Source of the DNA: a virus
Reading direction: 5' to 3' (one strand)
Length of the DNA stretch: 64,000 nt
IMG/VR virus record: IMGVR_UViG_3300031857_000054
Span: 1 to 64,000 of that record
The translations under genes were made by a program, and so were the position numbers. The notes beneath the pieces are model-generated. The model was not told the DNA's origin. It did no database searches and saw nothing but the letters and a program-made list of their open reading frames with translations. Below are positions 1-64,000 of the stretch, one piece after another. Position 1 is the first letter of the stretch. Every line of letters starts with the position of its first letter.

Positions 1-2237
1 TTATCATAAAACTTAATATAACTACCGCCAAAGCCGTAAATATAACGATCCATTTGATCGGCAAGATCAATATTACCTTTTACTCTTACAGTACCGTTAA
101 CATCTAACTTATATCCTGCATCGGTAGCTGTACCAATACCCAAACCATTACTGCGGATATAGGAAAACCCTCCTGTTTCTAAGAGTATTTCTGTAGTTCC
201 ACTATTTATTAAATATAATGCACCACGATTATTATTCCCTACTCTTCTAAACTCACCAATGTTAGTTCCATTTTGCTGTAGAATAATACCTCCAGCATTT
301 ACTGTTGTATTAACAGTAGCACCACCTACAGTAATGGCATTGGTGGTGGTGTTCCCTGCTGTGGTTACTTGAGCTAGGGTAGGAACTGAGACCAAGGGAG
401 TACCTCCAAAGATGGTAGATATGGTTTTGTTCTTCCATAAATCCGTAGATGATTCATAAACCAAAAGGTCGTTGTTGACTTCTGAGGCAATAGCTACATC
501 ATGAAGTTCGTGTAACTCATATCCGTTCTGAATACGATAAACTATAGTTCCGTTTGTCGGAGAGGTTCTAGTTACGACCCCTACGTAAACTAAGTGCTGA
601 GGAGCCGAAGGTTTTACGTTCGTAAGATATCCAGGAATTGTAGGGTGAAGGTAAAGAATGTCTCCGTCTACGAGAGTAACGTCTGTAAAAGGATGTGTCG
701 CTACTGAACGAGTATCTAAAGTATCAATCGTTCCTTGAACAATAACATACCCATCTGAGTTGTTGTTTATGTCCGTTGCAACTACACCAAAGGTTTGTGC
801 AGAGTTAGCATCGTTGTTACCTTGGGCCTTTACAAAGTTAGGAAGATGTCCTGTTGAACCTTGGATTCTGATTACTGTGCCTTTATAAAGAGTAGCTCCT
901 GTAGAGTTTCTTCCTAAAGTCATTAAAGCCTCTGCCTTGTCTACGATTCCACTATTGTCTGTGTCGTAAGTGGAGTTTCCTAAGAATACAGGCTTTCCAT
1001 TAAACCTTGTATATAGAGTAGCGTTATCTACTTCTACGCAGTGTACAAATCCCTTATAATCAATTTTATAATTGTCTTTTTTAGCAGTACTCCCTTGTAA
1101 GTTATTGAAATTACAATTTAGTCTATAAAAGTCTCTAACACCGTAGGAAGTAATTGCAGGAGAGCATTTTGTAATTGTGGCGTATCCTCCAAGTTTTAAG
1201 ATTATTTCTTGTAAATCATCAGCCATTCTTTTTGATACAGTAGTAATATTATTACTATTTAGATGACCGTCTCCTTTGTAGTAAGCACTATAAAATAAAA
1301 TTAACTTTTCTGGAGGTAAATTCTTGACAAAAGATGGAATAAATTTATTGTGAGCATGTTTGCCAAACTGACTTAAAAATTTTGCTAGTTCTGAGTGCCT
1401 AAAGTTAAAATGTGCATTCTGGTTGTGAGCCAAAGTTCTTCCTAAACTTCTTGCTAGCTCAACCATAACTTTAGTACAGTCAGCAATAGTTTTGCTTTTT
1501 GTTTGAGTTACGTATATTTTAGTACCAACCACACAACCTTCAGCTAAAAACCAACCTAAGAATTCTAAAAACAAATCATCGTCAATTCCAAAAGGATTAG
1601 TTTCTGTTTTTACTCCATTCCATTTTGCTGTTATTGGAAATGACCTTATTTTTTCTGAAACTTCATCAGCTCTTTCCCAATAAAAATCTTCAGACCAAAC
1701 TAGTCCTCTTTGTCCTCCATACCATTTTCTTACATACATCCTATGGTTAGGAGTAACCAAATAAGATAACTGTTTAGTCTCTCTTCCTAATAGTTCTCCG
1801 TCATACTCGTATTTAAAAATATGATTAGGTACTTGGTATTCTAACTCTTTTGTCTCTTGATTAAGAGTTGCTACTTCATCGTCAAATGAAATGTCAGTGA
1901 TTTTTTTCCAGCCGTTTAGAGTTAATAACTCTGTGTCGGGGTGAAAACACTTATACATATCACCACCTCCACCTCCTCCTGCAACAGGTTTCCACACTCC
2001 GTCATCGGCTAAGTAAAGATTACCTGCTCCTGTAGCACCTGTTCCTAATCTATTGGGATCGATGATACCAGTAGAGATGAAAGCCGCATCGAATAATCTG
2101 AATGCAGGTGTACCAAAGTTTACTGGGTCTGTGGCAAACACATACTTTGGTGGGAACTGAGGAGACAAAAAACCTTGTTGAGCAGATGCTTGTGTAAAGG
2201 TTATAAGGTCTTGAGGAGTCAGAGGATTATTAGACAT
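1..2237 (-). CDS. Tail-fibre protein interrupted by an intein (3' end outside window)
   Basis: Open from ATG at 2237 to the window edge (745 codons seen, no stop). Residues 1-96 are an N-extein ending in a Gly-rich run and DMYK. A 325-residue intein follows (975-1949). The C-extein resumes with STYDTDNSGIVDKAEAL and continues in a Gly/Thr/Asn-rich style typical of phage tail fibres (VTTAGNTTTNAITVGGATV, LDVNGTVRVKGNIDLADQ). Joining DMYK to STYDTDNSG gives a continuous string of the kind common in tail proteins of Bacteroidota phages, so the precursor probably splices. The gene is monocistronic here, with a TATATTTG box 25 bp upstream of the ATG. A receptor-binding or baseplate role is inferred. 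The distal tip, possibly with a chaperone domain, lies outside the window. Confidence 0.85.
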   Translation of the reverse strand, partial: MSNNPLTPQDLITFTQASAQQGFLSPQFPPKYVFATDPVNFGTPAFRLFDAAFISTGIIDPNRLGTGATGAGNLYLADDGVWKPVAGGGGGGDMYKCFHPDTELLTLNGWKKITDISFDDEVATLNQETKELEYQVPNHIFKYEYDGELLGRETKQLSYLVTPNHRMYVRKWYGGQRGLVWSEDFYWERADEVSEKIRSFPITAKWNGVKTETNPFGIDDDLFLEFLGWFLAEGCVVGTKIYVTQTKSKTIADCTKVMVELARSLGRTLAHNQNAHFNFRHSELAKFLSQFGKHAHNKFIPSFVKNLPPEKLILFYSAYYKGDGHLNSNNITTVSKRMADDLQEIILKLGGYATITKCSPAITSYGVRDFYRLNCNFNNLQGSTAKKDNYKIDYKGFVHCVEVDNATLYTRFNGKPVFLGNSTYDTDNSGIVDKAEALMTLGRNSTGATLYKGTVIRIQGSTGHLPNFVKAQGNNDANSAQTFGVVATDINNNSDGYVIVQGTIDTLDTRSVATHPFTDVTLVDGDILYLHPTIPGYLTNVKPSAPQHLVYVGVVTRTSPTNGTIVYRIQNGYELHELHDVAIASEVNNDLLVYESSTDLWKNKTISTIFGGTPLVSVPTLAQVTTAGNTTTNAITVGGATVNTTVNAGGIILQQNGTNIGEFRRVGNNNRGALYLINSGTTEILLETGGFSYIRSNGLGIGTATDAGYKLDVNGTVRVKGNIDLADQMDRYIYGFGGSYIKFYD
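975..1949 (-). mobile_element. Intein with LAGLIDADG homing endonuclease
   Basis: 325 residues, in frame within the tail-fibre gene. It starts with Cys1 (CFHPDTELLTLNGWKKI, splicing block A), then has block B (YLVTPNHRM, with the TxxH element). Two LAGLIDADG-type helices follow, FLGWFLAEG and AYYKGDG, so the endonuclease looks intact. Block F is VHCVEVDNATLYTRFNG and the C-terminal junction is FLGN followed by Ser as the +1 nucleophile. The penultimate residue is Gly instead of the usual His, a known but uncommon variant. Extein sequence closes cleanly across the element. The insertion point is next to the Gly-rich linker of the fibre. Confidence 0.92.
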
Positions 2238-2261
2238 GACATGGCTACTGATAGTAATATA

Positions 2262-2269
2262 CAAATATA
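2262..2269 (-). promoter_or_regulatory. Promoter -7 box for the tail-fibre gene
   Basis: On the minus strand this reads TATATTTG, an exact match to the Bacteroidota TAnnTTTG box, 25 bp upstream of the ATG at 2237. It sits directly behind the terminator of the preceding minus-strand transcript, so the fibre gene is a separate unit. Confidence 0.65.
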
Positions 2270-2278
2270 AGCCAATAT

Positions 2279-2310
2279 AGAAAAAAATAAAGGGGGATAT
2301 AAATCCCCCT
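2279..2310 (-). terminator. Rho-independent terminator of the replication block
   Basis: Hairpin with five G:C pairs (AGGGGG ... CCCCCT, 2291-2310), followed on the minus strand by TTTATTTTTTT. It lies 40 bp past the stop of the gene at 2350, the last gene of the long minus-strand block. Confidence 0.8.
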
Positions 2311-2349
2311 CTACTTAACTAAAACTATGGAAATGATTACAAATTTCCC

Positions 2350-2691
2350 TTACTCCGAGATAACAGACAGACCTTCTGGTCCTCCTGTTAGGTTCAAGAA
2401 AGAATCAATCTCTCTTGGGTCTTTCAATACTACTACAATTGGCTCACTTGTTACCTCAAATTTAGTAATTTTTATTGGCTCTTTTTGTTTAGTAGTAGGG
2501 TTTATCTTGTATTGATAGTCTGTTGGATTTAACTTATCCGCATTCCTATTCAATATGATTGCTAATCCGTCCTTCTCTGGGTACGTCATAACTACTGAAT
2601 CTAAATCGAAAGAATATCCATTCTTACGAGTTGTTTGAGTGCCTTGCTCTGAAGGTACACTCTCGATGTCTGTGTAATAAAATAGTTTCAT
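2350..2691 (-). CDS. Unrecognised 113-aa protein
   Basis: Begins MKLFYYTDIESVPSEQGTQ. It is soluble, with no signal peptide or membrane segment, and shows mixed alpha/beta sequence with hydrophobic strands (DSVVMTYPEKDGLAIIL, EPIVVVLKDPREI). It follows the GroES-like gene by 16 bp in the same transcript and is the last gene before the terminator at 2279-2310. I recognise no family. As a terminal member of the nucleotide-metabolism operon it may be an accessory replication protein, but nothing in the sequence proves this. Confidence 0.6.
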   Translation of the reverse strand: MKLFYYTDIESVPSEQGTQTTRKNGYSFDLDSVVMTYPEKDGLAIILNRNADKLNPTDYQYKINPTTKQKEPIKITKFEVTSEPIVVVLKDPREIDSFLNLTGGPEGLSVISE

Positions 2692-2707
2692 TTCTAAAGT
2701 TATTAAC

Positions 2708-2989
2708 TTACCAGATTAATACAACATCCATCTCACGGATTAAAAACTTCTGACCGCCTTCTACGTCAATAAGTTCTGCATGCATAATGGTGCTAGGTGA
2801 GATATACACCTTATCTCCTACTGCTATATCTTTAACAGTATCACCAATAGCAAATACCTCAAGTGAGGTCATTTCATTTAGTTCTTTAATTAGAACTTCT
2901 TTTTGGGCTTCTTCACTCAAGTGAATGCCTAGGTCTCTACGAGGGGGGCAATTAAGCAATACCCTTGATCCTCTCAGTTTAATAGTCAT
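2708..2989 (-). CDS. GroES-like co-chaperonin
   Basis: 93 aa, the size of GroES. It opens with the family-like strand KLRGSRVLLNCPP and has the later GroES pattern: a hydrophobic strand ending in Gly (LEVFAIGDTV), then VKDIAVGDKVYIS and a terminal EGGQKFLIREMDVVLIW, matching the VGDrVLF ... EYLimrE-DILA layout. The mobile-loop region (residues 18-35) is not GroES-like and is charged. Phage GroES analogues such as T4 gp31 replace host GroES for capsid folding, so a role in folding the capsid protein is a reasonable inference. Overlaps the dCMP deaminase stop by 4 bp. Confidence 0.7.
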   Translation of the reverse strand: MTIKLRGSRVLLNCPPRRDLGIHLSEEAQKEVLIKELNEMTSLEVFAIGDTVKDIAVGDKVYISPSTIMHAELIDVEGGQKFLIREMDVVLIW

Positions 2990-3423
2990 ATTGGTTTTAG
3001 GTTGTTTGTTTTACTTACTTCTACGTCACAGGTTTTCAATAGGTTGATGCCTGCTAAATCACGATATTCAGTTATGTAGTATACTTTCTTGATACCACTT
3101 TGAACAATCAGTTTGGCACACTCAGTGCAACAAGAGTGCGTCATGTACAATGTAGCTCCCTCAGTACTGATAGGAGACTTACAAGCCTTACTAATGGCGT
3201 TAGACTCTGCATGCAACACATAAGGTAAAGTCACATCACCTTCTTCACATACGTTAGGAAGACCACTAGGAGTACCATTATAACCGAAGGAGATTATGTT
3301 TCCATCCTTAACAATTAAAGCACCTACTTGTAGTCTCTTACAATAAGATTCTTCTGCAATTCTACGCACTAGATCTAAGTAAAGGTTATGTTTTTTCTCC
3401 GAATGATGCAAGGGACGAGTCAT
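2986..3423 (-). CDS. Deoxycytidylate (dCMP) deaminase
   Basis: 145 aa zinc deaminase that would convert dCMP to dUMP, the substrate of ThyX encoded at 22598. The zinc site is visible: HAESNAI (His ligand and catalytic Glu) and THSCCTECAKLI, in which the last two Cys of SCCTEC fit the PCxxC pair with Ser in place of Pro. The N-terminal substrate-binding sequence ALIVKDGNIISFGYNGTPSGL is typical of ComEB/dCMP deaminases. First gene of its transcript, with a TAACTTTG promoter box upstream that diverges from the plus-strand gene at 3493. Confidence 0.92.
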   Translation of the reverse strand: MTRPLHHSEKKHNLYLDLVRRIAEESYCKRLQVGALIVKDGNIISFGYNGTPSGLPNVCEEGDVTLPYVLHAESNAISKACKSPISTEGATLYMTHSCCTECAKLIVQSGIKKVYYITEYRDLAGINLLKTCDVEVSKTNNLKPI

Positions 3424-3441
3424 TTTAGATTGATTGGTTAA

Positions 3442-3473
3442 TTTGCAAAGTTATAAGAAATATCCTATTTTTG
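3442..3473 (+). promoter_or_regulatory. Promoter for the lone plus-strand gene
   Basis: TTTG at 3442-3445 and TATTTTTG at 3466-3473, separated by 20 bp. This matches the Bacteroidota TTTG-N17-23-TAnnTTTG promoter and lies 19 bp before the ATG at 3493. Confidence 0.7.
3446..3453 (-). promoter_or_regulatory. Promoter -7 box, minus strand (deaminase operon)
   Basis: Minus-strand TAACTTTG (TAnnTTTG), 23 bp upstream of the deaminase ATG. It lies within a 69-bp divergent intergenic region. Confidence 0.6.
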
Positions 3474-3492
3474 AACATAGAAAATTAATTTT

Positions 3493-3828
3493 ATGACTAC
3501 AGAAAATAGCCAACCAGAAGCACAGGAAAGTACAGTTTATTGGAAACCTGACGAACAAATTACTATCAAAGGCACAGAACTTGCAGCATTGTTGCATCTT
3601 GTTGATCTTCAAACAGTTGCTCTAACTCAAGTACCTCTTACAACTTTGATGGAGTTGTTCTCTACTGCAAACGCAGCTAAGAATGACATCATGGAACGAC
3701 TTGCAAATGAAGGTAAGTTAAGTTCAACTCCAATGGAAGCTGTAATTCCACAAGCAGAACCTACCTTGGGGTCTGAAGCAAAGGTTATTCCTATGGATCT
3801 TAATGAGATTTCAGACGAAATCTTGTAA
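3493..3828 (+). CDS. Unrecognised 111-aa acidic protein, lone plus-strand gene
   Basis: Runs against all its neighbours. N-terminus MTTENSQPEAQESTVYW, then a helical core (TELAALLHLVDLQTVALTQVPLTTLMELFSTANAAKNDIMERLA) and an acidic C-terminus (MDLNEISDEIL). It is soluble, with no DNA-binding motif I can name. It has its own host-type promoter and a hairpin terminator at 3865-3892 shared with the convergent gene, so it is an independent unit of moron type. Its separate expression suggests a regulatory or host-takeover role, which is inference only. Confidence 0.7.
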   Translation: MTTENSQPEAQESTVYWKPDEQITIKGTELAALLHLVDLQTVALTQVPLTTLMELFSTANAAKNDIMERLANEGKLSSTPMEAVIPQAEPTLGSEAKVIPMDLNEISDEIL

Positions 3829-3864
3829 ATTTGTACTAGATAGCGCTTTTCCATTAGCAACAAG

Positions 3865-3892
3865 GGAGGACTATAAGTCCTCCTTTATTGTT
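3865..3892. terminator. Bidirectional terminator
   Basis: Perfect 7-bp stem GGAGGAC/GTCCTCC followed on the plus strand by TTTATTGTTT. It lies between convergent genes, and the stop codon of the minus gene (3871) falls inside the stem. Confidence 0.8.
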
Positions 3893-4347
3893 TCTAATTG
3901 TAAATTAAATCGGTAGATTTCTTGAGTTATGTCTACTTCAACTTTAGTAAAGTTTGCTTCAGGGTCAGAGATATCTAAGAATCCTCTTGTAAACTCATCA
4001 AACCTGCCATGCCTAAAGCTAAACAGGTCTCTGCGATACACATCGTGTACTCTGAATACATACATTCTCATCATACCTTCTCCGTTAGGAATATCATAGT
4101 AGTCGTAGAATGAGTTGAAGTCGACAATTTTTGCTTGGAATTCTTCATAATCCTTAGTTTCCCTTAAGTGAAACAAGAAGAATAGACAATTTTTGTACTT
4201 TTTACTGTGGCCATAGTCATCCAAGTACACATTGACTAGCCCATATGTTCTTAGGGTAGCCAATGCGTCTTTGTTAAACACCATGCAGGTAAGGAACCGA
4301 GCTGTATTAGTTGGAATACTCACTAATACAAAATTAACAGAAGTCAT
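3871..4347 (-). CDS. Unrecognised 158-aa protein
   Basis: Start taken at ATG 4347 (MTSVNFVLVSIPTNTAR), which sits 3 bp after the stop of the nuclease gene; the frame is open further upstream but would overlap that gene. Rich in Phe/Tyr and Asp (KNCLFFLFHLRETKDYEEF, FDEFTRGFLDISDPEANF), soluble. No motif recognised. Close linkage to the PD-(D/E)XK nuclease may mean a shared DNA-processing role. Confidence 0.6.
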   Translation of the reverse strand: MTSVNFVLVSIPTNTARFLTCMVFNKDALATLRTYGLVNVYLDDYGHSKKYKNCLFFLFHLRETKDYEEFQAKIVDFNSFYDYYDIPNGEGMMRMYVFRVHDVYRRDLFSFRHGRFDEFTRGFLDISDPEANFTKVEVDITQEIYRFNLQLETIKEDL

Positions 4348-4349
4348 AG

Positions 4350-5330
4350 TTAAAGCAACTTTTCTCCTATAATTCGCACACCATTGTTGAGATAATCTTG
4401 CATAGGGTAATCCCACAAATCATTCTCTAAGTGCCACTCGTATCTCTCAATAGCATCTCTGAAACCTTCATACTGACGACCGTTGTATTCTCCACCGTTC
4501 TGTCCAATATGTAGTATGGTTTTGTCTATCTCATAGATAAGAGGACTACCTGGATAGTCTTGGTTCTCTACAATAAACCTAAAGGGATGTAATGTCTTAC
4601 CACCTAATTTCTCTACTAGACCTGAAGCAATAATACCATAGGTGTAGAAAGCAGCCTGAATATCGTATCTGAACTTCCAGAACATACCTATCCAGAAGTT
4701 AGTAGGAGATGAAGTGGTCTTTAGGTCAATTGGATATACTACTCCTGTTGCCTTATCTACCACTACTAAATCTAGTAGGCCCTTACATTTATGTTTGCCG
4801 TACTCAAACTCTACCACTACTTGCTTGTGGACTTCATACCTGTCTGAGCCGTTTATCCATTCGCTCGTGAATTGATTATTCTTTAGGCTCTCTACTATGT
4901 TGTCTATCTTTGTCTTTTGGGCACTTGTAATTACTGTCTTTCCATTAGACTCTAGCAAAGCTTCATAGTAATACTTACCTTCTTTCTCAAATCGCTCACG
5001 TACTTTATCTAACTTAATCTTAAAGCCAGATCTTTCGTATGCAATTTGTTCTGCATCAGAACTATCTCTGTTAACAAACAACTGCCACACAAACACACCC
5101 ATCATAGCACCTGGCTTTTCTACATCTGTTGTATAGAATGCATCATAAAATGCGTCACTACTTTGAGTTAGTATTAAGTCAACAGCATCTCCGATGAGTG
5201 TAGTTTCTTTTGGTTCGTCTGTGTCATCCTCCGTGTTGTAGTTAATGAAGAGTTGCGGATGCACTAACAACTTCTTCAATTTGCTCTGGCTAAGAGCTGT
5301 ACTACTTAAGTATTCTTCGTTTATTATCAT
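4350..5330 (-). CDS. PD-(D/E)XK exonuclease (Cas4/RecB-like)
   Basis: 326 aa from ATG 5330 (MIINEEYLSSTALSQSKLK); an upstream TTG at 5372 is possible but less likely. The N-terminus has the SQSKLKKLLVHP box that opens many RecB/YqaJ/Cas4-like nucleases, and TTLIGDAVDLIL supplies the G-x-x-h-D element. The catalytic core is GLLDLVVVD (Asp) followed by VVYPIDLKTTSS (D-x-K), and then FRYDIQAAFYTYGI (the QxxxY motif). Likely a DNA exonuclease for recombination or host-DNA degradation, resembling phage proteins that pair with single-strand annealing systems. Confidence 0.8.
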   Translation of the reverse strand: MIINEEYLSSTALSQSKLKKLLVHPQLFINYNTEDDTDEPKETTLIGDAVDLILTQSSDAFYDAFYTTDVEKPGAMMGVFVWQLFVNRDSSDAEQIAYERSGFKIKLDKVRERFEKEGKYYYEALLESNGKTVITSAQKTKIDNIVESLKNNQFTSEWINGSDRYEVHKQVVVEFEYGKHKCKGLLDLVVVDKATGVVYPIDLKTTSSPTNFWIGMFWKFRYDIQAAFYTYGIIASGLVEKLGGKTLHPFRFIVENQDYPGSPLIYEIDKTILHIGQNGGEYNGRQYEGFRDAIERYEWHLENDLWDYPMQDYLNNGVRIIGEKLL

Positions 5331-5485
5331 ATCGTAGGTAGGTAATTTTAATGTTCCATAGTAACCACCCAATGTATAAAGTGAACAGTTCGTGTTTACT
5401 TGTTCTTGAGATAGTTAACATTGGAAGGAGATAGAAAAAAACAAAGGGTGTATCTCGCTGCCCCCATGTACGTTTGTAGAAACTA

Positions 5486-5881
5486 TTAGTCTCTAGCTTT
5501 AGTTTTCCGATTGTCATAGTGTGGTTTCTCCCTCATTATGTATTCTAAAAACATTGTGTTACACATTACATGGCTGATGTGACGACATCCTGATTCAGGA
5601 TCTACATCTTCGCCTCGTAAGAAAGCAAACAAATGCCTCATTAAACTCTCGCTAACTTGAGTTACAGGCATTCCTTTCTTCCAGTTGTCTGGTGCATACT
5701 TAGCTGCGCCATACTCTAACACTCTAACTAGTCCTTCTAGTGAATCAAAGTCCACTAGTGCCCATTGAAGTTTACCTTGGTTGTAGCGAAGTGCTTGTTC
5801 TTGTTTGTCTCTCTCAGACAAAGCTTTCATAAACTCATCGGCTTCTTCATTAACTTCTTTTATAATTGTCTTGTTTTCCAT
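5486..5881 (-). CDS. DUF5664 dATP/dGTP diphosphohydrolase-like protein
   Basis: 131 aa. The sequence LRYNQGKLQWALVDFDSLEG, then VLEYGAAKYAPDNWKKGM, SLMRHLFAFLRGEDVDPESG and RHISHVMCNTMFLEYI gives the typical DUF5664 layout: an all-alpha, MazG-like metal-dependent fold with conserved His and Asp. Members annotated as dATP/dGTP diphosphohydrolases shift purine deoxynucleotide pools in phages that use modified bases; the enzymatic role here is inferred. Lies 3 bp before the start-proximal end of the NinB-like gene, in the same operon. Confidence 0.75.
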   Translation of the reverse strand: MENKTIIKEVNEEADEFMKALSERDKQEQALRYNQGKLQWALVDFDSLEGLVRVLEYGAAKYAPDNWKKGMPVTQVSESLMRHLFAFLRGEDVDPESGCRHISHVMCNTMFLEYIMREKPHYDNRKTKARD

Positions 5882-5883
5882 AT

Positions 5884-6324
5884 CTAGTTTGGTTCTGGTA
5901 TATGTGCACCTAGTACATCATTAGCAAACTGAAGAACCTTAGTAATAAACTTGGTTACTTCTTCTTTAGTTGCTTTAGAGAATGACATAGGTAGTTTTAC
6001 AAACTCGCCTCCCATAGCAACTTCTTCATAGAAGTATTTGCTCTTGAGAAACATAATTACTTCTTCCTTAGTTAACTCTTCTCCTTGGAGTTCTTCCAAT
6101 GAGTTCTTGATAACAGGAAGTATTACTCCATAGAAGTAGCGGAGTTGTTGTATGCTTTTCTTGCCTTCAACACGCACTATGCTCAGCTCTACTTCTACAT
6201 CAGGGTCTCCATTCATTACCTCAGTTAAGTACTGTTGTAATATAGCAGGATCATCTGGTTTGAAGTATCTATTGCCATCTACTTTGACGGCTAGTTTACC
6301 TGGTATGTAGATTTTATTTATCAT
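5884..6324 (-). CDS. Possible NinB/Orf-like recombination mediator
   Basis: 146 aa. SIQQLRYFYGVILPVI, an internal SFSKATKEEVTKFI, and a C-terminal FANDVLGAHIPEP reproduce the pattern seen in phage NinB-type proteins: a conserved aromatic-rich helix, an STS/A-T-x-E-F stretch, and an A-x-x-x-L-G-x-x-I-P-x-P ending. NinB/Orf of lambda helps load recombinases on ssDNA. The match is by pattern only. A NinG homologue is encoded 4 kb upstream (10422), which is consistent with a Nin-type recombination set. Confidence 0.45.
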   Translation of the reverse strand: MINKIYIPGKLAVKVDGNRYFKPDDPAILQQYLTEVMNGDPDVEVELSIVRVEGKKSIQQLRYFYGVILPVIKNSLEELQGEELTKEEVIMFLKSKYFYEEVAMGGEFVKLPMSFSKATKEEVTKFITKVLQFANDVLGAHIPEPN

Positions 6325-6589
6325 CTTCTTTCTTTTCTAATTCTTCTAAAAGTTTAAACGCTAACTCTTCTTCAGCATCTATTAGGTTGCCGTCTCTTAA
6401 ACGTCTCTTAAAAGCTTCGTCTATCTGCTTGATAAAGAATGCGTTAGCGGCTTTTGCATTGTTAGCTGCTTTCTTAAGTTCTGGGTTGAGAAACTCCCTA
6501 ACCCACTGATATTGGATATTAAGGGCCCGTGCTAACACATAGGCCCTTCTTATATCCTTTAGTTTTTGTTCTTCACTTAGATTGCTCAC
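6314..6589 (-). CDS. Small helical protein, unknown
   Basis: About 91 aa from a GTG at 6589; a TTG at 6604 would add five residues, and there is no ATG. Strongly charged and helical throughout (EEQKLKDIRRAYVLARALNIQ, DAEEELAFKLLEELEKKEDDK), probably a coiled coil. It overlaps the genes on both sides (11 and 17 bp), indicating translational coupling. Could be a partner of the recombination protein that follows. Confidence 0.5.
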   Translation of the reverse strand: MSNLSEEQKLKDIRRAYVLARALNIQYQWVREFLNPELKKAANNAKAANAFFIKQIDEAFKRRLRDGNLIDAEEELAFKLLEELEKKEDDK

Positions 6590-7235
6590 TCTGCCACGTA
6601 TCAAAACACTTCTTTAACTCTTCTTTCTCTTCTGGGGTAAGCTTCCAATACTCAGGGTTAAACTCAGCATAAACACTCTTAATGTCTTGGAAATAACCAT
6701 CATTAATTTGATTGGTGATATCATCCCAAAAGCATTCTGGATTGTTCTTTTGCTGAAACTCACGATAAGTCAATTGAGTTTCGTCTAGATTACCTTCTGT
6801 ATCTATTGAGAATTCACCTGCAAAATCCATCCCTGGCTCATCGTAGTTACCCTCACAAGTAAGTTTGTACTTCTTACAAAGTTTTACAAACAAAGGAAGC
6901 ATTGGACTCCAAGCACTATCACCTGAAATTGTTAATCCGATTTCATCTTCATTGTGATATTCTTGTAACTCAAGGTAAGCATCAAACCACTTAGAGCCAT
7001 ACTTATTATAGACATCAAAGCCAGTTTTGAAATTGCCATCTTCCTGCTGGTCAGGTCGATTCATCAAGAGTTTAGAGTAGTTCACTGCATACAAGCCAAT
7101 CTCAGCAGTAGTAGGAGTTGATTCACGATATCTAACCTCCTTAGTTTCTTCTAGTTTTTTAGCTTGTGCAAGTAATCTCTGAATCTGTTTACGGCTACCT
7201 ACAAAGTAGCCGTAATTGTAACAATGATTTGCCAT
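6573..7235 (-). CDS. YubB/Api92-like ferredoxin-fold protein
   Basis: 220 aa. Begins MANHCYNYGYFVGS and carries YGSKWFDAYLEL, ISGDSAWSPMLPLFVKLCKKY and YDEPGMDFAGEFSI, which resemble the conserved W-x-x-KWD ... AWSPP ... E-P-G-x-x-FAG pattern of the Api92/YubB (DUF1281) family found on phages and plasmids. Molecular function of that family is unknown. C-terminal third is acidic and helical. Start overlaps the previous stop by one base (TAATG). Confidence 0.5.
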   Translation of the reverse strand: MANHCYNYGYFVGSRKQIQRLLAQAKKLEETKEVRYRESTPTTAEIGLYAVNYSKLLMNRPDQQEDGNFKTGFDVYNKYGSKWFDAYLELQEYHNEDEIGLTISGDSAWSPMLPLFVKLCKKYKLTCEGNYDEPGMDFAGEFSIDTEGNLDETQLTYREFQQKNNPECFWDDITNQINDGYFQDIKSVYAEFNPEYWKLTPEEKEELKKCFDTWQSEQSK

Positions 7236-7492
7236 TAGAATTCATGAAATAGTAGTGGACCTTTAAGAGAAACTGGCTCTTGTAGGAAGATAACACCTGC
7301 CTCATTACCTTCAGGATCTCTGCTAGGGTAAAAACTTACATCATCTTCCGTCCTAAATATAATGAAAGCTTCACGCCAACCCATCTCTTTTATCTCCTCT
7401 TCGGTTGAGTAACGGATTTCTACAATCTTCTTATCCTTTAACAGTAGGTTAGCTAATTCTAGCCTTTCTACTTCATACTCTAGTCTATTCAT
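7235..7492 (-). CDS. Unrecognised 85-aa protein
   Basis: MNRLEYEVERLELANLL opens an amphipathic helix, followed by beta strands (KKIVEIRYSTEEE, EAFIIFRTEDDVSFYPS). Small, soluble, acidic. Start overlaps the upstream gene by 8 bp and its stop abuts the next ATG (TAATG), so it belongs to a tightly packed operon. No family recognised. Confidence 0.55.
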   Translation of the reverse strand: MNRLEYEVERLELANLLLKDKKIVEIRYSTEEEIKEMGWREAFIIFRTEDDVSFYPSRDPEGNEAGVIFLQEPVSLKGPLLFHEF

Positions 7493-7844
7493 TTTCTTGT
7501 TCTCTCTGTTGGTTAATAAAGTTTGCTTCTTCGTCTCTTAGGTGGTCAAATGCTGGGTCATCGTCGTAGTCAACTTCGGGTAAAGTAATGTCAACTATTT
7601 CTCCACCTACAAATAGCTGGTGAGTGTCTTCTCCATCATGTGTAATAGTGTCTATTTCTGTTAAAGTTTCAGAGATTACTTCAGCTTCCTCTGAGTCATA
7701 CATATCGCAGTCAAAATCATTACTTACATACATTTCTTTAGCTTTTTCTTTAGCTTCTTCTAAACTATTTGCCTCAATTACAGTAGTGTTTCTAACCCAA
7801 ACTGTAAATTTTCTTTCTAGAATAACGTCAAAAAGGTGTTTCAT
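7485..7844 (-). CDS. Unrecognised 119-aa acidic protein
   Basis: N-terminal KHLFDVILERKFTVWVRNTTVIEANSLEEAKEKAKEMY is a beta-beta-alpha arrangement like the small DpnD/PcfM-type domain that occurs on mobile elements. The C-terminal half is highly acidic (FDCDMYDSEEAEVISETLTEI, EVDYDDDPAFDHLRDEEANF), which could mimic DNA or bind a basic partner. The DpnD/PcfM resemblance is weak. Confidence 0.5.
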   Translation of the reverse strand: MKHLFDVILERKFTVWVRNTTVIEANSLEEAKEKAKEMYVSNDFDCDMYDSEEAEVISETLTEIDTITHDGEDTHQLFVGGEIVDITLPEVDYDDDPAFDHLRDEEANFINQQREQENE

Positions 7845-7845
7845 A

Positions 7846-8403
7846 TTAGTTTGCTGCTATTGCGATAAAGTAGTAGGAACCAGGAGTTTCTTTGTCTGCT
7901 TTCTTGTAACTAATTTCAGACACTAGTGTGCTACTGTTAGTAAGCTTCTTAGTAATATGCACATATGTTTTAACCTTGTGCTCTTCTGTATACTTACGAC
8001 CAATATTAATAGCGTCTATCTGAAACTCACTACTGCCGATTACATCTCCGTCAAACAACTGTACTTCATAGATTGTCTTCCAAACACGATTACCTCTTTG
8101 TGGTGTAGTTGTAACTTGAGTCTTAATCTTGTTGTTGTTAACTACTGGCTTTGTTGTACAGATACCTACAGCACTACCCCACTTAGTAATCTTGTTATTT
8201 TCATACAGCCATTCCGCAAAATCCCCAAGACTTTTGCCTGAGGATAAGTACTCTTTAGTCATATCAACAAAACCTTGAGTTGTACTAATGGTTCCGTTGT
8301 ATGAATCATTGCCGTATTCGTAAACTGCTTCTTCTACTGCATTTCTATATGCCTCTCTCATCGAGGCTCCTCTAGATGTTAATTCAATTAATTGTGCTCC
8401 CAT
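7846..8403 (-). CDS. Unrecognised 185-aa protein
   Basis: MGAQLIELTSRGASMREAYRNAVEEAVYEYG begins with a helical domain, a linker follows (TTKPVVNNNKIKTQVTTTPQ), then a beta-rich C-terminal half that resembles a small ligand- or DNA-binding sheet. Soluble. It lies directly downstream of the DNA polymerase (15 bp) in the same transcript. No family recognised. Confidence 0.55.
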   Translation of the reverse strand: MGAQLIELTSRGASMREAYRNAVEEAVYEYGNDSYNGTISTTQGFVDMTKEYLSSGKSLGDFAEWLYENNKITKWGSAVGICTTKPVVNNNKIKTQVTTTPQRGNRVWKTIYEVQLFDGDVIGSSEFQIDAINIGRKYTEEHKVKTYVHITKKLTNSSTLVSEISYKKADKETPGSYYFIAIAAN

Positions 8404-8418
8404 AATTTTTTTGTTTAG

Positions 8419-10422
8419 TTATTTCTTCCAATAAGGTGCGATACAAGGGTCAGCTTTCAGCGGTATAGTTTTACAAAACTTACTGCCTGCTTTCTCCATT
8501 GCATCTTGTAATGCATTAGCACATTCCTCAGCTAATGATTGAGGACATTCCACTAGGTTTTCGTCGTGGATTGTGTTTACAAACTTTACTGTAAATAGTA
8601 GTTTGTTTGGTACGAGATAGTTGTGCCAGAATAAAACACAAGATAACTTGGTTATTTCTGAAGACTCGCCTTGGATAGGATAGTTCAATGACATACGTTC
8701 AATCTCACCTTTCTTCATAGAGAATGCTTGTACTTCTTTCTTAAGCTCTCTAAAAGTAGGAGTATTGTTTTCTTTGTGTCTTTTGTAACTTTCCCAAAAA
8801 TCGTTAGTCATCTTGCCCTTCTTCTCCATGTACCATTCATAGTTGTCTACGTAAGACTTTTTACCTGTTACTTCTGAAATCAATACATAGCCATTCTTCA
8901 GTCCGAACTGTTTGGCTTTCTCAAAGTATGATTTCAATCCAGGAAATGCTCTGAAGTATGAATCATAGATATGCTGACCCTGATCTAGAGTTAGTCCTAA
9001 CTGATCCGCAATACCTCTTCCGCTGCCTCCGTAGTTGATGGCGAAACCTGCCACCTTTGCTGCTTGACGTTTCTCTTTATGCTTCTTCTTGATGTCATCA
9101 AGTGGCATGCCGTCTAGCTCTGGATACATCTTAGATGCCACAAATGAGTGCATATCTCCAAGATCCTTCCTGTAGAACTCTAATAGGTTCTCGTCAAGAC
9201 ATTTGTTCACTAGAACAATCTGCTCTTGACCTGTGTAATCACAGCCTATTAATGTGTTTCCTTCTTCTGCTACAAAACAACTTCTAGTTTCTACGTCACT
9301 AGGTATGTTTTGAAAGTTTGGATAAGCTTCTCCTGTAGCTTTGTTTCGTCCACCACTAGATAAGCGTCCAGTATTCATCAACTGCTTATAACTTGTGTGT
9401 ATTCTACCACTAACGGGGTTAATTAGCTTTAGCCAATTGTCGCCATACGTTCCGATATTCTTTTGGCATTCTTTGTATCGGATGTATGTTTCAAGTATAG
9501 GAAACTCTTCTACTTGTTTTACTAATTGACTTGACTCTGTAGTCTTCTTAACTACACCTTTGTCTACTATCTCAACGTCTACACCCATCATTTCAAATAG
9601 TTTAATGACTTGGGTTGCGCTGTTCCAGTTGATGTTGGTACTTAAACCTGGATTAAATAGATCTGTCTGTAAATCTACAAACTTGTCGTACTTATTCTCG
9701 ATTACATAGTTGTCAAGTTCTTTTCTTAGTTCTTCTGCTTCATTCTTAATCTTTCCCAATCGGTTGAGCCACTTCTCTACGTCTAGCTTCATACCGCAGT
9801 ATTCAATGTAAGATAAAACAATTACGAACCGATTATCTAGGTCAATAGATAATGTACAGTTCTTTTCCTTGATTAGTTCTTCTTGTTGTCTTCTGATTTC
9901 ATGTAGATATACTACGTCTGTGCCGCTATACCTAATGAAATCTACTGTAAACCTACCAGTAATGTTAAGACGCTCTGCCTTATCCATATACTTACCGCAG
10001 TATCTATCTACACAATCTGCCAAAGAACACTTATGGGTATCTACTCCTAAGTAAAGTGTCTTCTCTGCAATGAATGTGTCATATATCTTAGACGGTATAA
10101 TTCGGTTGTGCAAAAGAAATCTGATGTCAAACTTTAAGTTATGACCTATCAGTTCTTTCTTCTCAAGGATGTCCTTGAAGATTTGAATGTCAACAGTTGC
10201 TGTATCTATTACAAACTGAACTTGAGCATTACCAATCTGAATACATACTATCCTATCAGTATATGGATCAAAGCCCAGCGTCTCTATGTCAAATCCAAGT
10301 ACGTCCTGACTTTCCAAGTAGGATAAACAAGATGAGATTGTACAAGGCAATATCTCATCACGAGATAGTGTCTTGATTTCTTTTTGTAGTTCGGTGTTAT
10401 TTGTAATAAAATACAGTGCCAT
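8419..10422 (-). CDS. Family A DNA polymerase with 3'-5' exonuclease
   Basis: 667 aa, replicative polymerase. The N-terminal exonuclease domain (about residues 30-190) has LGFDIETLGFDP (Exo I, D-x-E), IGHNLKFDIRFLL (Exo II, N-x-x-x-D) and a YSGTDVVYLHEI Exo III-like element. The polymerase domain has motif A at IGCDYTGQEQIVL, the O helix at RQAAKVAGFAINYGGSGRG (R, K, F, Y, G as in PolA motif B), and motif C at FVNTIHDENLVEC. There is no 5'-3' exonuclease domain, as usual in phage PolA. One-base overlap with the NinG gene. Probably the main replicase together with the primase and DnaB helicase upstream. Confidence 0.95.
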   Translation of the reverse strand: MALYFITNNTELQKEIKTLSRDEILPCTISSCLSYLESQDVLGFDIETLGFDPYTDRIVCIQIGNAQVQFVIDTATVDIQIFKDILEKKELIGHNLKFDIRFLLHNRIIPSKIYDTFIAEKTLYLGVDTHKCSLADCVDRYCGKYMDKAERLNITGRFTVDFIRYSGTDVVYLHEIRRQQEELIKEKNCTLSIDLDNRFVIVLSYIEYCGMKLDVEKWLNRLGKIKNEAEELRKELDNYVIENKYDKFVDLQTDLFNPGLSTNINWNSATQVIKLFEMMGVDVEIVDKGVVKKTTESSQLVKQVEEFPILETYIRYKECQKNIGTYGDNWLKLINPVSGRIHTSYKQLMNTGRLSSGGRNKATGEAYPNFQNIPSDVETRSCFVAEEGNTLIGCDYTGQEQIVLVNKCLDENLLEFYRKDLGDMHSFVASKMYPELDGMPLDDIKKKHKEKRQAAKVAGFAINYGGSGRGIADQLGLTLDQGQHIYDSYFRAFPGLKSYFEKAKQFGLKNGYVLISEVTGKKSYVDNYEWYMEKKGKMTNDFWESYKRHKENNTPTFRELKKEVQAFSMKKGEIERMSLNYPIQGESSEITKLSCVLFWHNYLVPNKLLFTVKFVNTIHDENLVECPQSLAEECANALQDAMEKAGSKFCKTIPLKADPCIAPYWKK

Positions 10423-11039
10423 TACTCCCAGATGTTTAGTTTCTTTCTTAGCTCCCCTACTTGTTCTTCGTAATGACTAATCATCGCCATCATCTCATCA
10501 GACGTAAATTTCTTCTGCTCACGAGACATGCGTACCATAGACTCTGCAGTGCCTTGACCATGCAGTTTATCTAAGTTTACTCCGAAAGTGTATTGGTTGC
10601 CACTCAATCCGATGTTACAAGCATAACATTGGGGCTTGCAATTTAGTACATGGAATCGAGTTGAGTAGAATCTTCTTGACTGAAAATGTCCACATTGTAT
10701 CTCTCTCCAGTGCAAAACTTTATCACATGTAAAACATTGAGCACTATGCTCCTTCTTAACACCTGATAATCTAACATAGACGCTAAAGATTCTGTCAAGT
10801 TTCTTGGTGAGAACACCAATAGACTCTGCTTTCTTCTTACGCACCTTCTCTTTGCGCTCTTTAACTTTGGTTTGGTTAATACGCTTTACACAAACTGCAC
10901 ATAGCTTCTTCGACTTGTTGGAATATGGTCTCTTCTTGCCACATTCACTACATATAGTTTCGACTACAGGTTTGTCCTTCTTTACAGGTTCTCCTTTAAC
11001 TGGAGTTTTCTTTTCCTGTGGGTCTTTTCTTCGCAACAT
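10422..11039 (-). CDS. NinG/Rap-like recombination endonuclease
   Basis: 205 aa. A basic N-terminus with a four-Cys zinc ribbon (CSECGKKRPYSNKSKKLCAVC) is followed by the NinG core: QCFTCDKVLHWREIQCGHFQ, then LNCKPQCYACNIGLSGNQY. Lambda NinG (Rap) is a Holliday-junction and branched-DNA endonuclease with this HNH-like Cys/His arrangement. The extra N-terminal zinc ribbon is longer than in lambda. Start is ATG 11039, directly after the terminator at 11052-11088, so a separate transcript probably begins here with a T-rich leader. Confidence 0.85.
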   Translation of the reverse strand: MLRRKDPQEKKTPVKGEPVKKDKPVVETICSECGKKRPYSNKSKKLCAVCVKRINQTKVKERKEKVRKKKAESIGVLTKKLDRIFSVYVRLSGVKKEHSAQCFTCDKVLHWREIQCGHFQSRRFYSTRFHVLNCKPQCYACNIGLSGNQYTFGVNLDKLHGQGTAESMVRMSREQKKFTSDEMMAMISHYEEQVGELRKKLNIWE

Positions 11040-11051
11040 AATACAATATAC

Positions 11052-11088
11052 AAAGGAAAAGAATAACCCAAGCTATACTCAGGTTATT
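11052..11088 (-). terminator. Terminator after the DUF932 gene
   Basis: 9-bp inverted repeat AATAACCTG/C-GGGTTATT (11062-11088) followed on the minus strand by CTTTTCCTTT, one of the variant T-rich leaders. Confidence 0.6.
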
Positions 11089-11111
11089 CTGTTCCTAATT
11101 GTTGGTTAATT

Positions 11112-11960
11112 TTAGATGTAAACCTCTACTGGTTTGCTCCGTACAAACTTGTTCTCGATTATGTCAAACGCACGTTGGTTAATACGAGCACCTGCACCGA
11201 ACATCAATGCCTTACGTTTAGTGTCAATGTCTTTGTAAGGAGTCATGTGATTGGTGAAACGTGTAACTGCATTAAACAATCCGTAAGCTGACTCACCGTG
11301 TGCTGCATACTCTGTAGACATTGCTGCTTTCAAATCATTCAGACGGTTGGTGCTACGAGTAGACTCCAAGTGACCTCCAATAATCTCAAACAAGAAATCA
11401 TCATCAATCTTACTAGGTACTACTGTATTGCTCATCTGAATCATACGCTGAATGGTCTGCTCTTCTGCAAACATAGATGCACGCAATGAGTTGATGATTC
11501 CTGCAAGTCTTTCCTTGTGGTTAGGTGTGTGTTTAACTGCTTCGCAATCTTTGAATGCCTGAAAGAAAGTGTTTTGGCAAATCACAACTACGTTAGTTGC
11601 ACCAAACCCAATCTTAGTTAAGCCGTCATGTGCAGTCAAACCTGTCAAGTAACGGAGATTCTTAGAACCACCAATAGTTACTTCAGGTAATTGAAACTGA
11701 TAATAGATACGCTCGCCCATTCCCAAACAACCACCACGTACAGCAGGGATGTTTACACTACCTGCGGCATCCATAAGCATTTCTACCACTTCGTGATTCT
11801 GTGTGATGGTGTACTTACCACCAACTAAGCCTAAGCATCTGTCGTTATCTTGTCTAAAGATACCATAGCCACTGGTAGGCTCTCCATTAGGACCAAACAA
11901 TGGTCTCTTCTCTACTGTCCAATCTGTGTGTGATGCGGTTAATAATTGTTCCTTGTTCAT
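11112..11960 (-). CDS. DUF932 phage/plasmid protein
   Basis: 282 aa. The sequence GYGIFRQDNDRCLGLVGGKYTITQNHEVVEML, then YYQFQLPEVTIGG, LTGLTAHDGLTKIGFGATNVVVICQNT and AESAYGLFNAVTRFTNH follows the DUF932 (LGT_TIGR03299) layout, including the conserved I-CxNT and the N-A-x-T-R-x-x-x-H elements. These proteins are abundant in phages and plasmids, but their function is not established; a DNA-binding or replication-linked role has been proposed. Overlaps the preceding gene by 4 bp (ATGA). Confidence 0.8.
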   Translation of the reverse strand: MNKEQLLTASHTDWTVEKRPLFGPNGEPTSGYGIFRQDNDRCLGLVGGKYTITQNHEVVEMLMDAAGSVNIPAVRGGCLGMGERIYYQFQLPEVTIGGSKNLRYLTGLTAHDGLTKIGFGATNVVVICQNTFFQAFKDCEAVKHTPNHKERLAGIINSLRASMFAEEQTIQRMIQMSNTVVPSKIDDDFLFEIIGGHLESTRSTNRLNDLKAAMSTEYAAHGESAYGLFNAVTRFTNHMTPYKDIDTKRKALMFGAGARINQRAFDIIENKFVRSKPVEVYI

Positions 11961-12187
11961 TTTAGTTCTTTAATTGTTTTTAAAAGTAATTCTAGTTCTT
12001 TAATTCTTCCTAAGTGCTCACAATAGTCAAACTCACTTGTACCAGCGTCTCTAGTTGCCTTTAACTCATCTAGTCTGTCGCTGACATAATTAGCCAAGTA
12101 GCTTGTTGTTTGTGCCACAGTTCTACTTTCTACGGTCTGTATCAGTTCGTCTAAAGTCTCTGCCATAGTTTTGTTTTCTGTTGTCAT
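11957..12187 (-). CDS. Small helical protein, unknown
   Basis: 76 aa, essentially all helix (METLDELIQTVESRT-like heptads, then LKATRDAGTSEFDYCEHLGRIKELELLLKTIKELK). Likely a coiled-coil dimer. Start overlaps the UNG stop by one base, and its stop overlaps the DUF932 start. May be a partner of one of these. Confidence 0.55.
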   Translation of the reverse strand: MTTENKTMAETLDELIQTVESRTVAQTTSYLANYVSDRLDELKATRDAGTSEFDYCEHLGRIKELELLLKTIKELK

Positions 12188-12885
12188 TAAGTTTTAATCC
12201 ATTCGATGTTGTAGCCATTGGCTCCCATCAGGTGTGTGTTAATTTGTTTGAAGTGGTTACAACTCCACTGTCTGCCTTGATAACTTGCAGCTACAGGATG
12301 CTCTGCTGTAAGGACGATGTGATGACTGCCTATTTTACTTTGAAAGGCTTGTGCATCTTTACCCCATAAACAGAATATAACTCCTGTAGAGTACTCGTTA
12401 AGTGCATTGATTACTTCAGTTGTCCAGTTCTCCCAAACTTTCATATGACTACCAGGCTTACCCTGCTCAACGGTTAACGCAGCGTTGAGCATAAGTACAC
12501 CTTGTTTTGCCCAATGTTCAATATCCAAGTCAACAGGGAACGTCATTTCATCTGAATAGAAATCCTCCTTGATTCTATTGTAAATCTGCCTAAGGCTAGG
12601 AGGTATATAATCTCTATCTCTAGGTGCAAATGAAAGTCCACATGCTACTGGTTTCTCTTTATATAAGTTTGGGTATGGATCCATTCCAATAATGACGGTA
12701 TTGACATTATTGTATGGAGTTAGTTGAAATGCTCTGAAGATTTCGTTACTTGGAGGAAAGACATCCGTTTCTTTTCTTTTGGATGCAACATATCTTCCAA
12801 GTTTTGTGAATTCTTCTGATTCAATGTAGTGTCTCAGTTTGTTATACCAATCGTCAGGTATATCTATTCTTTTAGTTAACGACAT
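12187..12885 (-). CDS. ung: Uracil-DNA glycosylase, variant motifs
   Basis: 232 aa, family 1 UNG size. The water-activating motif is GMDPYP (canonical GQDPYH), retaining the Asp. The Phe/Asn uracil pocket is visible in CGLSFAPRD and LLNAALTVEQGKPGSH, the latter being the canonical LLLNxxLTV-x-x-G-x-x-x-SH motif. The Leu-insertion motif is HPVAAS instead of HPSPLS. Removes uracil from DNA, fitting a phage that makes dUMP for ThyX. Loss of the His in motif A and the changed HPSPLS loop could reduce activity or alter specificity. Overlaps the DnaA-like gene by 14 bp. Confidence 0.9.
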   Translation of the reverse strand: MSLTKRIDIPDDWYNKLRHYIESEEFTKLGRYVASKRKETDVFPPSNEIFRAFQLTPYNNVNTVIIGMDPYPNLYKEKPVACGLSFAPRDRDYIPPSLRQIYNRIKEDFYSDEMTFPVDLDIEHWAKQGVLMLNAALTVEQGKPGSHMKVWENWTTEVINALNEYSTGVIFCLWGKDAQAFQSKIGSHHIVLTAEHPVAASYQGRQWSCNHFKQINTHLMGANGYNIEWIKT

Positions 12886-13459
12886 TTTTACTTCTTTTGG
12901 CTTTTCTTTCTGCTTTGATTTTGGCGTATTCGGCTGATTGGTTTTCTAGTACGTCTTTAGTAATAAACAAATGAGGCATCTCTTCTTTGATTCTTGAGAT
13001 TGTATTGAAGTACTTGATTGCATACATAGAGTCACTTTCTAATAAATCTTCGTGAGTACCTGTGTTATGAATGATAGTGCTGTGGTCTCTGCCAAACATC
13101 CTGCCCAAATCAGAGTAAGTATAGGCACGATAATAGTAGAAGAAGCACATGAGAATCATCCGAACCTCAACTATTTCTCTTCTCCTACTGCTAGATATAA
13201 CACTATTAAAGTCATAGTGGTTATAGTCACAAGCTATCTGAACTATCTTTAACTCATCTATACTCATTGGTCTGAATGGCTTAATCTTAAGAGGTTTCTT
13301 CTTCTTATTACTACCAAAAGACTTATTCTTGTAGGGTTTAATAGTTTCTAGTCCTAAGATCTTAGTAACAGTTCTATCTACATACCAAGTATCTACATCA
13401 GGCATATCCTTTGAGCACTCTTTAACGACAATCTCTACAATATTTCGTATTGTTTGCAT
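12872..13459 (-). CDS. DnaA domain IV-like DNA-binding protein
   Basis: 195 aa. Residues about 60-140 read as a DnaA C-terminal domain: SSRRREIVEVRMILMCFFYY (basic helix with the conserved Arg), AYTYSDLGRMFGRDHSTIIH (the DnaA signature GRDHSTV-H), then a recognition-like helix. There is no AAA+ domain. The N-terminus is short with a basic linker (KSFGSNKKKKPLKIKPF). It could bind DnaA-box-like sites at the phage origin or act on the host origin. Sits between UNG and primase in an overlapping operon. Confidence 0.8.
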   Translation of the reverse strand: MQTIRNIVEIVVKECSKDMPDVDTWYVDRTVTKILGLETIKPYKNKSFGSNKKKKPLKIKPFRPMSIDELKIVQIACDYNHYDFNSVISSSRRREIVEVRMILMCFFYYYRAYTYSDLGRMFGRDHSTIIHNTGTHEDLLESDSMYAIKYFNTISRIKEEMPHLFITKDVLENQSAEYAKIKAERKAKRSKNVVN

Positions 13460-14397
13460 AGTTCTATTAGTTTTGTTATTCCGTGTGTTTTAACAATGTC
13501 ACTAGTGTCTTTACCTAGCTGTGCATTGTGTATTATTCTTACTAGTTTAGGGTACTTAGCAACCATTTTTTGTGATTTTTCTTCACCAGTTGCATCAGCA
13601 TCATACCAAATAAACACCTGTTTAAATCTGCTGAACAAATCCTCCATAGTTTCTTCGCTAAGTAAACTTGACTCTGACCTAGGTGATACTGCATTTAATC
13701 CAATGGTAGAAAACACCATAACATCCTTTGTGGATTTAGTTATGATTAGTTTATTTCCCTTTGCTGGTAATACAAAAGCACCTTCAAGTTCTTGAGTATA
13801 GTTATTCCTAAACTTCTTATCCTTATTGAACGGTCTGTACAACTTAATTTTGTCTCCCTCAATATACCTGTAGCATGGATCTCTATCACTATCCATGTAG
13901 GTTAGTGTCTCATAGGTCCATACTTTCTTTACTCTTCTGACATTGTACTTTTTAAGTGTCTTTAGGTCGATGTTAAACTGGCCCCAGAACTCTAAATCTT
14001 TCTGGGTGTATGGTCTAACTTCTACCTTAATTACAGTTTCTTGTTCACTCTCCTCCTTATTGTACTTTATGGTAGGAGTAGGGAGTTCAAGTGGCTGTAA
14101 GTTTGACATCTGTTGATACATGTGATGAGAACTTAAAGACTTACCTGCTCTTAAGTTAGCTATCTGAAAGCAATCAAACTGTTTACCTAAACTAAAGTCA
14201 TTGAATACTAAAACACCGACACGTGTGTAGAAAAAGTAACACTTTGGAGTATTGTCTTCTCTAAATGGATTTAGATAAGCATGTCGTAACCGAATGGGTT
14301 CTCCAAAGTAATACTCCATGATTTGTTCCTGGCTGAAAATAGTCAGTAACTCCTCTCTACTTACTAGCTTGTTGGTTTTAATTGTACTTAGGTCCAT
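13435..14397 (-). CDS. DnaG-type primase with toprim domain
   Basis: 320 aa. The N-terminal half resembles the phage primase zinc-binding region but has lost the Cys ligands (PFREDNTPKCYFFYTRVGVLVF). The toprim domain (about 205-300) has KLIITKSTKDVMVFSTIGL, where bacterial DnaG carries a catalytic Glu (VxEGxxD) and this protein has Thr-Lys-Ser, and the second box VFIWYDADATGEE (D-x-D). The TKSTKD variant is familiar from phage primases. Makes RNA primers for PolA, presumably with the DnaB-type helicase at 16369. Overlaps the DnaA-like gene by 25 bp. Confidence 0.8.
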   Translation of the reverse strand: MDLSTIKTNKLVSREELLTIFSQEQIMEYYFGEPIRLRHAYLNPFREDNTPKCYFFYTRVGVLVFNDFSLGKQFDCFQIANLRAGKSLSSHHMYQQMSNLQPLELPTPTIKYNKEESEQETVIKVEVRPYTQKDLEFWGQFNIDLKTLKKYNVRRVKKVWTYETLTYMDSDRDPCYRYIEGDKIKLYRPFNKDKKFRNNYTQELEGAFVLPAKGNKLIITKSTKDVMVFSTIGLNAVSPRSESSLLSEETMEDLFSRFKQVFIWYDADATGEEKSQKMVAKYPKLVRIIHNAQLGKDTSDIVKTHGITKLIELCKQYEIL

Positions 14398-14414
14398 ATG
14401 ATTACTATTAATAG

Positions 14415-14440
14415 AAAAGAGGGGCAGGTTATACCCCTCT
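14415..14440 (-). terminator. Terminator after the SSB-like gene
   Basis: 7-bp stem AGAGGGG/CCCCTCT (14418-14440), followed on the minus strand by TTTTCTATT. It separates the SSB-like gene from the primase. Confidence 0.75.
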
Positions 14441-14458
14441 TCCTACTGCTATAACTAA

Positions 14459-15319
14459 TTAACCAAATAGATCATCCTCAAAAGGACTGCTACTTTCTGG
14501 TGCTTTGGTTACTGGTACATCTCCAAATGGATCATCATTAGTTGTCCAAGGGTCATTACCTGAGTCTACTGCATCAGGTGCACTGTCTGCAATATACTCT
14601 TTCAAATTAAAGCTATGACCGTAGTAATGACGGTAGCCATAATTATCATCAGTAATCTTGTTCTTCATGTAGTCGCTCAACTTACCATTAACTGTCAAGA
14701 ACATGCTGTTCCAAACATCTTGGTATTGACCATCCTTAACACCCAACAACACTTTAACACCTCCACCTTTGTTGTCAGCCCAAGCAAAGAACTCACGCAA
14801 TTCTTTTACGTTGCCTTTGATAATGTTCTTAATGTCATCCAACATGAATGGAGAGTTGTTAGTGTCGATGTTACCGTATGCTCTCAACAAGCTATACAAA
14901 TCTTCTTCACCACGCAACGCTTGACGCACGTTATCCAACTTCAACTTGTTGTAGTCAGCCAATTTGCTGTTACGCTCTGACAAATCTCCCAAGCTATCAG
15001 CCCAACAAGTCTTACTGTGATTGTCGATATACTGATTCTTACCTGACTGGCTAGTGCGTGGTTGATTGCTAAGAAACAAAGCAAACTTACCTAAGAGTGG
15101 AGTGGTGATGCTATCGTGATTCTTGTAGAAGAAGTCAATACGAGTAGAGTCTTCGGTAAAGTAATTTGGTTCTTTTACTTTCTCTACATCTACTTCATAC
15201 AACGCTGCAATTTGCTCACGAGTAGGGTTAATGGCTACAATTTTGATAGGAGCAATACCTGTAAACAACTTCTTGTTACTAGCTCCACTAGTTCTGGTTT
15301 CTAAATTTTCTAAATTCAT
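14459..15319 (-). CDS. Single-stranded DNA-binding protein (acidic-tailed)
   Basis: 286 aa. N-terminal and central region with aromatic and basic residues (RIDFFYKNHDSITTPLLGKFALFLSNQP, KTCWADSLGDL), a helical middle, then a disordered tail ending SSPFEDDLFG. The acidic, Phe-containing tip resembles the C-terminal peptides by which SSB and T4 gp32 recruit replication partners. Position between primase and helicase, its own terminator, and a size near gp32 (301 aa) support an ssDNA-binding role; similar proteins lie at this spot in crAss-like phages. No OB-fold signature can be proven by eye. Confidence 0.65.
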   Translation of the reverse strand: MNLENLETRTSGASNKKLFTGIAPIKIVAINPTREQIAALYEVDVEKVKEPNYFTEDSTRIDFFYKNHDSITTPLLGKFALFLSNQPRTSQSGKNQYIDNHSKTCWADSLGDLSERNSKLADYNKLKLDNVRQALRGEEDLYSLLRAYGNIDTNNSPFMLDDIKNIIKGNVKELREFFAWADNKGGGVKVLLGVKDGQYQDVWNSMFLTVNGKLSDYMKNKITDDNYGYRHYYGHSFNLKEYIADSAPDAVDSGNDPWTTNDDPFGDVPVTKAPESSSPFEDDLFG

Positions 15320-15346
15320 TGTTTTAAATGTTTAATTTTTTTTTTC

Positions 15347-16018
15347 TTAAGAATAATACTCGTCAATGTAATCTGTTACAACTTTCAAGTCGTTAGGAAT
15401 ACGGATTTCTGGAAACATACCTTGTGGTGACTTTGCTGGATACTTCTTCCAACGGTTAGTTACAAACTCGTAAGTTGCGTTGCCCTCATTATCTTCATCT
15501 ACGTGAGTGTACAATGCAATTGTGAATAAGCCTTCTAACACAATTTGGTTGTCAAGAAGTTTACCTGCTGTCTTCATCTTGTAAGAAACGATAGCTCCAT
15601 CGTCCATAATTTCCTCAGGATGGGAAAAGTAGAAAATTTTCAAGTCCGAACGTAATTTGCGGGCCTCCGTAAGTAATGTGACCATGTCCTTGGCCATTAT
15701 GGAAAACTTGGTGAAGCCTGTTTCTGTGGCTTTCTTTACCATGTTGAATCCCATAATGTAATTGGAATCTTCTAGGACTACATTCTTAATGTGTGGTGCC
15801 TTCTCGCTGATACTTTGTAGATACTTTACAACTTGCAGTGCTTCGTCTATTTCTGCATAGTTCTTGTTCTCTACATTGTACATCAAGTTGGAACCTTTGA
15901 ATGGAAGTTCTTTACGAGCGATGTTAATAATGTACGTTTCTTTTGGGTCGAGACTTTTGATTGACGTTGATTTCCCACTACCAGTGGGTCCGATTACTGC
16001 GATTAATTTACTAGACAT
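15347..16018 (-). CDS. AAA_24/Sak4-like RecA-fold ATPase
   Basis: 223 aa. Walker A AVIGPTGSGKSTS at residues 7-18 and a Walker B-like strand IKNVVLEDSNYIMGF (residues ~80). A sensor-type stretch LKIFYFSHPEE and the C-terminal LEGLFTIALYTHVDE match the AAA_24 layout of Sak4-type single-domain RecA-like ATPases that stimulate annealing by phage recombination proteins. Sits next to the SSB-like gene (27 bp), which fits a recombination or annealing role. Confidence 0.65.
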   Translation of the reverse strand: MSSKLIAVIGPTGSGKSTSIKSLDPKETYIINIARKELPFKGSNLMYNVENKNYAEIDEALQVVKYLQSISEKAPHIKNVVLEDSNYIMGFNMVKKATETGFTKFSIMAKDMVTLLTEARKLRSDLKIFYFSHPEEIMDDGAIVSYKMKTAGKLLDNQIVLEGLFTIALYTHVDEDNEGNATYEFVTNRWKKYPAKSPQGMFPEIRIPNDLKVVTDYIDEYYS

Positions 16019-16030
16019 TTGCTTTTTTGT

Positions 16031-16366
16031 TTATGGTTTATTTTCTTTTATATAATCCAAATCTCCGTCTTGCTCTAGTGCCCATCCATAAAGCAGTGTG
16101 AACTCTTTTACTAGCTTAATTAGGTCGTTTGTGCTGTAAGGTTCATTTGGTCTATAGTCAGATATTTCGAGCAAAGCGTCGTGATTGGCAACTAAGTATT
16201 GGAACATCCACTCTTGGAACTTAATCTCTTCATCAATTGTCCACTCATGCTCTTCCTGCCACATATCTTTCATGATGTCGATATCATTAAAATTTGTACC
16301 AACTCTAGCACACATTTCAATGAGTATAATTTCTAAGTGTTTTCCTGTTTTAAGCTTCTTTAACAT
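16031..16366 (-). CDS. Unrecognised 111-aa protein
   Basis: All-helical and acidic (MLKKLKTGKHLEIILIEMC, EEHEWTIDEEIKFQEWMFQYL, YSTNDLIKLVKEFTLLYGWAL). Lies 2 bp from the helicase gene and 12 bp before the RecA-fold ATPase gene. A helicase-loader or adaptor role is possible from position only. Confidence 0.5.
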   Translation of the reverse strand: MLKKLKTGKHLEIILIEMCARVGTNFNDIDIMKDMWQEEHEWTIDEEIKFQEWMFQYLVANHDALLEISDYRPNEPYSTNDLIKLVKEFTLLYGWALEQDGDLDYIKENKP

Positions 16367-16368
16367 TT

Positions 16369-17487
16369 CTATTTCTTCTCTCTAAATTGTTCGTAATAGT
16401 TACCAGTAGACATTGTCTCTGCTCTAGGCAGTTCTTGAAAAAATCCACTAGCACCCTCAAAGTGTAAACCTAAACTAGCGTTTTCTAGTCCATAGTGTCT
16501 ATCCTTGAGGAATTTGAGACAACGATATGTCTTACCCAAGATAGATATGTCATATCCATTGTGAGTTTCTATATCGTAACGTGATGGGTTGAACAGCCCC
16601 AGCACAATCTCGTAATCCTGGTGCACACCTTTGTTAATGTGCAGTTCTTCTAAAGATGGCTCTATCTTTTCTTCAATCAGATGTCCTTTGTTAGTGTACA
16701 CGGCTTTCTCCGAAGATGGAGTTTGCTGATGTACGACTACGTTTACCATTTGATATCTCTTGGCAAACACATCTAAGATATAATCCTTAACCATCAAGTC
16801 AAAGGTTTGGTACGGAGTGTACTTCATCTTACTATCAGGTATAGTTTCGTTAGAAAGCAAACTGATGTGGTCAATGATACAGAATACCCATAGGTTATCC
16901 GACTTGTACTTGTAACCTGTTAACCTTCTACTTCCATCAGGCATCTCTTTGTATATGTTTTCGCCTATCTCTGGATTATCGAAGTAGGCTCTGATGTATT
17001 TTAAGATTCCCGTGGGGTTTCTGATGTAATCTATACACTCTACTGTTTCTTGCAAAACGTTAATGTATCTTTCTGCTTCCTTAATCTTAGCCATCAAATC
17101 AGCACTTACATTAAAACTACCAATAGATTTAAGCTGAGACACACTGATGTTTAGTTTGTGTTGTTGATACAGGTAACTAGAAATAAACGATAACCAAAAG
17201 TCCGTTTGGTTTTCTTCTAAGGCAAAATAAAATATCTTGGCTTTGATGTTGCTCTTATGTGTTCTCCTCAACACATTGTGTACGGTCAGATATTTTACGA
17301 ATTTGGTTTTACCTACTCCCGAAGAAGCGGTAATTGCGGTGATAGAACCTTTGGTAAATCCCCCATAATACTGTGACAGCCTATCAAACGGACCAAGGAT
17401 AGAAGTAATGCCTCCTTCTTCCTTGATACGCTTGTTAGTTTCTATCACTTTTACTAAATCTTGAAACTTAACTAACTCGTGTGACAT
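16369..17487 (-). CDS. DnaB-like replicative helicase
   Basis: 372 aa, the RecA-like C-terminal part of DnaB without the N-terminal DnaG-interaction domain. LSQYYGGFTKGSITAITASSGVGKT contains the DnaB L-x-x-x-x-G-G box and Walker A (ASSGVGKT). KIFYFALEENQTDFW is the family H1a region with its Glu, WVFCIIDHISLL is Walker B, and VNVVVHQQTP is motif H3. Hexameric 5'-3' helicase that would work with the primase at 13435. Preceded by a T-rich leader element (17513-17526), so a transcript may start just upstream. Confidence 0.9.
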   Translation of the reverse strand: MSHELVKFQDLVKVIETNKRIKEEGGITSILGPFDRLSQYYGGFTKGSITAITASSGVGKTKFVKYLTVHNVLRRTHKSNIKAKIFYFALEENQTDFWLSFISSYLYQQHKLNISVSQLKSIGSFNVSADLMAKIKEAERYINVLQETVECIDYIRNPTGILKYIRAYFDNPEIGENIYKEMPDGSRRLTGYKYKSDNLWVFCIIDHISLLSNETIPDSKMKYTPYQTFDLMVKDYILDVFAKRYQMVNVVVHQQTPSSEKAVYTNKGHLIEEKIEPSLEELHINKGVHQDYEIVLGLFNPSRYDIETHNGYDISILGKTYRCLKFLKDRHYGLENASLGLHFEGASGFFQELPRAETMSTGNYYEQFREKK

Positions 17488-17527
17488 ACGTAGGGATGTT
17501 TAATGGTGTGGTAGGAAAAAGAAAAAA

Positions 17528-18067
17528 TCAAAGTATTGTGTGACTTGTGTAACGCTTGTTGTTACCATTTCTAACTTCTTCACACCACTTGGATAAATTA
17601 CTTACCTGGACACCGCCTTGTAGTTTACTGATAAAGTAATGAGCCTCTTGTACAAAGCCCATACTGTTAGTTCTTTTTTGGTTGTCAAGATACAAGTCAA
17701 CTGCTGCTAGAATCTCTTCTTCGGTATAGTCATAGTCTTTGTGGAACTCTTGTAGCTTCTTACGCACAGCTTTTATGTTACCACCCTTACCTGCTATACC
17801 AATAGCCTTAGCGCTAAACTTACTAGCAAACTTTCCTGCAAACTCAATCTCTTCAAGATTGATTTCTACTTCTCTTGCCTTAGGTCCTGGCTTATCACTT
17901 AAGTTTACACCACCTATGGACTCCTCTAGCTCTAGGATTTCTAGAGCCTTTGGTGTCCAAAATGTTGTGTTTTTACTAGTGACAAGAAGACCTTCGTCAA
18001 ACCATTTCTGTAGGATTCCCTCTCTCTCCAAGAGACTCCACATTACTTCGTAAAACGACTTCTTCAT
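17528..18067 (-). CDS. Possible replisome organiser or helicase loader, 179 aa
   Basis: N-terminal winged-helix-like part (YEVMWSLLEREGILQKWFDEG), basic linker (AKGIAGKGGNIKAVRKKLQEF-like segment with GIAGKGGNIKAVRKK), and a helical C-terminal domain with YDYTEEEILAAVDLYLDNQ, FVQEAHYFISK and LSKWCEEV, a pattern seen in phage DnaD-like or loader proteins. Located directly upstream of the DnaB gene (40 bp). No firm family. Overlaps the preceding gene by 71 bp in another frame. Confidence 0.5.
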   Translation of the reverse strand: MKKSFYEVMWSLLEREGILQKWFDEGLLVTSKNTTFWTPKALEILELEESIGGVNLSDKPGPKAREVEINLEEIEFAGKFASKFSAKAIGIAGKGGNIKAVRKKLQEFHKDYDYTEEEILAAVDLYLDNQKRTNSMGFVQEAHYFISKLQGGVQVSNLSKWCEEVRNGNNKRYTSHTIL

Positions 18068-18281
18068 TGTTAGTTGGTTGATTTAAAGGAAGATTTTCCT
18101 TTAGTGGGGTATCAAAATTAGGCATGTGTTCGGAAATTTGCAAGTCTTTTCCACAATAGTTTTCCTCCTCATTCCAGTCAATTAGAGACTCTTCGTAGGC
18201 TCTTTTTGCCAAAAGAAAATCTGGACTTGTGTCCAGACTTTCTCCATAGCAATTAAACGATAAATCTTTTTTATCTACCAT
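17997..18281 (-). CDS. Unrecognised 94-aa acidic protein
   Basis: Low-complexity, acidic, Asn/Glu-rich (IDWNEEENYCGKDLQISEH, ENLPLNQPTNNEEVV). Start overlaps the metallopeptidase stop by 7 bp, and its last 71 bp overlap the next gene, so the true extent could be shorter. Nothing recognised. Confidence 0.45.
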   Translation of the reverse strand: MVDKKDLSFNCYGESLDTSPDFLLAKRAYEESLIDWNEEENYCGKDLQISEHMPNFDTPLKENLPLNQPTNNEEVVLRSNVESLGERGNPTEMV

Positions 18282-19618
18282 TGTTTTCTTGTTGTAAGTG
18301 ATTTAGGTTTTTCGATAGTATCATTTGGTCTATTCCAAGTACTTCCACAATAATCACAATCTACATACAACAATAAACTATTGTCAATTTGCACATCACT
18401 ATAGCAGCATGGACAGATGCTATCAGAAAGACAGTCATCTACATAGCTTTGATCATGTAAGATACCGTATCCATCATCTTCTGCATCTAGATGCATAGGT
18501 TGTTGCTGTAAACCTATTTCTCTATCTCCAAGATTATGTAGGTGTCCATACATGTCAGTAATGTAAGCATCTTGTGATTTGTGCTTTGCATTTAGATATA
18601 ATGTGTTACCAGTAGGTGTAATGCATTTAATGGATTCTGGGTTGTTTTCACCAAATGCTGAATAATCAGTATCTAACCAAGAGTTTCTTCCTCCATAACT
18701 GCCATAAGTACCATAAGTATATCCAGTGTAAGTAGGAATTTCTGCTTTGTGTTCCCATACTTTATCCACACCCATTTTGAGTAACTCATAACCGAAGTTA
18801 ATTGCATTCTCAAAGTGAGGTATAGAGATTACTTCGTCATCACCATGCTCGTTAATGTAACCACAACTTACGTTCATAGCCACACAGTTTACAGTGTCAT
18901 ACTTCTTTAAGCCACCGATGTCTGTACAGCTACCGTTGTTCTTGGCATAACCATACTTGTTCATGATTCCTCCAGCAGCCATAACAAACTCGTCACTACA
19001 AACGGTAATTCCATTTGTGTAAGTGATAAGGTCATTTTTGTAAGAGTTTCTGTCCAACTGAACAAGCATGCTACAATCTGCAAAGAAGTTCTTATCTGCT
19101 TTGTAAGTACCTATTAAGCCAATCTCTTCGTCTTTTGGAAAGAACAACTTGATGTTGTCAAACAAGTCAAACATGTGTACTGCAAAGTATACACCGACTT
19201 TGTCATCTGCACCGATACCACATTGCTCTGCTTTGTTTAGGTCAAAGCCAAATATCCAAGGATACTCAGTAATAACCTTAACATTACTTCTAGTTTGTTG
19301 ATTGATGTCAGTATGACCTACAACACATGGATAGAACTCTGCGTTACCTTTAGTTACATACAAGTTACCATAAGCGTCTTTCTGTGTGACGGCTCCTAGA
19401 TTTGTAAAGTACTCGTCTAGTTTGCCAATCAATACATCTTGTAGAGGTCCACTAGAATATGTTCTCATATCTAGCAACATCTTTAGCTTGGTGTAGTCAG
19501 GTTTAATGGCCAACTCTATTTTGGGAACAGGAGTCAATCCCGCTACTGTTATCATTTCTTTCTTTGGGAGTTCGCTTTTTACTATCTTAAGTCTATTGCG
19601 TTTATTTTTTCTACTCAT
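18275..19618 (-). CDS. M20/M28/M42-type zinc peptidase with C-terminal zinc ribbon
   Basis: 447 aa. Metal-site motifs occur in the right order: VVGHTDINQ (H-x-D), GIGADDKVGVYFAVHMF (bridging Asp), FPKDEEIGLIGTY (general base and ligand EE), LVQLDRNSYKND (Asp), and a C-terminal IPHFENA His. This is the di-zinc aminopeptidase/carboxypeptidase fold. A C-terminal extension has CPCCYSDV and VDCDYCGSTW, a four-Cys zinc ribbon. Substrate unknown; exopeptidase or deacylase activity on a peptide or amino-acid conjugate is inferred. Unusual cargo for a replication operon. Confidence 0.8.
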   Translation of the reverse strand: MSRKNKRNRLKIVKSELPKKEMITVAGLTPVPKIELAIKPDYTKLKMLLDMRTYSSGPLQDVLIGKLDEYFTNLGAVTQKDAYGNLYVTKGNAEFYPCVVGHTDINQQTRSNVKVITEYPWIFGFDLNKAEQCGIGADDKVGVYFAVHMFDLFDNIKLFFPKDEEIGLIGTYKADKNFFADCSMLVQLDRNSYKNDLITYTNGITVCSDEFVMAAGGIMNKYGYAKNNGSCTDIGGLKKYDTVNCVAMNVSCGYINEHGDDEVISIPHFENAINFGYELLKMGVDKVWEHKAEIPTYTGYTYGTYGSYGGRNSWLDTDYSAFGENNPESIKCITPTGNTLYLNAKHKSQDAYITDMYGHLHNLGDREIGLQQQPMHLDAEDDGYGILHDQSYVDDCLSDSICPCCYSDVQIDNSLLLYVDCDYCGSTWNRPNDTIEKPKSLTTRKQW

Positions 19619-19624
19619 GTTTTT

Positions 19625-21193
19625 TTAAATTAAGTTTAAGTTTAAGTGGTCATTTAAGTCTGAATGAAGCCATACTTCTCCGTTATGCTCCGCAGTATAT
19701 TGTGAAGGTACAAGAACTCCGTCTTTGGTTTCCACACAATCTTCTACTTTGTAGTATTCGTGGTTGTATTCAACATACTCGTAATTACTATGGTTGAGGA
19801 TAAAGTACTCACCTGATACATACTGCTCTAGGTTTCCATCATCATGATCTGCATATCTTCCATCAATTAAAACTATTGCATCTCTAGGTACAATGTATTC
19901 TCCTGCATAATCTGCAATAGCATAATCTCTTATTACCCAGCTATCTACAGAATCAACATACACAGCATATTCTCTAGTGATATTGGTGTTGTGGAAATCT
20001 GAATACACAGCACAATCACAACAAAGGCTACAGTTGTTATTCTCATCATTAGAATTGTCTACGTAATTACTGTCATCTTCTTGAACCTCACGACTACAAT
20101 GCGCACACTCTATGGTATTTGAAGACACGTCCTCGTATTGACCGCTAGTATCATTTAAGATATAGTATCCAGAACCTCTTAAGTGAGTATCATAATTACT
20201 TATGAACGAATGGTTTTCTTCTAGAAACTTCAAACTGTCCATGTAAGGATAATAATCATGAAGTAGTATTACACGCTTATCAAAGTCAGCATTCATTGTA
20301 TCCTCATCAAACCTAATTTCCTTGTAGTTTGAATAACCTGGATAACAAGTTTCAATACCTTGAGTTAAGAAGAACGCTTTCATCCTGTCTTGGATTAAGT
20401 CAGAAGTGTAGTAGATACGGTCGTAATAGTCTACTCCATCTTTTGTCCAAACCAACGCACGACCTTGTACCTTACCTTCTTTGTTTAGCAGAACAGCAAG
20501 TTTACAGATGCTTGTATTCTTTACATAGATGTCTAAGTACTTATTAGTTCTTTCGTAACGCATACATGAGTTGCCCAAAGTACCTGAAAGAGATGCATAG
20601 TTCTTCTCATGGTACAGTTCTGCAATCCAATGACCACGTACATAGATTACTTCTCCTGTGTCACCTTGTCTAAAACCTTCTGTACGAAATAGACTGTTAA
20701 ACGCATCAAAGTCAGCTTCTGTAAATAAGTCTGATAGATTTGTTACGTGTCTTTCGAAAAGTTCGGGTTTGTTGTTAGTGATAACATAGTGAATCCTTCT
20801 ATCAAACTCAGTAACTGGAGGTGATAGATTTACTGGAATTGAAGCAAACAGCTTTCTGATTACCTTACCTGCACCACTGTGGTAGCGGAAGTCTTTATCG
20901 TTCCAAATCCTATGCGACTCTCCCTTACTGTAGCAGGAGTGTACACGGTCATAGGTTAGGTAAGATACTTTAGTAGGATCATCAATACTTACTCCGAAGT
21001 AGTTCATGCTTGAGTTGGTCTCTGCGATAACTCTTTCGCAAGACTCTTGCACTGCACACAGAATCTCAGCAATAAATGAGGATCTCGTAATAGCTAGAAG
21101 ACGTTGTTTTAAATCATCTGAAAAGTGAAGTCGGTCGTAACTAATAGATCTTTCTACCGTTACATTAGTCGGGTGAATTACAATCTCTGGCAT
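19625..21193 (-). CDS. Large unrecognised phage protein with Cys cluster, 522 aa
   Basis: Contains SGTLGNSCMRYERTNKYLDIY (conserved-looking L-G-N-S-C-M-R), followed by a beta-rich segment ICKLAVLLNKEGKVQGRALVW. Residues about 360-400 hold a zinc-finger-like cluster (CAHCSREV ... CSLCCDCAVY). The C-terminal third has tandem short Tyr/Asp-rich repeats (YAIADYAGEYIVPRDAIV, YVSGEYFILNHSNYEYVEY). No enzyme motif recognised. It lies 6 bp upstream of the peptidase, and its transcript starts after the terminator at 21281-21307. Confidence 0.6.
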   Translation of the reverse strand: MPEIVIHPTNVTVERSISYDRLHFSDDLKQRLLAITRSSFIAEILCAVQESCERVIAETNSSMNYFGVSIDDPTKVSYLTYDRVHSCYSKGESHRIWNDKDFRYHSGAGKVIRKLFASIPVNLSPPVTEFDRRIHYVITNNKPELFERHVTNLSDLFTEADFDAFNSLFRTEGFRQGDTGEVIYVRGHWIAELYHEKNYASLSGTLGNSCMRYERTNKYLDIYVKNTSICKLAVLLNKEGKVQGRALVWTKDGVDYYDRIYYTSDLIQDRMKAFFLTQGIETCYPGYSNYKEIRFDEDTMNADFDKRVILLHDYYPYMDSLKFLEENHSFISNYDTHLRGSGYYILNDTSGQYEDVSSNTIECAHCSREVQEDDSNYVDNSNDENNNCSLCCDCAVYSDFHNTNITREYAVYVDSVDSWVIRDYAIADYAGEYIVPRDAIVLIDGRYADHDDGNLEQYVSGEYFILNHSNYEYVEYNHEYYKVEDCVETKDGVLVPSQYTAEHNGEVWLHSDLNDHLNLNLI

Positions 21194-21267
21194 AGTTAAT
21201 TTCTTTAAGTTTTGTCAAGTTTTACAATTGGTTTTCTTTTCCTTTTGTTATGGGTTAATTGTGTCGA

Positions 21268-21307
21268 AATGGGAAAGAAAAAAGAGGACCCTTTTGGAGT
21301 CCTCTTT
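21268..21307 (-). terminator. Terminator with T-rich leader
   Basis: 9-bp perfect stem AAAGAGGAC/GTCCTCTTT (21281-21307), followed on the minus strand by TTTTTTCTTTCCC (element at 21271-21285). Confidence 0.8.
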
Positions 21308-21333
21308 GTAAGTAATCGTTAATAATTAGTAGG

Positions 21334-21645
21334 CTACAGATTGTGTAGGTAGATGCTTACACCTTCCCAGAACTTCACTACCATCTCAAATCTTTCTAAG
21401 GCCGCACCATTTAAGCCGTCTAGCTTTTCTTTGGGTAGATTCTCCAAGGGATTCTTAAACGGTTTGATGTGCTCTAATGCACAAGCTTTACTTAGGTCTT
21501 TAGCAAGATTAGGAGATAATTGTGTTACTGCATCAGTAATTTGAGGATTGATGATATCAAAAAACATCTTGTAGATTTTCTGACCCTGTGCTTCCACAGC
21601 TTTATTCATCATCTCCTCACTCATTTTCATTTCTTCGTTTTCCAT
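21334..21645 (-). CDS. Unrecognised 103-aa protein
   Basis: Helical, Met-rich N-terminus (MENEEMKMSEEMMNKAVEAQ) and Leu/Lys-rich body (LSKACALEHIKPFKNPLENLPKEK). Soluble. Last gene before the terminator at 21268-21307. No family recognised. Confidence 0.55.
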   Translation of the reverse strand: MENEEMKMSEEMMNKAVEAQGQKIYKMFFDIINPQITDAVTQLSPNLAKDLSKACALEHIKPFKNPLENLPKEKLDGLNGAALERFEMVVKFWEGVSIYLHNL

Positions 21646-21662
21646 ATGGGATTAGTTAGTTT

Positions 21663-21914
21663 TTATTTGTTGTGTATCTCAAAACTTCCAGTTATGTAAG
21701 TTAGTCTATCAGTAACTACAATTTGCCCATAACCCATATTGTTATTGTGTTTGTTGTAGTGGTCTTTCTGTAGAAACTTGCTCACTAAAGCCTCTTCTAA
21801 GTTTGGGTCTTTAACTAAAGCCCAATCTTGACCATTCTTTTGTAATACACTGATTACTTCTACTTTACCTTGTCCTGCCATGTAATGAATCTTATACATC
21901 TCTGTGTTTACCAT
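21663..21914 (-). CDS. Unrecognised 83-aa protein
   Basis: MVNTEMYKIHYMAGQGKVEVISVLQKNGQ suggests a small beta-rich fold (EVISVLQ, ALVKDPN, YGQIVVTDRLTYITGSF). Soluble and small, in operon with neighbours. Nothing recognised. Confidence 0.5.
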   Translation of the reverse strand: MVNTEMYKIHYMAGQGKVEVISVLQKNGQDWALVKDPNLEEALVSKFLQKDHYNKHNNNMGYGQIVVTDRLTYITGSFEIHNK

Positions 21915-21919
21915 AACTT

Positions 21920-22099
21920 TTAACTCTTCTTTAAGGTTCTACCATCTTTTCTACGTTGCCAAATCAAGTGAAGTTGCCAACGATACCATTGCTGCAAATT
22001 TATGTTATTTACGTTGCAATAGTCTATGAACTGCGGAGTCATTTTCTCCTGCATTGACTTAATTCTTTGCATACTCTTTATGTCTTTTACTTTGCTCAT
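21920..22099 (-). CDS. Small 59-aa basic protein
   Basis: A short frame from ATG 22099 to TAA at 21920, filling the gap between its neighbours. Sequence MSKVKDIKSMQRIKSMQEKM, then TPQFIDYCNVNNINLQQWYR and a basic tail WQRRKDGRTLKKS. Its ATG overlaps the stop of the zinc-ribbon gene (ATGA), the coupling used throughout this operon, which supports that it is real. Basic and aromatic, possibly nucleic-acid binding. Confidence 0.6.
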   Translation of the reverse strand: MSKVKDIKSMQRIKSMQEKMTPQFIDYCNVNNINLQQWYRWQLHLIWQRRKDGRTLKKS

Positions 22100-22293
22100 C
22101 AGATTTGATTGTCTTCACGTTCTTTCTGTTTCCTTTCGTAGTACTCCAGTGGATGTATAGGACAAGCAAAACAAACAGGCCTTTCCTTACTTAATCGTTT
22201 ACCACACACAGGACAAGCATTTTGATAGTACTTGCGGTCTTCTCTCTCGTAAGTAGTTTCTCTATACTTGTTGGTTGGCTTCTTATAAAACAT
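22099..22293 (-). CDS. Small zinc-ribbon protein, 64 aa
   Basis: Two CxxC pairs (CPVCGKRLSKERPVCFACP) between a basic N-terminus (KKPTNKYRETTYEREDRKYY) and a charged helical tail (YYERKQKEREDNQI). Probably binds one zinc and nucleic acid or a protein partner. No specific function. Confidence 0.6.
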   Translation of the reverse strand: MFYKKPTNKYRETTYEREDRKYYQNACPVCGKRLSKERPVCFACPIHPLEYYERKQKEREDNQI

Positions 22294-22348
22294 GATTATT
22301 AATATTGCAAGTTAATAAATAATCGAGTATAATCCAAATAGTTATACA

Positions 22349-22582
22349 CTAATCATCTTCTTCTAAGTCAAACGAGTCATACATATCTCCACTAGAATAC
22401 TTGTTTTCTAAATAAGTAATCATACCTACAGTTAAGTCTGAACTACTTTTAGCTTCTTTAGATTTACAGTACTCTTTATAGTAGTTTTGGATAGCCTCAT
22501 ACTGTTCTTGATATGTTAGTGCCTCGTAATCCTCATCATATTCTTTAAGAAGACAGCTAAATGTATACACCTCTAGATTCAT
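22349..22582 (-). CDS. Unrecognised 77-aa acidic protein
   Basis: MNLEVYTFSCLLKEYDEDYE, then a Tyr/Gln-rich helix (LTYQEQYEAIQNYYKEYCK), ending SSGDMYDSFDLEEDD, a very acidic tail. Small soluble protein just downstream of thyX (15 bp). Nothing recognised. Confidence 0.5.
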   Translation of the reverse strand: MNLEVYTFSCLLKEYDEDYEALTYQEQYEAIQNYYKEYCKSKEAKSSSDLTVGMITYLENKYSSGDMYDSFDLEEDD

Positions 22583-22597
22583 AGCCTCGAATATACA

Positions 22598-23215
22598 TCA
22601 AGGTTTAATCATCTCCAAAGTGTGTCTGAATGGATCTCCTTCGATTGTATCTACCAACCTAAACATTTCCCATGCAATGTCCCGTATTTCAACTTGTGCG
22701 TGCTCTGAGGCTCTAAGTTTGAGAAAGTTTGCAAAGGAACGCATGTTGAACTGTACGTCAGCGGTAATCTGTGAGTTGTAAGTCTTGAAGAATCTAGCAC
22801 TCTCCTTGGCCCTCTTGCGACCTAGAATAGGTGTTAACGCTTCTAGGGACTCGTGATAAAGATAGTTGCTATCCGCAGTAAACTTTTCTAGTTCTTTAAG
22901 CCAATCAGCAGGCCAATCTTCTGGCATGTAGTACTTGTCCTCTTTTAACTCCTTGTATCTGGCTGATTCAGCATTAATAGAAGCGATGCGGTGCTTAAGT
23001 AGGTGGATGTGTGAGGCAATATCACAAGTTACCAAGAAGTGTACGTTAGCTTTCTCAAACGGAGTTTCGTGTCCTTCAGACCATAACATCTTAATGAGTG
23101 CTGGTATACGTGCTTTCTTCTCTACTGTTAATTCTCTGCTGGTTGATGTCCAAGCAGATAAAGCGATTGTGGTATCGTCTCCATACCAACCTATTAATTC
23201 AACTTTATTTTTCAT
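22598..23215 (-). CDS. thyX: Flavin-dependent thymidylate synthase ThyX
   Basis: 205 aa, converts dUMP to dTMP using FAD, NADPH and methylene-THF. The signature is LLKHRIASINAESARYKEL, matching RHRxxSxNxxSxRY with Lys for the first Arg; HETPFEKANVHFLVTCDI is the upstream conserved HxSPfEh-like strand. C-terminal LRASEHAQVEIRDIAWEMF is also ThyX-like. The N-terminus MKNKVELIGWYGDD is duplicated 680 bp upstream as a remnant (23849-23896), with an HNH endonuclease gene between; the HNH stop overlaps this ATG by 11 bp. Confidence 0.95.
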   Translation of the reverse strand: MKNKVELIGWYGDDTTIALSAWTSTSRELTVEKKARIPALIKMLWSEGHETPFEKANVHFLVTCDIASHIHLLKHRIASINAESARYKELKEDKYYMPEDWPADWLKELEKFTADSNYLYHESLEALTPILGRKRAKESARFFKTYNSQITADVQFNMRSFANFLKLRASEHAQVEIRDIAWEMFRLVDTIEGDPFRHTLEMIKP

Positions 23216-23792
23216 TGTAGTAATATTTTTTTGTTATTTTGTCAAATTTTATTATTCCTTTTTGTACTAACTTAAAAGTTAAACTTTCTAATTGATTATG
23301 GATTAATCTATGTTCTTTCTCATTGGAATACAAAAGTAAGTTGTCGATTTCGTTATTTAATTTATTGCCGTCAATGTGATGTACACCTTCTCCTTTACCA
23401 TTTTTTGTTCTAATTATTTTCCGTCCTAAAAAGTTCTCTAAGACAGCAATATGTTCAGGTCGGTAGGAAGTCCAAGTATCTGTGTCTTCACTAACTTTAA
23501 TATAACGATATCCTCTTTTAGTGATATAAGAATATCCTTTGTATTTAGGATTTTTTTCACCTCTTAATGCAAAAAAAGGAATACCTTTATTCCAAGGAGT
23601 TTTATCTTTTCTAAAAGTATTTCCAGCAGCAAAACCATGCTTAAAGTTGCTTCTACTTAACTTAAAGGTTCGGTTTCCTCTATTTAGTATAGAATCCCAA
23701 GACCTGTTAGGTAGAAGCAACATTAATTCATCTTTTTGAGCAGTTTGAAATTTTTCTTGAAGAATTTGATCTTCATCTTTAGTCCATCTCAT
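23205..23792 (-). CDS. HNH homing endonuclease (free-standing)
   Basis: 195 aa. N-terminal Myb/SANT-like DNA-binding helix set (MRWTKDEDQILQEKF ... LPNRSWDSILNRGNRTFKLS), a TPWNKGIPFFALRGEKNPKYK segment like NUMOD-type repeats, and a GEGVHHIDGNKLNNEIDNLL, YSNEKEHRLIH HNH core with His, Asn and His in place. It is more A/T-rich in codon use than its neighbours. It lies between a thyX 5' remnant and the intact thyX, and a TATCTTTG promoter box sits 8 bp before its ATG. This is a typical mobile endonuclease insertion. Confidence 0.88.
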   Translation of the reverse strand: MRWTKDEDQILQEKFQTAQKDELMLLLPNRSWDSILNRGNRTFKLSRSNFKHGFAAGNTFRKDKTPWNKGIPFFALRGEKNPKYKGYSYITKRGYRYIKVSEDTDTWTSYRPEHIAVLENFLGRKIIRTKNGKGEGVHHIDGNKLNNEIDNLLLYSNEKEHRLIHNQLESLTFKLVQKGIIKFDKITKKYYYNEK

Positions 23793-23799
23793 AATGCTT

Positions 23800-23807
23800 C
23801 AAAGATA
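23800..23807 (-). promoter_or_regulatory. Promoter -7 box for the HNH gene
   Basis: Minus-strand TATCTTTG (TAnnTTTG) 8 bp before the HNH ATG; no clear -33 box. The mobile gene may bring its own promoter, which would now also drive thyX. Confidence 0.45.
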
Positions 23808-23848
23808 GTGTAATTTTTTGGAATTATTAATCAGTTGAATATTTATAA

Positions 23849-23896
23849 TTATTCATCTGATCCGTAATAGCCCAATAGTTCTACTTTATTTTGCAT
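23849..23896 (-). pseudogene. Remnant of a thyX 5' end
   Basis: ATG CAA AAT AAA ... encodes MQNKVELLGYYGSDE then TAA. It aligns with the start of the intact ThyX (MKNKVELIGWYGDD) at nine of the first twelve residues, with DNA that is clearly diverged. It is the orphaned start of a former thyX, cut off by the HNH insertion, and it sits in the expected place after the upstream gene (23904). Confidence 0.8.
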
Positions 23897-23903
23897 TGTT
23901 TAG

Positions 23904-24095
23904 TTATTTTAGTTTTGCTCTTTTGTACAACTCACGAGCAGCATAGCGAGTAATGTTTAGTTTGATTCCACACTTAGCCCAAGAATAGTTTAGTTCGTCA
24001 CGAAGGATTAGCACAGCATATTGCCTTGGGGTAAAGCCTTGTAAATCTACTCGGATTGCTCTTCCTTCATCTGATTGTAGTTCTCCATCTCCCAT
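23904..24095 (-). CDS. Small helix-turn-helix protein, 63 aa
   Basis: FTPRQYAVLILRDELNYSWAKCGIKLNITRYAARELYKRAKLK reads as a sigma-region-4/LuxR-like HTH: first helix around QYAVLILRDEL, turn at YSWAKCGIKLNIT, recognition helix RYAARELYKRA. The N-terminus overlaps the upstream gene by 49 bp. Likely a transcription regulator or sigma-like fragment. Confidence 0.6.
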   Translation of the reverse strand: MGDGELQSDEGRAIRVDLQGFTPRQYAVLILRDELNYSWAKCGIKLNITRYAARELYKRAKLK

Positions 24096-24352
24096 TCTTC
24101 TTCCATTCTGTTGTAATCGTCTAGAGCTGCTTCAGCAGAGTCTTCTTTACTTGGTAATTTAAGCCAACTTTCAAAATCTAGTAAAGGCAATTTGTTTCTA
24201 TCACATGTAACACAAAATTCTGCATACGCTTGCAATTGCCGACTTTCAATTTCTTTGGCTTTTAGTAATTTCTTTGTAGTTAGCATTCCTTCGTTGTTGT
24301 AGAATTGCTCAATCAACCAATCAACTGCCGTCTGTTGTTTATTGTTTGTCAT
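24047..24352 (-). CDS. Tandem paralogue family protein (TNNKQQT type), 101 aa
   Basis: Begins MTNNKQQTAVDWLIEQFYNN, a motif shared with internal or N-terminal parts of the proteins at 24349 (MSNNKQSSVEWLVEQI) and 24986 (MTDNKEQTAVQLIIQAL). The family is common in Bacteroidota phages and prophages and has no known function. Remainder helical and acidic (EDSAEAALDDYNRMEEEWEME). ATGA overlap with the next gene. Confidence 0.6.
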   Translation of the reverse strand: MTNNKQQTAVDWLIEQFYNNEGMLTTKKLLKAKEIESRQLQAYAEFCVTCDRNKLPLLDFESWLKLPSKEDSAEAALDDYNRMEEEWEMENYNQMKEEQSE

Positions 24353-24756
24353 TTGTTACCTCCGTAGGTTTCGTTGTAGTATTGTTGTGAAAAATCTTCT
24401 GCACTTTGTCGTTTTTCAAGATATTCTAAACCATAAGGCAAATTATTAAGATGAATAAACATATCCATTTGAGCATTTTTAATTTCATCCTTTCGCATTG
24501 CTTCGGCTTGTTCAAGTGCTTTGTCAATATCAAATCCTCTCAATCTCAAATTGATGTCTTTTTTGATTTGTTCAACCAACCACTCTACGCTACTCTGTTT
24601 ATTGTTGCTCATTGTTTTTTCTTTTTCCATAAGTTCTTTAAGTTCTTTTTTTCTTTGTTCTCTTCGTTGTTCTCGGTTTTCAATACGCCATTTGTTTATT
24701 GCTATTGCATCAGATTGCTCGGCATTTTCAAGGAGTTTTTTTATTTTGTCGTTCAT
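24349..24756 (-). CDS. Tandem paralogue family protein, 135 aa
   Basis: Highly charged N-terminal helix (RIENREQRREQRKKELKELM), then MSNNKQSSVEWLVEQIKKDI and a C-terminal QQYYNETYGGNK. The C-terminus is shared with the protein at 24986 (EQYYEKTYGGNK), and the DNA around both stops repeats TTTGTTACCTCCGTA, so these genes arose by duplication. The first 49 residues look like an added segment, because the family motif starts at an internal Met. Confidence 0.6.
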   Translation of the reverse strand: MNDKIKKLLENAEQSDAIAINKWRIENREQRREQRKKELKELMEKEKTMSNNKQSSVEWLVEQIKKDINLRLRGFDIDKALEQAEAMRKDEIKNAQMDMFIHLNNLPYGLEYLEKRQSAEDFSQQYYNETYGGNK

Positions 24757-24989
24757 TGCTCACCTCCTTGTATTTTATTACGCATCCAAATAGCACCACC
24801 CAAGTATGCTAAATCATAAGGGTCAAATTCATCTACATCAAATTCTTTTTTTATCTCCTCATCACTTGGTAGTTCGATGGGGATTAACAATTCAACTTCA
24901 TCACTACATTTCCCCTCAATATGAAGTCTACCATTATGTACCCCTTTAAAATATATCTCTTTAACCTGTTCTTCTGTGTATAGTTTCAT
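24753..24989 (-). CDS. Unrecognised 78-aa protein in the paralogue cluster
   Basis: MKLYTEEQVKEIYFKGVHNG is a helix, then LLIPIELPSDEEIKKEFDVD and DLAYLGGAIWMRNKIQGG. The tail region resembles the C-terminal region of phage proteins that accompany the TNNKQQT family. ATGA overlaps at both ends. Function unknown. Confidence 0.55.
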   Translation of the reverse strand: MKLYTEEQVKEIYFKGVHNGRLHIEGKCSDEVELLIPIELPSDEEIKKEFDVDEFDPYDLAYLGGAIWMRNKIQGGEQ

Positions 24990-25342
24990 TTGTTACCTCC
25001 GTATGTTTTTTCGTAGTATTGTTCACCAGTTAATGGTAGTGCACTTTCAGGATAATCAATTCCATGAACTGTTCCTTTGTTGTATGCAGTTTCAATTCTT
25101 TCTTTCTCCGTTTCTAAATACATATCCCAATTTACATTCATTCCTCTTGATTTGCATTCAATGTCCAAGGCTTGAATAATTAGTTGTACTGCCGTTTGTT
25201 CTTTATTATCTGTCATCTCAATAGGTTCTGCCAAAGTTCTTTTTCTATTTTGACATCCGTTTTCATCACAATAATTCATTGTACATTTTTGTTCTGGGGT
25301 TTCACAAAACCCGTGTGGTGTTTGTTGTTTATTGTTTGTCAT
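24986..25342 (-). CDS. Tandem paralogue family protein, 118 aa
   Basis: Two copies of the family start: MTNNKQQTPHGFCETPEQKC (with Cys residues CTMNYCDENGC, a possible small zinc site) and MTDNKEQTAVQLIIQALDIE. C-terminus TGEQYYEKTYGGNK matches the 24349 protein. It looks like a fusion of a short leader copy and a full copy. ATGA overlaps on both sides. Confidence 0.6.
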   Translation of the reverse strand: MTNNKQQTPHGFCETPEQKCTMNYCDENGCQNRKRTLAEPIEMTDNKEQTAVQLIIQALDIECKSRGMNVNWDMYLETEKERIETAYNKGTVHGIDYPESALPLTGEQYYEKTYGGNK

Positions 25343-25623
25343 AGTCTGTATTTCTTATCAATTAGTTCTACTACATTCCAAACGAACAGCGTTACGCCAC
25401 ACAGTGTCCACATCCAATGTCTGAAGCCCCAATGTGTAGTAGGCATGTGTTCTAGAGCTTCTCCATAGGAACATCCTTGTATTTCATAATATCCTTTTTT
25501 GACCCCAACAATTTTACCCCCTTGACAAACCCAGTCTCCGAAGAAGTCTGGGAATGTCTCTGGAATGAATGAGAATAGGATTACAATTACAAAGATTGCT
25601 ATTAGTCTTAGTTTAAGTTTCAT
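25339..25623 (-). CDS. Small membrane protein, two predicted TM helices
   Basis: 94 aa. First TM LRLIAIFVIVILFSFIPETF (residues 5-24), an extracytoplasmic loop with two Cys (VCQGGKIVGVKKGYYEIQGC), second TM WMWTLCGVTLFVWNVVELI. Similar small proteins occur in Bacteroidota prophages. Function unknown. Confidence 0.6.
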   Translation of the reverse strand: MKLKLRLIAIFVIVILFSFIPETFPDFFGDWVCQGGKIVGVKKGYYEIQGCSYGEALEHMPTTHWGFRHWMWTLCGVTLFVWNVVELIDKKYRL

Positions 25624-26081
25624 GGTTTAGACATTACATTAATAGCGTTAGTAGAACCACTCATTGTAAACTTATATATATCAGTAGTGCAGTGGCTTTC
25701 GTTAACTCTTACTATAGCAGAAGAGCATTTCTTAAAGTCAGCTAAGAACTCTTGTTGAACTAGACTAAGAATGTCATCTACTAAAAATACAGTGGTGTTG
25801 TCACTTGACTTTGAAGATAAAAAATGATAGCGTTTAGATTCTCCGTTAACAATTAGGGCTACATCTACTGAAAGTTCTTCGTCACAGAAATAACTACCAG
25901 TTATGTAAAAGGCTAGTTCTGTACCTACCAGTTCAAGTTTAAGAATTGCTTTCTTATCTGTTGATGGACAGTAAGCTATCTTATAAGGCTCATCTAAGTT
26001 GTTGTTGATTGTTTTGGCTACCCATTGTCCGTAACTTAAGTTAGAGACAAGTAAAAAGGCGATAATTAATAAGTTTTTCAT
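25620..26081 (-). CDS. Exported protein with signal peptide, 153 aa
   Basis: MKNLLIIAFLLVSNLSYGQW is a clean signal peptide with predicted cleavage after SYG or GQ. The mature part is beta-rich (ELVGTELAFYITGSYF, VALIVNGESKRYHFL, TVFLVDDILSLVQQEFL) with paired Cys, suggesting a periplasmic domain. Overlaps the membrane-protein gene by 4 bp, so the two may act together at the envelope. Confidence 0.6.
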   Translation of the reverse strand: MKNLLIIAFLLVSNLSYGQWVAKTINNNLDEPYKIAYCPSTDKKAILKLELVGTELAFYITGSYFCDEELSVDVALIVNGESKRYHFLSSKSSDNTTVFLVDDILSLVQQEFLADFKKCSSAIVRVNESHCTTDIYKFTMSGSTNAINVMSKP

Positions 26082-26090
26082 AATTGGTTT

Positions 26091-26426
26091 TTATATTGAG
26101 TTTCTAAATTGATCTACTTTTCTTAAGTCTGACTTAACTTCACTTTGTTTCTGGTGTCTTTCCTTCCACTTGGTTCCTCTTAGTTCTGGGTTATGCTCCT
26201 GCAACTTTCTTCTTGTGCGGGTAATTAAATCAGAGGAAACCAATCTACCTTCTGCCATAGCTTTTATGAAGTCTAGTGCTGAACGTTTAGCTAGATTAGG
26301 GTAATACTTATAGTAGTAGGTAGCTACCAAAAACATGTCATCATCTTTAGTTTTTGGATACTTTGTAAGAAGTGTAGTTACATTGGCTGTAACATCGTGG
26401 TCGAAAAATTCTAATTCCTCGTTCAT
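26091..26426 (-). CDS. Unrecognised 111-aa phage protein
   Basis: Helical. MFLVATYYYKYYPNLAKRSALDFIKAMAEGRL, then SSDLITRTRRKLQEHNPELRG, and a basic tail KERHQKQSEVKSDLRK. The C-terminal R-R-K-L-Q-E ... L-R-G-x-x-W/R-x-x-R pattern is widespread in phage genomes without known function; a DNA- or RNA-binding role is plausible from charge. ATGA overlap with the thioesterase gene. Confidence 0.55.
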   Translation of the reverse strand: MNEELEFFDHDVTANVTTLLTKYPKTKDDDMFLVATYYYKYYPNLAKRSALDFIKAMAEGRLVSSDLITRTRRKLQEHNPELRGTKWKERHQKQSEVKSDLRKVDQFRNSI

Positions 26427-26824
26427 AGTTTTGAATCTGGTGGGTTAAAGGTTTCTTTTACTTGCTTAGAAATAGGAATAGGCTCTCCTTCTTCATCTAC
26501 TCTTACAAAAGTCATACAGGTCTGCAAAAGAATAACTTCGTCTTCTCTAAATACATTGTATGCTCTTGCTTCTACTCGAAAAGTAGCTGAAGTGTTACCT
26601 ATTTTAATCATTTGGGCGTAAATCTTAACCAGGTGTTTCTCTTTGGCTGGTTTCTTGAATACGCACTGATCTAGTGAAATTGTAATCATGTTTTGAGTAT
26701 GGCATTTCTCCATTGCATAGGCGGCTAATGCTGCGTCTACCCATGCAAGGAGTTTACCACCAAAAAGATTACCGTGGAAGCCTAAATCAGACTTCTTTAC
26801 TGGGTGTGTTACTAATAAATCCAT
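26423..26824 (-). CDS. Hotdog-fold acyl-CoA thioesterase (YciA/BFIT-like)
   Basis: 133 aa from ATG 26824 (MDLLVTHPVKKSDLGF), which overlaps the stop of the upstream gene as TAATG. Typical core: GNLFGGKLLAWVDAALAAYA (N-x-x-G-G-x-x-L-x-W-x-D with the catalytic Asp), FKKPAKEKHLVKIYAQMIKIG and FRVEARAYNVF, closing with CMTFVRVDEEG. Would hydrolyse acyl-CoA esters. Unusual as phage cargo; it may alter lipid metabolism or acyl signals. Translationally coupled to the radical SAM gene. Confidence 0.85.
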   Translation of the reverse strand: MDLLVTHPVKKSDLGFHGNLFGGKLLAWVDAALAAYAMEKCHTQNMITISLDQCVFKKPAKEKHLVKIYAQMIKIGNTSATFRVEARAYNVFREDEVILLQTCMTFVRVDEEGEPIPISKQVKETFNPPDSKL

Positions 26825-27705
26825 TAGAATATGTATCTTATTGTGTTCCAAGGAATGAACTGGTCGTGTAACTCAGTCCATTGTTTGATGTACTTAGCCT
26901 TTAAGTCGTGTCGGTAACGAATGTTCTTACCTCCGTATTGACTTATCTTGTTTTCTTGTATCTCAGGTTGCCACAAGAGATACTCTCCTTTAGTTCCATA
27001 CATAAGGTTGTGCTGATGTTTACCCTCATTGTGTGTGAGGAAGATAACCTCAGCTTTAACTAAATCTTTGTACTTTACATGCTCTTCTACTTGTTTGAAT
27101 AGATACTCGTAGTGTTCTAACCATCTATCGTGTACTATAATTGGAGAAAAGTTGATGTGAACGTCATAACCTGCTTCTATAAATCGGTCTATCGCTTTTA
27201 TCCGATCAAGTATAGGACTGGTATTTGGCTCTAAAAGATCTGCATAGTACTGAGGCATCAAAGAAAACCTAACTCTAACTTTACCTTCAGGGTTGAACTC
27301 AAGTAGTTTATTGTTTACATACTTGGTAGCAAATGAAGCCATAGCTTTAGGATGTTCTTTGAAGAACTGTAGAATGTACTGCCAAGGATAATACCTAAGA
27401 TGTAACGCAAAATCTTCATTACAAGAGATGTCATACGTTATATACTCATCATGTGTTTGGTTAGGCTTATCTACTACGGCAAAAGTGCAGTGGTTGTTTA
27501 TCTCTGTTAGTATATCATTGATATTGGTTGCCACTGTTAATCCATCAGGCTGGTGTCTTTTCATGTAGCAGTAGGAACAGTTGAACAAACAGCCATAGCC
27601 GAAAGAAGGACTAATGAAGTCAGTCGATCTTCCGCTAGGCCGTATGTCAAATGTTTTTCTTACAACTTCACGAATTGGTTGCCTTGCAATGTCCAATCTA
27701 TCCAT
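26824..27705 (-). CDS. Radical SAM protein, spore photoproduct lyase-like
   Basis: 293 aa. Iron-sulfur motif at about residue 40: GYGCLFNCSYCYMKR (C-x3-C-x2-C) preceded by STDFISPSFG. Later SPL-like elements are EYITYDISCNEDFALH, ASFATKYVNNKLLEF, VRVRFSLMPQ and AGYDVHINFSPIIVHDRWLEHYEYLF, the last matching SPL closely. SPL family enzymes repair UV-type thymine lesions or perform related radical chemistry on DNA. Overlaps the helicase gene by 46 bp. No second Fe-S cluster is visible. Confidence 0.85.
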   Translation of the reverse strand: MDRLDIARQPIREVVRKTFDIRPSGRSTDFISPSFGYGCLFNCSYCYMKRHQPDGLTVATNINDILTEINNHCTFAVVDKPNQTHDEYITYDISCNEDFALHLRYYPWQYILQFFKEHPKAMASFATKYVNNKLLEFNPEGKVRVRFSLMPQYYADLLEPNTSPILDRIKAIDRFIEAGYDVHINFSPIIVHDRWLEHYEYLFKQVEEHVKYKDLVKAEVIFLTHNEGKHQHNLMYGTKGEYLLWQPEIQENKISQYGGKNIRYRHDLKAKYIKQWTELHDQFIPWNTIRYIF

Positions 27706-28787
27706 TTTATTTTACTTATGTCAAAGTCCTCTAATGATTTTGCTACCCAGGTTTCGTCTACCGTGTTCTTGAAGCACAATACATGTACTGCTGCTACTTC
27801 ATCTTTGTTTAGACGAAGTGCACGGCCGATTTTCTGGGAAGCTTTCTTCTCGTTACCATAAGAGTGCATGATAACAATGTGTTTTAGATTAGGTACAGTA
27901 ACACCCTCACTGAGTTGTTCTACTGCACTTAATCTAGTTACTTCACCACTAGCAAACTTCTGTAGGTTAATCTCATTAACTGTTTTAGAGTTCTTGGAGT
28001 GGTGAGAATACTGACAGATAGCATCAGCTTGTTCTGTAGTATTGGCAAATAGTAAGCACTTTTCAGTGGGAGGTACTCGTTTAGATATGAAATCGGTAAA
28101 GAACAACTTAGTCTTGAACTGTTTAAGGGCATTTAGAAGGAAGATACGCTTCATAAACACTTGCTTGTCGCTTACTGCAGATTGAATCTGACTCTGCAAC
28201 CAGCTATAGTTCTTAGCTTCACTTGTAAGAAAAGTTTTATTTCCCTTCCCTACTTGTATGTTGTTTGCTGTACCTAAAGGTAATGTATGAACAAAGATTC
28301 TATAGTCGTTTAGAATCTCTTCACCTACAGCCTCGTCTACACCATAAGTATACTTAATGGGATAGTACTGCTCCATCATCTGTCCTTTCTCTCCATAGGT
28401 GTACTTTGGAGGTGTACCTGTAAGTCCTAGTATTCTTCCTGTAAAGTTACCTAAGAACTCATCGTGAGAACTCTTGGTATTGTGTGCTTCGTCTAGAATT
28501 ACAATGTCATAATCTTTTGGATTATGTTTTGTTAAGGAGATATAACTTGTAAAGGTTATACTTTGTAACAAGTACTCTAATCCAAACTTTGCTGCATCGT
28601 TCTTCCACGACTCAAAGATTGTAAGCTTGGGAGCCGCTACTAATACCTTACCACCAAATTTGTTGATGTACTGTAGACCTATATAAGTCTTACCTACACC
28701 CATACTAACATGCAGTCCTGCCCTTCTTGATGACAAGACTGCATCTAGTGCTTCTTTCTGAATTCTTTCTCTAATTTCCTGACTCAT
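27660..28787 (-). CDS. SF2 helicase (SNF2/DEAD-like)
   Basis: 375 aa. Motif I HVSMGVGKTYIGLQYI, Ia GKVLVAAPKLTIFESW, II DIVILDEAHNTKS (DEAH), III LGLTGTPPKYT. Motifs IV-VI are in the C-terminal half (KCLLFANTTEQADAI, TRLSAVEQLSEGVTVPNLK, QKIGRALRLNKDE). Compact two-domain ATPase like UvsW or crAss-like phage SNF2 proteins. Likely branch migration or replication restart. Ends inside the radical SAM gene start. Confidence 0.92.
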   Translation of the reverse strand: MSQEIRERIQKEALDAVLSSRRAGLHVSMGVGKTYIGLQYINKFGGKVLVAAPKLTIFESWKNDAAKFGLEYLLQSITFTSYISLTKHNPKDYDIVILDEAHNTKSSHDEFLGNFTGRILGLTGTPPKYTYGEKGQMMEQYYPIKYTYGVDEAVGEEILNDYRIFVHTLPLGTANNIQVGKGNKTFLTSEAKNYSWLQSQIQSAVSDKQVFMKRIFLLNALKQFKTKLFFTDFISKRVPPTEKCLLFANTTEQADAICQYSHHSKNSKTVNEINLQKFASGEVTRLSAVEQLSEGVTVPNLKHIVIMHSYGNEKKASQKIGRALRLNKDEVAAVHVLCFKNTVDETWVAKSLEDFDISKIKWIDWTLQGNQFVKL

Positions 28788-29295
28788 GTTTGGTCATTCC
28801 TTTTAAGATAGCTACGTAATTACCTGCTTCAGCGTATCTACCATCTATATTACGAAGATAACGATTTTGTATGTGAATATAACATCTAATGTTATCTTTA
28901 AAGGACTTATAACTTGCATGGTTAAGATGCTCTCCTGCTACAAACTCACACTTGTGCCACTTGATACCAAACAGATTTTTGTTTTGCTTACAAACCTGTG
29001 ATTTGTAGTTGCCTGACTCAATTCTAGCTTGAGCTATGGCAATAGAAGGTAAGACACACTTGTGTTTTACCAGTTCTTTTAGAATAGAACTGTCAGTCAT
29101 TGATACATCTCCGATAGTGATTGTGTCGGTAGTGTGTGTATGTATTTTACGAATGCTTGGTTCTTTTGCAATTAATACACAAATAATAATTACAAATACA
29201 AAATTTAGTAGCAAGGAAAATTTAGCTACAATGCCGAGATTACTGACTTTCTTTAACTTAAGGTCATCAGTTAGTTTAAAATATGTGTTTTTCAT
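28771..29295 (-). CDS. Membrane-anchored glucosaminidase/lysozyme-like enzyme
   Basis: 174 aa. N-terminal cytoplasmic stub, then one TM segment VAKFSLLLNFVFVIIICVLI (residues ~24-43), a Ser/Thr linker, and a C-terminal muralytic domain. LPSIAIAQARIESGNYKSQV holds the catalytic Glu of the FlgJ/Bax glucosaminidase family, followed by KNLFGIKWH and AGNYVAILKGMTKHESGN. Cleaves peptidoglycan glycan chains. It could act as a signal-anchor endolysin, although it sits in the replication block. Preceded by a hairpin plus T-rich leader (29339-29374). Confidence 0.8.
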   Translation of the reverse strand: MKNTYFKLTDDLKLKKVSNLGIVAKFSLLLNFVFVIIICVLIAKEPSIRKIHTHTTDTITIGDVSMTDSSILKELVKHKCVLPSIAIAQARIESGNYKSQVCKQNKNLFGIKWHKCEFVAGEHLNHASYKSFKDNIRCYIHIQNRYLRNIDGRYAEAGNYVAILKGMTKHESGN

Positions 29296-29338
29296 AGTAC
29301 TATTTTTAATGTTTTAGATTACTAATATAGTATATTAA

Positions 29339-29374
29339 AGGGAAAAGAAAAAAAGGGAAGTACAATGACTTCCC
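29339..29374 (-). terminator. Terminator plus T-rich leader element
   Basis: 7-bp stem GGGAAGT/ACTTCCC (29355-29374), then TTTTTTTCTTTTCCC on the minus strand, 44 bp before the lysin ATG. It ends the ParB-like transcript. Confidence 0.75.
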
Positions 29375-29381
29375 TGTAGGT

Positions 29382-30269
29382 TTAATCAAAAGCTTTTAAT
29401 AGGAATTGCTTAAGTTCAGTTACATTGTTTAATGCAAACCTTAAGGTGTCCTTATTAGCTATAACAAAACGCATCAGTTTTCTATGATGAGTTCTAGTGT
29501 AATTAACCTCATGGAACAAGTTTACGAGTGACATAACAAAATATCTATTAGCTGCACGATCCATACGTGGCAGTTGGTTTAATATTTCGTTGATATCAGA
29601 CATCTTTTGTTCACTTGATGCTAAGTTTTTGATTCTAAACTTACCTGTTTTGATGCTGTTAGCCCCTGGAGTACCTGCTTTTAAGTCTAAACCTGCACAG
29701 ATAGCAGCAATCATGCTATACTCTAGGTCATACTTTTTCTGTAGTTCTAGTAGAGTTACGTAGTCACTGTGTATGTTTGACCAAGCTACGATGTAATCTT
29801 TCAACTGCCATGCCTTAGAAGAGGAGTTAAGCAAAGCAATTTTCTCTACCAAAGAAGGCAAAGAATCAATACAGATTTCTACAACAGGTATCTCTGTAAC
29901 TTTTAAACTCAAGAGTGCAGTGTACAAATGCTGACCATCTAAGATGTAGTAATGAGCAGTTTTTGACTTATACTTCAGCTTAACTACAACGATGGCTCTT
30001 AGATTACCCATCTTAAGCATAGACTTGCTTAATTTGTTGGCTTGTGAGGCAGCAACTTCTCTGTTTAGACTCTCAAATTGATAGAGAGGAACATCAGAAG
30101 AGATAAATTTAAGATTCTTAAGAGGATAATTGATGTCTTTACCAATCAATTGTTCATACTCTAGTTGAATCTTTTCGTCAGTTGTTAGAAACTTACTAGT
30201 TTCGGATGTGTCTAGTACCGCCTTAAGCATTTTAGCTGTATTGGCGATGTTCTCTGGAAATGTTTTCAT
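29382..30269 (-). CDS. ParB/Srx-like N-terminal domain protein
   Basis: 295 aa. Residues ~60-140 form the ParB-like fold: FISSDVPLYQFESLNREVAA, SMLKMGNLRAIVVVKLKYK, AHYYILDGQHLYTALLSLK (the G-x-H/R box, DGQHL) and EIPVVEICIDS. The next helices (WQLKDYIVAWSNIHSDYVTL, LQKKYDLEYSMIAAICAGL) resemble a ParB HTH. Such phage proteins bind DNA and some have nuclease or CTPase activity. Monocistronic, between two terminators. Confidence 0.75.
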   Translation of the reverse strand: MKTFPENIANTAKMLKAVLDTSETSKFLTTDEKIQLEYEQLIGKDINYPLKNLKFISSDVPLYQFESLNREVAASQANKLSKSMLKMGNLRAIVVVKLKYKSKTAHYYILDGQHLYTALLSLKVTEIPVVEICIDSLPSLVEKIALLNSSSKAWQLKDYIVAWSNIHSDYVTLLELQKKYDLEYSMIAAICAGLDLKAGTPGANSIKTGKFRIKNLASSEQKMSDINEILNQLPRMDRAANRYFVMSLVNLFHEVNYTRTHHRKLMRFVIANKDTLRFALNNVTELKQFLLKAFD

Positions 30270-30293
30270 ATATTTTTTTTGTTAAGTTCAGTT

Positions 30294-30324
30294 AAAAAAA
30301 GCCTCCTGATTTCTCAAGAGGCTT
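30294..30324 (-). terminator. Terminator after the 126-aa gene
   Basis: 7-bp stem AAGCCTC/GAGGCTT (30299-30324) followed on the minus strand by a T tract. It lies 24 bp upstream of the ParB-like ATG. Confidence 0.75.
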
Positions 30325-30329
30325 CATGG

Positions 30330-30710
30330 CTAATCAATCCATCCCACAGTAGGTATTATTTCTCTAACCATACGTAGTTGCTCTATAAAGTTACAGGGTG
30401 TGAACTTGGGATACCCAAATCCCAAATCACCTGTTTCTCTATAACTAGTAGGAACAGTAGTTTTCACAGGAATTGTTACTTCCTGCTCTACTGCTAACCT
30501 ATAGGTAAGGTTAACACGTGCTTCACGCTTATCAGCCAATATGGTATCGACTGTTAAACTTCTGAACATGTCACGAACTTCCCGTGTGTGGATGAATTCA
30601 AGTTTGTCTAGTGCTTTCTTAATAGAACGCGCTTTAACTCTGAAGAAACGACTGGTATCAACTCTCTCGTAAGTTTTACCGTCAACTGTTTTAGATAATC
30701 TTTTTCTCAT
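30330..30710 (-). CDS. Unrecognised 126-aa basic protein
   Basis: MRKRLSKTVDGKTYERVDTS, then RFFRVKARSIKKALDKLEF (basic helix), a strand-rich middle (LTYRLAVEQEVTIPVKTTVP) and a helical end (FIEQLRMVREIIPTVGWID). Strongly basic N-terminal half suggests nucleic-acid binding. First of the single-gene cassettes: T-rich leader at 30730-30743 upstream and a terminator downstream. Confidence 0.55.
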   Translation of the reverse strand: MRKRLSKTVDGKTYERVDTSRFFRVKARSIKKALDKLEFIHTREVRDMFRSLTVDTILADKREARVNLTYRLAVEQEVTIPVKTTVPTSYRETGDLGFGYPKFTPCNFIEQLRMVREIIPTVGWID

Positions 30711-30763
30711 AGGTCAGATATTAGTAGAAAGGGAAAGAAAAAATCCGACCGAAGGGAGGAATA

Positions 30764-30799
30764 AGAAAAGAAAATAGTCAGTCGGTTAAGACTGACTAT
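30764..30799 (-). terminator. Strong terminator closing the RNA cluster
   Basis: Perfect 10-bp stem ATAGTCAGTC/GACTGACTAT with a 6-nt loop, followed on the minus strand by TTTCTTTTCTT. Confidence 0.85.
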
Positions 30800-30806
30800 C
30801 TATGAA

Positions 30807-30838
30807 AACCACATAAGACTAGACAATCCCATGTGGTT
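30807..30838 (-). ncRNA. Hairpin RNA candidate
   Basis: 8-bp perfect stem AACCACAT/ATGTGGTT with a 16-nt loop, 8 bp before the strong terminator. Possible small RNA 3' domain; function unknown. Confidence 0.4.
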
Positions 30839-30971
30839 CTTCTTAATAACTAAAACAAACTCTCTTCTACGATTACCGTAGTTGTGGATTTTACTTATGG
30901 TTTGTTCCCCATAACCTGTTGACGTGCACATCAGAGCAGGATCCATTACAGCTATCCTTGAGTCATTAATG

Positions 30972-30996
30972 CTTATGGGTAGCTACTTCCCATAAG
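30972..30996 (-). ncRNA. Hairpin RNA candidate
   Basis: 8-bp perfect stem CTTATGGG/CCCATAAG with a 9-nt loop (minus strand AAGTAGCTA), downstream of tRNA-Glu. A partly similar hairpin (TTATGG/CCATAA) lies at 30895-30914, hinting at a duplicated element. Confidence 0.4.
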
Positions 30997-31046
30997 TCAA
31001 GTCTTCTTTCAATAGTGCTAACCTATATTCTGTAAGAGAGTTTGTT

Positions 31047-31121
31047 TGGTAGCCCGTAGAGGAGTTGAACCTCTGTTTCTAGGATGAAATCCTATTGTCC
31101 TAACCGCTAGACGAACGGGCC
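31047..31121 (-). tRNA. tRNA-Glu (anticodon TTC), CCA encoded
   Basis: 75 nt on the minus strand. Acceptor GGCCCGT pairs with ACGGGCT (one G-U), D arm GTCTAGCGGTTAGGAC, anticodon arm AGGATTTCATCCT with anticodon TTC, T arm AGAGGTTCAACTCCTCT, discriminator A and an encoded CCA. Reads GAA/GAG. The preceding leader contains a GTTTCCC/GGGAAAC hairpin. Likely supplements the host pool during late translation. Confidence 0.93.
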
Positions 31122-31170
31122 ATAAATGTTTCCCCTATTGCTAAGGGAAACAGATATATGAACTTCAAAA

Positions 31171-31217
31171 ACTCTGACGCTATGAGAACATTACCAGATA
31201 ACCAGTAAAGTCAGAGT
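31171..31217 (-). ncRNA. Stem-loop RNA candidate between tRNA genes
   Basis: 8-bp perfect stem ACTCTGAC/GTCAGAGT enclosing 31 nt, followed on the minus strand by TTTTTGAAG. It could be a small RNA with a weak terminator or a spacer structure. Confidence 0.4.
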
Positions 31218-31220
31218 ATA

Positions 31221-31258
31221 AAGGAAAAGAAAAAAGAAGGATTACTTAGAATCCTTCT
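31221..31258 (-). terminator. Terminator after the tRNA-like RNA
   Basis: 8-bp stem AGAAGGAT/ATCCTTCT (31235-31258) then TTTTTTCTTTTCC on the minus strand. It shows that the tRNA-like RNA is a separate short transcript. Confidence 0.8.
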
Positions 31259-31271
31259 AGTGTCTTATTAG

Positions 31272-31396
31272 TAGTCAGGACAGGAATCGAACCTGTAATT
31301 AATCTGTTTCGTTAGTGCTTTGCAGAATAACTATTCTGATTAATCCCCACCTTTCGGCTGTTATCTGGGTAGCGTTTACCATTCCGCCACCTGACT
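31272..31396 (-). tRNA. Aberrant 125-nt tRNA-like RNA (Leu/Ser-class)
   Basis: Clear tRNA ends: 7-bp acceptor AGTCAGG/CCTGACT, positions 8-9 TG, a Leu/Ser-type D arm GGCGGAATGGTAAACGC, T arm ACAGGTTCGATTCCTGT, discriminator A, no encoded CCA. The part between D arm and T arm is about 40 nt too long. One reading has CCCA/TGGG around a 16-nt loop and a huge variable arm (ATTAATC/GATTAAT enclosing CAGAATA/TATTCTG). Another gives an anticodon arm GATTAATCAGAATAGTT with CAG (Leu) and an extra hairpin inserted before it. It may contain an intron or be a decayed or repurposed tRNA. Confidence 0.6.
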
Positions 31397-31403
31397 ATGA
31401 AAA

Positions 31404-31458
31404 AGTCCCACGAGCAGATCTAAGAGCGTAGCTTCTTAACGGTATGCAGGTGGGAACT
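31404..31458 (-). ncRNA. Long stem-loop RNA candidate
   Basis: Minus strand: AGTTCCCAC pairs with GTGGGACT over 8-9 bp, with an inner stem TAAGA/TCTTA, followed by TTTTTC. About 55 nt, a compact RNA with its own terminator-like tail, 8 bp upstream of the tRNA-like RNA. Function unknown. Confidence 0.45.
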
Positions 31459-31514
31459 TTCGGTTAAGGGATACTATCCCAAAAGGGGTTCAGCACAAAG
31501 ATAATTCTTTGTAG

Positions 31515-31787
31515 TTAATCCTGACCAACTTGCTTAGCCATAGAGTACAGCATGGCTTTTTGGAAAAGGTCCCTTAAGTCTCTGTCGCTATCTAAAGCTG
31601 CAGCTAATGTTTGTACAAGTTGACCTTTTTTTCCTTGGATAGTCGCACGAACAGATGTTTGCTCACCAAGGTCTACATAACCAATAGCAATCAATCCTTC
31701 TCTTTCACCGTTAAGGTCTAGTTGTTTAATAGTTTCAAATACACTGTCTAGTTGAAACTCTTCTGGGTTTTCATTTTGTTCTGACAT
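31515..31787 (-). CDS. Unrecognised 90-aa protein
   Basis: MSEQNENPEEFQLDSVFETI, then beta-rich IAIGYVDLGEQTSVRATIQG and a helical C-terminus LRDLFQKAMLYSMAKQVGQD. Soluble. T-rich leader at 31810-31823 and a CTTACG-type repeat (31848-31870) upstream. It stands alone ahead of the RNA cluster and could be co-transcribed with it. Confidence 0.55.
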   Translation of the reverse strand: MSEQNENPEEFQLDSVFETIKQLDLNGEREGLIAIGYVDLGEQTSVRATIQGKKGQLVQTLAAALDSDRDLRDLFQKAMLYSMAKQVGQD

Positions 31788-31914
31788 AGGTTTCTAATAT
31801 TAGTAGGATAGGAAAGAAAAAAGAAAGGCCTATAAGGAAGAGATTAGTTAGCCCGTAAGATTGTATAGCCGCTTAAATTGATTAATCGCACACCATGGCT
31901 ACTGTTACCCTACT

Positions 31915-32336
31915 CCCCTATATAGAACAACTAACAGTAGAGAGAGAGAGAGAGTAATACCCGTAGATATAGAGAGAGGTATAGTAATGTCCTATAGAAC
32001 CGTATATAACCCTATCTGTAGTTTATCTATATTAAGTCGTTGTCAGTTATCTTAACCTAATGCAATTTAGAGTGAAGAGATAAAACTATGGGGGGATGAG
32101 TCCCCATCTCTCTAATGCATTCATTATCAATTAGTTATGAGAATCAATTCTTTGCTTTTTGCTGTAGTTTAGTGCACAAATATGCAATTCTCAGGCACTT
32201 TATTTGGTGTAAAATAGCGATAAATTGCATGAATTAGCTTCAAATAAGTGGCTTATGATTAGAACGTAAGATGTTAGAGCAGTTGCTTTTTTACTCTCTT
32301 TGGTTCCTACTGTTATTGTCTCTCTCTATATAGGGG
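31915..32336. repeat. Imperfect inverted repeat pair flanking 420 bp
   Basis: CCCCTATATAGA (31915-31926) with AACAGTAG (31933-31940) mirrors CTACTGTT (32307-32314) with TCTATATAGGGG (32325-32336). Confidence 0.6.
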
Positions 32337-32364
32337 AAAACAAAAGCACCCCGAAGGGTGCTCT
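32337..32364 (-). terminator. Terminator of the 193-aa gene
   Basis: AGCACCC/GGGTGCT stem with CGAA loop (32345-32362), followed on the minus strand by TTTGTTTTCCCC. Confidence 0.85.
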
Positions 32365-32374
32365 TGGTTAACTG

Positions 32375-32956
32375 TTAGAAGGGAACATCGTCCGCATTCG
32401 CAGTTTCTTCTGCGGGAACATTCTCTGTAAGTGAAGAGAGGTCCGCTGTAGTACGCTGTGCGACAACCATTACTTTGTCAGCGTAGTCCTTGGTATCAGG
32501 GCGCAAGAAGCACTTACGATACACAAAGTTGCCGTGTCCGTCAGTAACACGCTGTTTGGTTTCTCTGTCCAATTTGAAGGCAGATTCACGAACAATGTAG
32601 TTACCGTTAGCGTCCTTTTCATTGATGATTTTGTAACTAACGGCTTCGTTAAAGTCAGCAGTTTCAATGATTTGGATACGCACAGCACGACCGAAAACAG
32701 ATTCCAAGTTTACAGGGCTGATGCCGTTGTCTTGGAATTTGTAGGGTTCGCTAGAAGAGGTATGCGAAATTTCGTCGGCTTTAATGCCAAAGGCTTTTTC
32801 GAATACATCCATAGAGAATGTGTGAATAGCGGTACGCAATAAACGAGATTGCAAACCGAGTGAGAAGGCGGATAGTGAGTCGGATTCTACGCCACATAGA
32901 ACGCTAACGGAACCTTTTCCGTTAACCCAAGCCGAATAAGCGTTAACTGTGCTCAT
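32375..32956 (-). CDS. Early-region protein with SSB-like C-terminal tip, 193 aa
   Basis: MSTVNAYSAWVNGKGSVSVL begins a beta-rich domain (VLCGVESDSLSAFSLGLQSRLL, FGRAVRIQIIETADFNEAVS, IVRESAFKLDRETKQRV). The tail ends EETANADDVPF, matching the D-D-x-P-F tip by which bacterial SSB recruits partner proteins. It may be a phage ssDNA-binding protein or a decoy for SSB partners. GC-rich codons compared with neighbours (ACGGCTTCG, GCGTCC). Own terminator and T-rich leader. Confidence 0.6.
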   Translation of the reverse strand: MSTVNAYSAWVNGKGSVSVLCGVESDSLSAFSLGLQSRLLRTAIHTFSMDVFEKAFGIKADEISHTSSSEPYKFQDNGISPVNLESVFGRAVRIQIIETADFNEAVSYKIINEKDANGNYIVRESAFKLDRETKQRVTDGHGNFVYRKCFLRPDTKDYADKVMVVAQRTTADLSSLTENVPAEETANADDVPF

Positions 32957-33324
32957 ACTGAATAGTAATTAGGCAAAAAGGAAAAGAAAAAACCCCCGTA
33001 GGGGGGATATCGGCCGTTAGGCGTAAGACCGTTAAACGCAAATGACCGAGCGAAGCGAGGTCTTATTGGCTTTGTTTAACTTTTATTTGTCTCAACACGG
33101 GGAATTTTTTGACTAGCCCTGTTTTGTTTAACTTTTTGTTTAACGTTTGGCTTACAAACTTACACAAACTTGTACCTGTTAAGCCGTAATTAGGACGTAA
33201 GATTGTAGTGTAGGCTTATCTTTTTTAGAGAAGAGGTGGTAATAGTAGGAAGGAAAAGAAAAAACGGAGGACGGTGATTAGGACTTAAGATGGTAGTGTA
33301 GGATGTCCTAGAGTACCAAAGGAG
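32957..33324. other. Noncoding region with TTTGTTTAAC repeats
   Basis: About 370 bp with no start codon on the minus strand. It has a CCCCC/GGGGG hairpin plus T-rich leader (32981-33006), three direct copies of TTTGTTTAAC (33071-33080, 33123-33132, 33135-33144) and one inverted GTTAAAC (33031-33037), a GC-rich GACCGAGCGAAGCGAGGTC hairpin (33043-33061, containing the very stable GCGAAGC mini-hairpin), three CTTACG-type repeats (33017, 33190, 33278), and a second T-rich leader (33250-33265) with no gene after it. Candidate origin or control region. Confidence 0.55.
32983..33006 (-). terminator. Hairpin plus T-rich leader before the 193-aa gene
   Basis: CCCCC/GGGGG stem with a 3-nt loop, then TTTTTTCTTTTCC on the minus strand, 29 bp before the ATG at 32956. 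Confidence 0.7.
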
Positions 33325-33612
33325 TCAGTCAGACTCCCTTGGATACACTATGAGACCTTTAGGTGTTAGTTCCGCTAGATCTTCCACAAAGCCGTCAACA
33401 AGTGTCTCTATTAGAGTGTACTTGTCAAAGACCATTACTAGAACTACACCGTGGTGAGTTTTAGTTGCTGTGTAGGATATGGGATGCATGTCTTTTACGA
33501 CATTACTTACGAAGGTTGAGTCATCTGATGTCATCTTCAATGAATCATTGACTTGTTGTCCACATGCTGTACAAGCCATGGACAAGAATAGGATTACGAA
33601 TAATGTTCTCAT
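33325..33612 (-). CDS. Small lipoprotein/exported protein, 95 aa
   Basis: MRTLFVILFLSMACTACGQQ is a signal peptide with a lipobox-like ACTAC site. Mature part is beta-rich (SYTATKTHHGVVLVMVFDKY, LTPKGLIVYPRESD). Probably lipid-anchored; a superinfection-exclusion role is possible for a small early lipoprotein but not proven. T-rich leader GTTTATTCTTTCTTATCCTATG directly before the ATG. Confidence 0.6.
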   Translation of the reverse strand: MRTLFVILFLSMACTACGQQVNDSLKMTSDDSTFVSNVVKDMHPISYTATKTHHGVVLVMVFDKYTLIETLVDGFVEDLAELTPKGLIVYPRESD

Positions 33613-33615
33613 AGG

Positions 33616-33646
33616 ATAAGAAAGAATAAACCCCCCGAAGGGGGTT
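33616..33646 (-). terminator. Hairpin plus leader
   Basis: AACCCCC/GGGGGTT stem with CGAA loop, ending the gene at 33651; on the minus strand it runs directly into TTTATTCTTTC, the leader of the gene at 33612. Confidence 0.8.
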
Positions 33647-33650
33647 ATTG

Positions 33651-33998
33651 TTAGTCTTTACGTGGTCTACCCCGTTTGCCTTTAGGCTTGTCACTCTCTT
33701 CAGGTTCTACTGCTACTTCAGGTTCCACGTAATCCCAAGGCTTACCGAAGTACTCGAGATATGTTCTCTCCATTTCACGCAAGGTAGCACCGATGCTTTC
33801 TTGGTATTTGAACTGTTGAGTGAGTGTGAACTCTGACTGAAGGTTGCCGAGCATTTTAGACACGGTTCTTTCTTTGGTCAATTTGTAGAAATCTAATTGA
33901 CGTTCGATAGTGTAGCGCATTTCCATTTCTAGATTCTCTGCGTGTTTTTGAAGCATGTCGTTAATCAACGATTTAGCTTCGGGTGAGTTGGCTCTCAT
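33651..33998 (-). CDS. Coiled-coil protein with C-terminal AT-hook, 115 aa
   Basis: Long helix (LINDMLQKHAENLEMEMRYT, LGNLQSEFTLTQQFKYQESI), acidic linker (VEPEVAVEPEESDKP), and KGKRGRPRKD at the end, a perfect GRPRK AT-hook that binds the minor groove of A/T-rich DNA. Likely binds phage or host DNA, perhaps as a nucleoid-like protein. Cassette with its own hairpin and T-rich leader. Confidence 0.65.
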   Translation of the reverse strand: MRANSPEAKSLINDMLQKHAENLEMEMRYTIERQLDFYKLTKERTVSKMLGNLQSEFTLTQQFKYQESIGATLREMERTYLEYFGKPWDYVEPEVAVEPEESDKPKGKRGRPRKD

Positions 33999-34004
33999 AG
34001 CAGT

Positions 34005-34035
34005 AGGGAAAAGAAAAAAGAAGTCGTTAGACTTC
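34005..34035 (-). terminator. Hairpin plus T-rich leader
   Basis: GAAGTC/GACTTC stem with GTTA loop (34020-34035), then TTTTTTCTTTTCCC on the minus strand before the ATG at 33998. Confidence 0.7.
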
Positions 34036-34305
34036 CTTAAACTTTTTTAGTTGGTTAGTAAGAGTAGTCCATTCTATTCTTACTGTTGCCATCACCATCC
34101 TTAATGCTTTACTTTGTCTTTCGTTTCTTTCTTTCTCTTCTTGATTTAGTCCGATGAGTGGATTTTTACCTACTCTTTCCCTTCTTCTGTTTTCCACCTC
34201 AATCCTGTAAGTTTCCTTTTCTACCTTTGCTAATTGTCTACCTAACTTACCCAGAATGTCTTCCACAATCTGTAGCCGTAGTTCTAACATTATTTTTGAT
34301 TCCAT
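34027..34305 (-). CDS. Coiled-coil protein, 92 aa
   Basis: MESKIMLELRLQIVEDILGKLGRQLAKVEK opens a continuous charged helix that runs to the end (NQEEKERNERQSKALRMVMA). Probably a dimeric coiled coil. Leader CTTTTTTCTTTCCTATTATATG abuts the ATG; a host-type TAnnTTTG box is absent. Confidence 0.55.
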   Translation of the reverse strand: MESKIMLELRLQIVEDILGKLGRQLAKVEKETYRIEVENRRRERVGKNPLIGLNQEEKERNERQSKALRMVMATVRIEWTTLTNQLKKFKEV

Positions 34306-34307
34306 AT

Positions 34308-34338
34308 AATAGGAAAGAAAAAAGGTCTTACGACCCTT
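34308..34338 (-). terminator. Hairpin plus T-rich leader
   Basis: AAAGGTC/GACCCTTT stem, then TTTTTTCTTTCC on the minus strand before the ATG at 34305. Confidence 0.65.
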
Positions 34339-34516
34339 TCTCTATCAACTCACGGTATTTCCTAGCCTCATGCAGTAGATCTACTACATTGGATAGGAAC
34401 GACCGTTCAAGTCGAGCCAACGCTTTGTGTGAGTCATTCTCTGACTCATTAAGTTCTAATTGGATATCTACCACGATAGACTCCAACGCATCGAATACAT
34501 ATTCATATTTCTCCAT
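34328..34516 (-). CDS. Coiled-coil protein, 62 aa
   Basis: Start chosen at ATG 34516 (MEKYEYVFDALESIVVDIQL) because the T-rich leader GTTTTTTCTTTCTCATTGTATG ends exactly on it; an upstream in-frame start would run through the leader. Helical and acidic (ELNESENDSHKALARLERSF). No family recognised. Confidence 0.6.
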   Translation of the reverse strand: MEKYEYVFDALESIVVDIQLELNESENDSHKALARLERSFLSNVVDLLHEARKYRELIEKGS

Positions 34517-34586
34517 ACAATGAGAAAGAAAAAACTCTCTATCGTAGTTAGTTCTTAAGATTACAGTGCAGCCCAATCCAAGTTAA

Positions 34587-34602
34587 AAGGGGCTTTCGCC
34601 CC
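34587..34602 (-). terminator. Terminator of the 39-aa lipoprotein gene
   Basis: GGGGC/GCCCC stem with TTTC loop, followed on the minus strand by TTTTAAC. Confidence 0.75.
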
Positions 34603-34607
34603 TGATG

Positions 34608-34727
34608 TTAGAATTTGTTGAACTCGTTGTGCCAGTAATTCTTGTTTGACTTGCTACAACTGTGACCACGACCTGATGCGCAGGACATCAGTCCCACAAT
34701 CACCACTGCTACTATTAGATATCTCAT
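34608..34727 (-). CDS. 39-aa lipoprotein
   Basis: MRYLIVAVVIVGLMSCASGR is a short lipoprotein signal with lipobox LMSC, followed by an 18-residue mature part rich in Cys, Asn and aromatic residues (CSKSNKNYWHNEFNKF). The leader GTTTTTTCTTTTCTATTGTATG ends on its ATG and a terminator follows its stop, so it is a complete cassette despite its size. It may modify the envelope during infection. Confidence 0.65.
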   Translation of the reverse strand: MRYLIVAVVIVGLMSCASGRGHSCSKSNKNYWHNEFNKF

Positions 34728-34730
34728 ACA

Positions 34731-34767
34731 ATAGAAAAGAAAAAACTACCCTGATATGCAGGGTAGT
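34731..34767 (-). terminator. Hairpin plus T-rich leader
   Basis: ACTACCC/GGGTAGT stem (34745-34767), then TTTTTTCTTTTC before the ATG at 34727. Confidence 0.75.
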
Positions 34768-34866
34768 TGTAAGGGCGCTACCCCATGTTGTGGTCTTACG
34801 TGAACTAGCTTTACGTTCACCGCACTTTGGCAGATGAGTACATAATAGTAGGATATCCCTACTACT
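34768..34866 (-). ncRNA. Cassette without a gene, small RNA candidate
   Basis: Between the T-rich leader at 34866-34880 and the terminator at 34745 there is only an 8-codon frame. The segment folds (GTGAAC/GTTCAC around 34800-34820; GGGTAGCGCCC near 34770-34785). A cassette that carries an RNA instead of a protein is one explanation. Confidence 0.35.
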
Positions 34867-34896
34867 ATAAGAAAGAAAAAAAGCCCGTGAGGGCTT
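34866..34896 (-). terminator. Hairpin plus T-rich leader
   Basis: AAGCCC/GGGCTT stem with GTGA loop (34881-34896), then TTTTTTTCTTTCTTATAG on the minus strand. Confidence 0.75.
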
Positions 34897-34900
34897 TCTT

Positions 34901-35074
34901 CTAGGCTTTCTTTCGAGGCCAACTCAATAGTGCAAGTGCCCAGTAACCTAGTGCAATACATGCACTGAAGTACTGAATAGGACTACCAATAGGACACGCT
35001 GTCAAGGCAACCCATGCAGCCATCAAGCCCAATCCTATCAGGAACAAGCTTGGAATCTCTCTGTATTTACTCAT
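34901..35074 (-). CDS. 57-aa membrane protein, two TM helices
   Basis: MSKYREIPSLFLIGLGLMAA begins TM1 (residues ~9-25), a short loop (TACPIGSPIQY), TM2 FSACIALGYWALALL, and a basic end SWPRKKA. Leader GTTTATTCTTTCTCATAGTGCTATG ends on its ATG, and a hairpin follows its stop. Function unknown. Confidence 0.65.
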   Translation of the reverse strand: MSKYREIPSLFLIGLGLMAAWVALTACPIGSPIQYFSACIALGYWALALLSWPRKKA

Positions 35075-35081
35075 AGCACTA

Positions 35082-35110
35082 TGAGAAAGAATAAACCGTC
35101 GTTAGACGGT
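35082..35110 (-). terminator. Hairpin plus leader
   Basis: ACCGTC/GACGGT stem with GTTA loop (35095-35110), then TTTATTCTTTCTC on the minus strand. Confidence 0.7.
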
Positions 35111-35332
35111 TCTTCTTCTCTTTGTGTGTGCCATATCAATCCAGGTCAGCACTGCAATTGGCACCATCCATCCGAAGGCGAAGACCCACTCTACGACCTT
35201 GGTGAACTCTTCGCCCCAATCCGCGACCATTCCTGCTCTGAAATACACAGTCATGAAGCCACTTGCTACTACCCAAACCAAACCACTGATTGCCGCAATG
35301 GCAATCAATGTACTCTTTATTATTCTATTCAT
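35102..35332 (-). CDS. 76-aa membrane protein, two TM helices
   Basis: Start chosen at ATG 35332 (MNRIIKSTLIAIAAISGLVW), directly behind the leader GTTTTTTCTTTCTTATTCTATG. TM1 residues 7-27, then FRAGMVADWGEEFTK, TM2 VVEWVFAFGWMVPIAVLTWI, and a basic tail HTKRRRTV. Similar in style to the preceding 57-aa protein. Confidence 0.6.
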   Translation of the reverse strand: MNRIIKSTLIAIAAISGLVWVVASGFMTVYFRAGMVADWGEEFTKVVEWVFAFGWMVPIAVLTWIDMAHTKRRRTV

Positions 35333-35335
35333 AGA

Positions 35336-35372
35336 ATAAGAAAGAAAAAACAATAGGACTAATGTCCTATTG
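35336..35372 (-). terminator. Hairpin plus T-rich leader
   Basis: 9-bp stem CAATAGGAC/GTCCTATTG (35351-35372) then TTTTTTCTTTCTTATTC on the minus strand. It contains the stop region of the gene at 35359. Confidence 0.8.
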
Positions 35373-35541
35373 CTTTTGACTTACAATAATAGTAGGCATC
35401 CATAGCATCGGATGTTGTTTCATCCCATTCTACTCTTGTCTCTAGTTTAGGGTTCTTCTCGCAGAACTCATTGTAAGTCATTCCTTCTGTGTAGACCAAT
35501 GTCTCATCATTGTACGCTACTTGCGTGATTGTTATCTTCAT
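35359..35541 (-). CDS. Unrecognised 60-aa acidic protein
   Basis: MKITITQVAYNDETLVYTEG (beta hairpin), MTYNEFCEKNPKLETRVEWD, DAYYYCKSKAIGH. Small, acidic, soluble. Leader GTTTATTCTGTTCCATAGTATG ends on its ATG. Confidence 0.55.
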   Translation of the reverse strand: MKITITQVAYNDETLVYTEGMTYNEFCEKNPKLETRVEWDETTSDAMDAYYYCKSKAIGH

Positions 35542-35546
35542 ACTAT

Positions 35547-35577
35547 GGAACAGAATAAACCTGCCCCGAAGGGCAGG
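35547..35577 (-). terminator. Hairpin plus leader
   Basis: 7-bp stem CCTGCCC/GGGCAGG with CGAA loop (35560-35577), then TTTATTCTGTTCC on the minus strand. Confidence 0.75.
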
Positions 35578-35587
35578 CTCTCTCTCT

Positions 35588-35902
35588 CTAGAACGGCAGC
35601 TCGTCGACCTCTTCTTCTCTTGCCTCGAATGGACTTGCTGCTTCTACTATCATTGGCTCGTCCTTCATCCACCCACCATCTATCCAAGTATAGTAGTAGG
35701 TAGTGTAATCCATACAGTACTCAGGCATGTGTTGGTTCTCGTCTGGATGATATACAGCATACTCTCTCCATGTCCCAACTCGCACGATGCCTCCGTGTCC
35801 TTCCACCTGAACTTCCATCCCACTGACATCAAGACCCATCTCGTTCCACGAAGTTGCCATCTCTTCCGCGACAGCAACTAACTTTTTAAATTTATCTATC
35901 AT
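35588..35902 (-). CDS. 104-aa protein with SSB-like C-terminal tip
   Basis: MIDKFKKLVAVAEEMATSWN, then beta-rich VEVQVEGHGGIVRVGTWREY-like body (GMEVQVEGHGGIVRVG) and YYTWIDGGWMKDEPMIVEAA. The C-terminus EAREEEVDELPF matches the acidic D-x-L-P-F tips typical of Bacteroidota SSB. It may bind SSB-interacting host proteins. Leader GTTTATTCTGTTCTATCCTGCTATG lies before the ATG. Confidence 0.6.
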   Translation of the reverse strand: MIDKFKKLVAVAEEMATSWNEMGLDVSGMEVQVEGHGGIVRVGTWREYAVYHPDENQHMPEYCMDYTTYYYTWIDGGWMKDEPMIVEAASPFEAREEEVDELPF

Positions 35903-36082
35903 AGCAGGATAGAACAGAATAAACTCCTCTGAAATGACGGGGGGTACCCCGACACTCTATCGGAAGATGGGGGGATCTAATCTAACATCCCCCACCCTCG
36001 TATAGACATCCTAAAATTGTGGGGGTTGAAAATTTTGGGGGTGATTTGGCTGTTGAGGTGCTTGGGACCGAAATAGGTAAGA
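35903..36082 (-). other. Noncoding G/C hairpin region at the head of the small-gene array
   Basis: 180 bp with a GGGGTACCCC palindrome (35941-35950), a hairpin GGGGGAT/ATCCCCC (35970-35993), and runs of G. The first T-rich leader (35911-35924) lies at its left edge. It probably ends the 36083 transcript and starts the small-gene array. Confidence 0.5.
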
Positions 36083-36700
36083 TTAGTTACCAGGAACTAC
36101 ATCGTAGTAGTAGCTATCGGTATCTTCTGATACCCATCTGTCTGATTGGTTCTCTACACTTGGGTGTTCTGTGTCTACTTTTATAGCAGTAGGACTTACA
36201 GGGAAGGGTTTAGTTACCCAGTTAGAATCTTTCCAGAATATGCGGTTATTGGGCATGCATAGTAGGTATCCCTCATCTGCTACTAGTATATGCCCTGCCT
36301 TATAGTCGGAAGGCTCATCACTGTATGGGTTATTGTACCAGTCTACTGTGAACAGGTAATTGGCCCAAATCAAACTTTTGTCTTTAAGGATTACCTGGCA
36401 TCTATGCTCGCTTAGGAAATCATAATGAACTATGCTTACGTTTTCACTAAAGCAGTCCCACAGTTGTTTGAAGTGATAGGGAATGTCATTTTCAGTTTCT
36501 TTTAAGTAGAGTTCACTTATAGGTACTCTAGATCTAAGCATTCCGTAGTCTGTAATAACGTGAAAGGTAAGGATTTTACCTGCTACACTCTGTATGGCAA
36601 AGGCATATACGTTGTCGTATTCTAAATCTTCAGAGTTTTTAGTAAAGTAAGAACGTTTGACTAGAGCCTTAAAGTGTGGGATGTTGGAGTTTAGTTGCAT
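36083..36700 (-). CDS. Unrecognised 205-aa protein
   Basis: Start at ATG 36700 (MQLNSNIPHFKALVKRSYFT); a TTG three codons earlier is less likely. Beta-rich (VYAFAIQSVAGKILTFHVIT, GHILVADEGYLLCMPNN) with Asp/Trp-rich loops. A TAACTTTG promoter box at 36707-36714 lies only 7 bp upstream, so the mRNA would be almost leaderless. Divergent from the late operon. Function unknown. Confidence 0.6.
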   Translation of the reverse strand: MQLNSNIPHFKALVKRSYFTKNSEDLEYDNVYAFAIQSVAGKILTFHVITDYGMLRSRVPISELYLKETENDIPYHFKQLWDCFSENVSIVHYDFLSEHRCQVILKDKSLIWANYLFTVDWYNNPYSDEPSDYKAGHILVADEGYLLCMPNNRIFWKDSNWVTKPFPVSPTAIKVDTEHPSVENQSDRWVSEDTDSYYYDVVPGN

Positions 36701-36706
36701 TGTATA

Positions 36707-36714
36707 CAAAGTTA
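36707..36714 (-). promoter_or_regulatory. Promoter -7 box for the 205-aa gene
   Basis: Minus-strand TAACTTTG (TAnnTTTG), 7 bp upstream of ATG 36700. Confidence 0.55.
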
Positions 36715-36987
36715 GTAAATATTTATTTGGTGGATTTCTTTATAGGGTAGTTACGATGGAAGTAGAAGTGGTCTTATTTTATCGGTAAAATGCGGTTCCC
36801 TGCGGGGTTCCCTCTATCCTTAGGTGTGAATAACTTCTTCTTTCCTTTCTCTTGATTTTCTACTTACCTTTGGGGGACTACAGGGGGTTAGGGTGACATA
36901 CCAAGTAAACTGTAGTTAAATCCTTGGGTCCTACTAGTAGTTGAGTTTTCCTTATTAAGGGGTAGTGTGCCTTGTTGGTTTTACCTC

Positions 36988-37017
36988 TTGACTTTAATCT
37001 GTAAAGTGATATATTTG
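36988..37017 (+). promoter_or_regulatory. Late-region promoter
   Basis: TTGAC at 36988-36992 and TATATTTG at 37010-37017, spaced 17 bp; 18 bp before the ATG at 37036. The same TTGAC/TATATTTG pair recurs at 50367-50396. Confidence 0.75.
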
Positions 37018-37035
37018 TAGTAAGTATCTTTAACT

Positions 37036-37374
37036 ATGAGAGAAAGGCTTCACTTAATGGGTAATGGCTATGCTGGTGAGCTGGTTAGTCTTATAAAAAG
37101 TAAGAGAAGCGAGAATGTAATGATGAGTCCTTATGACTTTAATGTAATTAGAGCTAAGGTTCACTTACTGGATGGGGTTAGTTTGAGTGGAAAGGAATTG
37201 TACATTGAGTCGGTTGATGGGAACTATACAACGTATATTGGAATTAGTTCTACAATGCCGAATGGCAGTATGTACTTTAGCGATCCATACAGAACAGTAG
37301 CCTATCTGCTTTATGACGGCATAGACGAGAATGGATACTTAGTCACAGAAAATGACGAAAGGCTTTTGATATAA
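37036..37374 (+). CDS. Unrecognised 112-aa protein, first gene of the late operon
   Basis: MRERLHLMGNGYAGELVSLI, then IRAKVHLLDGVSLSGKELYI, YTTYIGISSTMPNGSMYFSD and YLLYDGIDENGYLVTENDER. Beta-rich, resembling a small virion accessory protein. Its stop overlaps the tail-fibre ATG by one base, so the two are coupled. Function unknown; tail or fibre assembly is inferred from linkage. Confidence 0.55.
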   Translation: MRERLHLMGNGYAGELVSLIKSKRSENVMMSPYDFNVIRAKVHLLDGVSLSGKELYIESVDGNYTTYIGISSTMPNGSMYFSDPYRTVAYLLYDGIDENGYLVTENDERLLI

Positions 37375-38675
37375 TGGCAACCAAAGAAACAAGAGTATCC
37401 CAATTACCTCAAGCAGGGTCTTTAGCAAGTACTGATAAAGTAGTTGTGTTGAAGGCTGGTATTACGTCAATTGCTGATGTGGGTACAGTTACCTCTGCTG
37501 CTTTCTTGGGAAAGACTACTGATGCATTGCCTGAAGGAGGAAATCTTTACTTTACAAACAGTAGAGTTAAAGCTAAGGTCTTCCAAATGATTCAAGCTGG
37601 TACTGGTGTTTCTTTTGCAATCAACGATACAGCCGAGACCATTACAATCAGTGCACTAGGAGATGTAAGAAGCGTCAATACCAAAACAGGATTTGTAAGT
37701 TTGAATACAGACGATATCCCTGAGGGCACTACTAATAAATACATTACCAATCCAAGAATTGATGCTAGAGTAGCAGACTTGTTAAAAGCAGGTGCCAATG
37801 TTACTCTGAACTATAACCCAGGATTGGGGACATTGACCATTAATAGTACGGGTAATGTAAGAAGTGTAAACACGTTAACAGGAGATGTTATACTCACTAC
37901 TGATACTATAACTCAGGGAGTTAGTAATTTCTATTATACAGAAACAAAGTTTGATGCTTCGTTAGCTACCAAAACAACAACCAATTTAGCTGAAGGCACT
38001 AACCAATACTTTACTCCAGCTAGAGTTCGCACTACTGTCCTTACGGGATTTAGCAGTGGAGCCGATGCTCAGGTAGAAGGAACTGATACTGTATTACAGG
38101 GTTTTGGTAAACTACAGACTCAAGTTAGTTCTGCTAAAAACACAACAAACGCACACATAGCAAATACGTCTAATCCTCACAACGTTACTAAGGCACAGGT
38201 AGGATTGGATAACGTACCTAACGTAAATGCTACTGTTGCTTCAAACATAACAAGTGGATTACTTCCAGATGCGAGACTATCGGCAAACGTAACCCAACAA
38301 GGAAATACGTTTAATGGAGTAAACCAATTAGTTAGATTAGACGGATCAGGAAAGCTTCCTGCAATTGATGGTTCTCAGTTGACAGGATTGATTTCTCAAA
38401 TCGCTAATCTTTCTGACGTTCAACTTACTAGTTTACAGATAGGACAAAGCTTATCTTATAACGGAACAAAGTGGGTCAACTCTGCTGTGACGGCAACTGT
38501 ACGACACGATTATCAAGGAGTGTATTCTTACGTAGGAAGAGCACCTCAGTTAAGTTCTGAAGGAGCAAACGTTTGGAAAATAACAAGAATTCAAGTCCTA
38601 ACAGATGGTAACGTACTAATCACCCAAGCATTGAGTGTGTCTTGGAGTGGCAGATTAACACATACATATTCATAA
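37374..38675 (+). CDS. Tail-fibre-like protein with repeats
   Basis: 433 aa. Four repeats of about 45-50 residues follow the pattern P-E-G-x-x-N-x-Y-x-T-x-x-R (ALPEGGNLYFTNSRVKAKVF, DIPEGTTNKYITNPRIDARV, TITQGVSNFYYTETKFDASL, NLAEGTNQYFTPARVRTTVL), typical of phage fibre shafts. A coiled region with NAHIANTSNPHNVTKAQVGL, the common NPHxVTxxQVGL fibre box, follows, then a C-terminal beta domain. Receptor-binding or collar fibre. Confidence 0.85.
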   Translation: MATKETRVSQLPQAGSLASTDKVVVLKAGITSIADVGTVTSAAFLGKTTDALPEGGNLYFTNSRVKAKVFQMIQAGTGVSFAINDTAETITISALGDVRSVNTKTGFVSLNTDDIPEGTTNKYITNPRIDARVADLLKAGANVTLNYNPGLGTLTINSTGNVRSVNTLTGDVILTTDTITQGVSNFYYTETKFDASLATKTTTNLAEGTNQYFTPARVRTTVLTGFSSGADAQVEGTDTVLQGFGKLQTQVSSAKNTTNAHIANTSNPHNVTKAQVGLDNVPNVNATVASNITSGLLPDARLSANVTQQGNTFNGVNQLVRLDGSGKLPAIDGSQLTGLISQIANLSDVQLTSLQIGQSLSYNGTKWVNSAVTATVRHDYQGVYSYVGRAPQLSSEGANVWKITRIQVLTDGNVLITQALSVSWSGRLTHTYS

Positions 38676-38694
38676 ATTATAAAATTAGAAACTT

Positions 38695-38991
38695 ATGGCA
38701 ATCATATCAACCAAACCAACCATTGTAGACGGGGTAGAGTATCCTCTACTTCTAGTTAACTTAGCCATATCTCCACTTGTTCAAGAAGGAGGAATCATCG
38801 GAGCATCAGTTGCTATGCGTTTGACTCCTTACAGAGACTTGGGAGGAAACATCGAACAACTTCCTGACTACGCTAAGGCTGTTTCTTACTTTGATGTTTT
38901 TAAAGAAGCTGAGTCTGACCCTGAAATCGCATCTGCGGTAGGAAAGATCATGACAGGTCTTCAAGAGTTTATTACTGATAAAGGACTTTAA
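38695..38991 (+). CDS. Unrecognised 98-aa virion-region protein
   Basis: MAIISTKPTIVDGVEYPLLL, a beta-rich start, then LVQEGGIIGASVAMRLTPYR and a helical end (KEAESDPEIASAVGKIMTGL). Between two fibre genes, 1-bp overlap with the next. Probably a fibre-associated protein. Confidence 0.55.
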   Translation: MAIISTKPTIVDGVEYPLLLVNLAISPLVQEGGIIGASVAMRLTPYRDLGGNIEQLPDYAKAVSYFDVFKEAESDPEIASAVGKIMTGLQEFITDKGL

Positions 38992-40781
38992 TGGCACAAA
39001 GGGCTGCAATAGCATCTGGTAACTGGAGTAATCCAGCTATTTGGAACGGGGGAGTACTTCCTGAACCTGGAGATGTTGTTGCTTCTAACGGCTTTACAGT
39101 TACTATTGACCAGAATATTAACGTAGATTCAATTACAAATGCGGCAACTACGGTAGGAACCGAAGTTCCTTTAATGACTTCTAATACCGCACCTAGTGGT
39201 ATTGCTTCTAATAATGGTACAGGAGGTTTTGCAAGTTTTTCTGCTTATTTGTCTTTTGATCGTAGTTTTGGTCTTTGTTATTATCCAGGACCAGTTACAG
39301 GGGATTGGATTGCATACGAATTTGCTACTGCTAAAAAAATAGGAAGATTCGGTGTATCTTTTAATGGAGGTTCAAATACTGTTAGTTATAGCTTAGAAGC
39401 ATGGAATGGTTCTACTTGGATTGTTATTGGAACTCATACAGCAAATGGTAGTTTTACCAGTCCATATTTTGTAAATACAACTGCATATCTTAAGTATAGA
39501 ATAGTACTTTCTGGCACTAATACAGGAGCTCAAATAACTGAGTTTTATTTGTACGATGCCTTGTCTGTAGCTGCAACAGCAGGAGGAGGATTTATTGTAG
39601 ACGCAACTAGAACTTTAACTTTTACAAGTAGTGTCTATAGTATTTCAGCAGGAACGGTAACTTGTTTAACTTACTCTGGAAATTCAAGTACTACATTAAC
39701 TATAAGTGCAGGAGTTGGGGGTATCAGTAGTGTATCTGCTACGAATCGGGGCTGTATTGAGGTTACGGGAGGTGGGAATGTAAATATTACTGCTAATTTA
39801 AATTACTTGCAGGTTTGGGCAACAAATAATTCAAGACTAAGACTTGTAAGTGCAGGCACTGTAAATATAACAGGAGCTTTATTAGCAGGAGGACAGGGAG
39901 GATATGCTGTACATGTAGTAGGTAATAATATAACACTTAATGTAGTAGGTAATTTGTTTGGAGGAGGAGATAATGATGCCTATGCTATTTCAGCTTCTGG
40001 TTTAAATAATACTATTACTGTTGTAGGGAATCTTTATCCTAGTGGAGCTAACAGAGCAGGAGGAATTAATATGGCTAGTACAGGAACTTTAAATGTTACA
40101 GGTAATGTTTATGGAGGATATAATCCTGGACAACCTGGTTACGGCATCCTACTAGCAGCTGTTTGTACTTGTAATATTACAGGAAATATTACCTTAGAAG
40201 GTACACAAAGCGCTCCTGCTTTTTATTCTAACGTAGCTTCTTATGTAAATCATATTGGAGCTATAAGTTCCAGCGTAACAACTTCTACATCACAAATTTT
40301 TATATCACTTAATGCCTCAGCTATTAATATTTTAACAGGGCCTTTTATTTCTTCTCCTACAGGAGGTCAACCTCTTTATGTATCTCGTATGCACTACAGG
40401 AGAACAATGGGTTCTTATTTTGAGTTTAGAAATAACAGTACAAATGGAGCTTTACCTCCAGCTGCTCCTGCTCCTGCTACTAGATTGGTAAGTCCAGATA
40501 CAGTAGCAGACTCTCCTATTCCTGCAAATGTACGACAAGGAACAGTTTATTCATTAGGTTCTCAAACAGGCACAATGATAGTACCTTCTCCGTCTAACGT
40601 AGCCAACAATGTACCTGTAGACAACACAGTAGGAACAGCAGTCCTTGACCCTAACGCTATATGGGCTGTCCCACTAACTTCCATCAATACCTTAAATAGT
40701 ATAGGAAGAAGAGTTAAAAACGCTGCTACAGTAGAAACTACTGGAGCACAAATTCAAACCACATTAAATAATAACGAGTAA
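38991..40781 (+). CDS. Beta-helix tail protein, paralogue 1
   Basis: 596 aa. Begins MAQRAAIASGNWSNPAIWNG, followed by GDVVASNGFTVTIDQNINVD, a start used by bacterial surface proteins (G-x-W-x-x-x-x-x-W-x-x-G-x-x-P). A jelly-roll-like carbohydrate-binding segment follows (WIAYEFATAKKIGRFGVSFN, WIVIGTHTANGSF; about residues 75-200), then a long parallel beta-helix of Asn/Gly/Thr repeats (LNVVGNLFGGG, ITVVGNLYPSG, LNVTGNVYGGY, CNITGNITLEG). C-terminal domain VRQGTVYSLGSQTGTM. Likely binds or trims host glycans. Confidence 0.8.
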   Translation: MAQRAAIASGNWSNPAIWNGGVLPEPGDVVASNGFTVTIDQNINVDSITNAATTVGTEVPLMTSNTAPSGIASNNGTGGFASFSAYLSFDRSFGLCYYPGPVTGDWIAYEFATAKKIGRFGVSFNGGSNTVSYSLEAWNGSTWIVIGTHTANGSFTSPYFVNTTAYLKYRIVLSGTNTGAQITEFYLYDALSVAATAGGGFIVDATRTLTFTSSVYSISAGTVTCLTYSGNSSTTLTISAGVGGISSVSATNRGCIEVTGGGNVNITANLNYLQVWATNNSRLRLVSAGTVNITGALLAGGQGGYAVHVVGNNITLNVVGNLFGGGDNDAYAISASGLNNTITVVGNLYPSGANRAGGINMASTGTLNVTGNVYGGYNPGQPGYGILLAAVCTCNITGNITLEGTQSAPAFYSNVASYVNHIGAISSSVTTSTSQIFISLNASAINILTGPFISSPTGGQPLYVSRMHYRRTMGSYFEFRNNSTNGALPPAAPAPATRLVSPDTVADSPIPANVRQGTVYSLGSQTGTMIVPSPSNVANNVPVDNTVGTAVLDPNAIWAVPLTSINTLNSIGRRVKNAATVETTGAQIQTTLNNNE

Positions 40782-42547
40782 TGGCACTAAGAGCAGCAAT
40801 AGCATCTGGTAACTGGTCAAACCCAGCAACGTGGAATGGAGGAGTTCTTCCTGGCCCAGGAGATATAGTAGCGTCAAATAACTTCACAGTTACAATAGAT
40901 CAAAATATTAATGTTGATACTTTAACAAACACAGCACAAAGTCTAATTACAGCTGTTCCTTTAATGACTTCTAATACAACACCAAGTGGTATTGTCACAG
41001 GGTTAGGAGGAACAAGTGCTTACATTGCTTTTAATGGGTCAGTCTCACAAAACAGTTTTACCAATGCGAATCCAGGTGACTTTTTTGGATATGAATTTAC
41101 TTCACCAAAAGCAATTGACATGTTTACTTTTGTTTTGGGAGGAAGTATCACAACTAATATCTCTTTCCAAAGTTGGGATGGTTCTGCTTGGATTACTTTA
41201 TATACTGCTGTACTTGCAGGTGTAAACACATTTACCAGTCCTCTTATAGGCAATAGTGTTGCTTACATAAAATACAGGTTTTTAATAAATACCACTGCTA
41301 CTTTACAAATGAGGGAAACTTATTTGTATGAGTATTTATCAACTACTGCAGCAGTAGCTGGCGGTGGATTTATTTTAAATAGTGGAATCACAGTAACTAC
41401 TACAGGGGAAACAGGACTATCTGCTGGGTCTACTGACTTAATTACTTTTTCAAGTAGTGGCACGGCAACAATAAATTGTGGTACTGGAAATATACTAAGA
41501 CCGACATCTGCTTCAGCTATTTCTACAATAAAGGTAACAGGAGGAGGTACGTTAAGTATTACAGGAAATTTAGAACCAGGTTCAACGAATGGTACTAGCA
41601 GGATCCTACATATTACAACAACAGCAGGAGCAGTTGTTAACGTGACAGGAAGAGTATATGGTGGAAATTCAAACGGTATTTTAACAGACGTAAGTTGTAC
41701 ATTAAATGTCATTGGCAATGTACTTGGAACTAATACTAACGGACCAGTAGCAAGTATTTGGTTTGGTGCAGGAGGCACATTGAATGTTACAGGAAATATT
41801 TATGGAAGCGAAGGATTTAACAACAATGGTTACGGAATTTATTTTAATATAGGCAATCTTAATATTACTGGAAACGTATATGGTGGTGAAAACCAAGGAG
41901 TGAATGATTGGGGAATACAAATAGTAGGGATTGCAACTGTCTATATTACAGGTAATCTTTTTTCAGGAAACTCTCCTAGCACAAATAATTTTCCAGCAAT
42001 AAACTGTACTACCGCCTCTTACATAAATCAAGTAGGAGCTATCTATGCAGGAAGAAACTCTGTCGGTTTTGTCTCTTCAAGTAGTACTGCTATAAACCTA
42101 TTAACAGGACCTTTTGTATGTAATGAGTATGGATTCTTTCCTTACCAAGTTGTAAGAATGCATTTAATACCTAGTACAAGTTCTTATTTTGAATTTAGAG
42201 ACGAGACAACCAATGGTGCAATACAACCTGGCGCTATTGCACCTGCTACTCGTTTAGTATCTCCTGCAACTTTAGTAGATAACTTAGCAGTTTCTGATGT
42301 GCGGTTTGGTACTACCTACGCTTTAGGTACATTGACTGGGACTTTGAGAATGCCTAGTGCAAACCAAGTAACCTTTGGAATTCCTGTAGATAATACTTTT
42401 GGAAACGCAGTATTGACCGCTGCTTCTGTTTGGGATTATCTAGTATCAAACATTACAGTAGAGAACAGTATAGGAATGAGACTAAAGAACGTAGCTACTC
42501 CTCAAAGTGTTGGAGAACAGCTAGAAGCTTTTCTAAGATTAGATTAA
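40781..42547 (+). CDS. Beta-helix tail protein, paralogue 2
   Basis: 588 aa, a tandem paralogue of the preceding protein. Near-identical N-terminus (MALRAAIASGNWSNPATWNG), the same carbohydrate-binding-like segment (FFGYEFTSPKAIDMFTFVLG), the same beta-helix repeats (VNVTGRVYGGN, LNVTGNIYGSEG, LNITGNVYGGE, VYITGNLFSGN) and C-terminal VRFGTTYALGTLTGTLRMPS. Overlaps the first by one base. Divergence in the helix suggests different ligands. Confidence 0.8.
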   Translation: MALRAAIASGNWSNPATWNGGVLPGPGDIVASNNFTVTIDQNINVDTLTNTAQSLITAVPLMTSNTTPSGIVTGLGGTSAYIAFNGSVSQNSFTNANPGDFFGYEFTSPKAIDMFTFVLGGSITTNISFQSWDGSAWITLYTAVLAGVNTFTSPLIGNSVAYIKYRFLINTTATLQMRETYLYEYLSTTAAVAGGGFILNSGITVTTTGETGLSAGSTDLITFSSSGTATINCGTGNILRPTSASAISTIKVTGGGTLSITGNLEPGSTNGTSRILHITTTAGAVVNVTGRVYGGNSNGILTDVSCTLNVIGNVLGTNTNGPVASIWFGAGGTLNVTGNIYGSEGFNNNGYGIYFNIGNLNITGNVYGGENQGVNDWGIQIVGIATVYITGNLFSGNSPSTNNFPAINCTTASYINQVGAIYAGRNSVGFVSSSSTAINLLTGPFVCNEYGFFPYQVVRMHLIPSTSSYFEFRDETTNGAIQPGAIAPATRLVSPATLVDNLAVSDVRFGTTYALGTLTGTLRMPSANQVTFGIPVDNTFGNAVLTAASVWDYLVSNITVENSIGMRLKNVATPQSVGEQLEAFLRLD

Positions 42548-42570
42548 TTTAAAGTAAGTAGTAAAAGTAC

Positions 42571-42600
42571 TTGACTTATTTTTTCAATAGTTTATTTTTG
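42571..42600 (+). promoter_or_regulatory. Promoter before the lysis/exported-protein operon
   Basis: TTGAC at 42571-42575 and TATTTTTG at 42593-42600 (17-bp spacing), 22 bp before the ATG at 42623. Confidence 0.7.
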
Positions 42601-42622
42601 TTGTCAAACAAACTATTGACCT

Positions 42623-42877
42623 ATGAAATTTGTAAACTTTATTGGAGGACTTTTCAAAGACGAAAAGGGTAACGTCTCCATGAAACGTTTGTGCGGCTTA
42701 TTTTGCACATTGACTTTGTGCGCTACTTTGTACGCCAATTCTTTTACCGAAGCACACTTTGCTCCTTCTACTCCTTTGGTAGATGCTGTAGCTTTGTTGG
42801 CTTTTGGTTGTTTGGGTTTGACTTCTGTTGAGAAGATCATGAAAAAACCTGAATCTAACTCTACTTCAGCTGAATAA
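42623..42877 (+). CDS. Holin-like membrane protein, 84 aa
   Basis: MKFVNFIGGLFKDEKGNVSM, TM1 LCGLFCTLTLCATLYANSF, TM2 LVDAVALLAFGCLGLTSVEK, then a charged tail MKKPESNSTSAE. The size and the two-TM layout with G/S-rich helix, directly before an endolysin candidate, fit a class II-like holin of Bacteroidota phages. Confidence 0.7.
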   Translation: MKFVNFIGGLFKDEKGNVSMKRLCGLFCTLTLCATLYANSFTEAHFAPSTPLVDAVALLAFGCLGLTSVEKIMKKPESNSTSAE

Positions 42878-42885
42878 TTAATCTT

Positions 42886-43524
42886 ATGAACTATACAAGA
42901 GAACAAATTGAAGCCGCAGTAAAAGCCAAGGGCTATGCTTACTTTGATGGCACAAAAGACTACGATGTAAATATCATCGGAGTACGTAACTCTTCTACTG
43001 GTAACGATGTTACTAACTTGTTTGATGACACTATGACTGTTGCTTACAAAGTAGGAGGCAAATGGGTATTTCACCAATGGATGGCTACCACAGATCCAGG
43101 TACTAAAGGTGTTAGAGAATTTCACAATGCTGGTGGAGTAGCAAGACTAGTTCCAGGTCAGTACAGAGGTTCACACGGTATTGGTCTACACCAAGGTAAG
43201 TACGAAGCTTTGAAGCAAGCTAAACCAGTGAAGGTTTATCGTGATGCTAACAAAGACATGACTTACGATGAGAATACCATCACTGAGGGTATCTACGGTA
43301 TCAACATCCACAAAGCTGGTGCAGATTCTACTTTTGTAGAAAACTGGAGCGAAGGATGCCAAGTGTTTAAGCGTGAGAAAGATTTTAACCAATTTATGGA
43401 AATCTGTAAACAAGCTCGTGGCATTCATGGTAACTCTTTCACTTACACCTTGATTGAGTCTGGTGACTTTATTGTTGCTGACAAAGTAAAAGGCGAAGCT
43501 AAAAGAGCTGCTAAGAAAAAATAA
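42886..43524 (+). CDS. YkuD-like peptidoglycan enzyme, probable endolysin
   Basis: 212 aa without a signal peptide. GIGLHQGKYEALKQAKPVKVY, then GINIHKAGADSTFVENWSEGCQVFKRE. The H-x(15)-S-x-G-C arrangement is the L,D-transpeptidase (YkuD) active site with catalytic Cys. Highly basic C-terminus (KVKGEAKRAAKKK). Proteins of this type serve as endolysins in Bacteroidota phages. Directly after the holin gene (8 bp). Confidence 0.65.
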   Translation: MNYTREQIEAAVKAKGYAYFDGTKDYDVNIIGVRNSSTGNDVTNLFDDTMTVAYKVGGKWVFHQWMATTDPGTKGVREFHNAGGVARLVPGQYRGSHGIGLHQGKYEALKQAKPVKVYRDANKDMTYDENTITEGIYGINIHKAGADSTFVENWSEGCQVFKREKDFNQFMEICKQARGIHGNSFTYTLIESGDFIVADKVKGEAKRAAKKK

Positions 43525-43979
43525 TGAAAAGACTACTCGTTAGTCTTTTAATATTCTTGACTATCTCCTGCAAAGCACAAACTATTGCTAAGGCAGGAGA
43601 TGGTTGGGATTTAAAGATTGACTCAGCCATACAACTTATAAAGACCATTGACCCTGAAAAGTACAAAGTCTTTACAGATGTATGTCAAAGAGTTGATTTT
43701 TGGAAAAGTTCTTTTTCTTCCACAGGTGTAGTCGAAGGAGACTATACCATACTAGTAGCAGACGCAGACATTAAGTTAAAGTCTATCAATAACTTAGCGG
43801 CTGTGTTAGTTCACGAAAGTATGCATTTAGTATTTGTTTTACAAGATGCAGTCATGAGTGAAAAGGAAGAAGAGTATAAGTGCTATTTGTATGAATTATC
43901 CTTTATTAAAAACATCCCAACCCCCGAGCCTTGGTTACTGGCAAACCTTTATGAAAAATTGCAAAAATATAAACCATGA
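43524..43979 (+). CDS. Exported HExxH metalloprotease-like lipoprotein
   Basis: 151 aa. Signal MKRLLVSLLIFLTISCKAQT with lipobox LTISC. The core has LAAVLVHESMHLVFVLQ, an HExxH zinc motif (HESMH), followed about 20 residues later by EKEEEYKCYLYE, a candidate third ligand (Glu) as in gluzincins. No other domain; total length is minimal. Could cleave host envelope proteins at lysis or act as an immunity/exclusion factor. One-base overlap with the endolysin gene. Confidence 0.65.
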   Translation: MKRLLVSLLIFLTISCKAQTIAKAGDGWDLKIDSAIQLIKTIDPEKYKVFTDVCQRVDFWKSSFSSTGVVEGDYTILVADADIKLKSINNLAAVLVHESMHLVFVLQDAVMSEKEEEYKCYLYELSFIKNIPTPEPWLLANLYEKLQKYKP

Positions 43980-45865
43980 AAAAAATACTTTTGTTTGCGT
44001 TGGGATTGTTTATCCTCACTACTAACTTATTTGCACAAAGTGCAAACACTTCTCCTGGAACTGGGCATTGGGTTGTTATCGACTCAGGTTATCAAGTAGC
44101 TACAACTACTGTAGGTAAAACTGTTGCTCCGTTACATTTCTACAACACTTCTACTAGTGAAAAAATTACAGGTATGCAGTTTCGTGTATTTTACGATAAC
44201 ACTGCATTTACTGGTGTTGTACCTTCTTTGAAGATTTCTACTTCAGATCAGTATCTTCAGTATGTAGATAGTAATTTACAAGGATTTTTAACTGTAACTC
44301 TAGCTTACACAGGTTCTAGTTCTACTTTTAACTATTCTGACGGTGCTACATTTGATTTAACTTTTACTCACGCTGCCGAAGCTATATTTAACAACTTAGA
44401 TTCTATCAAGACTTTGAAAGTTGCAGGTGTGAAATCATTTGCAAATAGAGCTGCTACTAACTGGGGTAACGATACCACTTTGGTTGTCTACTCTTATGGT
44501 GGTCGTTTCAACCAAAAGGTTCTTCGCTTTGCTGCTAAGTTTAAAAACGTTACGGGTTCTGATGCTAAGAATCTTTGGGTATCTTTAGAAAAGAAAGCTC
44601 CTACAGGTTCTTGGACACATGTAGAGTCAAAATCAACTAACTCATTGGGCCACGTAGTATTTAAGAAATTTATTGATACTACCTACTGGGATGTAAGAAT
44701 GGTTGTTAAAGGCGATACAATGACTCCTGGTAACGTATTCTCTACTGCTGATGCACAAAAGATTAACCAAGCAATCCTTGCACAATATACTCCAACAGGA
44801 TTTGACTACTACACTATGGATGTAAACGGAACTAGCGGAGACATTTCTATTGCTGACGTTTACTCTGTATACGGACGTTTGGCAGGAAGATTCTCTTCTT
44901 GGCCCAACTCTAAAAAAGACGTAATGTTCTTTACAGTAGCTGAGTATAATGCTATCAACGGTGCTACTGCTAATCCAACCTCTACTTACGCAACTGTTAA
45001 CAACTTCAACTATTCTATTGACGGTAAAGACTCTATTACTTACTACGTAGCAGTTAAAGGAGACGCAAACTCTACAGGATTTAAAATGGCTCGTTTGACT
45101 CCTATTAAAATTGTTAACCAAGCAAATGCTAAGAACTACATCATTGACAAAACAGTAAGCTATGATGATCCTTCTTTGGAGACAGTAGAAATCAATATGC
45201 CCAAAGTAAAAGTAGAGGATGGCAATTTGGTGAGCGTACCAGTTAAAGTTTTAACTAACGGTAAAGACCTTACTGCTCTTCAGTTAGACCTTAAATATGA
45301 TACTGCTTACTTGTCTTTCAAACAGATTGAAGTAACAGAAAAAATCATGAAGTGGACTGCCTACACAAACCCTTCTAATGGAGTTGTGTCTTGGGGAGGA
45401 GCTGACCTTACAAATGACAATCTGTTAAAAGACGGAGAACAAGTATTTACTCTTCAGTTCATTGCTAAGAAACCACAGGATTCTTGGGCTACAGCAGCCA
45501 TCTGGACAGCAGAAAAGTACGTAGGTGATAACAAGGCTAAGGATATGAACATTAGACCTACTATGGGCATTGTTGAGGTTCGTAGAAAAGGATTGGTATC
45601 TATCAACCAAGTAAGTGACCTAATAGCATTTCCAAATCCTTCAGAAGGTGCTATCCAAGTACAATTCAAGATAGCCGAAGAGTCTGATGTAAACTTGTCT
45701 TTGTACAATGAGGTAGGTCAGTTAGTCCAAAATATTCTAGACAAGCACATGCCTGTAGGAAACTATAAGTATAGTGTAGATTTAGAAAGATTACCTGACG
45801 GAGTTTATATCTTAACTCTTAAAACAGAAAAACAATTCCTAGATTCTAAACTATTAATCATATGA
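43976..45865 (+). CDS. T9SS-sorted cohesin/dockerin-like surface protein
   Basis: 629 aa. Signal peptide MKKILLFALGLFILTTNLFA. Domain 1 (about 30-150) is cohesin-like (KITGMQFRVFYDNTAFTGVV). Domain 2 (about 250-350) has a dockerin-like Ca loop MDVNGTSGDISIADVYSVYG, then AGRFSSWPNSKKDVMFFT. Domain 3 (about 390-520) is a second cohesin-like domain (VSVPVKVLTNGKDLTALQLD). The last 80 residues form a type A T9SS C-terminal domain: LIAFPNPSEGAIQVQF, NLSLYNEVGQLVQNIL, LPDGVYILTLKTEKQF, KLLII. Such domains direct passage through the type IX system and anchoring on the cell surface. Very unusual in a phage. Confidence 0.85.
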   Translation: MKKILLFALGLFILTTNLFAQSANTSPGTGHWVVIDSGYQVATTTVGKTVAPLHFYNTSTSEKITGMQFRVFYDNTAFTGVVPSLKISTSDQYLQYVDSNLQGFLTVTLAYTGSSSTFNYSDGATFDLTFTHAAEAIFNNLDSIKTLKVAGVKSFANRAATNWGNDTTLVVYSYGGRFNQKVLRFAAKFKNVTGSDAKNLWVSLEKKAPTGSWTHVESKSTNSLGHVVFKKFIDTTYWDVRMVVKGDTMTPGNVFSTADAQKINQAILAQYTPTGFDYYTMDVNGTSGDISIADVYSVYGRLAGRFSSWPNSKKDVMFFTVAEYNAINGATANPTSTYATVNNFNYSIDGKDSITYYVAVKGDANSTGFKMARLTPIKIVNQANAKNYIIDKTVSYDDPSLETVEINMPKVKVEDGNLVSVPVKVLTNGKDLTALQLDLKYDTAYLSFKQIEVTEKIMKWTAYTNPSNGVVSWGGADLTNDNLLKDGEQVFTLQFIAKKPQDSWATAAIWTAEKYVGDNKAKDMNIRPTMGIVEVRRKGLVSINQVSDLIAFPNPSEGAIQVQFKIAEESDVNLSLYNEVGQLVQNILDKHMPVGNYKYSVDLERLPDGVYILTLKTEKQFLDSKLLII

Positions 45866-46212
45866 AACTAAAAGAAAAATTAGGTTTTGGCCAAGCAGAA
45901 CCCGTAGCAGTAGCAGACAACAATCGTTTCTACTACATGTTGCAACAAATGCAAGCCAATCGTTGGAAAATTACAGCTATTGTATTGGGGTTGTTTACCT
46001 TAATCATAGTTGGTATTAATGCTGCTGTCTTTGTAGGAGCTTCTATTGGAGAAGACTGGAAAGAAATGTTACTTATCCTCTTAGGAGCTTTTGTAGGTAA
46101 CTTGAACAAAGTAGTTGACTACTGGTTCAACTCTGAAGATAGAGACAAAATGTTAATACAGAAGGTGGATGAGGAGGATGGTGTATCTTTGTCAAACACA
46201 ACTAATCCATAA
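45862..46212 (+). CDS. Two-TM membrane protein, holin-like, 116 aa
   Basis: N-terminal FYYMLQQMQANRWK, TM1 ITAIVLGLFTLIIVGINAAV, then EDWKEMLLILLGAFVGNLNK (second hydrophobic helix), and an acidic tail DEEDGVSLSNTTNP. Could be a second holin or a membrane anchor for the exported module. ATGA overlap with the T9SS gene. Confidence 0.65.
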   Translation: MKLKEKLGFGQAEPVAVADNNRFYYMLQQMQANRWKITAIVLGLFTLIIVGINAAVFVGASIGEDWKEMLLILLGAFVGNLNKVVDYWFNSEDRDKMLIQKVDEEDGVSLSNTTNP

Positions 46213-46216
46213 TATT

Positions 46217-46540
46217 ATGTCAGAAGAACAAGAAGAAGGCGGAATGTCTGGTGTAAAGAAGGCAATCATCGGAGCAATTACCACAGCGGTAACTGCAGGT
46301 GGTGCTTGGTTTGCTACTCACTTAGGTGGTGGCGAAGATGAAAAACCAGAAACTCCAGCAGCTGTAGCTGCTCCCGCACCTGTGATTAACATCACTACGA
46401 ACAACGAACAGAAGCAACAGGCAAACACTGGTGGCGGTAATACCGTCATCATTAAGGAAAAGGTAGCACCTGCTGCATCTACTCCTGCCCCTGCTGCTCC
46501 TGCATCTAAACCCCAAGCAGATGAAGAAGATCCTTGGTAG
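46217..46540 (+). CDS. Single-TM Ala/Pro-rich protein, 107 aa
   Basis: ATG at 46217 chosen (MSEEQEEGGMSGVKKAIIGA) rather than an upstream in-frame start that would overlap the previous gene. One Gly/Ala-rich TM (IIGAITTAVTAGGAWFATHL), then an Ala/Pro-rich linker (TPAAVAAPAPVINITTNNEQ; APAASTPAPAAPASK), acidic end. Its layout (inner-membrane TM plus extended periplasmic Pro-rich segment) resembles the inner-membrane subunit of a spanin pair, or TonB-like linkers. Overlaps the CsgG-like gene by 20 bp. Confidence 0.6.
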   Translation: MSEEQEEGGMSGVKKAIIGAITTAVTAGGAWFATHLGGGEDEKPETPAAVAAPAPVINITTNNEQKQQANTGGGNTVIIKEKVAPAASTPAPAAPASKPQADEEDPW

Positions 46541-47210
46541 CCTACTGTTAATAATCCTTATCTATGGTTGTGGTTCTATGAAGACCACAACCGAGGATGA
46601 GGTTATTGAGAAAAAAGATATTTCTAGCGTGTCTGGATATACTGATTCTATTAAGAAGAACGTACAAGTAATTAGCATGGACATGACTAAAGTGTTGGCT
46701 ATGTACCCAAGTCTTCAAGAGAAAAATGTAGGTTTAGGTTTTGCAGAATCCGTATTAGATTATTTAGATGAAACAAATCGTTTTGTATTTACTGAAGAGA
46801 AGGGTGAAATCAAGGAAAGGATGGTAACTCAATTCAAAGCTTCTAAAAAAGGAGTCTTTGAAGAACCTATTGACGGCAAAGGAAAAATTAAAGCTGCCCA
46901 CTACTTTGTTTATGTAACCGTTGCTGATTTTGCAGTAGACGAGGACGAGACTGTACAAGGTGGAAAAGCTAAAGTAGTGGTAACTACTTTTATCCGTTTG
47001 CAAGTTCGATTTGTAGACGCTAAAACAGGACAAATTTACATTGGTTCTGGTGAAGGCGAATCTATAAAAGTAGGAGAGTCGTTCTTAAAATCTCTAGACG
47101 ATATGAAGTTTTCTCAAAGTACCGTAGGTAAGGCAACACGAAAGTCGCTTGAAACAGCAACTACCAAAGTGATTGAAAACCTTATTAGAAACGGTGTCTT
47201 TAAGAGCTAA
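46521..47210 (+). CDS. CsgG-like outer-membrane lipoprotein
   Basis: 229 aa. Signal MKKILGSLLLIILIYGCGSM with lipobox LIYGC. The body follows the CsgG layout: FAESVLDYLDETNRFVFTEE (NRF-x-V-x-E), a Gly-containing linker, AAHYFVYVTVADFAVDED (Y-F/L-V-x-x-x-V-x-D/N-F), LQVRFVDAKTGQIYIGSGEG (hallmark V-R-x-V-D-x-x-T-G-x-I), and a C-terminal helix LETATTKVIENLIRNGV. CsgG forms a nonameric secretion channel for curli subunits in the outer membrane. The phage copy lacks a clear long transmembrane hairpin, so pore formation is unproven. Confidence 0.7.
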   Translation: MKKILGSLLLIILIYGCGSMKTTTEDEVIEKKDISSVSGYTDSIKKNVQVISMDMTKVLAMYPSLQEKNVGLGFAESVLDYLDETNRFVFTEEKGEIKERMVTQFKASKKGVFEEPIDGKGKIKAAHYFVYVTVADFAVDEDETVQGGKAKVVVTTFIRLQVRFVDAKTGQIYIGSGEGESIKVGESFLKSLDDMKFSQSTVGKATRKSLETATTKVIENLIRNGVFKS

Positions 47211-48636
47211 CATATTAATCTTACTATTGAGTATAGGACTGAGTTTAAAAGCTCAGTCCTTTACTTACTCGTACAAAGATCCGTGTACAAAAGAATTAAA
47301 GTTCATTCTTGCTGATATGAACTCTCCGATAGTAATAAGTTACTACGGACAAGTAAAAAACTTCAGTTACACAGAATTGCAGGACGGTACATTTGACGCT
47401 TGGTTAAATTATACTTATGCCAATTACAAAACAACAACCCCATGTCAAGGAGTTTTTGCAACAACTACTACAACTACAAGCACAGCAACTATAACTTCTT
47501 TAGTAAATAATGTGATGAATCTTAACTCTTTAACGAGTTTAGATTTATCTTCGACTTCGCTAGGATCAAGTACTTCAGTAGGAAGTACAACATCTTCTGG
47601 CACAAATGTAAAAAATGACTCTAAAAATGGAAGCTCGAATAACAAAGTTGGTAGTAATGGAAACAATAGTACTACTGATAATTCTGGGAATAATTCTAGT
47701 AACAGTGACCAGTCATCTGGACAAGGGTCCAATACGTCGTCGGAAGGACAAGTAGGCAATGGAAGCAACTCAGGTAATAATTCTAATGGCTCTAATGATG
47801 CTGGGGGTAACTCTGGGAGTGGCTCTAGTTCTTCTTCTAGTGGTGGTGGTAATGGTTCTGGTGGAGGTGGTGGTTCAGGCACCGCAGGTGATAAGAAACC
47901 TGAAGAAAAAACTCCTGAAAAGATAGAAGAACAAAAGAGTGAAACTCAACAAGCAGGTGGAAGTTCGTCTGCAAAAGCCGCTGCTAAAGGGAAAGTAGAA
48001 ACTCAAAAACCAGCTATTCTAGTTACAGGAGATATAGTTGGAGTCCAAACAGTGCAAGATAAAGCACAAGACGCTAGGGCAACAATGTCCTTTACTAGAG
48101 TTAAAGGAGACGGTACTGCCTCTGTTGGACTTGCAGCTGACTATATGGTCAATGCTAAAATAGGAAACTTTAACGGCGTGCGTTCTTGGATGGGCGTTAA
48201 CAAGAAAGGCAACAAACATATCAATGTTCTTTCGGCAGGAATTAACCTCATGCCAAAGTCTTACAACGGTTCTTTGTTGTTTGTAAGGGTAAACTCGCTG
48301 AAGAACTTTACAGCGCTCTACGGAGCCGCCGCATCGTATGGCGAGTTATTTCAAGAAGAAGTTATATCTACCCTACTGATAGGCGGTTTTATGTATAAGG
48401 GACAACTTACTAAACACATAGATGCTACTATTATTGCCGCTAGTGTTTACGCTCCTTATACAAAGTATTACACAGAATCTTTATTTGAATCTCAACCAAT
48501 TATAGTTCCTTTTCTAAACATCAACTACTCACTTACAAAAACTTTTAAGTTCGGACTTACAGGAGGAGGCACGTACATCGCCAATCAGGATGTCGTCAAT
48601 TATCAAATCTTAATGGGAGGTAAGTTAAAGATATGA
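47194..48636 (+). CDS. Exported Ser/Gly/Asn-rich protein with barrel-like C-terminus
   Basis: About 480 aa from GTG 47194 (a TTG at 47173 is the alternative; no ATG fits). Signal ANILILLLSIGLSLKAQS. N-terminal small domain with Cys pair (DPCTKELKFILADMNSPIVI). A ~130-residue disordered linker rich in Ser, Gly and Asn follows (SGQGSNTSSEGQVGNGSNSG; GNGSGGGGGSGTAG), then alternating amphipathic strands that look like a beta-barrel (ALYGAAASYGELF, HIDATIIAASVYAPYTKYYT, TFKFGLTGGGTYIANQDVV, ILMGGKLKI). Probably outer-membrane. Next to the CsgG-like gene. Confidence 0.6.
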   Translation: MSLRANILILLLSIGLSLKAQSFTYSYKDPCTKELKFILADMNSPIVISYYGQVKNFSYTELQDGTFDAWLNYTYANYKTTTPCQGVFATTTTTTSTATITSLVNNVMNLNSLTSLDLSSTSLGSSTSVGSTTSSGTNVKNDSKNGSSNNKVGSNGNNSTTDNSGNNSSNSDQSSGQGSNTSSEGQVGNGSNSGNNSNGSNDAGGNSGSGSSSSSSGGGNGSGGGGGSGTAGDKKPEEKTPEKIEEQKSETQQAGGSSSAKAAAKGKVETQKPAILVTGDIVGVQTVQDKAQDARATMSFTRVKGDGTASVGLAADYMVNAKIGNFNGVRSWMGVNKKGNKHINVLSAGINLMPKSYNGSLLFVRVNSLKNFTALYGAAASYGELFQEEVISTLLIGGFMYKGQLTKHIDATIIAASVYAPYTKYYTESLFESQPIIVPFLNINYSLTKTFKFGLTGGGTYIANQDVVNYQILMGGKLKI

Positions 48637-49835
48637 GATGGCTAGTCATTCTACTCTTGTTTGCAAGTCCTCTGAAGGCTCAATTTACTTATTCTGGATA
48701 CTTGTACAATGCAAACGGTTCGGGCGCCTCTAACGTTCCCGTAAAAATATACAAGAGTACAGCAGGTGCTACTACTAAGTCAGGTACTTTTGCTAAGATA
48801 ACTTCAGGTATTCCTTCAGATAGAGGACGAGGAACTTCAGTACTTCACTCAACTGCTAACACAGATGAAAAGTCTGTGGCTATTACATTTCCTTCTGGCT
48901 TTAGTCCTTCTTACGCAGGAACTAGCTATTCTTCAGGCCACGTTAACGCTAACTCTTGGTTTACTTTTGGAACAAGTTCTAGTACTGGATACAACGGAAA
49001 TGCTACTAGTCCTAATCAACCTACTATCCATATTGGGTCGGTGGATAATGGCTCAACAGATAACAACGTTTCTTATGTATCAACTGAAAGTTACACTGAT
49101 GGAACTTACGGTGATGTGTTTAGAGTAAGATACGAGGGTAACTGTAAGTACAACCAAACGGGAATCAATTATGTTTGGGATTTATACTTTATTAAAAACC
49201 AAGCCTCAAAGCAGATAGTGGTTTGGAGAACATTCACCGCAGACGGTTCCAACCAAGAAATAATGGGTATATCTACAGGTAGTGCTTGGATGGCAAGTAC
49301 TCTCGTTACTACTGGTTCTTTTTCTGGCACTAGTTGGGAGATAAACACAACCTCAACCACTACAACAAGTTCTAATGTACTTGACGCTACTGCATATACT
49401 AACTCATCGGGATACTACTCTTTCTCAAGAACTACAGTAGCAGGTAATCAATTCACTATTCAAGTCGATGCTCCAACTAGGATTCAAGCCTACACAAACT
49501 CAGACATCCAAGCAATATCAGACCTCATCCTCAATAAAGTGGTTAAGACTGGGTTGACTTTTCAGATGTTTGACGTAAACGATGACTCTAAAATAACTGT
49601 AGCAGATAAATACTACGTAGCGGCAAGAAAGGCTGGAAGATTTTCTAAGTGGAGAATAGCACCTGATGTCCGTATCTTTACAACAGCACAATATGATGCT
49701 ATCAAAGCTGCCACAACAAATGTAAGAGGAACTTATCCTGGAGTCAGTACTTATACTACTTCTACTCTTACTTCTGGAGGAAGTTTAAGTCTTTACCTAA
49801 TAGCACCTGGTTATGCAGGACAAGTAACATACTAA
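48633..49835 (+). CDS. Exported protein with dockerin-like module, 400 aa
   Basis: Signal MRWLVILLLFASPLKAQ. N-terminal carboxypeptidase-regulatory-like strand set (YSGYLYNANGSGASNVPVKI), a large beta domain (GDVFRVRYEGNCKYNQTGIN, IVVWRTFTADGSNQEIMGIS), then ILDATAYTNSSGYYSFSRTT-like segment and a C-terminal module FQMFDVNDDSKITVADKYYV, RKAGRFSKWRIAPDVRIFTT, clearly related to domain 2 of the T9SS protein at 43976. No T9SS C-terminal domain here. May dock on the cohesin-like domains of its neighbour. Confidence 0.7.
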   Translation: MRWLVILLLFASPLKAQFTYSGYLYNANGSGASNVPVKIYKSTAGATTKSGTFAKITSGIPSDRGRGTSVLHSTANTDEKSVAITFPSGFSPSYAGTSYSSGHVNANSWFTFGTSSSTGYNGNATSPNQPTIHIGSVDNGSTDNNVSYVSTESYTDGTYGDVFRVRYEGNCKYNQTGINYVWDLYFIKNQASKQIVVWRTFTADGSNQEIMGISTGSAWMASTLVTTGSFSGTSWEINTTSTTTTSSNVLDATAYTNSSGYYSFSRTTVAGNQFTIQVDAPTRIQAYTNSDIQAISDLILNKVVKTGLTFQMFDVNDDSKITVADKYYVAARKAGRFSKWRIAPDVRIFTTAQYDAIKAATTNVRGTYPGVSTYTTSTLTSGGSLSLYLIAPGYAGQVTY

Positions 49836-49836
49836 C

Positions 49837-50277
49837 ATGAAAAAACTAATCATACTCTTAATCCTAGCATTTGCAGGTTCGTTGAATGCACAATGCTACA
49901 AAATTGACACCGTTAGAAACCACACACAACTAAGAACTATTGCAGGTAGGCCTGTAGACTTTGGTATAGTGGCAACGGCTGAACAACTTATCTCTGCCAA
50001 GTATTCGCTGTGCGATACAGGCATTGGAGTTGACCTTGCAATTAACACAATTGCTATGCCTCAAAGACTAATTAACATTGCAGGGTTGCAGTTTTTAAAG
50101 AGGGACTATGTAGTCAATATGTCCATCACAGCTAATAACATTACACATTATTCTAGGAACGTAAAGACCGTTTATGTCAATGCTATGTTCCTAACTGTAG
50201 AGGACATTCCTCACAACAAAAAAGCATACTCTAGGGCAGTAGAGAAGTGCTTAATAGATTTAGTTAAGGAGTTGTAG
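49837..50277 (+). CDS. Exported 146-aa protein
   Basis: Signal MKKLIILLILAFAGSLNAQ, mature start CYKIDTVRNHTQLRTIAG. Beta-rich with two Cys (Q-C and SLC) and a helical end (AVEKCLIDLVKEL). Last gene of the exported module, 1 bp after the previous stop. No family recognised. Confidence 0.6.
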   Translation: MKKLIILLILAFAGSLNAQCYKIDTVRNHTQLRTIAGRPVDFGIVATAEQLISAKYSLCDTGIGVDLAINTIAMPQRLINIAGLQFLKRDYVVNMSITANNITHYSRNVKTVYVNAMFLTVEDIPHNKKAYSRAVEKCLIDLVKEL

Positions 50278-50366
50278 CCCGTATTTACTGGGGTTTCCAG
50301 TTATAATCTTATCTTAACTTTAGTTGTTAAGTTTTTAGCTTAACTTACTTAGTTATAACTTTAGAC

Positions 50367-50396
50367 TTGACTTTTTATATTAGGATAGTATATTTG
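50367..50396 (+). promoter_or_regulatory. Promoter before the packaging operon
   Basis: TTGAC at 50367-50371 and TATATTTG at 50389-50396, 17-bp spacing, 30 bp before the ATG at 50427. Confidence 0.75.
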
Positions 50397-50426
50397 CATT
50401 AGTTGTAACAGACAACCAACCATATT

Positions 50427-50807
50427 ATGAAAAAACTTTTGCGAAAGTACCCTGACCCTATTTTAATTCACAGGGATTACATTGATGTCTTGCTGAGGCT
50501 AGCAGGTTATCGCTTATCTGATTTATCAGTAACAATTTTAGCATACTCTAGTTACAGAAAAGCATTGACCTCTGAGACTAAGAAAGAGATTGCGGAAAAG
50601 TTTAACACAAGCATCCAAGTAATTTCTAACACAATCACCAAGTTAAGAAAACAACAGTTATTGTTGAAGAACAACTTGAATCCTAAATTGAAACCAGAAA
50701 ACGACAACCAATCAGCATTAACCATTTATTTTACTCTAGAGCCTAAAACTAAAATAAGAAAAACTGTATTGTCAGAAAGTAACATAACGGAACAGACTCC
50801 TGCATGA
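50427..50807 (+). CDS. Winged-helix DNA-binding protein, 126 aa
   Basis: RLSDLSVTILAYSSYRKALT, then TKKEIAEKFNTSIQVISNTITKLRKQQ is a MarR/RepA-type winged helix: helix, turn at FNTS, recognition helix IQVISNTITKLR, and wing (QQLLLKNNL). C-terminal basic tail. May regulate late genes or act in packaging. ATGA overlap with the IHF-like gene. Confidence 0.65.
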   Translation: MKKLLRKYPDPILIHRDYIDVLLRLAGYRLSDLSVTILAYSSYRKALTSETKKEIAEKFNTSIQVISNTITKLRKQQLLLKNNLNPKLKPENDNQSALTIYFTLEPKTKIRKTVLSESNITEQTPA

Positions 50808-51364
50808 GAAAAGACCTTCAAATAGAACTCAAGGTATTTGGATTGTATAGTACGGCAGCCAAAGAGTTAAAGTGCACTAGCTCAGAGGTAGATGAAGTTT
50901 ATTCTTGGTATTTAGGAGAAATCGTAGAATCCCTAAAGAAGACCGAGACCAAACAAGTCTACCTCAAAGGCTTAGGACGCTTAAGAGCTAATCCTGCATG
51001 CATACCAAATATCCTATACTATAATATTGTAAGGTACATAGACATGGCTGGGTTTATGGTAAAGTTCCCAAAATACCACACCAAAAGTAGAGCAAACTTT
51101 ATGACTGTTATCTACGAGAACTACAAAAAACTATACGAAGAGGGTTTGAAGAAGATGGACATTCTTATAAATGAACCTATATTTGATAAGCCTATGTATC
51201 ACAAACAAAGACAAAGGCTAGTTAACTTTAACCAAGACAGATTAGAAAAACTATATGAATCCATTTGCAGACTACATGAAGCTGCTGAAGCAGGGAGTAA
51301 AGAACGCGGACAAGATAATCGAGGGGATCAGCAACAAGACATTGAAAGAATTCAATTTACTTAA
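50804..51364 (+). CDS. IHF/HU-like DNA-binding protein, 186 aa
   Basis: The first 60 residues show an HU/IHF-like pattern: AAKELKCTSSEVDEVYSWYL, VESLKKTETKQVYLKGLGRL (V-x-L-x-G-x-G-x-F/L). The rest is basic and helical (FPKYHTKSRANFMTVIYENY). IHF-like subunits next to the terminase genes are usual in crAss-like phages, where they may bend DNA for packaging or transcription. The assignment is by pattern and position. Confidence 0.5.
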   Translation: MRKDLQIELKVFGLYSTAAKELKCTSSEVDEVYSWYLGEIVESLKKTETKQVYLKGLGRLRANPACIPNILYYNIVRYIDMAGFMVKFPKYHTKSRANFMTVIYENYKKLYEEGLKKMDILINEPIFDKPMYHKQRQRLVNFNQDRLEKLYESICRLHEAAEAGSKERGQDNRGDQQQDIERIQFT

Positions 51365-51629
51365 TGAAGATGATCAGAACCGTATCTCAAACCGAATGGA
51401 CATATGTAACGCTTGTCCCTTCAACTCTACTAATGCTAGAGTATCTCCAGAGTACATGGCACTCACGGGTGTCCCATACGCTACTGGAAGAACCGAATCA
51501 CACTGTGCGTTATGTGGTTGTGTAATTGAATTTAAAACATCTTGTTTGAGTTGTAACTGTGGAATAGAAACTTGGAACCAAAGACATCCAGAAAAGAAAC
51601 AAGAACTAAAGTGGACCAAAAAACCTTAA
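51255..51629 (+). CDS. Four-CxxC zinc protein upstream of terminase
   Basis: 124 aa. MDICNACPFNSTN, HCALCGCVIEFKTSCLSCNCGIETWN: several Cys pairs that can bind two zinc ions. The combination I-C-x-x-C-P-F/Y-N with a later C-x-x-C-G-C-x-x-x-x-K is frequent in phages close to TerL. It overlaps the IHF-like gene by 110 bp; an internal Met at 51276 would shorten this. Structural or packaging accessory by context. Confidence 0.65.
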   Translation: MNPFADYMKLLKQGVKNADKIIEGISNKTLKEFNLLNEDDQNRISNRMDICNACPFNSTNARVSPEYMALTGVPYATGRTESHCALCGCVIEFKTSCLSCNCGIETWNQRHPEKKQELKWTKKP

Positions 51630-51640
51630 CACCTACTAAT

Positions 51641-51799
51641 ATGAAAAAACCATCAATCAAATCAAGAGCTAACAAGGTAGAAAACCTTAAGAAAGCTTTC
51701 CGTATCCTTAACGGTTGCGGAGGAAACAAAGGCACTAAGTGCGGAGTTGAAGTTTACTATATGCCAGCAGATAGTAAGCTACAAGAGATTAAAGCTTAA
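51641..51799 (+). CDS. Small 52-aa basic protein
   Basis: Start at ATG 51641 (MKKPSIKSRANKVENLKKAF), 11 bp after the previous stop. Contains LNGCGGNKGTKCGVEVYYMP with two Cys and a Gly-rich turn. Basic and probably DNA-binding; unknown. Confidence 0.55.
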   Translation: MKKPSIKSRANKVENLKKAFRILNGCGGNKGTKCGVEVYYMPADSKLQEIKA

Positions 51800-51802
51800 C
51801 CA

Positions 51803-52006
51803 ATGACAAAACAACCAACCAACCGTTTAAAACCTGAGAGTAAACCTACTTTCCAAGACAAGTTATTTCTAGTAACTAAAGTCTTTTGGAAAGCAGGTTA
51901 CTCCTATGGTAAAACAGGAAGGAATGAAGATTTTTATGCTCGTGTACTGGAAGACTTTGCAGTCATGCCTGAAGACGAGTTTATAGAAAAATACGAATCG
52001 CTTTAG
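51803..52006 (+). CDS. Unrecognised 67-aa protein
   Basis: MTKQPTNRLKPESKPTFQDK, then LFLVTKVFWKAGYSYGKTGR and acidic FAVMPEDEFIEKYESL. Small soluble protein in the packaging operon, 1 bp before the next gene. Nothing recognised. Confidence 0.5.
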   Translation: MTKQPTNRLKPESKPTFQDKLFLVTKVFWKAGYSYGKTGRNEDFYARVLEDFAVMPEDEFIEKYESL

Positions 52007-52007
52007 T

Positions 52008-52325
52008 ATGGCACAGAAAAAACAATCTTACATCTCAGCTGAACTAGAGTGGGCAGAGGAGAAACTTAGAGAATGGAGACAGTATGTGGATTCAAATCCA
52101 CTACATTCTTTAAAAGACCGAGTAGAATGGAAACCAACTTCTAAAGGTGGTTCTATTCCTATGGTAATTGCTTCTATTGAACAACAGATTAAATCAATAC
52201 GTGATACCATGAAAGAGTATCTTGCTCTTTTAGATGTGGTAGATAAACTTCGTGAGAAAGAAGAAGCCAAACTTGAGATACGTGGTTCTCAAGAAGTTAA
52301 TGGCAAGATGAGTAAATTTATGTAA
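52008..52325 (+). CDS. Possible small terminase subunit, 105 aa
   Basis: N-terminal AELEWAEEKLREWRQYVDSN, central loop KPTSKGGSIPMVIASIEQQI, then a helix (SIRDTMKEYLALLDVVDKLR) and a basic end. Immediately upstream of TerL (1 bp), the usual place of TerS. No HTH can be read, so TerS is inferred from position and helical character only. Confidence 0.45.
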   Translation: MAQKKQSYISAELEWAEEKLREWRQYVDSNPLHSLKDRVEWKPTSKGGSIPMVIASIEQQIKSIRDTMKEYLALLDVVDKLREKEEAKLEIRGSQEVNGKMSKFM

Positions 52326-52326
52326 T

Positions 52327-54327
52327 ATGCATTTAGATAGTCCAGAGTTTTTTGTCAATATGAAGTCTGTTCCTGATAAGGAATCGTCAGAATATGTTTC
52401 TTTTTGGGAAGCAGAAGATAAAAAGATTACAGAGGGTATTACCATTAATGGGTTTCACTTTTCTCCTTTTATCTATTGGCATTTAAATTACTGGTCTATT
52501 TATGTAGATACAATGGTAGGCAAAAGACAAGTTCGTAAGTTAGATCGCCCTCAGTTATGGGATACTTACTTGGCTGTCGATGAAACTATCAATAGAGCAG
52601 AAAATCATCCTGACGGAAAGAAGGGAGTTGTGATGGTAGGTTCACGACGTATCTCTAAGTCAGTATTGACTTCCTCGTATATGACCCATAAAGCAGTAAC
52701 CCAAAAAGGTAGCGACAATCTTATCTCTGCTTTGAATGGGCCTGACTTAAAAATTATAACAGAGTACGTAGACTTAGGTTTACGTAATCTTCCAGAATAC
52801 TTTAAGTTTCCCCGTATTGAAGATGATTGGAAGAGACAAGTAACTCTTGGATACAAAGACAAACAAAACGTAAGACATGAATGGTCTAAATTTCACATCC
52901 GAAACTTTGACGAAGGCAACAATACGGAAGCAGCTGCTGGTCTTACTCTATCTTCTTTTATGTTGGAAGAAGGAGGAAAAGGAAAGATTCTCAATTGTTT
53001 GGCGGCAACTACTCCTTGTTTTGACAGTCCATATGGATGGCGTTGTTCTCCTTTTGTCATTGGGACTTCGGGAGATATGACAAAGGCAGGGGATTTGGAA
53101 GAGCTTTTCAATAACCCTGAAGCATACAATTTTCTTCCTGTAGAGTCACTTGACTCTGGTAAATCCTATGGTTTGTTTATCCCAGGAACTAAATCTTTGA
53201 AGGTACCAAAAGAACCAAAATCTCTTGGACTTTACTTAGAGAATGCGGAACCATCGGAATTAGACGATATAACAATTTGGGTATCTGATGAAGACAAAGG
53301 AAAAGAATTAATCTTAAAGTCTAGAGAACAAATTAAGAAATCTAGTGGTCTAGAAGCATACTTGAAGGAGGTAATGTATTATCCTCTGACACACGAAGAA
53401 TGTTTCCTAGAACTTTCGCAAAACATCTTTCCTGTGGATCTTCTTCAGGAACAATTGCAAAAGATTACATCACTAGATGCAAATCCAGATTACGTAGAAC
53501 TAGTGCAGAAGTCAGATGGAAGCATTGGTCATAAGTTTACAGATAAGAAACCAGTTCAAAACTTTCCTTCTAAACCAACAGATAACTTAGAAGGTGCAGT
53601 TCAGATTTGGGAGTATCCTATACTAGGGGCACCCTATGGTCTTTATACGGCAGGAACTGACCCATATAAACAGTCACAAGCTAAATACTCAACCTCTTTA
53701 GGCTCTACTTATATTTACAAACGTGTGCATGATATTGCAGGGGAAGGGTGGCAGAACATAGTAGTAGCAGCGTACACAGGTCGTCCTAAAAAGATTGAAC
53801 AGTGGTATGAGATGACAAAGATGTTATTGAAGTACTATAACGCTAAGACACTTTGTGAAAACATGGATATGGGATTCATTCAGCATTGTATTGAAAAGAA
53901 CGAATCTGCTTTTTTCTTAGAACGCACACCCTCATTCTTAAATGACATCCACCCTAGTAGTGCAGTAAATCGTGAGTATGGAATACATATGACCAGTGAT
54001 ATTAAAGATTACTTGAACTCACTGATTATAGAATACATCACAGAAGTTATAGAAAGAGAGACAGATGCAGAGGGTAACGTCGTAAAAGAAAGATTAGGAG
54101 TTACTAGAATACTTGACCCTCTACTGCTTAAAGAATTAATTAAGTTTACTCCCAAATTAAACGTCGACCGAGTTATTTCTTTTGGCCTTACTCTTGCTAT
54201 GGCAAAATCCTTAAACAGCAAATCAGTAATAGTATCTTCTACACAGGATTCTCGCATGCAAGAGTACTTTAAATCCATGAAATCAAAACAACTTTTCAGG
54301 ACAACAAGAAGCCCTTTTAGGTATTAA
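52327..54327 (+). CDS. terL: Terminase large subunit
   Basis: 666 aa. The ATPase domain has Walker A GVVMVGSRRISKSVLTSS (GSRRISKS at residues 105-112) and Walker B-like SSFMLEEGGKG (about 208-218, catalytic Glu pair). The coupling region IGTSGDMTKAGDLEELF follows. The nuclease domain (from about 435) has LYTAGTDPYKQ (Asp), CENMDMGFIQH and a C-terminal Asp-containing INLGVN-like segment (LLLKELIKFTPKLNVDRVIS). Long for a TerL, as in crAss-like phages. Drives DNA packaging through the portal encoded next. Confidence 0.92.
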   Translation: MHLDSPEFFVNMKSVPDKESSEYVSFWEAEDKKITEGITINGFHFSPFIYWHLNYWSIYVDTMVGKRQVRKLDRPQLWDTYLAVDETINRAENHPDGKKGVVMVGSRRISKSVLTSSYMTHKAVTQKGSDNLISALNGPDLKIITEYVDLGLRNLPEYFKFPRIEDDWKRQVTLGYKDKQNVRHEWSKFHIRNFDEGNNTEAAAGLTLSSFMLEEGGKGKILNCLAATTPCFDSPYGWRCSPFVIGTSGDMTKAGDLEELFNNPEAYNFLPVESLDSGKSYGLFIPGTKSLKVPKEPKSLGLYLENAEPSELDDITIWVSDEDKGKELILKSREQIKKSSGLEAYLKEVMYYPLTHEECFLELSQNIFPVDLLQEQLQKITSLDANPDYVELVQKSDGSIGHKFTDKKPVQNFPSKPTDNLEGAVQIWEYPILGAPYGLYTAGTDPYKQSQAKYSTSLGSTYIYKRVHDIAGEGWQNIVVAAYTGRPKKIEQWYEMTKMLLKYYNAKTLCENMDMGFIQHCIEKNESAFFLERTPSFLNDIHPSSAVNREYGIHMTSDIKDYLNSLIIEYITEVIERETDAEGNVVKERLGVTRILDPLLLKELIKFTPKLNVDRVISFGLTLAMAKSLNSKSVIVSSTQDSRMQEYFKSMKSKQLFRTTRSPFRY

Positions 54328-54366
54328 ACTACACTTATTTTAAAATTTTGGGTATCAAAATTAAGA

Positions 54367-54398
54367 TTTGGTATTATTTTTACCGCTAGTTATACTTT
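54367..54398 (+). promoter_or_regulatory. Weak promoter before the portal gene
   Basis: TTTG at 54367-54370 and TATACTTT at 54391-54398 (20-bp spacing); the last base of the TAnnTTTG box differs. Confidence 0.4.
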
Positions 54399-54426
54399 AT
54401 AAGTTAATACATTAACATCCATTGTT

Positions 54427-56877
54427 ATGATCATAGAAGCACTCAAAGAGTACACTGATGCACTGAATCACGCATACTTTTATCCAGAGCAATTTGTTTC
54501 TGCAGCCAAGAAACAAAAGCCTCAGTGGATTAAATCTACCCTTGACTACTTTGCAAATATTGCATTTGCCCAGTACCGACAAAACATAAAATTCAGAAAA
54601 AACTACCGTCTATTTAACGGAGAGTTTAACTTTGATGATTACACCAATGAGCCCCAGATACAAGAAATTATTAGTTACCTTTCAGATACTCCTGATCAAG
54701 AGCCAGAAATTCCTCAGCATCTTAAGCATTATCCAATAGTCAACCCACCTATCAATCAATTAAAGGGTGAGTTAATTAACAGACCATTTAAGTATAAGGT
54801 CAAAGCTGTTGACGATGCGAGTGTAGATGAGAACATTGACTTCCGTACTGACTTAATTAAAGAGTTCTTCATGAATAAAATGATGGCTCGTTTAGAAGGA
54901 GTACCTGAAGAACAGTTACAGCAGATTCAAGAAGAGATGATGGCTGAGATTCAAAACAAAATCTTGGACTACACTTCTACTGCCGAAGAGTGGGGCAACA
55001 AAGTACTTAATGCACTTAAGTATAGTTTCCGTTTAAAAGAAAAGTCTAGTCAAGGTTTCTTAGATTTCTTGATTACAGGACAAGAGTTTCACCACTTCTA
55101 CCCAGACAATTCAAGAATCGGATTTAACTACAAAGTAGAAAACCCATCTAACGTATGGTACTTAGCTAATCGTAATGCTATGTATACTACTGATTGTTGG
55201 GCTTTAGGTACTATTGAAGTTCTTTCTATGTCTGAAATAGTAGAGAGATATAATCTTTCTGGTGAAGAAGTTAAGCACTTGAATAGTCGTTCTTTACAGA
55301 ATCTTCGTAACAACGAATATTCTCCATTGTCTCCTGCACTTCCAGACCCTAATGACCCATTGTGGCAGTTGACATTTGAGAACGTGGGTGACTTTGCCAA
55401 TGGAGGTATTGACCACAACGTATTCTCGTTCAACTCTCAACACGCCTACACAGTAGTTACTTGTTACTGGCAGTCTAAAAAGAAGATATATAAGCGTCAG
55501 TACATAGACGAACAAGGATACCTTCAAGAACAATTTGTAAGTGAAGACTACAAGTACGATAAAACTATGGGCGATATTGCTCTAGATGAGTTGTGGATTA
55601 ACGAATGGTGGAAGGGTATTAAGATTGGTGCTGACATCTACATTGATGTAGAGCCTCTAGAGTATAGCCAAACTCCTCCAATTGTAGGTATTGTAAACAC
55701 TACTCGTAATACGCAAGGCAAATCCTTGCTTGATCTTCTTAAGCCTTACCAAGTTCTTTACAACATTTGTATGAACCAGTTGTGGGAGTTACTTGAGAAA
55801 GAGATTGGTGTGGTATTCTTGGGTGACTTAAAAGTAGTGCCTAAGAAAGATTCTCAAGATCCAATTGAGACAATGCTTTGGAATGCCAAGAATCGTGGTA
55901 CTTTGTTTATTGATACATCTCCAGAGAATACTGGTGGAGCTGTTCAGTTCAACCAAATGTCTCGTGTAGACTTGACTAGAACTGCAGAAATTCAATCTCG
56001 TATCCAATTGGCACAAGCTCTCCGTACAGAGGCATACGAACTTATTGGTGTAACTCGCCAGCGTCTAGGTTCAGTAACTCCCTCTGAGACGGCTACTGCT
56101 ACTAAAGAAGGACTTACTCAATCATTCTCTCAAACAGAAACATGGTTTGCTTGGCATGATAACGTAATGCAACAAGTATATCAAACAATGTTGGAGATGG
56201 CTCAGTATACAGAATTGCAAAAGCCTACCTCTACTTTGAACTACTTAAACTCAGAATTGGAAACTGTATTCTTACGTATAACTAAGAATGAGTTACTCCG
56301 TGAGTTGTTTGTATTTGTGACATCATACGCTGAGGATAGAGTAACACTTGAACAGTTGCGTTCGTTGGCTCAACCCGCACTTCAGAATGGTGCAGAGTTG
56401 ATTGAGATTTTTGACCTGTACACCGCTGCCTCAGAACGTTCACTTCGTCACGTATTAGAAGGCGTACAAGAACGTAAAGCTCAATTGCAACAACAGCAAA
56501 TGGCACAACAGCAACAACAGATGGAAATGCAACAACAACAATTCCAAACTAAACTTGCTGCAGATGCTGAACAAAAACAACAAGATGCACAACGTGAGGA
56601 TATGAACAAAGAACTCGACCGTCAGAACAGACTTGACGTAGAGCGTCTGCGTGGTATTGCTAACGAATCTTCTTTCTCACAAGACAAAGATTTGACTCCT
56701 CTATTGATACAACAAGCTAACTTGGCTAAGGAACAATCTAAGATGCGATTTGAGCAACTTAAGAATGCTGACCAAGTTAGTCTTAAGAGTAGAGAGTTAG
56801 ATTTAAAGGAAAAAGACATCGATACTAAGCTGCAAATAGCTAAGCAAAACAAGAATAAATACGATAAGAAGAAATAA
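54427..56877 (+). CDS. Portal protein
   Basis: 816 aa. The N-terminal FRKNYRLFNGEFNFDDY (Y-x-L-x-N-G) box and HYPIVNPPINQLKGELINRPF (N-x-x-x-P-x-I-x-x-L-x-G-E-x-x-x-R-P-F/x) are typical of crAss-like portals. Central clip/stem region, then VGIVNTTRNTQGKSLLDLLK and IGVTRQRLGSVTPSETATAT. C-terminal long Gln-rich coiled coil (about 690-816; QQQQMEMQQQQFQT). Dodecameric ring through which DNA is packaged. Large size is usual in this group. Confidence 0.85.
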   Translation: MIIEALKEYTDALNHAYFYPEQFVSAAKKQKPQWIKSTLDYFANIAFAQYRQNIKFRKNYRLFNGEFNFDDYTNEPQIQEIISYLSDTPDQEPEIPQHLKHYPIVNPPINQLKGELINRPFKYKVKAVDDASVDENIDFRTDLIKEFFMNKMMARLEGVPEEQLQQIQEEMMAEIQNKILDYTSTAEEWGNKVLNALKYSFRLKEKSSQGFLDFLITGQEFHHFYPDNSRIGFNYKVENPSNVWYLANRNAMYTTDCWALGTIEVLSMSEIVERYNLSGEEVKHLNSRSLQNLRNNEYSPLSPALPDPNDPLWQLTFENVGDFANGGIDHNVFSFNSQHAYTVVTCYWQSKKKIYKRQYIDEQGYLQEQFVSEDYKYDKTMGDIALDELWINEWWKGIKIGADIYIDVEPLEYSQTPPIVGIVNTTRNTQGKSLLDLLKPYQVLYNICMNQLWELLEKEIGVVFLGDLKVVPKKDSQDPIETMLWNAKNRGTLFIDTSPENTGGAVQFNQMSRVDLTRTAEIQSRIQLAQALRTEAYELIGVTRQRLGSVTPSETATATKEGLTQSFSQTETWFAWHDNVMQQVYQTMLEMAQYTELQKPTSTLNYLNSELETVFLRITKNELLRELFVFVTSYAEDRVTLEQLRSLAQPALQNGAELIEIFDLYTAASERSLRHVLEGVQERKAQLQQQQMAQQQQQMEMQQQQFQTKLAADAEQKQQDAQREDMNKELDRQNRLDVERLRGIANESSFSQDKDLTPLLIQQANLAKEQSKMRFEQLKNADQVSLKSRELDLKEKDIDTKLQIAKQNKNKYDKKK

Positions 56878-56922
56878 GAATTTCACTTTATCTATATTTA
56901 CACACTCACTTTTTTTAACCTA

Positions 56923-56952
56923 TTGTGTTAATTTTTTAATAGGTTAACTTTG
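56923..56952 (+). promoter_or_regulatory. Promoter before the scaffold/capsid genes
   Basis: TTG at 56923-56925 and TAACTTTG at 56945-56952 (exact TAnnTTTG), 29 bp before ATG 56982. Confidence 0.65.
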
Positions 56953-56981
56953 AAAACAGACAAACCAACCAACTAATTGTC

Positions 56982-58193
56982 ATGAATAACAACCCAAACG
57001 ACGACCAATTAGGTTTAGACAACCTAGAGTTCTTTGAAAATTTTGCTACTGATGATCCCCTAGAGGATCCCCAGTTTGATCCCAACGCTAATCTTGCCCC
57101 TGATATTTTGGGTGGCGAGAAGATGGACTTAGAAGACGATGACCTTCCTATGGGAGGACAAGGTAAAAAACCAACGGCTCCTGCAACTCCTGCCACTCCT
57201 CCAGCCTCTACTCCTAATGAAGAAGAAGAGGAAGAAGAAGACGATGACAACAAGTCTGCAGGCAACCAAGAGCTAGAAGATGATGACTTAGAAGATGATT
57301 CTGACGACATTAACTACTACGAAGCTTTTGGTAAAGGATTGCTGAAGTCAGGACATTTTGATTTAGGTGAGGAAATTGATCCTGACCAAGTAGAATGGAC
57401 TGAAGAAAGTTTCCTTGAAATGATGTCTGCTACCGTTGAGAACAAAGCGTGGAAACAACTAGAGGAAATTGCTACTGAGGCTTATGGTCCAGAAGGACTT
57501 GAATTGGTGAAAGACCTTTTCATTAATAAAGTCCCTGTACAACAATACCTTTCTAAGTTCAACGAACAAGTTGCACTTGAAAATGTTGACTTGACTAATC
57601 CTCAGAACCAAGAAGCTATCTTCCGTGAGTATCTTTCTCGCACTGGTTTAGACCAAGATGAGATTGATGAACAACTTGAATATGCTGTCAAGACTAATAA
57701 ACTTGAGAACTTCTCAGAAAAGTACTACGTAAAATTACTTGAACGTAGTAGACAAGAGAGAGAAGTGTTAGCAGAACAAAGTGCTCAGAAACAAAGAGAA
57801 GCACAAGAAAGAGAAAATGCAAGACAAGAATCTTACATTAAAACTTTGGAAGGTGCAATCAAGACAGGAGATATTAACGGCTTCCCTATCAATCAGAATG
57901 AAGCAGCTAACTTATTTGACTATGTAACTAACAAAAGTTATCAGTTACCTAACGGTCAAAAGATTAGCGAGTTTGAGTTTACCTTGGCAAAGATGCGTCA
58001 AGAAGATCCTCAAAAGTTTCTAGCAGTAGCAAGGTTAGTTCAATCTAACTTAGACCTAGCTCCAGTTAAGAAGAAAGGTGTAAGTGAGGAGACTAACTCA
58101 ATTTTCCAAGAACTGCAAAAAAAGTCTAAAAAAGGACCTAAAGGAGAACCTAGAAAAGAGACCCAACTCTTTAGTAATTTCTTCGGTAGATAA
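56982..58193 (+). CDS. Acidic scaffold-like protein
   Basis: 403 aa. N-terminal 110 residues are extremely acidic and low in complexity (NEEEEEEEDDDNKSAGNQEL). A helical middle follows (YVKLLERSRQEREVLAEQSA), and a basic end (KKSKKGPKGEPRKETQLF). Position between portal and MCP, size and charge distribution fit a capsid scaffolding protein. No protease domain seen. Own promoter. Confidence 0.7.
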   Translation: MNNNPNDDQLGLDNLEFFENFATDDPLEDPQFDPNANLAPDILGGEKMDLEDDDLPMGGQGKKPTAPATPATPPASTPNEEEEEEEDDDNKSAGNQELEDDDLEDDSDDINYYEAFGKGLLKSGHFDLGEEIDPDQVEWTEESFLEMMSATVENKAWKQLEEIATEAYGPEGLELVKDLFINKVPVQQYLSKFNEQVALENVDLTNPQNQEAIFREYLSRTGLDQDEIDEQLEYAVKTNKLENFSEKYYVKLLERSRQEREVLAEQSAQKQREAQERENARQESYIKTLEGAIKTGDINGFPINQNEAANLFDYVTNKSYQLPNGQKISEFEFTLAKMRQEDPQKFLAVARLVQSNLDLAPVKKKGVSEETNSIFQELQKKSKKGPKGEPRKETQLFSNFFGR

Positions 58194-58222
58194 AATATAA
58201 GCACACATAAACTAAAAATAAA

Positions 58223-59752
58223 ATGCCTAATCAATCCATTACCAGAGTTAACGGTCGCGTTATAGCTAATGCGCACGTTACCAGCTCTTACTATTCTAAG
58301 AATAGTTTGGGTAAGTTGACCGACAAAAACTTTGTCGAGTCAATGTTGAAAACTAAACCAGACCAGTATGACAAAGTTATGTTGCGTCTGTTCACTGACA
58401 CTCGCTTGTATTCTAACGATTTGTTGGATCTTGTGATGAAGAACGGTAAGCCATTTATGGTTAACGACCCTAATGGTGTCTTCACTTACAAAATCAAGAA
58501 GCGTGCTGAACTTCCAAAAATCATTGCCAACTTTGCTACAACTGTTGCAAAACCTGGTATTGATGGTCAAGAGTTCGAAATCGTATTTGACAAACAAGGT
58601 TTTGTTGTAAACGATATCATCAGCGCACACCGTTATGAGCAAGAGACTTTGGTACAAATCGTATCTGAGCCTGAGCGTTACCAAAATGGTTTCAAATACC
58701 GTTGCCGTGCCGTTGCCGCTAGTAGCACTGACTTCGTTAACCAACGTTTCTTGGTTGTAGGTACTGAGTACTTCAAAGTAGGTAACGTATTGGGTGAGTA
58801 CACCACTTCATTCTCTAGCTTGGGATTGTTCGATGGTCACTTGGAAGTTATGGCTGACGTATTGAGTCAATATGGTGTTGAACACACTATCACTGACTGG
58901 GCTGATGCTACTAAACTTGGTATGCAAACTGACGCTACTGGTAATCCTATGGACTTGACTTACTACACTTTGACTGATCCTACTGCTGAAGCAGAGAAGA
59001 CAAAGATCGTAGGTTGGGAACCAACTGTATCTCGTTTGTTGCGTATGGAAATGATGCGCATGAAAGCAAACATGTTGATGTGGGGTCGCCAAGGTCAAGC
59101 TAAAGACGAAAGAGGTCGCTCTACTCGTATGAAGCAAGGTTTGTGGCAGCAATTGCACTTGGGTAACATTATCCAATACGATCGTGGTCAATTCTCTTTG
59201 AACTTGATTCGTACTGCAATTGGTGACTTGTTCTACAACCGTGTATTGATTGCTGATCGTAAAGTAAAAGTTTACACCAACCGTGCAGGTATGGAGTTGG
59301 CTTCTTCTGCTATCAAAAAAGACTTCAACAGTGCGAACTTTATGGTTAACGCTGATAAGTTCATGGATGGTAAAGATCGCTTGAAGCAAGGTTATGCTTT
59401 CCAATTTGACCACTACATGACTACCGAAACTGGTCCTGTTGAGTTCGTAGAATTGGAACAGTTGAACATGCATGCTACTTTCTTGGAATTGGGACCTAAT
59501 AAGAAAACTCCTCCAATCTTTATCGTACTTGACGTATCTGGTCAAGAAGATTCAGGTATCCGTGAGGTTAAGTTGTCTACTCGTCCTAACATGTACTACC
59601 AGTACATCCCAGGTTCAGTAGGATTCGGAAGCCAACAAACCGTAATTGCTAACAAAGATCCTTATAGCACTTACATCATGAAAGACTTCTGTGGTGTCTT
59701 CTTGGAAGATCCAACCAGAACTGTAATCATTAAAGAATACCCACGCCTCTAA
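58223..59752 (+). CDS. Major capsid protein
   Basis: 509 aa. Strongly biased codons (GGT, CGT, TTG, AAC) unlike nearby genes, expected for the most abundant virion protein. N-terminal NQSITRVNGRVIANAHVTSS, then EIVFDKQGFVVNDIISAHRY, VEHTITDWADATKLG and a central RLLRMEMMRMKANMLMWGRQ. Located after the scaffold and before connector genes, with a strong hairpin (59771-59794) after it. HK97 fold assumed from position and length; similar MCPs occur in crAss-like phages. Confidence 0.8.
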   Translation: MPNQSITRVNGRVIANAHVTSSYYSKNSLGKLTDKNFVESMLKTKPDQYDKVMLRLFTDTRLYSNDLLDLVMKNGKPFMVNDPNGVFTYKIKKRAELPKIIANFATTVAKPGIDGQEFEIVFDKQGFVVNDIISAHRYEQETLVQIVSEPERYQNGFKYRCRAVAASSTDFVNQRFLVVGTEYFKVGNVLGEYTTSFSSLGLFDGHLEVMADVLSQYGVEHTITDWADATKLGMQTDATGNPMDLTYYTLTDPTAEAEKTKIVGWEPTVSRLLRMEMMRMKANMLMWGRQGQAKDERGRSTRMKQGLWQQLHLGNIIQYDRGQFSLNLIRTAIGDLFYNRVLIADRKVKVYTNRAGMELASSAIKKDFNSANFMVNADKFMDGKDRLKQGYAFQFDHYMTTETGPVEFVELEQLNMHATFLELGPNKKTPPIFIVLDVSGQEDSGIREVKLSTRPNMYYQYIPGSVGFGSQQTVIANKDPYSTYIMKDFCGVFLEDPTRTVIIKEYPRL

Positions 59753-59770
59753 TCTAGGCGGTCTTTAGAG

Positions 59771-59794
59771 GGGGAGGGTTCTCGGACTCTCCCC
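59771..59794 (+). terminator. Hairpin after the capsid gene
   Basis: GGGGAG/CTCCCC stem. There is no T tract behind it (TGATAAAG), so it may be an RNA-stability or attenuation element that lowers expression of downstream genes. Confidence 0.55.
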
Positions 59795-59835
59795 TGATAA
59801 AGATATTAGATTAACCAAAACAATCAACCAAAATA

Positions 59836-60777
59836 ATGAAAGGACAAGAAATCGCACGCGGAACAAAGGTTATTAAACCTTACCGCAAAGAACCTGCAAA
59901 CTCTAGGAGTTTAGAAGGATCACTGTACAGGGAGGGATTTAATTTCATCCCAGGTACATCAAAAAAGTTTTACCCTCGTGTTGATTCACGTGGAGTAATA
60001 CGAACAGGACTAGATGAAAACGCAATGAAGTTGCGAGCAATCGAAGACCCTGAAGTAAGAGAGCAAGAGATGAACCGTATTAAGACTTTAAAAACTTACT
60101 ACGAATCTATTTTAGATGAATCTCTTGACCCTACTAGTACGTTCTATGACGAAATAAAAGAGAATGGGTACACCCTAGAAGATGGAGACAATATCTTTAA
60201 CTTGGAGAATCCCCGTGATGCAATTAACTTCTTTTGGTTACTTGAAACGGATATGGTTGCTCACAGTATAGACGATATTGAAACTGGAAAAGCTGACGGA
60301 TCTATTGTACGTTTTTATGTACACGATGGTGAAGTAGAATCTAAATCCGCTTTTGAACGTAAAAAGCGAATTAACAGTGCGATTGCAGAGTTAGATAGAA
60401 TGACTGCAGTTAAACGTAAGAAGATTCAAAAGCTTTTAGGTTTAGGATTGGCTGGAGATGCAAGTGAGGAAGAAGTATACAATGCTCTAGACGAGTATTT
60501 GCGTATTCCTGCTACTGCTCTTGACCAAGACCCAATCGCTGCGTTTACGAAAATCACTAAGTACAGTGAAGAGACCTTGGCTATCAAGTCTCTAATCCGT
60601 GAGTTGATTGACTACAACGTTATAAGAGTTAAAGGTTCTGTAGTTTATGAAGGAGAGCACGTATGGGCTAGATCAGTAGAAGAGTTAGAATTAACTTTGG
60701 CTGACCCTAAGAACTCCGACATTTACGATGCCTTTAAAGACAAAGTAAAAAACAAAATGAAACTATCCGTTATCTAA
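59836..60777 (+). CDS. Structural protein, 313 aa (head/neck region)
   Basis: MKGQEIARGTKVIKPYRKEP, basic start, GTSKKFYPRVDSRGVIRTGL, then RMNRIKTLKTYYESILDESL-like helices and acidic/helical body (LDPTSTFYDEIKENGYTLED). C-terminal ELELTLADPKNSDIYDAFKD. Follows the MCP as in crAss-like genomes. Probably a virion cargo or neck protein; identity unproven. Confidence 0.55.
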   Translation: MKGQEIARGTKVIKPYRKEPANSRSLEGSLYREGFNFIPGTSKKFYPRVDSRGVIRTGLDENAMKLRAIEDPEVREQEMNRIKTLKTYYESILDESLDPTSTFYDEIKENGYTLEDGDNIFNLENPRDAINFFWLLETDMVAHSIDDIETGKADGSIVRFYVHDGEVESKSAFERKKRINSAIAELDRMTAVKRKKIQKLLGLGLAGDASEEEVYNALDEYLRIPATALDQDPIAAFTKITKYSEETLAIKSLIRELIDYNVIRVKGSVVYEGEHVWARSVEELELTLADPKNSDIYDAFKDKVKNKMKLSVI

Positions 60778-60786
60778 TAACCGAAG

Positions 60787-61503
60787 ATGATACCAGTACA
60801 AGAGTTGATATACGAGTTTAAGTTAAGCTTAAATAAGATGGACAGGCAAGACAACGTGCAAGTCCCTCTAGAAGATATTTTGGTTTTCTTAAATCAGGCT
60901 CAATTATCTTGGGTAGAATCTAAAGTAGGAGAAAACAACATTTTCAGACACGGATACGAAGGGACAAGAAAGAGAATTGAAGACTTGCAAGTATTGAAAG
61001 TTGACGATGTTTCTTTGACACTAGTAAAAACAACAGACGTTCTTTATAAAGGCTACAAAGCCAGTTTGAAATCTCTCCCTAACTACATGATGTATGTAAT
61101 GTCGCATGTAGGTGCAAGGAAAGAAGATTGTAAAGCAGGTTTAACAGTAGATTTAATTAGACAAAACGATCTGTCAACATTATACTTTGATGCAAACTTC
61201 AGCCCCTCCTTTGAATGGAGAAACACATTTGCAACAATCGGCCAAGATAACATCACTGTATACACTGACGAAAGTTTTGAAATTGAGAATCTTTACCTTA
61301 CTTACTTAAGATATCCAAAGCCAATAGATTCAGAAGGCTACATCAACTTAGATGGATTGGATTCAGTAAATATGGACTGTGAACTTCCTTACTATGCTAA
61401 ATCAGATATTCTGAATTTAGCTATTAAGTTTGCCGCACAATCAGTAGACAACCAAGGCCAAGCAGCTTTTGCAGAGGACAGAAGTGTTAAAAACTCAGAA
61501 TAA
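60787..61503 (+). CDS. Head-tail connector/ring protein candidate, 238 aa
   Basis: MIPVQELIYEFKLSLNKMDR, then PLEDILVFLNQAQLSWVESK (N-x-A-Q/R-x-x-x-v pattern of connector proteins), SLPNYMMYVMSHVGARKEDC, FEIENLYLTYLRYPKPIDSE and DILNLAIKFAAQSVDN. The helical start and the L-x-Y-x-R-Y-P-x-P-I strand are typical of adaptor or ring proteins that stack below the portal. Confidence 0.65.
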   Translation: MIPVQELIYEFKLSLNKMDRQDNVQVPLEDILVFLNQAQLSWVESKVGENNIFRHGYEGTRKRIEDLQVLKVDDVSLTLVKTTDVLYKGYKASLKSLPNYMMYVMSHVGARKEDCKAGLTVDLIRQNDLSTLYFDANFSPSFEWRNTFATIGQDNITVYTDESFEIENLYLTYLRYPKPIDSEGYINLDGLDSVNMDCELPYYAKSDILNLAIKFAAQSVDNQGQAAFAEDRSVKNSE

Positions 61504-61520
61504 ACTAATAATATAAAAAA

Positions 61521-62939
61521 ATGAACTACGATTTCACCCAAGTATTTGTTCCGACTAACAAATACACTACAACTGGAAACGGATTCGATGCACTAGGTGC
61601 TCGTATCTTCGGCGTATTTACTCCTACCTATGTCGCTAACACCGATCAGTTGGTAGGCTTTCAATCTGTTAACTACACTACTGGTGCTCCAACTCCTTCT
61701 ACTACACAACCTTTCAAAGAGATTGTGTTGGCTATGGGTACAGGTACTTCTTACCCTGCCAATAAGTTTGGTAGCTTTAAGTCTCCTGTAATCAGAAAAG
61801 GTAAGTTGACTCAAGTTTCTTACGTGCCTGCTGATGCAAGTGCTGCTAAACAACAAATTACTTATCTTGGTTATGATGAGGTTAACGATTTCAAATCACC
61901 TAGTTTTTCTTGTGATGAGGAATACGTTGTAACCATCAAAATCGATGAGTACTGGTCTAAAGGTGTATTCCAACCAATGATTCAAGAGTCAGTTCGTGTT
62001 AAAACTGTAAACTGCTCAGAGTGCGGTGGTGGTTGTGATGCATTGGATTGCTATGATATTATGGCTTCTGTAGCTAGTAAGATCAATGCTAATCCTTTGT
62101 TGAGCAAGTACGTAAATGCTACTCACGTATTCAAAGGTTCTGCACCTTCTTACAAGTACACTTTGACTTTGCCTGATGCTGGTAACTCTACTGCAGAAAA
62201 CGCTGTGTTGACTGCTTTGCAAGCTTACTACCCATCTGCTACTTACGGTACTATTGCTATCACAACTACTGATACTGATGGTGACACTGATGCTGATGCA
62301 TTGGGTAACATCTTGTACGAAATTGCAACTCCTTTGATTGCAAACGTAGCTGATATGCCTACTTACTTAGGTGTAGCTTGGGAGTCAGTTAAGTCAAGTG
62401 CTGGTTCAGTAACTGCTTGTGGTGTTAAATTGGAAGGTAAAGCATTGGATGCTTTCGGAAACGCTTGTGTTCCTGATGCTGTTCCTTACGTATTCAACTT
62501 GGTTCGTTTCCAAGTAGTTGCGGCTAAAGGTCCTTTCACTACCCAAGACTTCGATATCAACGACTTGACTGGTCCTTGGTATGTTACTAAAACTCAAGAT
62601 GTTAAGTATGCAATTGGTGCTGGTTCTGCTATGGCTGAATTGGAGCGTCACTTCTTCCGTAACAACTTGCCTAACGTAGCTGAGTCTGTGTACTACTGGA
62701 ATCCTATCTACAACGAGGATGTAAACCAGTTCTTGTATGTAAACAGCACTTTGTTGTACAACGTACTTTCTGTTAAATTCTTGGATGATTCTCCAGTAGG
62801 ATTTGAAAAGAAATCAGTAAATAGCCATGAGGTATTGATTATGGTAGACACAACTAACGAAGCTGCTAATAGTGTTATTAGTAGTGCAGGTAGTGTTTCT
62901 GCAAACATTCTTGCCTTCTTTAACTATTTCGCTGCCTAA
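61521..62939 (+). CDS. Abundant virion protein, 472 aa
   Basis: MNYDFTQVFVPTNKYTTTGN start, beta-rich throughout, a Cys-rich stretch CSECGGGCDALDCYD at about residue 160, and an Asp/Thr-rich loop (ITTTDTDGDTDADALGN). Late half (LVRFQVVAAKGPFTTQDFDI, MAELERHFFRNNLPNVAESV). Codon bias similar to the MCP gene, and a strong terminator after it, so it is highly expressed. Candidate tail or auxiliary capsid protein. Confidence 0.65.
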   Translation: MNYDFTQVFVPTNKYTTTGNGFDALGARIFGVFTPTYVANTDQLVGFQSVNYTTGAPTPSTTQPFKEIVLAMGTGTSYPANKFGSFKSPVIRKGKLTQVSYVPADASAAKQQITYLGYDEVNDFKSPSFSCDEEYVVTIKIDEYWSKGVFQPMIQESVRVKTVNCSECGGGCDALDCYDIMASVASKINANPLLSKYVNATHVFKGSAPSYKYTLTLPDAGNSTAENAVLTALQAYYPSATYGTIAITTTDTDGDTDADALGNILYEIATPLIANVADMPTYLGVAWESVKSSAGSVTACGVKLEGKALDAFGNACVPDAVPYVFNLVRFQVVAAKGPFTTQDFDINDLTGPWYVTKTQDVKYAIGAGSAMAELERHFFRNNLPNVAESVYYWNPIYNEDVNQFLYVNSTLLYNVLSVKFLDDSPVGFEKKSVNSHEVLIMVDTTNEAANSVISSAGSVSANILAFFNYFAA

Positions 62940-62952
62940 TTAGACGAATAAT

Positions 62953-62977
62953 GGGGGGACTGAACTCCCCCCTTTTT
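62953..62977 (+). terminator. Terminator after the 472-aa gene
   Basis: GGGGGG/CCCCCC stem with an 8-nt loop, followed by TTTTT. Confidence 0.85.
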
Positions 62978-63001
62978 CTAACTTTTAAAAAATAAAAAAT
63001 C

Positions 63002-63451
63002 ATGGCAAAAGATATTATTCTTAAACTCGGCACCTACATGACCACTGTTAATAACAAAGACATTGCTGCAGGTGCTATCCCAGGAGCTTCTTTAGAGAAG
63101 TTTGTTGTTAACCTTTTAAAGAGCCCTACTTGCTGCGTTAAGTATGTAACGTTAAGCAAAGGAACTGTAACACAGTCAGGTAGTATTACTACTGCAGTTA
63201 CATTGAACCAGCCTGCTGGTGAGATTACAACTGTAAGTGCTACTATTGCTGCAGGTGCAATGTCCTCTTTTACACTTAACAATAGTTTTATTAAAGCTGA
63301 TTCTGTAATTATGGCTACAGTTAACGACACTACTGGTACTGGTCTATTGGCCGTACAAGTTGATGGTATTGTTGCAGGTTCTTGCACAGTATCTCTTGGA
63401 GGTGTTGTTGCGAATACTGGAGTTGTAATCGTTGGATTTGCAATTATGTAA
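63002..63451 (+). CDS. Small beta-rich virion protein, 149 aa
   Basis: MAKDIILKLGTYMTTVNNKD, then a regular beta domain (TVTQSGSITTAVTLNQPAGE, ITTVSATIAAGAMSSFTLNN, VQVDGIVAGSCTVSLGGVVA). Looks like an Ig-like or decoration domain. Flanked by two strong terminators, therefore a high-level monocistronic virion gene. Head decoration or tail-tip assignment uncertain. Confidence 0.65.
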   Translation: MAKDIILKLGTYMTTVNNKDIAAGAIPGASLEKFVVNLLKSPTCCVKYVTLSKGTVTQSGSITTAVTLNQPAGEITTVSATIAAGAMSSFTLNNSFIKADSVIMATVNDTTGTGLLAVQVDGIVAGSCTVSLGGVVANTGVVIVGFAIM

Positions 63452-63457
63452 TTAACA

Positions 63458-63479
63458 GGGGAGAGAAATCTCCCCTTTT
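63458..63479 (+). terminator. Terminator after the 149-aa gene
   Basis: 7-bp stem GGGGAGA/TCTCCCC with GAAA loop, followed by TTTT. Confidence 0.85.
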
Positions 63480-63491
63480 AAAATGAATTAA

Positions 63492-64000
63492 ATGGCTAAC
63501 TTACAAAGAAATATAGAAGTTTTAAAAGCTAAGGATTGTGCTTACTTATCAATCCTAGATACCTCGTACTATCCTGAAACTTTAGACGAGGCAAACATTC
63601 AAATCACTGCACCTGGTTATGATATTCCATTTGAATTTGCTTTTACTTTAAATGAAGTAAACGTATACAATTCATACACTTTTGGATTCACTACCAATGC
63701 AACGGCAGATTTTGTAGAATTGCCAGATGGTTTATATACTTTGAACTTAACTACTTGCCCTGACACAGGAGTATGTACTAGATATCACCTACGCACTTGT
63801 AGGATTGATTGTAGACTTGCTGTACAATGGGCTAAGTATGCACAAGATTGTGAGGATGAAAAAATCCTTTACTATCTAGATAAGATTGAGTTTCTGCTAC
63901 GGGGAGGAGAAGCTAACGCAGATTTATGTAACCCCGAAAAAGCAATTGAATTATACAGAAAAGCAGATGACTTACTTAGACGATTTGAACTTGACTGTTA
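63492..64000 (+). CDS. Cys-rich virion-region protein, 169 codons seen (reaches window end)
   Basis: MANLQRNIEVLKAKDCAYLS, an N-terminal beta domain (YDIPFEFAFTLNEVNVYNSY), a Cys cluster LTTCPDTGVCTRYHLRTCRI, DCRLAVQWAKYAQDCEDEKI, and a helical end (KAIELYRKADDLLRRFELDC). The last two bases are TA, so the stop may be the next base. The paired Cys could stabilise a virion protein by disulfides. Position after abundant structural genes suggests a virion or assembly role. Confidence 0.65.
   Translation, partial: MANLQRNIEVLKAKDCAYLSILDTSYYPETLDEANIQITAPGYDIPFEFAFTLNEVNVYNSYTFGFTTNATADFVELPDGLYTLNLTTCPDTGVCTRYHLRTCRIDCRLAVQWAKYAQDCEDEKILYYLDKIEFLLRGGEANADLCNPEKAIELYRKADDLLRRFELDC

What the first reader, a model, noticed from the sequence alone, without database searches (positions are those of the whole stretch)
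22598..23896. HNH homing gene inserted at the thyX start with a duplicated 5' end
Seen: MQNKVELLGYYGSDE-stop at 23896-23849 is an orphan copy of the ThyX start, and the intact thyX (MKNKVELIGWYGDD) begins 681 bp later, with an HNH/NUMOD-like gene between that overlaps its ATG. The two starts differ clearly in DNA sequence. Inference: the endonuclease arrived together with a diverged thyX 5' end from another phage, so the gene was restored while the old start was left behind.
Basis: partly seen in the sequence, partly recalled or inferred. Interest (0 to 1): 0.75.

Follow-up and report, generated by a model that had tools for sequence, protein, structure and literature searches.

The report
Homing gene carrying spare gene start
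A selfish DNA-cutting gene has broken into the start of a phage's thymidylate synthase gene and replaced the start it destroyed with its own altered copy; the same trick turns up in at least five other uncultured phages with two unrelated types of cutting enzyme, so it looks like a recurrent way for such genes to live inside important genes without an intron or intein.

Summary
On the minus strand an orphan thyX start (MQNKVELLGYYGSDE-stop, 23896-23849) is followed by an HNH gene (23792-23205), which overlaps the ATG of an intact thyX (23215-22598) with a different start.

A syntenic phage without the nuclease (L015) has an uninterrupted thyX whose start matches the orphan at 42/45 nt and the working start at 30/45. 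The working start instead resembles L017 (40/45) up to about codon 19; after that the gene is L015-like again. So the orphan is the displaced resident start and the working start is foreign.

This recurs. Among 174 different thyX starts, 6 of the 7 with an upstream nuclease gene found by my search (5 HNH, 1 GIY-YIG) have an orphan, against 2 of 160 without. The four closest HNH genes form one clade, their thyX bodies do not (p-AU 3.5e-5): the nuclease moves between thyX alleles. All four replacement starts carry a rare [DG]DT motif (7/174 overall).

Best reading: a free-standing homing element made of nuclease gene plus substitute 5' end ("cap"), which restores thyX and probably removes the cut site. 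Fungal mitochondrial mobile ORFs are the mirror image; I found no phage precedent. Cleavage is untested.

The parts
23849..23896 (-). Orphan thyX 5' end: resident codons 1-15 (MQNKVELLGYYGSDE) followed directly by TAA
   Evidence: 42/45 nt identical to the start of uninterrupted thyX in syntenic L015
23793..23848 (-). 56-nt leader between the orphan stop and the HNH ATG; no RNA family, no supported promoter
23205..23792 (-). HNH homing-type endonuclease, 195 aa: N-terminal Myb-like DNA-binding region (about 2-47), C-terminal HNH_3 domain (126-160)
   Evidence: Pfam HNH_3 E=3e-7; PHROG HNH families; profile matches Myb repeats E=0.0025; model's top solved-structure match I-HmuI, prob 0.89 but E=0.43; only HNH_3 in the 107-kb record
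23205..23215 (-). 11-nt overlap of the HNH 3' end with the thyX start; physically ties nuclease gene and cap
   Evidence: Sequence; overlaps of 8-25 nt in the other five orphan-bearing nuclease loci
23159..23215 (-). Cap: foreign, substitute thyX codons 1-19 (MKNKVELIGWYGDDTTIAL), with the rare DDT motif at residues 13-15
   Evidence: 89% identical to L017 over 45 nt, 67% to L015; 16 of 20 informative sites L017-like
22598..23158 (-). thyX body, resident from about codon 20 (SAWTSTSR...) on
   Evidence: 89% identical to L015 over codons 20-46; body pairs with L015 in the tree, support 98/97
22598..23215 (-). Intact thyX (flavin-dependent thymidylate synthase) as it now reads, 205 aa
   Evidence: Pfam Thy1 E=6e-35; full-length alignment with relatives

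Best explanation
A free-standing (intron-less, intein-less) homing element consisting of an HNH endonuclease gene fused by overlap to a substitute 5' end of its host gene. Proposed cycle: the nuclease cuts uninterrupted thyX near codons 15-21; repair from an element-bearing phage copies in the nuclease gene plus the substitute codons 1 to about 19 ('cap'); the cap joins the conserved SAWTSTSR segment in frame, so ThyX is again made from one intact ORF; the resident first 15 codons stay behind as an orphan. The cap is diverged, so it no longer offers the resident target and is less likely to be lost by recombination with the orphan. The orphan may serve as the left homology arm in later rounds. 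Shown: orphan is resident, cap is foreign, architecture recurs, nuclease phylogeny conflicts with thyX phylogeny. Inferred: cutting by this nuclease at this site, resistance of the cap, role of the orphan, expression of thyX by coupling to the HNH stop.
For: L015: intact allele equal to orphan plus body, syntenic on both sides. Mosaic breakpoint near nt 57. Same layout in L051 (orphan fused in frame to the HNH), L052, L130, L131 (HNH) and L225/L229 (GIY-YIG). Orphan in 6/7 thyX loci with a detected nuclease vs 2/160 without, Fisher p=7e-9, without the window 1.3e-7. In all six the nuclease stop overlaps the cap ATG by 8-25 nt. Orphans resemble uninterrupted relatives better than caps do: 93 vs 67% (window), 82 vs 65 (L052), 85-87 vs 65 (L130), 94 vs 78 (L131), 83 vs 63 (L225). 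HNH clade of window, L051, L052, L130 (100/100), but their thyX bodies held together rejected, p-AU 3.5e-5; the same for L131+L289, p-AU 0.0013. [DG]DT in 4/4 caps of the HNH clade vs 7/174 overall, p about 1e-6. Related HNHs sit in group I introns of thyX in Vibrio and Alteromonas phages.
Against: No cleavage or homing experiment exists. The DDT motif was noticed after the fact, occurs without a nuclease in L017 and L020, and is absent from the caps of L131 and L225, so it may mark descent rather than resistance. L289 has the nuclease but no orphan; L202 and L038 have orphans with no nuclease, so duplications of this start can arise otherwise. For L051 no close uninterrupted relative was found to tell orphan from cap. 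All carriers but the window's are from uncultured metagenome contigs.
Confidence: 0.8

Rival explanations
1. Ordinary phage mosaicism: illegitimate recombination joined a foreign HNH+thyX-start segment at this place; the nuclease is a passenger that played no part.
For: thyX in these phages is mosaic elsewhere too; L202 and L038 show duplicated thyX starts around non-nuclease DNA.
Against: Orphans are strongly tied to nuclease genes (6/7 vs 2/160) of two unrelated families; in the four HNH-clade cases and the GIY-YIG case the two copies are diverged (57-67% identical), unlike L038 (92%) and L202 (82%); one HNH clade recurs at the same codons of the same gene in unrelated thyX backgrounds.
Confidence: 0.15
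2. The upstream peptide is a leader (regulatory uORF) of the HNH-thyX operon, not a remnant.
For: It is a complete short ORF with start and stop just upstream.
Against: It is homologous to thyX codons 1-15 and 42/45 nt identical to the start of an uninterrupted thyX; relatives without the nuclease lack it; in L051 the equivalent is the N-terminus of the nuclease itself.
Confidence: 0.02
3. A group I intron (or intein) whose 5' exon is the orphan, spliced to the thyX body.
For: Related HNHs are encoded in group I introns of thyX in Vibrio phages pVa5 and 1.097.O and Alteromonas phage AD45-P1.
Against: No group I intron match at E<=5 in the window region, while the same search finds the Vibrio/Alteromonas introns at E=1e-22 to 5e-27; only 56 nt of non-coding DNA; thyX already has a complete ORF with its own start.
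Confidence: 0.02
4. Tandem duplication of the thyX start in situ, followed by insertion of the HNH and divergence of one copy.
For: L038 looks like such a duplication (two copies 92% identical).
Against: In the window both copies have different close relatives (orphan-L015 93%, cap-L017 89%), which in-situ divergence does not produce.
Confidence: 0.03

Closest known systems
Fungal mitochondrial mobile ORFs (mORFs): Allomyces atp6, Glomus sp. atp6/atp9/cox2/nad3 (PMC3630166)
   Same: Endonuclease ORF inserted in an essential gene together with a foreign copy of the gene end it displaces; native end left as an orphan nearly identical to the uninvaded relative (91-98%) while the inserted end is diverged (64-81%).
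   Different: There the C-terminal (3') end is replaced and the nuclease (LAGLIDADG in the atp6 case) lies downstream of the functional gene; here the 5' end is replaced, the nuclease (HNH or GIY-YIG) lies upstream and overlaps the functional start, in phage DNA.
Free-standing (intronless) homing endonucleases of T4-like phages: Seg and Mob genes (PMC2988022)
   Same: Nuclease genes without intron or intein, next to or inside nucleotide-metabolism genes, overlapping a neighbouring ORF.
   Different: T4 ones sit between genes and cut hundreds to thousands of bp away in a neighbour, or split a gene (Aeh1 mobE in nrdA); none is described there with a replacement gene end.
ShiLan insertion in mycobacteriophage methylase genes (PMC11855218)
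   Same: HNH-bearing insertion in a phage gene without detectable intron or intein; the first 11 residues of the insert resemble the 11 residues after the insertion site.
   Different: In-frame insertion in mid-gene; the short similarity was discussed there as an intron-like signature, and the insert is predicted to stay in the protein.
HNH endonucleases encoded in group I introns of thyX (Vibrio phages pVa5 and 1.097.O, Alteromonas phage AD45-P1)
   Same: Homologous HNH (about 35-37% over the shared part), same host gene.
   Different: Carried by a self-splicing intron at other positions in a distant type of thyX; N-terminal region differs.

Membership tests
HNH homing endonuclease (HNH_3) | HNH motif with conserved His-Asn-His | tested here: met
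   HNH_3 above cut-off (30.4 vs 24.8 bits); H138 H139, N151, H161 and H165 kept; model's best solved match I-HmuI, weak
HNH homing endonuclease (HNH_3) | Site-specific DNA cleavage | not testable with these tools
   No biochemistry
Free-standing homing element | Interrupts or neighbours an allele that also occurs without it | tested here: met
   L015 is the uninterrupted allele
Free-standing homing element | Nuclease gene moves independently of the host gene's lineage | tested here: met
   HNH clade vs scattered thyX bodies, p-AU 3.5e-5 and 0.0013
Free-standing homing element | Not within a self-splicing intron or intein | tested here: met
   No Rfam intron at E<=5; intact thyX ORF downstream
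Fungal-type mobile ORF with replaced gene end | Foreign copy of the gene end restores the ORF; native end orphaned | tested here: met
Fungal-type mobile ORF with replaced gene end | Replaced end is the 3' (C-terminal) end | tested here: not met
   Here it is the 5' end
Group I intron-encoded endonuclease | Group I catalytic core around the ORF | tested here: not met
   with positive controls

The most novel reading that the evidence does not exclude
A general third way for homing nucleases to occupy essential phage genes, beside introns and inteins: the nuclease gene is fused to a recoded, cut-resistant copy of the gene start, and the displaced resident start is kept as the left homology arm for the next round. 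Different nuclease families (HNH, GIY-YIG) and possibly other genes (an IMP dehydrogenase in L059) use it.
Probability: 0.45. Interest if true: 0.75.

Novelty: new variant of a known kind. Interest (0 to 1): 0.62.

Why it matters
Homing genes in essential phage genes are usually explained by self-splicing introns, inteins or placement between genes. Here the damage is repaired by carrying a spare gene start, a strategy known only, as far as I could find, as its mirror image in fungal mitochondria. If the nuclease drives it, it explains how the 5' ends of conserved phage enzymes are swapped between phages, and it makes a clean test possible: one short DNA segment should be cut, its substitute should not.

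Tried and rejected
Group I intron or other known RNA in the window: none at E<=5. Leader peptide: refuted by relatives. Promoter in the 56-nt leader: a loose Bacteroidetes-type pattern was no commoner than in shuffled sequence and did not hit the leader. Relatives of the HNH in bacterial/archaeal genome contigs: none in two scans. An orphan upstream of the HNH-dUTPase fusion L042: none found. An orphan in L289 and upstream of HNHs beside distant thyX types in L053, L056, L058: none. Literature searches for a phage case of a nuclease with a duplicated gene end: none found in the open-access library; subscription papers are not covered. A general flank-against-flank scan of about 130 HNH loci recovered the thyX cases plus a few others, of which only L059 and L109 looked meaningful.

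Full report
What is there. The window is part of a 107-kb virus record. On its minus strand, 23896-23849 encodes MQNKVELLGYYGSDE and a stop; 56 nt later begins a 195-aa HNH endonuclease gene (23792-23205); its last 11 nt overlap the start of an intact 205-aa thyX (23215-22598) that begins MKNKVELIGWYGDDTTIAL. The N-terminal region of the HNH protein resembles Myb-type DNA-binding repeats (E=0.0025); the HNH_3 domain is at residues 126-160. An AlphaFold model of moderate quality (pLDDT 71) has the HNH homing endonuclease I-HmuI as its best solved match, without statistical significance. Two contigs from other metagenomes show the same junctions at 99.96-100% identity.

The orphan is the resident start. 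L015 is a relative with the same genes on both sides but no nuclease gene. Its thyX starts MQNKVELLGYYGSDEVIAQSAW; its first 45 nt match the orphan at 42 positions and the working start at 30. The working start is closest to L017 (40/45). Along the gene, sites that distinguish L015 from L017 are L017-like in 16 of 20 cases up to nt 57 and L015-like in 63 of 92 from there to nt 400 (Fisher p about 9e-5; breakpoint picked after inspection). Identity to L015 is 63% over codons 1-19 and 89% over codons 20-46. In the tree of thyX bodies the window pairs with L015 (98/97).

It recurs. A profile of thyX N-termini was run over 281 loci with a recognisable thyX start, 174 of them different, sampled by similarity and not exhaustively. 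Orphan starts were found in eight phages. Six have a nuclease gene between orphan and thyX: the window; L051, where the orphan MNNTVELLGWYGGDKEHAMS is fused in frame to the HNH; L052 (MNNKVELIGHYGSDELHFF*); L130 (MRNKVELLGYYGSDEVIAFI*); L131 (MKNSVELLGYYGYNLG*), with an HNH of another subtype; and L225/L229 (MKNTVELLGY*), with a GIY-YIG nuclease. Two, L202 and L038, have other DNA there. A similarity search with eight nuclease sequences found nuclease genes upstream of seven thyX; six of these have orphans, against two of 160 without (Fisher p=7e-9, without the window 1.3e-7). The eighth set member, L289, has an HNH and no orphan. Nuclease types unlike the eight queries could have been missed. 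In the six, the nuclease stop overlaps the cap start by 11, 17, 8, 8, 25 and 17 nt.

Resident versus substitute. Against the nearest uninterrupted relative, orphan and cap score 93 and 67% (window), 82 and 65 (L052), 85 and 65 (L130), 94 and 78 (L131), 83 and 63 (L225); L051 has no relative close enough to tell. For L225 the body is 92% identical to the uninterrupted L358.

Mobility. The HNHs of the window, L051, L052 and L130 form one clade and those of L131 and L289 another (both 100/100). Their thyX bodies do not follow: L052 pairs with nuclease-free L277 (100/99), the window with L015. Holding the four carriers together is rejected (p-AU 3.5e-5), as is L131+L289 (0.0013). So the nuclease genes have moved between thyX alleles. 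Homologous HNHs also occur in group I introns of thyX in Vibrio phages pVa5 and 1.097.O and Alteromonas phage AD45-P1, and directly upstream of distant thyX types in L053, L056 and L058.

A hint at resistance. Residues 13-15 of the cap are DDT (window, L052, L130) or GDT (L051); such a motif occurs in 7 of 174 thyX starts, the others being L017, L020 and L317; the commonest motif is SDE (98), which is also that of three of the four orphans (p about 1e-6, noticed after the fact). Either these caps descend together with the nuclease or they share a change that spares them from it; the sequence alone cannot tell. Caps of L131 (SDK) and L225 (SDE) lack it.

Mechanism. I think the nuclease cuts uninterrupted thyX near codons 15-21; repair from a carrier brings in nuclease gene and cap; the gene is restored, the old start is stranded. 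In the window the resident codons 16 to about 19 are missing between the two junctions, which is where I would put the cut. Cutting, resistance and the orphan's use as a homology arm are inferences.

Known relatives. In fungal mitochondria, endonuclease ORFs carry a foreign C-terminal end of atp6, atp9, cox2 or nad3 and leave the native end as an orphan (PMC3630166); that is the mirror image. A review of T4 homing endonucleases describes intergenic placement and gene splitting, with no mention of duplication (PMC2988022). The ShiLan insertion in phage methylases has an 11-residue similarity across its insertion site (PMC11855218). I therefore call it a new variant of a known kind.

Limits. Sampling by similarity; uncultured phages; short caps (15-20 codons) with little phylogenetic signal; post hoc breakpoint and motif; no experiment.

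Noticed in passing
L059:2628-4257 (IMGVR_UViG_3300009095_001812): Orphan IMP dehydrogenase 5' end (Pfam IMPDH E=3e-6), then an HNH fused in frame to a second, strongly diverged IMPDH that starts with a copy of the same region: the same layout on another gene, though the downstream IMPDH may be wholly foreign.
   Followed up: partly
L038:1275-1851 and L202:2833-3000 (also L401, L402): Duplicated thyX starts with non-nuclease DNA between the copies (a 154-aa ORF; a short fusion ORF), also breaking near codons 19-21.
   Followed up: partly
L109:2270-3715: C5-methyltransferase gene split by an HNH gene, with SAVGAPHRRDRIVII before and TAVGAYHRRDRIAII after the insert.
   Followed up: no
L042:2551-3486: HNH fused in frame to the N-terminus of a dUTPase, no orphan upstream.
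   Followed up: partly
L046:1757-4022 (Alteromonas phage AD45-P1): thyX interrupted by both an HNH gene in a group I intron and a GIY-YIG gene right behind it.
   Followed up: no
window 24284-24504: About 221 nt present here are missing from the otherwise identical contig L002; the deletion falls in a run of short similar ORFs, two of which start MTNNKQQT.
   Followed up: no
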